A stretch of 15,567 bases of DNA from Solobacterium sp. (GTDB lineage Bacteria > Bacillota_I > Bacilli_A > Erysipelotrichales > Erysipelotrichaceae), in the NCBI GenBank assembly GCA_017475415.1, contig JAFVFM010000077.1, positions 1-15,567 of the forward strand. Direction: 5' to 3'. Positions 1 to 15,567 of the stretch are shown piece after piece (the first letter of the stretch is position 1; every line of letters starts with the position of its first letter). The position numbers were made by a program, and so were the translations under genes. The notes beneath the pieces are model-generated. The model was not told the origin of the DNA. It made no database searches and saw nothing but the letters and a program-made list of their open reading frames with translations.

Positions 1-317
1 ATATGACACGCTTCTTAGTCATCACTTCAAAGGTTGTTGTAGAAAAAGAAGCAAATAAAGTATCCATGATGTTGGTATTAAAACACAGGCCTGGTGCTTT
101 ATATAATATGCTAGGTATATTGGCAAAAAATGGAATTAATATATTGAAGTTAGAGAGTAGACCAATCGTAGATAAGCCTTTTGCCTATCGATTCTATATT
201 GATTTTGAAGGGAATATAGAAACTAGAGGAATGAAAGAAGTATTAAAAGAATTGGAATTATTATGCCAAGAATCCAAAATACTAGGTAATTATGTAGCAG
301 CTATCGTAACTGAATGA
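1..317 (+). CDS. pheA: Prephenate dehydratase, C-terminal part (partial at 5' end)
   Basis: Prephenate dehydratase decarboxylates and dehydrates prephenate to phenylpyruvate, the precursor of Phe. The window opens inside the gene. The reading frame enters at base 3, and the ATG there is an internal Met within the family motif N-x-T-R-F, since TRFLVI follows directly. That motif closes the catalytic domain. The rest is an ACT domain with the typical GALYNMLGILAKNGINI stretch and the ESRP motif, which binds Phe for feedback inhibition in this family. The stop is TGA at 315-317. A chorismate mutase domain could lie at the unseen N-terminus, as in fused P-proteins. The Phe branch thus sits just upstream of the common pathway genes. 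No terminator lies between this gene and the aroB leader other than the hairpin at 479-513. Confidence 0.93.
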   Translation, partial: MTRFLVITSKVVVEKEANKVSMMLVLKHRPGALYNMLGILAKNGINILKLESRPIVDKPFAYRFYIDFEGNIETRGMKEVLKELELLCQESKILGNYVAAIVTE

Positions 318-338
318 AAAATGTTTCAGAAAAAAATG

Positions 339-366
339 TTGAAATAATTTGCCTACATGGTATGAT
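339..366 (+). promoter_or_regulatory. Extended -10 promoter for the aro operon leader
   Basis: The -35 TTGAAA (339-344) and -10 TATGAT (361-366) each match five of six consensus bases. They are 16 bases apart, and TGG directly before the -10 gives an extended -10. Counting 7 bases beyond the -10 puts +1 at A373, the first base of the ATG of the leader peptide. The promoter is read from sequence; the exact start site is inference. Confidence 0.72.
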
Positions 367-372
367 ACTGAT

Positions 373-411
373 ATGCAGATGAATAAGTTTTATTACTTTT
401 ATTTTAGATAA
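373..411 (+). CDS. Phe/Tyr leader peptide of the aro operon attenuator
   Basis: A 12-codon reading frame encodes MQMNKFYYFYFR and stops at TAA (409-411). Codons 6-11 (388-405) are TTT TAT TAC TTT TAT TTT: three Phe and three Tyr in a row, the two end products of this locus. No Shine-Dalgarno sequence precedes it. The predicted transcription start coincides with the ATG at 373, so translation would be leaderless; the in-frame ATG at 379 is the alternative. The frame stays open upstream to TTG 349, but that stretch lies before the predicted +1. By analogy with the pheA and trp leader peptides of enterobacteria, a ribosome short of charged tRNA-Phe or tRNA-Tyr would stall here and change folding of the RNA downstream. 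AT-richness favours Phe/Tyr codons by chance, so the hairpins that follow are important support. Confidence 0.62.
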   Translation: MQMNKFYYFYFR

Positions 412-513
412 GCAGGGCAAGAATAGATAATTGCCCACTTTATATTTGGCATTATCTATTATGGAAGAATAAATGTATATAGCCATATGGATAAGCCATA
501 TGGTTATTTTTTT
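412..513 (+). promoter_or_regulatory. Attenuator with mutually exclusive RNA hairpins upstream of aroB
   Basis: Four pairings are visible. (a) GGGCAA 415-420 pairs with TTGCCC 431-436. (b) AATAGATAAT 422-431 pairs perfectly with ATTATCTATT 451-460. (c) 452-459 pairs with 487-494 (one G-U), and 461-464 pairs with 483-486 across a one-base bulge (T460); this is an antiterminator. (d) 479-490 pairs with 496-507, the terminator. Pairing a excludes b, b excludes c, and c excludes d. A ribosome on the leader stop codon would cover about to base 421, blocking a and so favouring b and d (termination). A ribosome stalled on the Phe/Tyr codons would leave a free, so c could form and aroB would be transcribed. 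The pairings are seen; the switch is inference. Confidence 0.62.
479..513 (+). terminator. Intrinsic terminator abutting the aroB ribosome binding site
   Basis: The stem is 479-490 with 496-507 (12 bp, one G-U) around the loop ATAAG. Its core is CCATATGG paired with a second copy of itself. A seven-T run (507-513) follows and runs directly into the aroB Shine-Dalgarno GGAGGG (514-519). A terminator that ends where the ribosome binding site begins is typical of attenuation. It would also stop read-through from pheA. Confidence 0.8.
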
Positions 514-522
514 GGAGGGACT

Positions 523-1524
523 ATGCAACTAGAAGTAAAGACAAAAGATAAGATTTACCCACTCATATTAGAACGTGGAGCGATTCGTCATATCAAAGAC
601 TATATTCAACTAAATGGTGAAGCCTTTCTTATTAGTGATACAGGCGTACCAAAAGAATATAAAGAAATAATATTAGAGCAATTTCCTGAAGCTAAGCTGT
701 TTGAATTTAAACAAGGAGAAGCTTCTAAGAATTATAGAATCTTAGAATCCATCCATGAGGCAATGTTGGAAGCCCATCTTTCCCGTAAAGATTATGTTAT
801 TGCTTTAGGTGGAGGGGTAGTTGGAGATATTAGTGGTTTTGCGGCAGCTACTTATATGCGTGGTATTCGCTATATCAATATACCAACCACAAGCTTAGCC
901 CAAATTGATTCTTCCATTGGTGGTAAGACAGCTATTGATATGGGTAAGAAAAAGAATTGTGTGGGTGCCTTTTGGCAACCAGATGCAGTAATTGTTGATG
1001 TAGATACATTAAAGACATTAGATAAAAGGCAATTTCATAATGGTTTAGCTGAAGCAGTGAAGGCAGGTTTAATTAAAGATAAGGAACTCTTCTCTTTGTT
1101 TGAAAAAGGAAAGATAGAAGAAAATATAGAAGAAATCATTGAACGTTCTTTACGGATAAAAAAAGAAGTGGTAGAAAAGGATGAACGTGAACAAGGAGAA
1201 CGCAAACTCTTAAATTTTGGTCATAGTTATGGCCATGCATATGAAAGCTATTATGATTTTGACCAATATTTGCATGGTGAATGTGTGGCAATGGGTATGA
1301 TGACCATCTTAAAAAATGAAGAGATTAAAGAAAGATTAAAAATTGTATTAGAAAAATTGGAATTACCTATTTCGTGTGAAGCAGATAAGGGCGAAATTGC
1401 TAGACTTGTAATGCATGATAAAAAAGCAGACCATAATACTATCTCAATTGTGCAGGTAGATGAAATTGGAAAAGCACATTTAGAACAGTGGTCAATGGAA
1501 GAGATAAGGAGTCATTTAGGATGA
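523..1524 (+). CDS. aroB: 3-Dehydroquinate synthase
   Basis: This enzyme converts DAHP to 3-dehydroquinate, the second step of the shikimate pathway, using NAD and a divalent metal in the cytoplasm. The protein has 333 residues, slightly shorter than the usual 340-370. The NAD-binding GGGVVGD lies at residues 96-102, followed by the family stretch RGIRYINIPTTSLAQIDSS. The expected metal ligands are present: Glu177 in GLAEAVK, His234 in NFGHSYGH and His251 in LHGE. The start at ATG 523 is chosen because GGAGGG (514-519) sits four to eight bases upstream. The upstream ATG at 487 lies inside the terminator hairpin and adds residues with no family counterpart. This is the first structural gene behind the attenuator. 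It overlaps aroC by ATGA. Confidence 0.96.
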   Translation: MQLEVKTKDKIYPLILERGAIRHIKDYIQLNGEAFLISDTGVPKEYKEIILEQFPEAKLFEFKQGEASKNYRILESIHEAMLEAHLSRKDYVIALGGGVVGDISGFAAATYMRGIRYINIPTTSLAQIDSSIGGKTAIDMGKKKNCVGAFWQPDAVIVDVDTLKTLDKRQFHNGLAEAVKAGLIKDKELFSLFEKGKIEENIEEIIERSLRIKKEVVEKDEREQGERKLLNFGHSYGHAYESYYDFDQYLHGECVAMGMMTILKNEEIKERLKIVLEKLELPISCEADKGEIARLVMHDKKADHNTISIVQVDEIGKAHLEQWSMEEIRSHLG

Positions 1525-2618
1525 GAAATACAATAGGAAATCATATTACATTAACAATCTTTGGTGAATCACATGGAGAGATGATTGGCGCTATTCTAGA
1601 TGGTATACCTGCGGGAATAGAAATCGATGAAGCTTATATCGAACAACTAATGGATTTACGTAAAGCGAAAGGAACAATTTCCACATCGCGCAAAGAAGAA
1701 GATAAAGTAAGAATTGTATCTGGAGTCCGTAATGGGTTTGCGGAAGGAACACCAATTACTATTCTCATTGAAAATCGAAATGTGCGCAGTCAGGATTATG
1801 AAAGTGCCGCCTTCGTGCCTAGACCTAGCCATGCGGATTATAGTGGCTCTTTACGTTATAAAGGTTATGAAGATAGACGTGGTGGAGGCCATTTTAGTGG
1901 GCGATTAACAGCGGCATTAGTCGCAAGTGGGGCAATATGCATGCATATGCTAGAGAAAAAAGGTATATATATTGCAAGCCATATAAAAGAATTACATGGT
2001 ATTCACGATCGTGAATTTGAAAACCTAAATGATGATATAGTCAAATTAAAAGGGAAATATTTTGCGGTATTGAATGATGAAGTGGAAGAAAAAATGAAAG
2101 CGGAAATAGAAGATGCCAGATGCAAAAAAGATTCATTAGGTGGTGTATTAGAAACAGTGGTTGATGGATTAGATGCAGGTATCGGTAATCCTATGTTTGA
2201 TTCTTTAGAAAGCCTTCTTAGTCATGCGATATTTTCTATACCAGCGGTTAAGGGTATTGAATTTGGTGCAGGCTTTGCGCTTAAGGATATGTATGGTAGT
2301 GATGCGAATGATGCTTTTGGAATAAAAGAGAATGAAGTGGTTACCTTAAGTAATCATAGTGGTGGTATTCAAGGTGGAATTAGTAATGGCATGCCTATTC
2401 TTTTTCGCACAGTGATTAAACCAACACCAAGCATTGCCTCTCTTCAACAAAGTGTAGATTTAAATACATATCGTGAAGTGCAATTAGAAATACAAGGAAG
2501 GCATGATCCAGCCATCATTCATCGTGCTCGGATTGTAGTCGATTGTATGACCGCCTTCACTTTAGCTGATGTATTAGTGGGACAATTTGGCGAAGATTAT
2601 TTTGGAGAAAAAAGATGA
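1521..2618 (+). CDS. aroC: Chorismate synthase
   Basis: Chorismate synthase converts EPSP to chorismate, the last common step, using reduced FMN as a cofactor. The protein has 365 residues, normal for the family. Signatures are FGESHG with His18, GGGHFSGRLTA at 121-131 with His124, and GRHDPAIIHRA starting at 326. The start is the ATG at 1521, which overlaps the aroB stop as ATGA and has AGGAG at 1507-1511. A longer in-frame version from 1488 would add 11 residues before the conserved MRNTIGNHI beginning and has no ribosome binding site. The gene order is not the biochemical order: this last-step enzyme is encoded second. It is presumably co-transcribed and translationally coupled with aroB and the following fusion gene. 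Confidence 0.97.
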   Translation: MRNTIGNHITLTIFGESHGEMIGAILDGIPAGIEIDEAYIEQLMDLRKAKGTISTSRKEEDKVRIVSGVRNGFAEGTPITILIENRNVRSQDYESAAFVPRPSHADYSGSLRYKGYEDRRGGGHFSGRLTAALVASGAICMHMLEKKGIYIASHIKELHGIHDREFENLNDDIVKLKGKYFAVLNDEVEEKMKAEIEDARCKKDSLGGVLETVVDGLDAGIGNPMFDSLESLLSHAIFSIPAVKGIEFGAGFALKDMYGSDANDAFGIKENEVVTLSNHSGGIQGGISNGMPILFRTVIKPTPSIASLQQSVDLNTYREVQLEIQGRHDPAIIHRARIVVDCMTAFTLADVLVGQFGEDYFGEKR

Positions 2619-3859
2619 AGTTAGGTTTAATAGGATATCCCTTAGGGCATAGCTGGTCACCCGAAATACATCATTTCCTTTGTGGAGAGGACTATACTTT
2701 ATTTTCCTTGAAGGAAGAGGATATGAAAGAATTCTTAGAGAAAAAAGACTTCGATGGAATGAATATTACTATACCTTATAAAGAAAAAGTAATCCCATAT
2801 CTAGACGAAATGAGTGATGAGGTAAAAAGGATACAAGCTGTTAATTGTATAGCTAATCGTAATGGAAAATTAGTAGGTTACAATAGCGATGTGGAAGGTT
2901 TTCGTTATTTATTAGAAGCTAATGGAATAGACTATCATGGCAAAAAAATCGCGATACTTGGTAGTGGTGGGGCGATGAAGGCATGTTTAGCTGTATTAGA
3001 AAAAGGGAGTAATACAATCGATATTGTGAGTCGAACAGCTTCAAAAGATAGAATTGATTATACAGAATTCAAGAACAGAGCTAGTGAATATGAATTGCTG
3101 GTGAATGCTACACCGGTTGGTATTTATCCAAAGGAAGAAGAAATGCTTAATATCGATTTAGATGCTTGTGTTCATTTAAAAGCAGTTGTAGATATCATAG
3201 CGAATCCTTTATGTACCAGGCTTATGTTTGAGGCGAAGAAAAGAGGAATTAAAGCAGTAGGAGGCTTTGAAATGCTAGTGGCTCAAGCCTTATTTGCGGA
3301 AGAATTCTTTTTTGAAAAGGAAATAGAGAAAAGTAAAATTGAAGAATGCTTAACGTATCTTTACGAAAAAAGAAGAAATATTGTTTTGATTGGTATGCCT
3401 TCTTCTGGTAAATCTACAATCGCTTCTTATTTGGGTAAACGATTAAAAAAAGAAGTAATCGATTTAGATCAAATATTTGTGGAAAGAGAAGGGAAAGAAA
3501 TTTCCTCCTATTTTGAAGAACATGGAGAAGAAAGCTTCCGTAAGAAAGAAAGTGAATTGGTTAAAGAATTTAGTAAAAAAGAAGGAATGATTCTATCCTG
3601 CGGTGGTGGAGTAGTCGTAAAAGAAGAAAATATGCTTGCTTTGTCGCACAGAGGTTACATTATTTGGATAGATAGAGATTTAAATCTACTCGAAGCGACT
3701 GAAGATAGGCCATTAAGTTCTAATATAGAGGCCTTAAAAAAACGCTATGAAGAAAGAAGAGAATTATATGCATCCTATAGCGATATAGTGGTTCAAAATA
3801 ATACAACAATAGAAGAAGCAATTGAGGAAATATGTAGGAAGGTTGGATATAGAAAATGA
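2615..3859 (+). CDS. aroE-aroK: Fused shikimate dehydrogenase / shikimate kinase
   Basis: One 414-residue chain carries two consecutive pathway enzymes. Residues 1 to about 250 are AroE, which reduces 3-dehydroshikimate with NADPH. They show GYPLGHSWSP, NITIPYK with catalytic Lys56, GYNSD with Asp92, the nucleotide-binding GSGGA at 116-120 and a C-terminal GGFEMLVAQ. Residues about 256-414 are shikimate kinase: Walker A GMPSSGKST at 260-268, DLD at 283-285 for Mg and shikimate, GGG at 330-332, a lid with RPL, and a final RRELYASY segment. Each half has near-normal length with a short linker (about 245-255), so this looks like a working fusion rather than a frameshift artefact. Shikimate made by the first half is the substrate of the second, so channelling is possible but not shown. 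The gene overlaps both neighbours by ATGA. Confidence 0.95.
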   Translation: MKLGLIGYPLGHSWSPEIHHFLCGEDYTLFSLKEEDMKEFLEKKDFDGMNITIPYKEKVIPYLDEMSDEVKRIQAVNCIANRNGKLVGYNSDVEGFRYLLEANGIDYHGKKIAILGSGGAMKACLAVLEKGSNTIDIVSRTASKDRIDYTEFKNRASEYELLVNATPVGIYPKEEEMLNIDLDACVHLKAVVDIIANPLCTRLMFEAKKRGIKAVGGFEMLVAQALFAEEFFFEKEIEKSKIEECLTYLYEKRRNIVLIGMPSSGKSTIASYLGKRLKKEVIDLDQIFVEREGKEISSYFEEHGEESFRKKESELVKEFSKKEGMILSCGGGVVVKEENMLALSHRGYIIWIDRDLNLLEATEDRPLSSNIEALKKRYEERRELYASYSDIVVQNNTTIEEAIEEICRKVGYRK

Positions 3860-4872
3860 TTATTACATTAAAAAAGAATGCACCTCAAGAAGAGGTCGAT
3901 CATCTCTATGATGAATTTGAAGCGAAAGGTTTACAAGTAAATATCATTCAAGGTGAGCGCTTTAATGTATTTGGCTTAGTGGGTGATACTTCTACTTTGT
4001 CTGATCGTGACATACTTGCGAATGAATGGGTAGAAAATGTACAACGTGTATCAGCGCCATATAAACTGGCGAATCGTATGTTTCATCCTGAAGATACGAT
4101 TGTAGATGTAGGAGGAATAAAAGTAGGTGGTAAAGAAAAAATTGTCATCATTGGTGGTCCATGTTCAGTAGAAAATCGTGAACAGATTTGCCGCATAGGC
4201 AAAGAAGTAAAAGAGTGTGGAGCAGATATGATTCGTGGTGGCGCGTATAAACCACGTACATCACCTTACGCTTTCCAAGGCCTAGGTTATCAGGGCTTAT
4301 TGGATATGGTAGAAGCTAGAAGTGAAACAGGTTTGCCAATTGTAAGCGAAGTAATGAGTGCGGATAAGATTGATGAATTCGTTGAAAATGTAGATTTAGT
4401 ACAAATTGGTGCCCGTAATATGCAAAATTTTGATTTATTAAAGGCCGTTGGGCATATCAATAAACCTGTATTATTAAAACGAGGTATGTCGGCAACGATA
4501 GAAGATTGGATTATGTCTGCTGAATATATTATGGCAGCAGGTAATCCGAATGTCATATTTTGTGAGCGTGGTATACGTACTTTTGAAAAATATACACGAA
4601 ATACGATGGACCTTGCGGTAATTCCTATTTTAAAAGAAAAGACACATTTACCTGTAATTATTGACCCATCCCATGCAACAGGAGATTGGAAATTGATCGA
4701 ACCTATGTCTTTAGCAGCTATTGCGGCTGGTGCAGATGGTTTAATTATTGAAGTACATGACCAACCAGAGCGTGCATGGTCTGATGGTGCGCAATCTTTA
4801 AAACCTGAGAAGTTTGCAGAATTAATTAAGAAGGCGCGTGTTGTAGCTAAGGCTGTAGGAAGAGACGTATAA
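3856..4872 (+). CDS. aroF: DAHP synthase, type I-beta with N-terminal regulatory domain
   Basis: This is 3-deoxy-7-phosphoheptulonate synthase, the entry step joining phosphoenolpyruvate and erythrose 4-phosphate. The 338 residues equal the length of the Thermotoga maritima enzyme. Residues 1-65 or so form a ferredoxin-like domain, which in that enzyme mediates feedback inhibition by Tyr and Phe. The barrel shows GGPCSVE, GGAYKPRTSPYAFQG, DPSHATG and the metal ligands Cys103, His273, Glu299 and Asp310. No chorismate mutase domain is fused at either end, unlike Bacillus AroA. The start overlaps the preceding stop as ATGA, with AGGAAGG just upstream (near 3836-3842). With the leader attenuator, this gives the pathway two layers of Phe/Tyr control (inference from family knowledge). 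The symbol is by homology; some annotations use aroG or aroA for this enzyme. Confidence 0.95.
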   Translation: MIITLKKNAPQEEVDHLYDEFEAKGLQVNIIQGERFNVFGLVGDTSTLSDRDILANEWVENVQRVSAPYKLANRMFHPEDTIVDVGGIKVGGKEKIVIIGGPCSVENREQICRIGKEVKECGADMIRGGAYKPRTSPYAFQGLGYQGLLDMVEARSETGLPIVSEVMSADKIDEFVENVDLVQIGARNMQNFDLLKAVGHINKPVLLKRGMSATIEDWIMSAEYIMAAGNPNVIFCERGIRTFEKYTRNTMDLAVIPILKEKTHLPVIIDPSHATGDWKLIEPMSLAAIAAGADGLIIEVHDQPERAWSDGAQSLKPEKFAELIKKARVVAKAVGRDV

Positions 4873-6143
4873 TGCATATTTCTATACAAAAAGGCCAACC
4901 AAAAGAAAGTTATATTTCATTACCTGCTAGTAAGTCACTTATGCATCGTTATTTGATTGCGGCTGCTTTAGCGAATGGGGAGAGTAGTTTGTATCACTTT
5001 ACGCATAACGAAGATACCTTAGCGACTATGCATGCTTTAAAAAAACTAGGTGCTAGCTTTATACAAGAAGAAGATAGATTGTTGGTCAGAGGAATTTCTT
5101 CAACAATTCATTTAGAAGATACAGTAATCGACGCTCATGAGTCAGGTAGTACTCTACGTTTTTTGATTCCATTATTTTCGTTAAGTAATCAAAGAATAAA
5201 ATTTATAGGTAAGGGAAGATTGCTTGAAAGGCCACAATCGGTATATGAAAAAATCTTTACTGAAGAAGGGCTAAGCTTTAAGCATACTTTAGAATATATA
5301 GAAGTAGAAGGAGCACTAAAGGCAGGTAAATATAGTGTGGAAGGGAATATATCTTCTCAATTTATTACAGGTTTATTCTTTACTTTACCAATGTGTGAAG
5401 GGGATAGTGAAATTGAAATACTACCACCTATCGCCTCAGCATCCTATTTAAACTTAACTATAGATGTTTTATCTAAAGCAGGAATAAAAATAAGACAAGA
5501 AGGAAATCGTTATTACATAAAAGGTAAACAGAATTATCAACCATTTGATATAGATGTTCCTGCAGATGATTCGCAAGCCGCCTTCTTTATCGCCTTAGCA
5601 CAAATAGTAAAGGTACCAATTCATTTGGTGAATATGGATCATGATTCAAAACAAGGTGATCACATCATTAAAGATATAGTTGAAAAGATGGGAATGGATG
5701 TAGAAGAAAAAGAAAAAGGCTACTGTTTTAAAGATGGTGAATTAAAGGGTATAGAAATCGATTTAGAAGATTGTCCGGATTTAGGGCCAATATTATTTGC
5801 CTTAGCTACGCAAGCAAAAGGAACAACAACCTTCCTTCATACTGAACGCTTAAGAATAAAAGAGAGTGATCGTATACAAGCGATGAAAGAAGAATTAGCT
5901 AAATTAGGTTATAAAATAGAAGATGGTAATGATTGGGTAAAAGTATATGGGCATCATGAAGGAATAAATAGTAGGGAGCTATATGGTCATAATGACCATC
6001 GTATCGTAATGGCCTTAAGTATTCTTTCTACTTTATTTGAAGAAGAAATATATATTGATAGAGCAGAAGCGATAGAAAAAAGCTATCCAAAATTCTTTAA
6101 GGATTTAGAAAAGGTAGGTATACAAATTAAATATGATATCTAG
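4872..6143 (+). CDS. aroA: EPSP synthase (3-phosphoshikimate 1-carboxyvinyltransferase)
   Basis: This enzyme transfers the enolpyruvyl group of phosphoenolpyruvate to shikimate 3-phosphate. The protein has 423 residues, the usual size. Motifs are PASKS with Lys21, then Arg26; the phosphoenolpyruvate loop ESGSTLRF at 90-97; SSQFITGLFF; CPDLGPI; RIKESDR; and HNDHRIVMA. The loop keeps the Gly equivalent to E. coli Gly96 (Gly92) but has Phe where E. coli has Pro101, and Ser-Thr where E. coli has Thr-Ala. It is closer to the clostridial type than to the enterobacterial class I enzyme. The start ATG shares one base with the aroF stop (TAATG). The 3' end overlaps tyrA by 11 bases. Confidence 0.96.
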   Translation: MHISIQKGQPKESYISLPASKSLMHRYLIAAALANGESSLYHFTHNEDTLATMHALKKLGASFIQEEDRLLVRGISSTIHLEDTVIDAHESGSTLRFLIPLFSLSNQRIKFIGKGRLLERPQSVYEKIFTEEGLSFKHTLEYIEVEGALKAGKYSVEGNISSQFITGLFFTLPMCEGDSEIEILPPIASASYLNLTIDVLSKAGIKIRQEGNRYYIKGKQNYQPFDIDVPADDSQAAFFIALAQIVKVPIHLVNMDHDSKQGDHIIKDIVEKMGMDVEEKEKGYCFKDGELKGIEIDLEDCPDLGPILFALATQAKGTTTFLHTERLRIKESDRIQAMKEELAKLGYKIEDGNDWVKVYGHHEGINSRELYGHNDHRIVMALSILSTLFEEEIYIDRAEAIEKSYPKFFKDLEKVGIQIKYDI

Positions 6144-6984
6144 AAGTACGAAAATATGCATTATAGGTTTAGGTTTATTAGGTGGTAGTTATGCAAAAGG
6201 CTTATATCAAGCAGGCTACCATGTAAGAGGTATTGATATTGATCCAGAAGCTATCTCTTTTGCGAAGCGTATGCATTGGATTGAAGAAGGCGGGGATGAT
6301 GTTAGTTTAGTAAAAGATTGTGACATAGTGATTTCTGCTTTATATCCAAAGACGTTTATTTCTTGGATAAAAGAAAATAAAGGCTTACTAAAAAAAGGTG
6401 CTATTCTTACGGATGTAGCTGGTATTAAGCGGGAAGTAATAGAAGAAATCAATAAGGAATTAGATAGTGAAGTAGAATTTATTGCCTGCCATCCTATGGC
6501 TGGACGTGAATTTAAAGGGATACAATATGCAGATTGTTCCTTATTTGAACAAGCGAATTTCTTAATTGTCCCTACACAAGAGAATTCTCAAAAGGCAATT
6601 GGAGTAGCAGAAGATATAGCCAAGATATTGAAATTTAAACATATTTCTTGTTTATCAGCGGAGGAACATGATGTAATGATAGGCTTCTTATCACAACTTA
6701 CACATGTGATAGCGGTATCGTTAATGAATGTGAACGATAATTCACATTTAGCGGAATATACAGGAGATAGTTTTCGGGATTTAACACGTATTGCGAAAAT
6801 AAATGAAGAATTATGGCCAGAATTATTCTTATTGAATCAAGATAATCTAGTTAATGAAATTGATGCATTTACACAAGAACTACAAAGTTTTAAATCCTTA
6901 TTAGAGAGCGGGGATATTGAAGGAATGAAACAAAAACTCATTACTTCAACAAATAGAAGAAAGGCTTTTGATAAAGGCAGATGA
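6133..6984 (+). CDS. tyrA: Prephenate dehydrogenase
   Basis: TyrA oxidatively decarboxylates prephenate to 4-hydroxyphenylpyruvate, the Tyr precursor. The protein has 283 residues. It starts with a Rossmann fold (IIGLGLLGGS, then GIDIDPE, which favours NAD over NADP) and has HPMAGREFKG with His120 and SQLTHV with His191, then the helical dimerisation region. No ACT domain follows, so this is the short form; feedback sensitivity cannot be judged from sequence. The start overlaps the aroA end by 11 bases and is preceded only by a weak purine-rich site, so translational coupling is likely. The stop overlaps aroQ as ATGA. Together with pheA upstream, it shows the locus is aimed at Phe and Tyr, matching the leader codons. 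Confidence 0.95.
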   Translation: MISRSTKICIIGLGLLGGSYAKGLYQAGYHVRGIDIDPEAISFAKRMHWIEEGGDDVSLVKDCDIVISALYPKTFISWIKENKGLLKKGAILTDVAGIKREVIEEINKELDSEVEFIACHPMAGREFKGIQYADCSLFEQANFLIVPTQENSQKAIGVAEDIAKILKFKHISCLSAEEHDVMIGFLSQLTHVIAVSLMNVNDNSHLAEYTGDSFRDLTRIAKINEELWPELFLLNQDNLVNEIDAFTQELQSFKSLLESGDIEGMKQKLITSTNRRKAFDKGR

Positions 6985-7418
6985 AGATATTAGTATTAAA
7001 TGGCCCTAATATGAATATGTTAGGCATTCGTGAAAAAGAAATCTATGGTGAAAAAAATTTTAATCTCTTAGTGAAAACAATAGAAGACTATGCCAAACGC
7101 AAAGGTATAGAAGTAGATTGTAGGCAAAGTAATCATGAAGGGGACTTGGTTGATTGGATTCAAAGTGCATATTTTCAACACTATGATGGTATTGTAATGA
7201 ATCCAGCTGCTTATACGCATACAAGTATCGCCATAGCTGATGCGATTAAGGCTATCGCTCCACTACCAGTGGTAGAAGTACATATTTCAGATATTGCAGA
7301 GAGGGATGAATTTAGACATCGTTCTTTCTGTAAGCCATATTGTATAGCCCAAATTAAAGGTAAGGGCTGGGATGGCTACTTAGAAGCGATAGATTTATTA
7401 ATGAAAGAAGGTATATAG
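6981..7418 (+). CDS. aroQ: 3-Dehydroquinate dehydratase, type II
   Basis: This enzyme dehydrates 3-dehydroquinate to 3-dehydroshikimate, the third pathway step. The 145 residues and motifs identify the type II (dodecameric) family: NGPNMNMLGIRE at 7-18, Tyr22 in EIYG, SNHEGDLVDWI, NPAAYTHTSIA starting at Asn74, and EVHISDIAERDEFRHRS with catalytic His101. The stop is TAG at 7416-7418. It is the last gene of the overlapping aro set. No hairpin terminator is visible before the next promoter at 7443-7451, so some read-through into the following two genes is possible. Confidence 0.96.
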   Translation: MKILVLNGPNMNMLGIREKEIYGEKNFNLLVKTIEDYAKRKGIEVDCRQSNHEGDLVDWIQSAYFQHYDGIVMNPAAYTHTSIAIADAIKAIAPLPVVEVHISDIAERDEFRHRSFCKPYCIAQIKGKGWDGYLEAIDLLMKEGI

Positions 7419-7442
7419 TTTGCCTTATTTTCTTTCTTGTTA

Positions 7443-7451
7443 TGCTATAAT
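7443..7451 (+). promoter_or_regulatory. Extended -10 promoter before the NusG-II / Gx pair
   Basis: TGC followed by a perfect TATAAT (7446-7451). The best -35 candidate, TTGCCT at 7420-7425, is 20 bases away, which is too far, so the promoter would rely on its extended -10. The predicted +1 is near 7458, only three bases before the ATG at 7461: a near-leaderless message. Confidence 0.6.
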
Positions 7452-7460
7452 GCATAGGAT

Positions 7461-7868
7461 ATGAAAAAGAAAGAAATATATGCATTGATTGTATTGGTTT
7501 GTATAGCTTTAGTAATGTTGGTGGTTTTGAATAAGAATAGACTTTTTTCGTCTAATTCTAGTACACAAGAAATACCAACAGAAGAAGCTAAGGGGGATTG
7601 GATAGCTGTAGGACATAGAGGGCATGTGATTCTTTATTTTGATAGTGGTATTGATGCTAAGCATACTGTAGAAGGCTTAGTAGGAAAAATGGAAATCGAA
7701 GTGAAGAATAAAGAATGGCATATTTCCTATGTGGATTGTCCGAATCATACTTGTGAAAAAATGGGTTGGATGAATATAGATAGTTGGGGTGTACCAATTA
7801 CTTGTTTACCAAATGATATTATTATCGTACCGAAAACAATGGCAGATACAATGGAGCTATTACCATGA
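7461..7868 (+). CDS. Membrane-anchored NusG domain II protein (EetA-like)
   Basis: This 135-residue protein has a positively charged start (MKKKE), one hydrophobic segment at about 6-23 and then an outward-facing domain. The domain matches the NusG domain II family of Firmicutes (not the transcription factor NusG itself), with WIAVGHRGHVILYF near 47-60, VDCPNHTC with Cys93 and Cys98, Cys115, and a closing LPNDIIIVP. The next gene encodes a Gx-transporter-like protein, a partner often found beside this family. In Listeria and Enterococcus a similar pair, EetA and EetB, takes part in flavin-based extracellular electron transfer. No flavin transferase or NADH dehydrogenase gene is in view, so that role is inference. 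The start is fixed by the signal anchor; only AGG two bases before the ATG could act as a ribosome binding site. The stop overlaps the next start as ATGA. Confidence 0.78.
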   Translation: MKKKEIYALIVLVCIALVMLVVLNKNRLFSSNSSTQEIPTEEAKGDWIAVGHRGHVILYFDSGIDAKHTVEGLVGKMEIEVKNKEWHISYVDCPNHTCEKMGWMNIDSWGVPITCLPNDIIIVPKTMADTMELLP

Positions 7869-8371
7869 ATATAAAAAAGAATAAGCAGTTCACTTATTTA
7901 GCCTTACTTTCTGCAATGGCAATTACATTAAACTTATTAGAAACGGCAATGATTCCTCCATTGATGGGTGTTTTTCGTGTGGGTTTAGCGAATATTATCG
8001 CCTTATTAGCACTAAAAATATTAGGAATGAAAGAGATGATTATTGTAAATTTAATGCGTGTATTAATTGGTAATTTAATAAGTGGGCGTTTTTTGGGTAG
8101 TTCCTTTTGGATTTCATTGGCAGGAGTATGCTTATCTACTTTGGTATTAATCCTAATGGAAAAGATGCAATCTTCTCTATTATTTACTTCGATTGCATCT
8201 TCTGTTGCGCACTCTATTGGCCAAGTATTGGTGGTTATGTTTTTTTATCAACAACCTTGGATGCTTAGCTTTTTGCCTTATTTCTTATTGGTATCTATAC
8301 CTACAGGTTTACTAACTGGTTATGTTTCTTCCATTGCAATACGCCGCGTTAAGCCATTAAGGATAGGCTAG
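7865..8371 (+). CDS. Gx transporter family membrane protein (EetB-like; HepS component I family)
   Basis: This 168-residue protein is strongly hydrophobic with about five membrane segments. The opening (FTYLALLSAMAITLNLLE) and the PPLMGVFRVGLANIIALLAL segment are typical of the Gx transporter family. That family is often labelled heptaprenyl diphosphate synthase component I and resembles the substrate-binding (S) units of ECF transporters. The substrate is unknown; isoprenoid- or flavin-linked roles have been proposed for relatives. No HepT-like polyprenyl synthase follows here. The gene overlaps the NusG-II gene by ATGA, and the two are likely made together. Its 3' end lies inside a terminator hairpin and meets the rarA tail on the other strand. 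Confidence 0.77.
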   Translation: MNIKKNKQFTYLALLSAMAITLNLLETAMIPPLMGVFRVGLANIIALLALKILGMKEMIIVNLMRVLIGNLISGRFLGSSFWISLAGVCLSTLVLILMEKMQSSLLFTSIASSVAHSIGQVLVVMFFYQQPWMLSFLPYFLLVSIPTGLLTGYVSSIAIRRVKPLRIG

Positions 8372-8386
8372 CGGCTTTTCTTTTTG
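8343..8386 (+). terminator. Intrinsic terminator overlapping the end of the Gx gene
   Basis: GCCGC (8343-8347) pairs with GCGGC (8371-8375), and AGCC (8352-8355) pairs with GGCT (8366-8369) inside it. The T-rich run TTTTCTTTTT follows. The stop codon TAG lies within the hairpin. It ends the plus-strand unit that converges on rarA. Confidence 0.7.
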
Positions 8387-8469
8387 ATTTCTTCTTTGAT
8401 TTTTTTAATTTGTTGTTTACGCTCTTTGACTCTTTTTTCTACTCCTTCTTCACTTGGTAAATAATATTA
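8368..8469 (-). pseudogene. Detached in-frame C-terminal tail of rarA
   Basis: Reading on past the rarA stop on the minus strand, a second TAA (8467-8469) follows at once. Then 32 sense codons remain in the same frame, starting YYLPSEEGVEKRVKERKQQ and ending at TAG (8368-8370). This matches the usual end of RarA proteins, where LPxxLK(G/D) is followed by a YY-P-x-x-x-G-x-E-K segment and a basic helix. The tail has no ATG of its own. It thus looks like the original end of rarA, cut off by two tandem TAA codons. It may be a recent truncation, or a sequencing or assembly error in the ATAATAATATTATT stretch. It also fills the gap of about 100 bases between the convergent genes. Confidence 0.72.
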
Positions 8470-9699
8470 TTATCCTTTTAATGAATAAGGTAAGCATTCC
8501 ATAGCGGTGATATGGCCTTCATAATCATGTGCATATTGATAATCTTTACCATAGCCTAATTCTTCCATTAGCTTAGTCGGAGCATTGCGTATATGTAATG
8601 GTACAGGCTCATCTAGCATATTTCTTGCATCATTTGCGGCAGTCATATAGGCTACTTCTAAAGAATTTGATTTAGGAGCTAGAGAACAAAATACTACAGC
8701 ATGTGTTAAATGTACGCTGCATTCTGGCATGCCAATAAATTGGCATGCTTGAAAGGCATCAATGGCTATACCTAAGGCTCTACTATCTGCCATGCCAATA
8801 TCTTCTGAAGCAAAACGCACAATGCGACGCGCTATATAAAGTGGATTTTCGCCAGCTTCTAACATGCGTGCTAACCAATATACAGCAGCATCGACATCAC
8901 TATTACGCATAGATTTATGTAGAGCACTAATGATATTGTAATGTTCTTCACCATTTTTATCATATAGTAAGGCTTTTCCTTGTATACATTGTTCTACAAC
9001 ATCTTTGGTGACTTCGGAATGCCTTGCATCCCCATGCCCGTTCATTACCGCAAGTTCTAATGTATTTAAGGCGACACGAGCATCACCATTAGCGTAATTG
9101 GCGATTAAATAAAGTAAATCATCATCCATAATGACTTCCCAATCCGCAAAACCACGAGGATCCTTTAAGGCTTTCTTTAATAAGCTAACGAGTTGCTCAG
9201 TGTCCAATGCATTTAAGGTGAATACTTTACAGCGTGATAAAAGAGCGTTATTGATTTCAAAAGATGGGTTTTCGGTAGTTGCCCCAATGAGTATAATGCT
9301 ACCTTTTTCCACAAAAGGTAAAAAGGCATCTTGTAGAGCCTTATTAAAGCGATGTATTTCATCGACAAAGACAATCGTCTTCTGTCCCATACTACGCGCT
9401 TCTTCTGCTTTATTCATTACTTCTTTGATTTCTTTAATGCCACTAGTTACAGCAGAAAAAATAATAAAATGACTTTTCGTATAATTGGCTATAATTTTCG
9501 CTAATGTAGTTTTACCAACACCAGGAGGACCCCAAAAAATCATAGATTGTACTTCGTCACGATCAATCATGCGTTTGAGAATTTTGTCATCGCTTAAAAG
9601 ATGCGTTTGGCCCATATATTCTTCCAATGTAGTAGGGCGCATACGATCTGCTAAAGGTCCGGTTTTCTCACGATCATCAAATAAAGAATATTCATTCAT
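8470..9699 (-). CDS. rarA: Replication-associated recombination protein A (AAA+ ATPase)
   Basis: RarA (MgsA) is an AAA+ ATPase related to clamp loaders and RuvB that acts at stalled replication forks. The 409 residues show RPTTLEEYMGQ near 21-31, Walker A GPPGVGKTT at 57-65, Walker B FVDEIHRF with Asp113-Glu114, the sensor GATTEN at 139-144, and the C-terminal tetramerisation region with ARMLEAGENPLYIARRIVR and HDYEGH. Family members usually continue about 30-40 residues beyond this stop (E. coli, 447), and that tail is present in frame after TAATAA (see 8368-8469). The ATPase core is intact, so the truncated protein may still work. The start ATG at 9699 has only a weak upstream site. A TAAAAT box 9 bases before the ATG without a clear -35 could be its promoter, again near-leaderless. 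It is convergent with the Gx gene and divergent from the MATE gene. Confidence 0.94.
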   Translation of the reverse strand: MNEYSLFDDREKTGPLADRMRPTTLEEYMGQTHLLSDDKILKRMIDRDEVQSMIFWGPPGVGKTTLAKIIANYTKSHFIIFSAVTSGIKEIKEVMNKAEEARSMGQKTIVFVDEIHRFNKALQDAFLPFVEKGSIILIGATTENPSFEINNALLSRCKVFTLNALDTEQLVSLLKKALKDPRGFADWEVIMDDDLLYLIANYANGDARVALNTLELAVMNGHGDARHSEVTKDVVEQCIQGKALLYDKNGEEHYNIISALHKSMRNSDVDAAVYWLARMLEAGENPLYIARRIVRFASEDIGMADSRALGIAIDAFQACQFIGMPECSVHLTHAVVFCSLAPKSNSLEVAYMTAANDARNMLDEPVPLHIRNAPTKLMEELGYGKDYQYAHDYEGHITAMECLPYSLKG

Positions 9700-9749
9700 A
9701 CTGTTTTTATTTTACCTTAAAACAATGAAAAAGCGTAGAATTCTCAATC

Positions 9750-9778
9750 TTGAAAGGAAAGTTGTCTCGTGGTAGGAT
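9750..9778 (+). promoter_or_regulatory. Possible extended -10 promoter for the MATE gene
   Basis: TTGAAA (9750-9755), 17 bases, then TAGGAT (9773-9778) preceded by TGG. The predicted +1 is 9785, one base before the ATG at 9786. The same GGTAGGA also reads as a Shine-Dalgarno sequence 8 bases before the ATG, so the two readings compete. Confidence 0.42.
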
Positions 9779-9785
9779 TGTTTGC

Positions 9786-11144
9786 ATGAGCGCAAAAACG
9801 AAGGTAATGACAGAAGGAAATCCTGCAAAGATTATTTTTTTCTTTTCTTTGCCCCTCATGGCTGCTAATGTACTACAACAAGTTTATGTGATGACTGATA
9901 CACTAATCATTAGTCGAACTTTAGGAGTGGATGCCTTGGCGGCTATGGCTAGTGCAGATTGGTTTAGCTTTATGATGATTAGTATTGTACAAGCCTTAAC
10001 GCAAGGTTTTGCGATACTTGTTGCTCAAGACTTCGGTGCACAAAAGTTAAAGCATCTTCAAAAAACATTAGCGACTTCCCTTAAATTAACCATTATATTT
10101 ACGATTTTGTTAACTATAATTTCTGTTTTATCCATTCAACCTATGCTGAATTTACAACATACACCATCTTCTATTGCACCAATCGCTTATGAATATTTAT
10201 ATTATTTGTTTTTAGGAGTGCCAGCTTTTATGTTATTTAATTTTGGCTCTGCTATTTTACGGGCTTTTGGTAATGCGAAGTCGCCGATGATTGCAATGGT
10301 TGTTTCTACTATAGTAAATATTGGCTTAGATATTCTTTTTGTGCCTATTTTAGGGTGGGGTGTAAAAGGGGCTGCTATTGCAACAGTTATTGCTCAACTT
10401 CTTTCTGGCTTATTCTGTATCTATGTCATAAAAGGAGTGGATGTCATTTTTATTAAGAAAGAAGATTTTAAGAGAGAAAAAGGCTTGGATGAAGAATTGA
10501 TTAAATTAAGTTGGCCATTAATTTTACAGAATCTAACGATTGCGATTGGTGGTATATTTGTAACAAGTAAGGTGAATGAATTCGATATAGCGCATATTGC
10601 AGGTTTTACAGCAATGAATAAATTATTTGGTATTCTTGAATTAGCGGCGATAGCCTATGGTTATTCTATGATTACGTATATTGCCCAAAATTATGGCGCT
10701 AAGCGTAATGATCGCCTACGCTCAGGTGTGAAGGCAAGTATTATTCTAGGTGTTCTAACAGCCTTTATGATAGGTGTTTTCTTAATTCTATTTGGCAATC
10801 AATTAATTGGTATGTTTTTGGTTGGTGAAGCAAGCGTTGTCAGTGAAGCACAATTTATTGGATATGATATGTTGCGCTTATTTGCGTACTTATTATCCAT
10901 TCTTTATGTATTAATTATTATTCGCTCCATTTTACAAGGCTTTGGGGATACGTTAATGCCTATGTTATCTGGGGTTGCAGAATTAATTGCTCGCTTATTC
11001 TTTGTCTTTGTAATGACAAGATTTATTGGCTGGGAGGCTCTAAAATGGTCGGAACCTGCAGCTTGGATAGCAGCAGATATTGTATTAATTGGTAGTTTAT
11101 TGCGTATTTTAAAACAAATTGATCAAAAAGCAAGTGAAATATAA
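9786..11144 (+). CDS. MATE family multidrug efflux transporter
   Basis: This 452-residue inner-membrane protein has about twelve hydrophobic segments in two similar halves. The N-terminus, TEGNPAKIIFFFSLPLMAANVLQQVYVMTDTLIISRTLG, is typical of the MATE (NorM/MepA-like) family, which exports drugs and toxic cations using a Na or H gradient. A polar loop near residues 210-235 joins the halves, and SxxLQGFGDT-like wording recurs late (RSILQGFGDT), as in the family. The ATG at 9786 is chosen over the TTG at 9750 because the family starts close to TEG-P-K and GGTAGGA precedes it. The substrate cannot be told from sequence. It is divergent from rarA and followed by a strong terminator. Confidence 0.92.
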   Translation: MSAKTKVMTEGNPAKIIFFFSLPLMAANVLQQVYVMTDTLIISRTLGVDALAAMASADWFSFMMISIVQALTQGFAILVAQDFGAQKLKHLQKTLATSLKLTIIFTILLTIISVLSIQPMLNLQHTPSSIAPIAYEYLYYLFLGVPAFMLFNFGSAILRAFGNAKSPMIAMVVSTIVNIGLDILFVPILGWGVKGAAIATVIAQLLSGLFCIYVIKGVDVIFIKKEDFKREKGLDEELIKLSWPLILQNLTIAIGGIFVTSKVNEFDIAHIAGFTAMNKLFGILELAAIAYGYSMITYIAQNYGAKRNDRLRSGVKASIILGVLTAFMIGVFLILFGNQLIGMFLVGEASVVSEAQFIGYDMLRLFAYLLSILYVLIIIRSILQGFGDTLMPMLSGVAELIARLFFVFVMTRFIGWEALKWSEPAAWIAADIVLIGSLLRILKQIDQKASEI

Positions 11145-11153
11145 ATAGATTAT

Positions 11154-11189
11154 AAAATATAGTATATGTATTTATGCTATATTTTTTTT
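11154..11189 (+). terminator. Intrinsic terminator after the MATE gene
   Basis: The stem is 11154-11166 with 11173-11185 (13 bp, one G-U), mostly A-T, with a six-base loop and a run of eight T (11182-11189). It ends right at the Shine-Dalgarno GAGGA of the next gene, as in the aroB leader. No leader peptide or alternative hairpin was found here. Confidence 0.75.
11175..11183 (+). promoter_or_regulatory. Possible extended -10 promoter inside the terminator stem
   Basis: TGC followed by TATATT (11178-11183) forms part of the 3' arm of the terminator hairpin. The predicted +1 is about 11190, the first G of GAGGA, giving a 12-base leader before the ATG at 11202. There is no clear -35. It is suggested because the next gene otherwise lacks a promoter beyond the terminator. 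Confidence 0.38.
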
Positions 11190-11201
11190 GAGGAAAAGAT
11201 T

Positions 11202-12830
11202 ATGAAATTGGTAGAAGAATTAAATTATTGTGATAAAGGTCATGTTTTTAATAAATATGCAAGGATTGTATATAACTTTAAAGACTATGAAAAAATCACA
11301 AAGAAGAAGATGATGCAAGAAATCATTGATGCATACAATAATAATGAAGAAATGATTTCTGAATTAGTGAGTAAAAAAGAAAGAGATTTTTTAATTTACT
11401 TTCGAAAATTAGACACAAAACAAATGTCAGAAGAATGGCATAAAAAAGAAGATTTACTAAAGGGACTGTCTTATGGAGAAAAAATGAAACATTCTCCCTT
11501 AGCGCAATTGAATCAGAAATATTGGTGGGAAATAAGAGAACTAAGAGATAAATGTTTGTTATCCTATGATTTTGCGAATGGCACTGTTTACGTGCCAGAA
11601 GAATTGGAGAAAGTCATTAATCAATATCTAGATAAACCACTTCATCCCAATAAGAAGAATGTGGATCAATTCATTTCTTTGGCATTAGGCTTTTTAAAAA
11701 GAATAGGGGAAATTCCTTTAGATATATTTGTAAAAATAATAAAAGATATAACAGGTATTAAAGAAGAAACGATCCTTGGCTTTTTGCATTCTTATGTAGG
11801 ACATTTTTATACCTACATATACGAAAAAGAAGTTGAAGATATAGATAAATCTATACCTATGATTTGTTTCAGTGAATATTACCAGTATTTAGAGGAATTA
11901 GATGCAGCAAAAAAAGATAAGGCGTATTCGAATAATCAAGAGGTAGATTATCGTTCTTTTGAAAAGATATTCAATGAAGGTTTTGACACCACAATACCTT
12001 CAGTTAGAAAGATGATGAAAGAATTATTAAAGGACGATGCAAATAATGCAACTATGTTATTTGAAAATATTGATCAAGCAAGATTACTTGGAACTACCGA
12101 TGAGGTCGACATTATTTTAAATCTCTTTTTAACAGGTGAAGAAGAGGAAAAGGAAAAAAAGATAGAGTTAATTCATAAGGCTCTAGAAGAAATGCCTTCG
12201 GCTGCTTATGGAGGCTTAGCACCAAAAGTAGCGAAAAGAAATATTGAGGAACGCGAAGCTTATCATAAAAAAAGAATAGATGAATATACACCACAAGGTG
12301 ATGCTTGTTTAGGTGAAGAGGAAGCAGCTCAATTCTATCGTGTTTATATGGCTTTATTAGAATATGTGAATCAAAAATATAGAATTGTTTGGAATTGTAG
12401 GCTATTAGAAAGTGATAGTGTCGATCCTGCTGATATTTCTGAAATATCTGAATATGTATTTAGAAATCCAAAAAAGATCATTAAGGAATATGTTAAAGCT
12501 AATCCATTTGGCCTCAGCAAGGAAGATCTAGGTATTACGAAGGGCTTTGTGCGAGGAAAAGAAGAAACATTTATTTTACATCGTTTTGAAGAAAACTATA
12601 CAGTTTTCTGTGATGATTATAAGAGCTATATGGTAAAAGGTTTGGTAGACAATATAGATGAAATTATTGATCCATATTCTTTACCAACAGTTGTTCGAAC
12701 GGTATTATTGCCATATAAAAATGGCATTGTATTTAATGGTGTAATTTCTGATTATCAATTTGGACATGAAACAATGCCAATAGAAGCACTAGAAAATCTA
12801 GATACATTACCTAAAATATATAAACTTTAA
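11202..12830 (+). CDS. Uncharacterised 542-residue protein
   Basis: I do not recognise this protein. It has no signal peptide or membrane segment, is rich in Lys, Glu and aromatic residues, and looks helical and cytoplasmic. Residues about 1-250 include repeated acidic-basic helices. Further in is PSAAYGGLAPKVAKRN, then an EYTPQGDACLGEEEAAQF stretch. The last 100 residues are probably a mixed alpha/beta domain (NPFGLSKEDLGITKGF, then a FILHRFEENYTVFCDDY strand pattern), ending LPKIYKL. GDACLG stands where some SEC-C-type proteins have a CPCG zinc motif, but the cysteines are not there, so I do not assign that family. The start at ATG 11202 is chosen for GAGGA at 11190-11194; the longer frame from 11166 begins inside the terminator hairpin. 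The gene stands alone between two terminators. Confidence 0.85.
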   Translation: MKLVEELNYCDKGHVFNKYARIVYNFKDYEKITKKKMMQEIIDAYNNNEEMISELVSKKERDFLIYFRKLDTKQMSEEWHKKEDLLKGLSYGEKMKHSPLAQLNQKYWWEIRELRDKCLLSYDFANGTVYVPEELEKVINQYLDKPLHPNKKNVDQFISLALGFLKRIGEIPLDIFVKIIKDITGIKEETILGFLHSYVGHFYTYIYEKEVEDIDKSIPMICFSEYYQYLEELDAAKKDKAYSNNQEVDYRSFEKIFNEGFDTTIPSVRKMMKELLKDDANNATMLFENIDQARLLGTTDEVDIILNLFLTGEEEEKEKKIELIHKALEEMPSAAYGGLAPKVAKRNIEEREAYHKKRIDEYTPQGDACLGEEEAAQFYRVYMALLEYVNQKYRIVWNCRLLESDSVDPADISEISEYVFRNPKKIIKEYVKANPFGLSKEDLGITKGFVRGKEETFILHRFEENYTVFCDDYKSYMVKGLVDNIDEIIDPYSLPTVVRTVLLPYKNGIVFNGVISDYQFGHETMPIEALENLDTLPKIYKL

Positions 12831-12833
12831 TAC

Positions 12834-12857
12834 ATAGCCTCTAAGGAGGCTATTTTT
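12834..12857 (+). terminator. Intrinsic terminator after the uncharacterised gene
   Basis: ATAGCCTC (12834-12841) pairs with GAGGCTAT (12846-12853) around a TAAG loop. TTTTT follows (12853-12857). It starts four bases after the stop codon. Confidence 0.9.
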
Positions 12858-12861
12858 GTAT

Positions 12862-12885
12862 AAAAAAATGATCCATTTAAGGATC
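12862..12885 (-). terminator. Terminator of the tRNA operon
   Basis: On the minus strand GATCC (12885-12881) pairs with GGATC (12874-12870) across a six-base loop. An A and then seven T follow (12868-12862). The stem is short, but its place just after the tRNA genes fits. Confidence 0.65.
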
Positions 12886-12898
12886 TTACTTAATCAAG

Positions 12899-12969
12899 CA
12901 GGGGCAGAGAGAATCGAACTCCCATCAGCGGTTTTGGAGACCGATGTACTACCATTGTACGATGCCCCT
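12899..12969 (-). tRNA. tRNA-Trp (anticodon CCA)
   Basis: The 71-base gene folds into a full cloverleaf. The acceptor AGGGGCA/TGCCCCT is perfect (7 bp), the D stem is GTAC/GTAC with the loop AATGGTA, and the anticodon loop is CTCCAAA (CCA, reading UGG). The variable loop is TGAT, and the T arm is GGGAG-TTCGATT-CTCTC. The discriminator is G, as expected for tRNA-Trp. The anticodon stem has a T-C mismatch at pair 27-43 and only four good pairs. The 3' CCA is not encoded and must be added. Confidence 0.93.
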
Positions 12970-12979
12970 ACAAAAAAAG

Positions 12980-13053
12980 TGACGCGTACGGGATTCGAAC
13001 CCGTGAGTGCCGCCGTGAAAGGGCGGTGTGTTAAGCCGCTTCACCAACGCGCC
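12980..13053 (-). tRNA. tRNA-Glu (anticodon TTC)
   Basis: The 74-base gene has the acceptor GGCGCGT/ACGCGTC (one G-U), a D arm with GCGG in the loop, the anticodon stem CCGCC/GGCGG with the loop CTTTCAC (UUC, reading GAA/GAG), and the T arm ACGGG-TTCGAAT-CCCGT. The discriminator is A, and CCA is not encoded. It is transcribed first, with tRNA-Trp 10 bases downstream. Confidence 0.95.
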
Positions 13054-13064
13054 GTTGCTTGAAA

Positions 13065-13093
13065 ATATTACCACATTATTTTTTATAAGACAA
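13065..13093 (-). promoter_or_regulatory. Promoter of the tRNA-Glu/Trp operon
   Basis: On the minus strand TTGTCT (13093-13088), 17 bases, then TAATAT (13070-13065) preceded by TGG (extended -10). It lies 11 bases before the tRNA-Glu 5' end and back to back with the udp promoter. Confidence 0.6.
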
Positions 13094-13100
13094 TAGGTAA

Positions 13101-13130
13101 TTGAAATTTTTTTTTAGAAATGTATATAAT
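13101..13130 (+). promoter_or_regulatory. Promoter of udp
   Basis: TTGAAA (13101-13106), 18 bases including a T run, then a perfect TATAAT (13125-13130). The predicted +1 is near 13137, leaving a 28-base leader with AAAGGA at 13151-13156. Confidence 0.72.
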
Positions 13131-13147
13131 GTATCTATAAATACATT
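13128..13147 (+). repeat. Inverted repeat over the udp -10 region
   Basis: AATGTAT (13128-13134) and ATACATT (13141-13147) are perfect inverted arms around CTATAA. The repeat overlaps the -10 and the likely start site, a position suited to a repressor operator. AT-rich chance palindromes are common, so this is tentative. Confidence 0.35.
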
Positions 13148-13164
13148 TTGAAAGGATAATTATT

Positions 13165-13941
13165 ATGATTGATTATGCAGAAGGTAGTGGTAAACAGTAT
13201 CATATCGGCTTAGCTCCGGGTGATGTAGGACGTTATGTATTTTTGCCAGGTGACCCAAAGCGGTGCGCTAAAATTGCGAAGTATTTAGAAGATGCAGAAT
13301 TTGTAGCAGATAGTAGAGAGTATATGACTTATACTGGCTACTTAGCTGGTGAAAAGGTTTCTGTCATGTCTACTGGTATGGGTGGACCAAGTGCAGCAAT
13401 AGGTATGGAAGAACTTGTTGCGATTGGGGCAGATACATTTATTCGTATCGGTACTTGCGGGGGAATGGATGTAAATGTAAAAAGTGGTGATTTAGTTATT
13501 GCGACTGGAGCAATTCGTATGGAAGGTACTTCCGCTGAATATTCACCAATTGAATTTCCAGCTGTAGCAGATTTAGATGTCATTAATGCTTTAGTAGAAG
13601 GTTCAAGACAATTAGGTGTTCCTTATCACACGGGTGTTGTGCAATGTAAGGATGCTTTCTATGGCCAACATAGACCAGAAACATTACCTAATGGTGCAGA
13701 CTTAATGCGTAAATGGGATGCATGGGTAAAGATGGGTGCTAAGGCTTCAGAAATGGAAAGTGCTGCCTTATTTATCGTAGCTTCTTATTTACATGTAAGA
13801 TGTGGAACGATTTTGCTTACGGTAGCGAATCAAGAGCGTGCAAAAGCAGGCTTGGATAATCCACAAGTACATGATACGGATACCGCAACACGTGCTGCCA
13901 TTAAGGCAATGAAGTATCTAATTGAAAACGATAGTAAATAG
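13165..13941 (+). CDS. udp: Uridine phosphorylase
   Basis: Udp cleaves uridine with phosphate to uracil and ribose 1-phosphate, salvaging pyrimidine nucleosides in the cytoplasm. The protein has 258 residues, the family norm. It shows LPGDPKRC near 28-35 (phosphate site), RIGTCGG at 94-100 with Arg94, [12 protein letters not shown], and EMESAALF starting at Glu196, where the Glu contacts ribose. The QH-PE stretch and [17 protein letters not shown] favour uridine over purine nucleoside phosphorylase. ATG 13165 has AAAGGA at eight bases. The gene stands as a single unit between its own promoter and the terminator at 13950-13973, apart from the divergent tRNA genes. Confidence 0.94.
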
Positions 13942-13949
13942 TAATAAAG

Positions 13950-13973
13950 AGTGTGGCCTAGCTACACTTTTTT
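13950..13973 (+). terminator. Intrinsic terminator after udp
   Basis: AGTGTGGC (13950-13957) pairs with GCTACACT (13961-13968, one G-U) around a CTA loop. Six T follow (13968-13973). Confidence 0.88.
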
Positions 13974-13977
13974 CTTA

Positions 13978-13986
13978 TGTTATAAT
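13978..13986 (+). promoter_or_regulatory. Extended -10 promoter of the DUF262 gene
   Basis: TGT followed by a perfect TATAAT (13981-13986), with no convincing -35. The predicted +1 is about 13993. AAGGAGA at 13998-14004 serves as the ribosome binding site. Confidence 0.6.
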
Positions 13987-14009
13987 TCTTTAGGCACAAG
14001 GAGATAATG

Positions 14010-15567
14010 ATGCTTAAACAACCTGTTCGTACAAGTATATCTGACTTTATTAAAACAACAATGGGATCGCAATTTGTGATTCCTGTATATCAAAGAACGT
14101 ATACATGGATACCAGAAAAAGAAACCATGCGTTTTATGCATGATGTAGAAAAGGTATTAGAGAATCGTGATCATACACACTTTCTCGGTATTATCATTTA
14201 TATGGAATCAAAAATATCCACAATGTTAAGACAATTTCAAATTGTGGATGGCCAACAAAGAATGACTACTACATTCATCTTTCTATTAGCACTTAAGCGC
14301 GTTGCAGAAGAAAAAGGGAATCGTAATGTGGCAGGAATGATTGATGATTATTATTTATACAATCTCCATATGGAAGATGCCTTTAGTTTACGTTTGAAGC
14401 CAGCAGTAGATAGTGATGATGTTTATGCAAAACTGGTATATGGCTCTGTGCGTGATTTAAATGCGAAAGAAAAAGAATCAGGAGTATTTCGTAATTATCA
14501 TTTTATTCATAAAAGAATCCTTGAATTGGCTAAGAAATATCCATTAATGGATATATTAGATTGTCTTAGTAGGATGGATATATTGGAATTTCCTTTATCC
14601 GATAGAGATAATGCACAAGAAATATTTGAATCTATCAATTCAACTGGTGCTCCATTAACTTCTGCAGATTTAATTCGTAATTATATTTTGATGAATCATA
14701 CAGATGCCGAACAAGAACGTTACTACAAAATGTATTGGCAATCTTTAGAAGATTATTATCCTGAATCAAGAAAGTTAGAAGAATTCTTCCGTTTCTTTTT
14801 GGCCATTAAGACATATGATTTATTGAATCGACGTGATGTATATGATGGTTTTAAACAATATTGGTCTTCATCAAAAGATAAGCCAGAAAAGAAATTACAA
14901 GAAATCAATCGCTATTGCCGTTATTACCATGAAATATATGAAGGTGAGGCGGAAGATAAAGATATTGAACAGGCACTAATGGATTTCCGCATTACAGATT
15001 CAAGAATGCCTGCACCTTTCTTAATGGAAGTTATGCAATATTATTATGCAGGTAAGATAGAAAAGAAAACGGTCATTGCGGTAATACGTTTAATCGAATC
15101 TTATTTAGTAAGAAGAGCCTTATGTGCGAATGATAATAGTAATCTAAGCCATTATTTTCCTACTTTATTGCGTACAGTAATCGCTTCTTATCAAAAGAAT
15201 AAAAAAGAAGATTTTTATTCTTTAACACGTTTACACTTAGTGACTTATAATCGTGGTAAAACTTTGGCTATGCCTACGGATGAACAATTGCGTACACAAT
15301 TAAAAGAAGTGAATGCATATTCGCTAATGATTGTGCGTCCAGTATTAGAGAGAATTGAGCATTATGAATCTCATGCGAAAGTAGAGATGAAGGATTTGAA
15401 TATTGAACATATATTGCCGCAGAATCCAAATGTATGGTGGAAGAAGAATTGTGGTATAGAAGATGAAGATGAATATAGCTTCTATGCGAATCTAATCGGT
15501 AATTTAACCTTATGTGCAGAATATGATAATTCTCGTATGGGAAATGAAGATTTTTCGTTCAAAAAGA
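14010..15567 (+). CDS. DUF262/DUF1524 (GmrSD-like) protein, partial at 3' end
   Basis: The frame is open from the paired ATGs at 14007 and 14010 to the window end (519 codons from 14010). ATG 14010 is preferred because it lies six bases after AAGGAG; 14007 leaves only three. The N-terminal DUF262 (GmrS/ParB-like nucleotide-binding) domain shows IPVYQRTYTW at 24-33, DGQQRMTT at 80-87, and FESINSTGAPLTSADLIRN near 206-224. The C-terminal DUF1524 domain (HNH-type nuclease) shows IEHILPQNPN with His467, then NLIGNLTLCAEYDNSRMGN close to the edge. Relatives include GmrSD, which cuts modified phage DNA, and SspE-type effectors, so a defence role is plausible but not shown. No partner gene is visible upstream. 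The end and any downstream genes lie outside the window. Confidence 0.9.
   Translation, partial: MLKQPVRTSISDFIKTTMGSQFVIPVYQRTYTWIPEKETMRFMHDVEKVLENRDHTHFLGIIIYMESKISTMLRQFQIVDGQQRMTTTFIFLLALKRVAEEKGNRNVAGMIDDYYLYNLHMEDAFSLRLKPAVDSDDVYAKLVYGSVRDLNAKEKESGVFRNYHFIHKRILELAKKYPLMDILDCLSRMDILEFPLSDRDNAQEIFESINSTGAPLTSADLIRNYILMNHTDAEQERYYKMYWQSLEDYYPESRKLEEFFRFFLAIKTYDLLNRRDVYDGFKQYWSSSKDKPEKKLQEINRYCRYYHEIYEGEAEDKDIEQALMDFRITDSRMPAPFLMEVMQYYYAGKIEKKTVIAVIRLIESYLVRRALCANDNSNLSHYFPTLLRTVIASYQKNKKEDFYSLTRLHLVTYNRGKTLAMPTDEQLRTQLKEVNAYSLMIVRPVLERIEHYESHAKVEMKDLNIEHILPQNPNVWWKKNCGIEDEDEYSFYANLIGNLTLCAEYDNSRMGNEDFSFKK

Follow-up and report, generated by a model that had tools for sequence, protein, structure and literature searches.

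The stretch of DNA analysed in this study (the window; 15,567 nt, Solobacterium sp.) belongs to a 70%-complete MAG, and 25 of the 34 named relatives of its aroB were Solobacterium or Erysipelotrichaceae, many of them from ruminant or deer gut. Two tRNA genes were found on the minus strand, at 12899-12969 and 12980-13053. The features at the 5′ end of the window, with the evidence in brackets, are as follows.

3-317: 3′ end of pheA, with the C-terminal ACT domain at 3-314 (Pfam)
339-366 (+): putative sigma70-like promoter, TTGAAA at 339-344, a 16-nt spacer and TATGAT at 361-366 (sequence)
373-411 (+): leader peptide frame of 12 codons, MQMNKFYYFYFR and a stop (sequence and codon selection in 50 copies)
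388-405 (+): six Phe/Tyr codons in a row, TTT TAT TAC TTT TAT TTT (codons -7 to -2)
405-413 (+): segment 1, the leader end with Arg codon and stop, GATAA; partner B′ at 449-458 (pair counts, MFE fold)
415-436 (+): hairpin A:A′, GGGCAA (415-420) with TTGCCC (431-436), which would trap segment B (pair counts)
422-435 (+): segment B (AATAGATAATTGCC), partner B′ (pair counts)
448-464 (+): segment B′ (GGCATTATCTATTATGG), which can pair with segment 1, with segment B or with the terminator 5′ arm and loop
479-513 (+): intrinsic terminator, stem 479-490/496-507 and T run 507-513 (pair counts)
483-497 (+): sequence that pairs with B′ in the antiterminator (CCATATGGATAAGCC) and shares positions with the terminator 5′ arm and loop
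523-1524 (+): aroB, 3-dehydroquinate synthase, first gene of the putative attenuated unit (Pfam PF01761, PF24621)
1518-2618 (+): aroC, chorismate synthase (PF01264)
2615-3859 (+): aroE-aroK fusion, shikimate dehydrogenase and shikimate kinase (PF08501, PF01202)
3856-4872 (+): aroF-type DAHP synthase (PF00793)
4872-6143 (+): aroA, EPSP synthase (PF00275)
6133-6984 (+): tyrA, prephenate dehydrogenase (PF02153, PF20463)
6981-7418 (+): aroQ, type II dehydroquinase (PF01220)

The leader frame starts at ATG 373, with an in-frame alternative ATG at 379, and ends with AGA (406-408) and TAA (409-411). A first-pass annotation had described a 12-codon frame with six consecutive Phe/Tyr codons at 388-405 and a stop at 409-411, as well as a terminator whose T run adjoins the aroB ribosome binding site. 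Both were confirmed in the sequence; GGAGGG (514-519) directly follows the T run (507-513), and the aroB ATG is at 523. The leader had also been placed before a whole chorismate-Phe-Tyr operon. The chorismate genes and tyrA are downstream as described, but pheA lies 5′ of both the promoter-like sequence and the leader and is therefore outside; attenuation is predicted for the chorismate genes and tyrA, without pheA.

Folding of positions 370-525 gave -39.5 kcal/mol; 200 dinucleotide shuffles averaged -26.65 (sd 3.11), and none was as low (z = -4.13). GATAA occurs three times, in the leader end, segment B and the terminator loop, so that all three copies would compete for a single TTATC strand. 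The helix between segment 1 and B′ could be extended upstream into the Phe/Tyr codons.

The promoter-like sequence is 6 nt from the leader ATG, and the transcript may therefore begin at or beside this ATG. Among 50 distinct copies of the element (see below), such a sequence was found 5′ of the leader ATG in 41, as against a mean of 6.2 (maximum 14) in 200 shuffles. The gap to the ATG was 5-9 nt in 17 of the 50, including the window (shuffle mean 0.9, maximum 4). The leader start of each copy was set at the ATG furthest upstream from which the frame has no more than 23 codons, and L041 and L107 are among the 17 only by virtue of such an upstream start. No Shine-Dalgarno-like match of at least 4 bases was present in the 5-9 nt gap of these 17 copies, which suggests that in the window's group the leader is probably translated from a leaderless or near-leaderless mRNA. 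Copies from other genera (L104-L117 and L062) mostly have a gap of 16-24 nt and a GAGG-like site.

Occurrence and codon selection among relatives

An alignment of 27 leaders (A1; 26 distinct; L054, L058, L059 and L062 left out) was the basis of covariance model R1, which contains the leader codons, so that its matches are not independent of the Phe/Tyr frame. Within the genus, R1 matched 32 of 60 genomes at E ≤ 0.1, 27 of these at E < 1e-14. Across the order, at E ≤ 0.01, 55 of 315 genomes had a match; they represent 14 of 79 genera, all of family f1, and the weakest has no clear leader. In the class, 4 of 395 genomes matched (E ≤ 0.001, strict filters), again all from f1. When 36 genus members were compared, a strong match was present in 18 of the 24 with aroB and in none of the 12 without it. 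In five of the six aroB-bearing members that had no strong match, aroB abuts pheA, and in G032, also with aroB and no strong match, a Phe/Tyr frame was not found within 420 nt. Six loci in which pheA abuts aroB (L036, L039, L046, L049, L063 and L064) gave no R1 match in the 2.5 to 5 kb 5′ of aroB. Only L039 among them has a short Phe-rich frame, about 580 nt 5′ of pheA, with an opposite-strand frame in between.

The 72 R1 matches were reduced to 51 for analysis, representing 50 distinct sequences. The 21 excluded were 11 duplicates recognised by equal score (L066, L070, L078, L089, L097-L100, L102, L103 and L115), four opposite-strand matches (in L068, L106, L107 and L120) and six weak matches (L093, L094, L095, L120, L121 and L122). 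Among the weak ones, the short frame was absent in L094 and L120 and doubtful in L093 and L095, and L121 and L122 duplicate the sites of L093 and L094. Near-identical pairs remain among the 50 copies (e.g., L118/L119, L088/L090 and L057/L061), and the inspected loci leave out G173 (E 0.009) and L163. The weak matches in L093 (G063) and L094 (G008) lie 5′ of aroC, with aroB not detected in G008; they may be relatives of the element that have decayed or diverged.

Other gene neighbours were also seen in family f1. At L107 the element is 5′ of a DAHP synthase gene, and at L118, with a five-Phe leader, it precedes a gene whose product is a TrpX-like substrate-binding protein (252.7 bits, cut-off 390); L119 is identical to L118 at the start. 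Leaders that R1 did not match at E ≤ 0.05 were found before aroB in Traorella (MKIVNNAFFYFYR, L058) and Faecalimonas umbilicata (a Phe/Tyr leader, MNYLVSVFYFYR, L059, upstream of 5001).

Phe or Tyr is encoded by 254 of the 300 codons at positions -7 to -2 in the 50 distinct copies. In-frame TWN codons had a pyrimidine as the third base in 254 cases and a purine in 1, and the pyrimidine:purine counts in the other two frames were 50:51 and 50:126. A third-base bias in one frame only indicates selection for Phe/Tyr rather than for T-richness, and this test is independent evidence, which the list of R1 hits is not. The order of Phe and Tyr varied among copies and only their content was retained. 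Loss of the frame with retention of the hairpins, named in the first-pass annotation as counter-evidence, was not seen, all 50 distinct copies having the frame. Short ATG frames with at least five Phe/Tyr codons in the six before the last occurred 15 times in 647,760 strand-bases (the window plus 32 loci, L033-L064), by a criterion that overlooks leaders poorer in these codons; 13 were leaders 5′ of aro genes and 2 were antisense within other genes.

The leader ends were AGATAG in 19 copies, AGATAA in 16, GGATAG in 4 and AGATGA in 3 of the 50. GATA was retained even where the stop was shifted, as in L010 (TCC-TGA-TAA) and in L062, L106 and L110 (TTT-TAG-ATA), and was lost in L109 and L117. Its retention at shifted stops argues that the leader end works as RNA.

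Conserved helices and folding with ribosome positions

Pairs were counted on the 26 distinct rows of A1. The terminator was paired in 98.1% of cells, and both sides had changed at 6 of its 10 pairs. Pairing of the leader end with B′ reached 96.7% (30.8-45.1% when slid), and that of B′ with the terminator arm, i.e., the antiterminator, 90.3% (29.1-43.3% when slid), with double changes at 3 pairs; B:B′ and A:A′ were paired in 87.6% and 80.4% of cells, respectively. Slid controls for all helices ranged from 29.1 to 46.5%. The numbers of double-change pairs are less telling, not being far above shuffles: they were reached in 23 of 500 shuffles for the set of terminator and A:A′, 97 of 500 for B:B′, 85 of 500 for the antiterminator and 134 of 500 for the leader end with B′. 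In duplex energies, self-pairing was better than cross-species pairing for five helices, and none of 2000 permutations was as low in each case, although kinship of the rows inflates this permutation test and the other pairing measures. For A:A′ the values were -10.86 for self-pairing, -9.18 for cross-pairing and -8.45 for the reversed-strand control, the control being near the cross-pairing value. These counts support the helices expected of an attenuation switch, including the mutually exclusive antiterminator. The comparison thus bears out the competing hairpins of the first-pass annotation and adds arms to the switch that it had not described. A GTTTC-like conserved stretch 3′ of A′ (A1 columns ~66-70; window ~437-441) has no role in the switch model.

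Simple folding calculations were made with ribosomes placed on the leader, the footprint being assumed. For the window before the terminator is made, B′ was held by segment 1 or B at 0.78 with no ribosome. This value fell to 0.17-0.26 when any of codons -6 to -2 occupied the A site and was 0.61-0.66 when the Arg or stop codon did. The means were flatter than the window, 0.68 with no ribosome, 0.44 at codon -5 and 0.68 at the stop (46 copies, 43 from codon -3 on; L104, L105, L108 and L117 dropped out, no antiterminator partner having been identified in them). When internal pairs are counted as well, the total pairing of B′ was almost flat (means 0.73, 0.62 and 0.71). At equilibrium with the terminator 5′ arm present, the antiterminator was favoured in nearly every ribosome state, its mean occupancy being 0.58 with no ribosome, 0.63 at codons -6 to -3 and 0.50 at the stop (L042 skipped), and 0.71, 0.71 and 0.61 for the same states in the window. 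Ribosome position shifted the pairing of B′ in the expected direction before the terminator was made, and had little effect at equilibrium. Equilibrium folding is accordingly insufficient as proof of the switch, and the model requires kinetic trapping of B′.

Proposed attenuation and alternative explanations

The element very probably serves ribosome-mediated transcription attenuation of aroB-aroC-aroEK-aroF-aroA-tyrA-aroQ in response to the supply of Phe and Tyr. With no ribosome on the leader, segment 1 would take B′ and the terminator would form. When Phe and Tyr are ample, a ribosome at the stop codon would cover segment 1 and A, and the freed segment B would take B′, again leading to the terminator. 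When Phe or Tyr is short, a ribosome stalled on the Phe/Tyr codons would cover segment 1 while A:A′ persists and keeps B trapped; free B′ would then pair with the terminator 5′ arm and loop, and RNA polymerase would read into aroB-aroQ. Comparison among relatives shows the leader frame with its codon selection, the terminator and the alternative helices; from these we infer translation, stalling, read-through and the kinetic order. Codon selection together with conserved alternative stems supports the leader-and-attenuator reading put forward in the first-pass annotation.

Stalling could instead depend on the nascent peptide and a free ligand rather than on uncharged tRNA, as in tnaC and ermC. 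The conserved leader end, Arg or Gly followed by a stop, would suit such a mechanism, but it is very unlikely here: the order of Phe and Tyr is free to vary as long as the content is kept, and the conserved end is mostly retained at the RNA level when the stop shifts. The same leader end bears on the idea that the region is a ligand- or protein-binding RNA (of the riboswitch or TRAP type) and that the short frame plays no part in it. A structured leader carrying a terminator, the sub-threshold matches of the trpB motif RF04312 in the window and G225 (see below), and the conserved GTTTC 3′ of A′, which the attenuation model leaves unexplained, are all in keeping with that idea; it is nevertheless highly improbable in view of a codon selection confined to one frame and a pairing arm that is the leader end itself.

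Genes often have terminators after them, and pheA ends at 317, just upstream of the leader, so that the region might be a plain terminator of pheA next to an unrelated small expressed protein, with no regulation. A promoter-like sequence separates pheA from the leader in the window, however, and the antiterminator and leader-end pairing are conserved; the element is also retained in L051, L057 and L061, where the gene 5′ of it is not pheA. This explanation is exceedingly improbable.

Wider occurrence and comparison with known systems

Searching 370-525 against Rfam at E ≤ 1 returned only a sub-threshold match of the trpB motif (RF04312), with 34.4 bits at 420-515 against a gathering threshold of 59. 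The best sub-threshold score was 49.7 bits in G225, and members above gathering were found in none of 196, 392 and 8 genomes. Sub-threshold matches coincide with Phe/Tyr leaders in L155, L156, L158, L159 and L161; an aromatic leader was absent at the matches in L157, L160 and L162. The trpB motif is described as a strong riboswitch candidate with more than 900 members, for which its authors do not rule out a classic attenuator (PMC11109978). By that description the window resembles the motif in having a hairpin and terminator and in its weak match, and differs from it in scoring below gathering and in the riboswitch classification. The motif may be an attenuator class, a reinterpretation resting on sub-threshold matches since no member above gathering was found.

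RF02863, listed in Rfam as Enterococcus sRNA_2410, did not match the window at E ≤ 1 (gathering 61 bits). The consensus of this family begins in S-Y-F-R-stop codons, and that end pairs downstream. In L158/L164 (family f10), found through a sub-threshold trpB match, leader MKNINITSSNRSYFFSYFR precedes a TrpX-like gene (323 bits, cut-off 390), and L164 1297-1478 matched RF02863 with 76.2 bits. A site in Enterococcus gallinarum (L199 1157-1345) scored 89.5 bits and has leader MKLLLSPQLNIAYFSYFR; a Streptococcus suis record scored 36.2 bits, below gathering, and has leader MLQMCQNHSANHTYFYGYFR. The leaders in these two species are both 5′ of genes for ABC substrate-binding proteins. Among 257 genomes of the class, RF02863 had five sites in four genomes, one of them above the cut-off. 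A weak site in L198 (~1463-1513) has a Trp-codon leader (MNTFNVQLNNWRNWSY) instead; the gene that follows resembles a sodium-dependent transporter, with a score below the cut-off. Phe/Tyr leaders in the same genome match this RNA family too.

By its name, sRNA_2410 of E. faecium appears to be the source of RF02863; it is reported as 195 nt long with two transcripts on Northern blots, and the words "leader" and "attenuat-" are absent from the main text of that paper (PMC5593968). RF02863 is like the window element in having a Phe/Tyr leader whose end pairs downstream, and unlike it in that its target is a transporter and it is classed as an sRNA. From these sites it appears to be an attenuator with a Phe/Tyr leader peptide that controls a TrpX-like ABC transporter rather than a free sRNA. 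S. suis trpX is reported to be under a Trp T-box (PMC9382623), and TrpX-like copies with Phe/Tyr leaders may therefore transport other aromatic amino acids.

In a survey of TrpX-like genes (matches in 64 genomes), 8 of 30 inspected loci had a clear aromatic leader, six of which were Tyr runs, in 6 of 8 family f17 loci. These f17 leaders (L169, L176, L178, L179, L183 and L185) have five to seven Tyr codons and lie ~160-275 nt 5′ of the TrpX-like match, with a differently built competing-repeat terminator region. In Ilyobacter polytropus (L202 ~63-152), a frame with three consecutive Trp codons (MMAKFTWWWQNKIDQYNKSQVNQVLSKSA) and T-rich hairpins, without an Rfam match, precedes genes for ABC substrate-binding proteins; no such leader was found in Peptoclostridium (L201). 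Phe/Tyr-rich leaders were also seen before a BrnQ-like transporter gene (MNSTLTNLYDYSYYC in L159, G358; MNSNLTTRFYYSYYC in L161, G336), where the codons are an odd match for the annotated substrate.

Taken together, there is a little less than an even chance that a broad and mostly overlooked class of aromatic leader-peptide attenuators exists in Firmicutes and perhaps Fusobacteria, including the window element, sRNA_2410 and the trpB motif, in which the 3′ end of the leader would itself be a switching arm and Phe/Tyr or Trp codons would set the specificity. If so, sRNA_2410 and the trpB motif would be parts of an attenuator class instead of an sRNA and a riboswitch, and the element would offer a candidate role for two Rfam families of unknown function.

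Ribosome-mediated attenuators govern the pheA, trp and his operons in Proteobacteria. No Rfam family of this kind was matched at E ≤ 1 by the window, which differs from these attenuators in having three competitors for one strand, in mixing Phe and Tyr codons and in its predicted control over most of the shikimate pathway (for background on attenuators, see PMC9413887 and PMC1262725). For Firmicutes, the first-pass annotation had set such attenuation against the usual T-boxes and TRAP and had seen no T-box signature. The latter observation agrees with the lack of a T-box (RF00230) match in the window at E ≤ 1, by which a T-box was rejected for the aroB leader, but the former contrast has to be amended, leader-peptide attenuation having precedents in the phylum (PMC2965389, PMC9413887, PMC8632094). 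T-boxes were present in all 60 genomes searched, with 9 in the window's own genome, which points to a choice made at the level of the operon and not to loss of T-boxes. Three loci were scanned in family f2 of the same order, and in two of them (L027 and L028) a T-box lies 5′ of the aro region, with UUC at what we take, by the usual rule, to be the specifier position. A swap of aro regulators between families f1 and f2 is possible.

His leader-peptide attenuators are predicted in Erysipelotrichales (six species), the Bacillus cereus group and Peptostreptococcaceae (PMC9413887), and a His leader is reported in bacilli (PMC2965389). They resemble the window element as predicted leader-peptide attenuators of Firmicutes, also in the same order, for which T-boxes are a common alternative; unlike it, they have histidine codons and his and hisS-type genes. 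A leucine-rich attenuator peptide is known in S. aureus, to judge from the title of the report (PMC5794164). The uORFC-13-1 motif 5′ of aroF in Acholeplasma (24 representatives; PMC8632094) likewise combines a terminator and a downstream shikimate gene with a short frame that contains one or more Phe codons, but it concerns aroF only and its description mentions no six-codon Phe/Tyr run. The trpL leader of Sinorhizobium meliloti is also an attenuator leader peptide, with a transcript reported to start at the ATG (PMC7298713); it is a Trp leader of another phylum, and the start in the window is predicted from the promoter-like sequence.

Among the matches listed in a search of open papers, as distinct from subscription papers and preprints, no Phe/Tyr leader before aro genes was found for Erysipelotrichaceae. 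As far as these sources describe them, leader-peptide attenuators of his and leu genes and the Acholeplasma aroF uORF are known from Firmicutes, and the Phe/Tyr leader of an aroB-type operon is new. Its new details are a TTATC strand with three GATAA partners, one of which is the end of the leader frame, and a predicted start near the ATG in 17 of 50 copies. The element would provide control of shikimate and Tyr genes in a family of mostly gut bacteria. The switch is compact, three partners competing for a single strand and the stop-codon end of the leader frame being one of them, and the transcript is probably leaderless or near-leaderless in part of the family.
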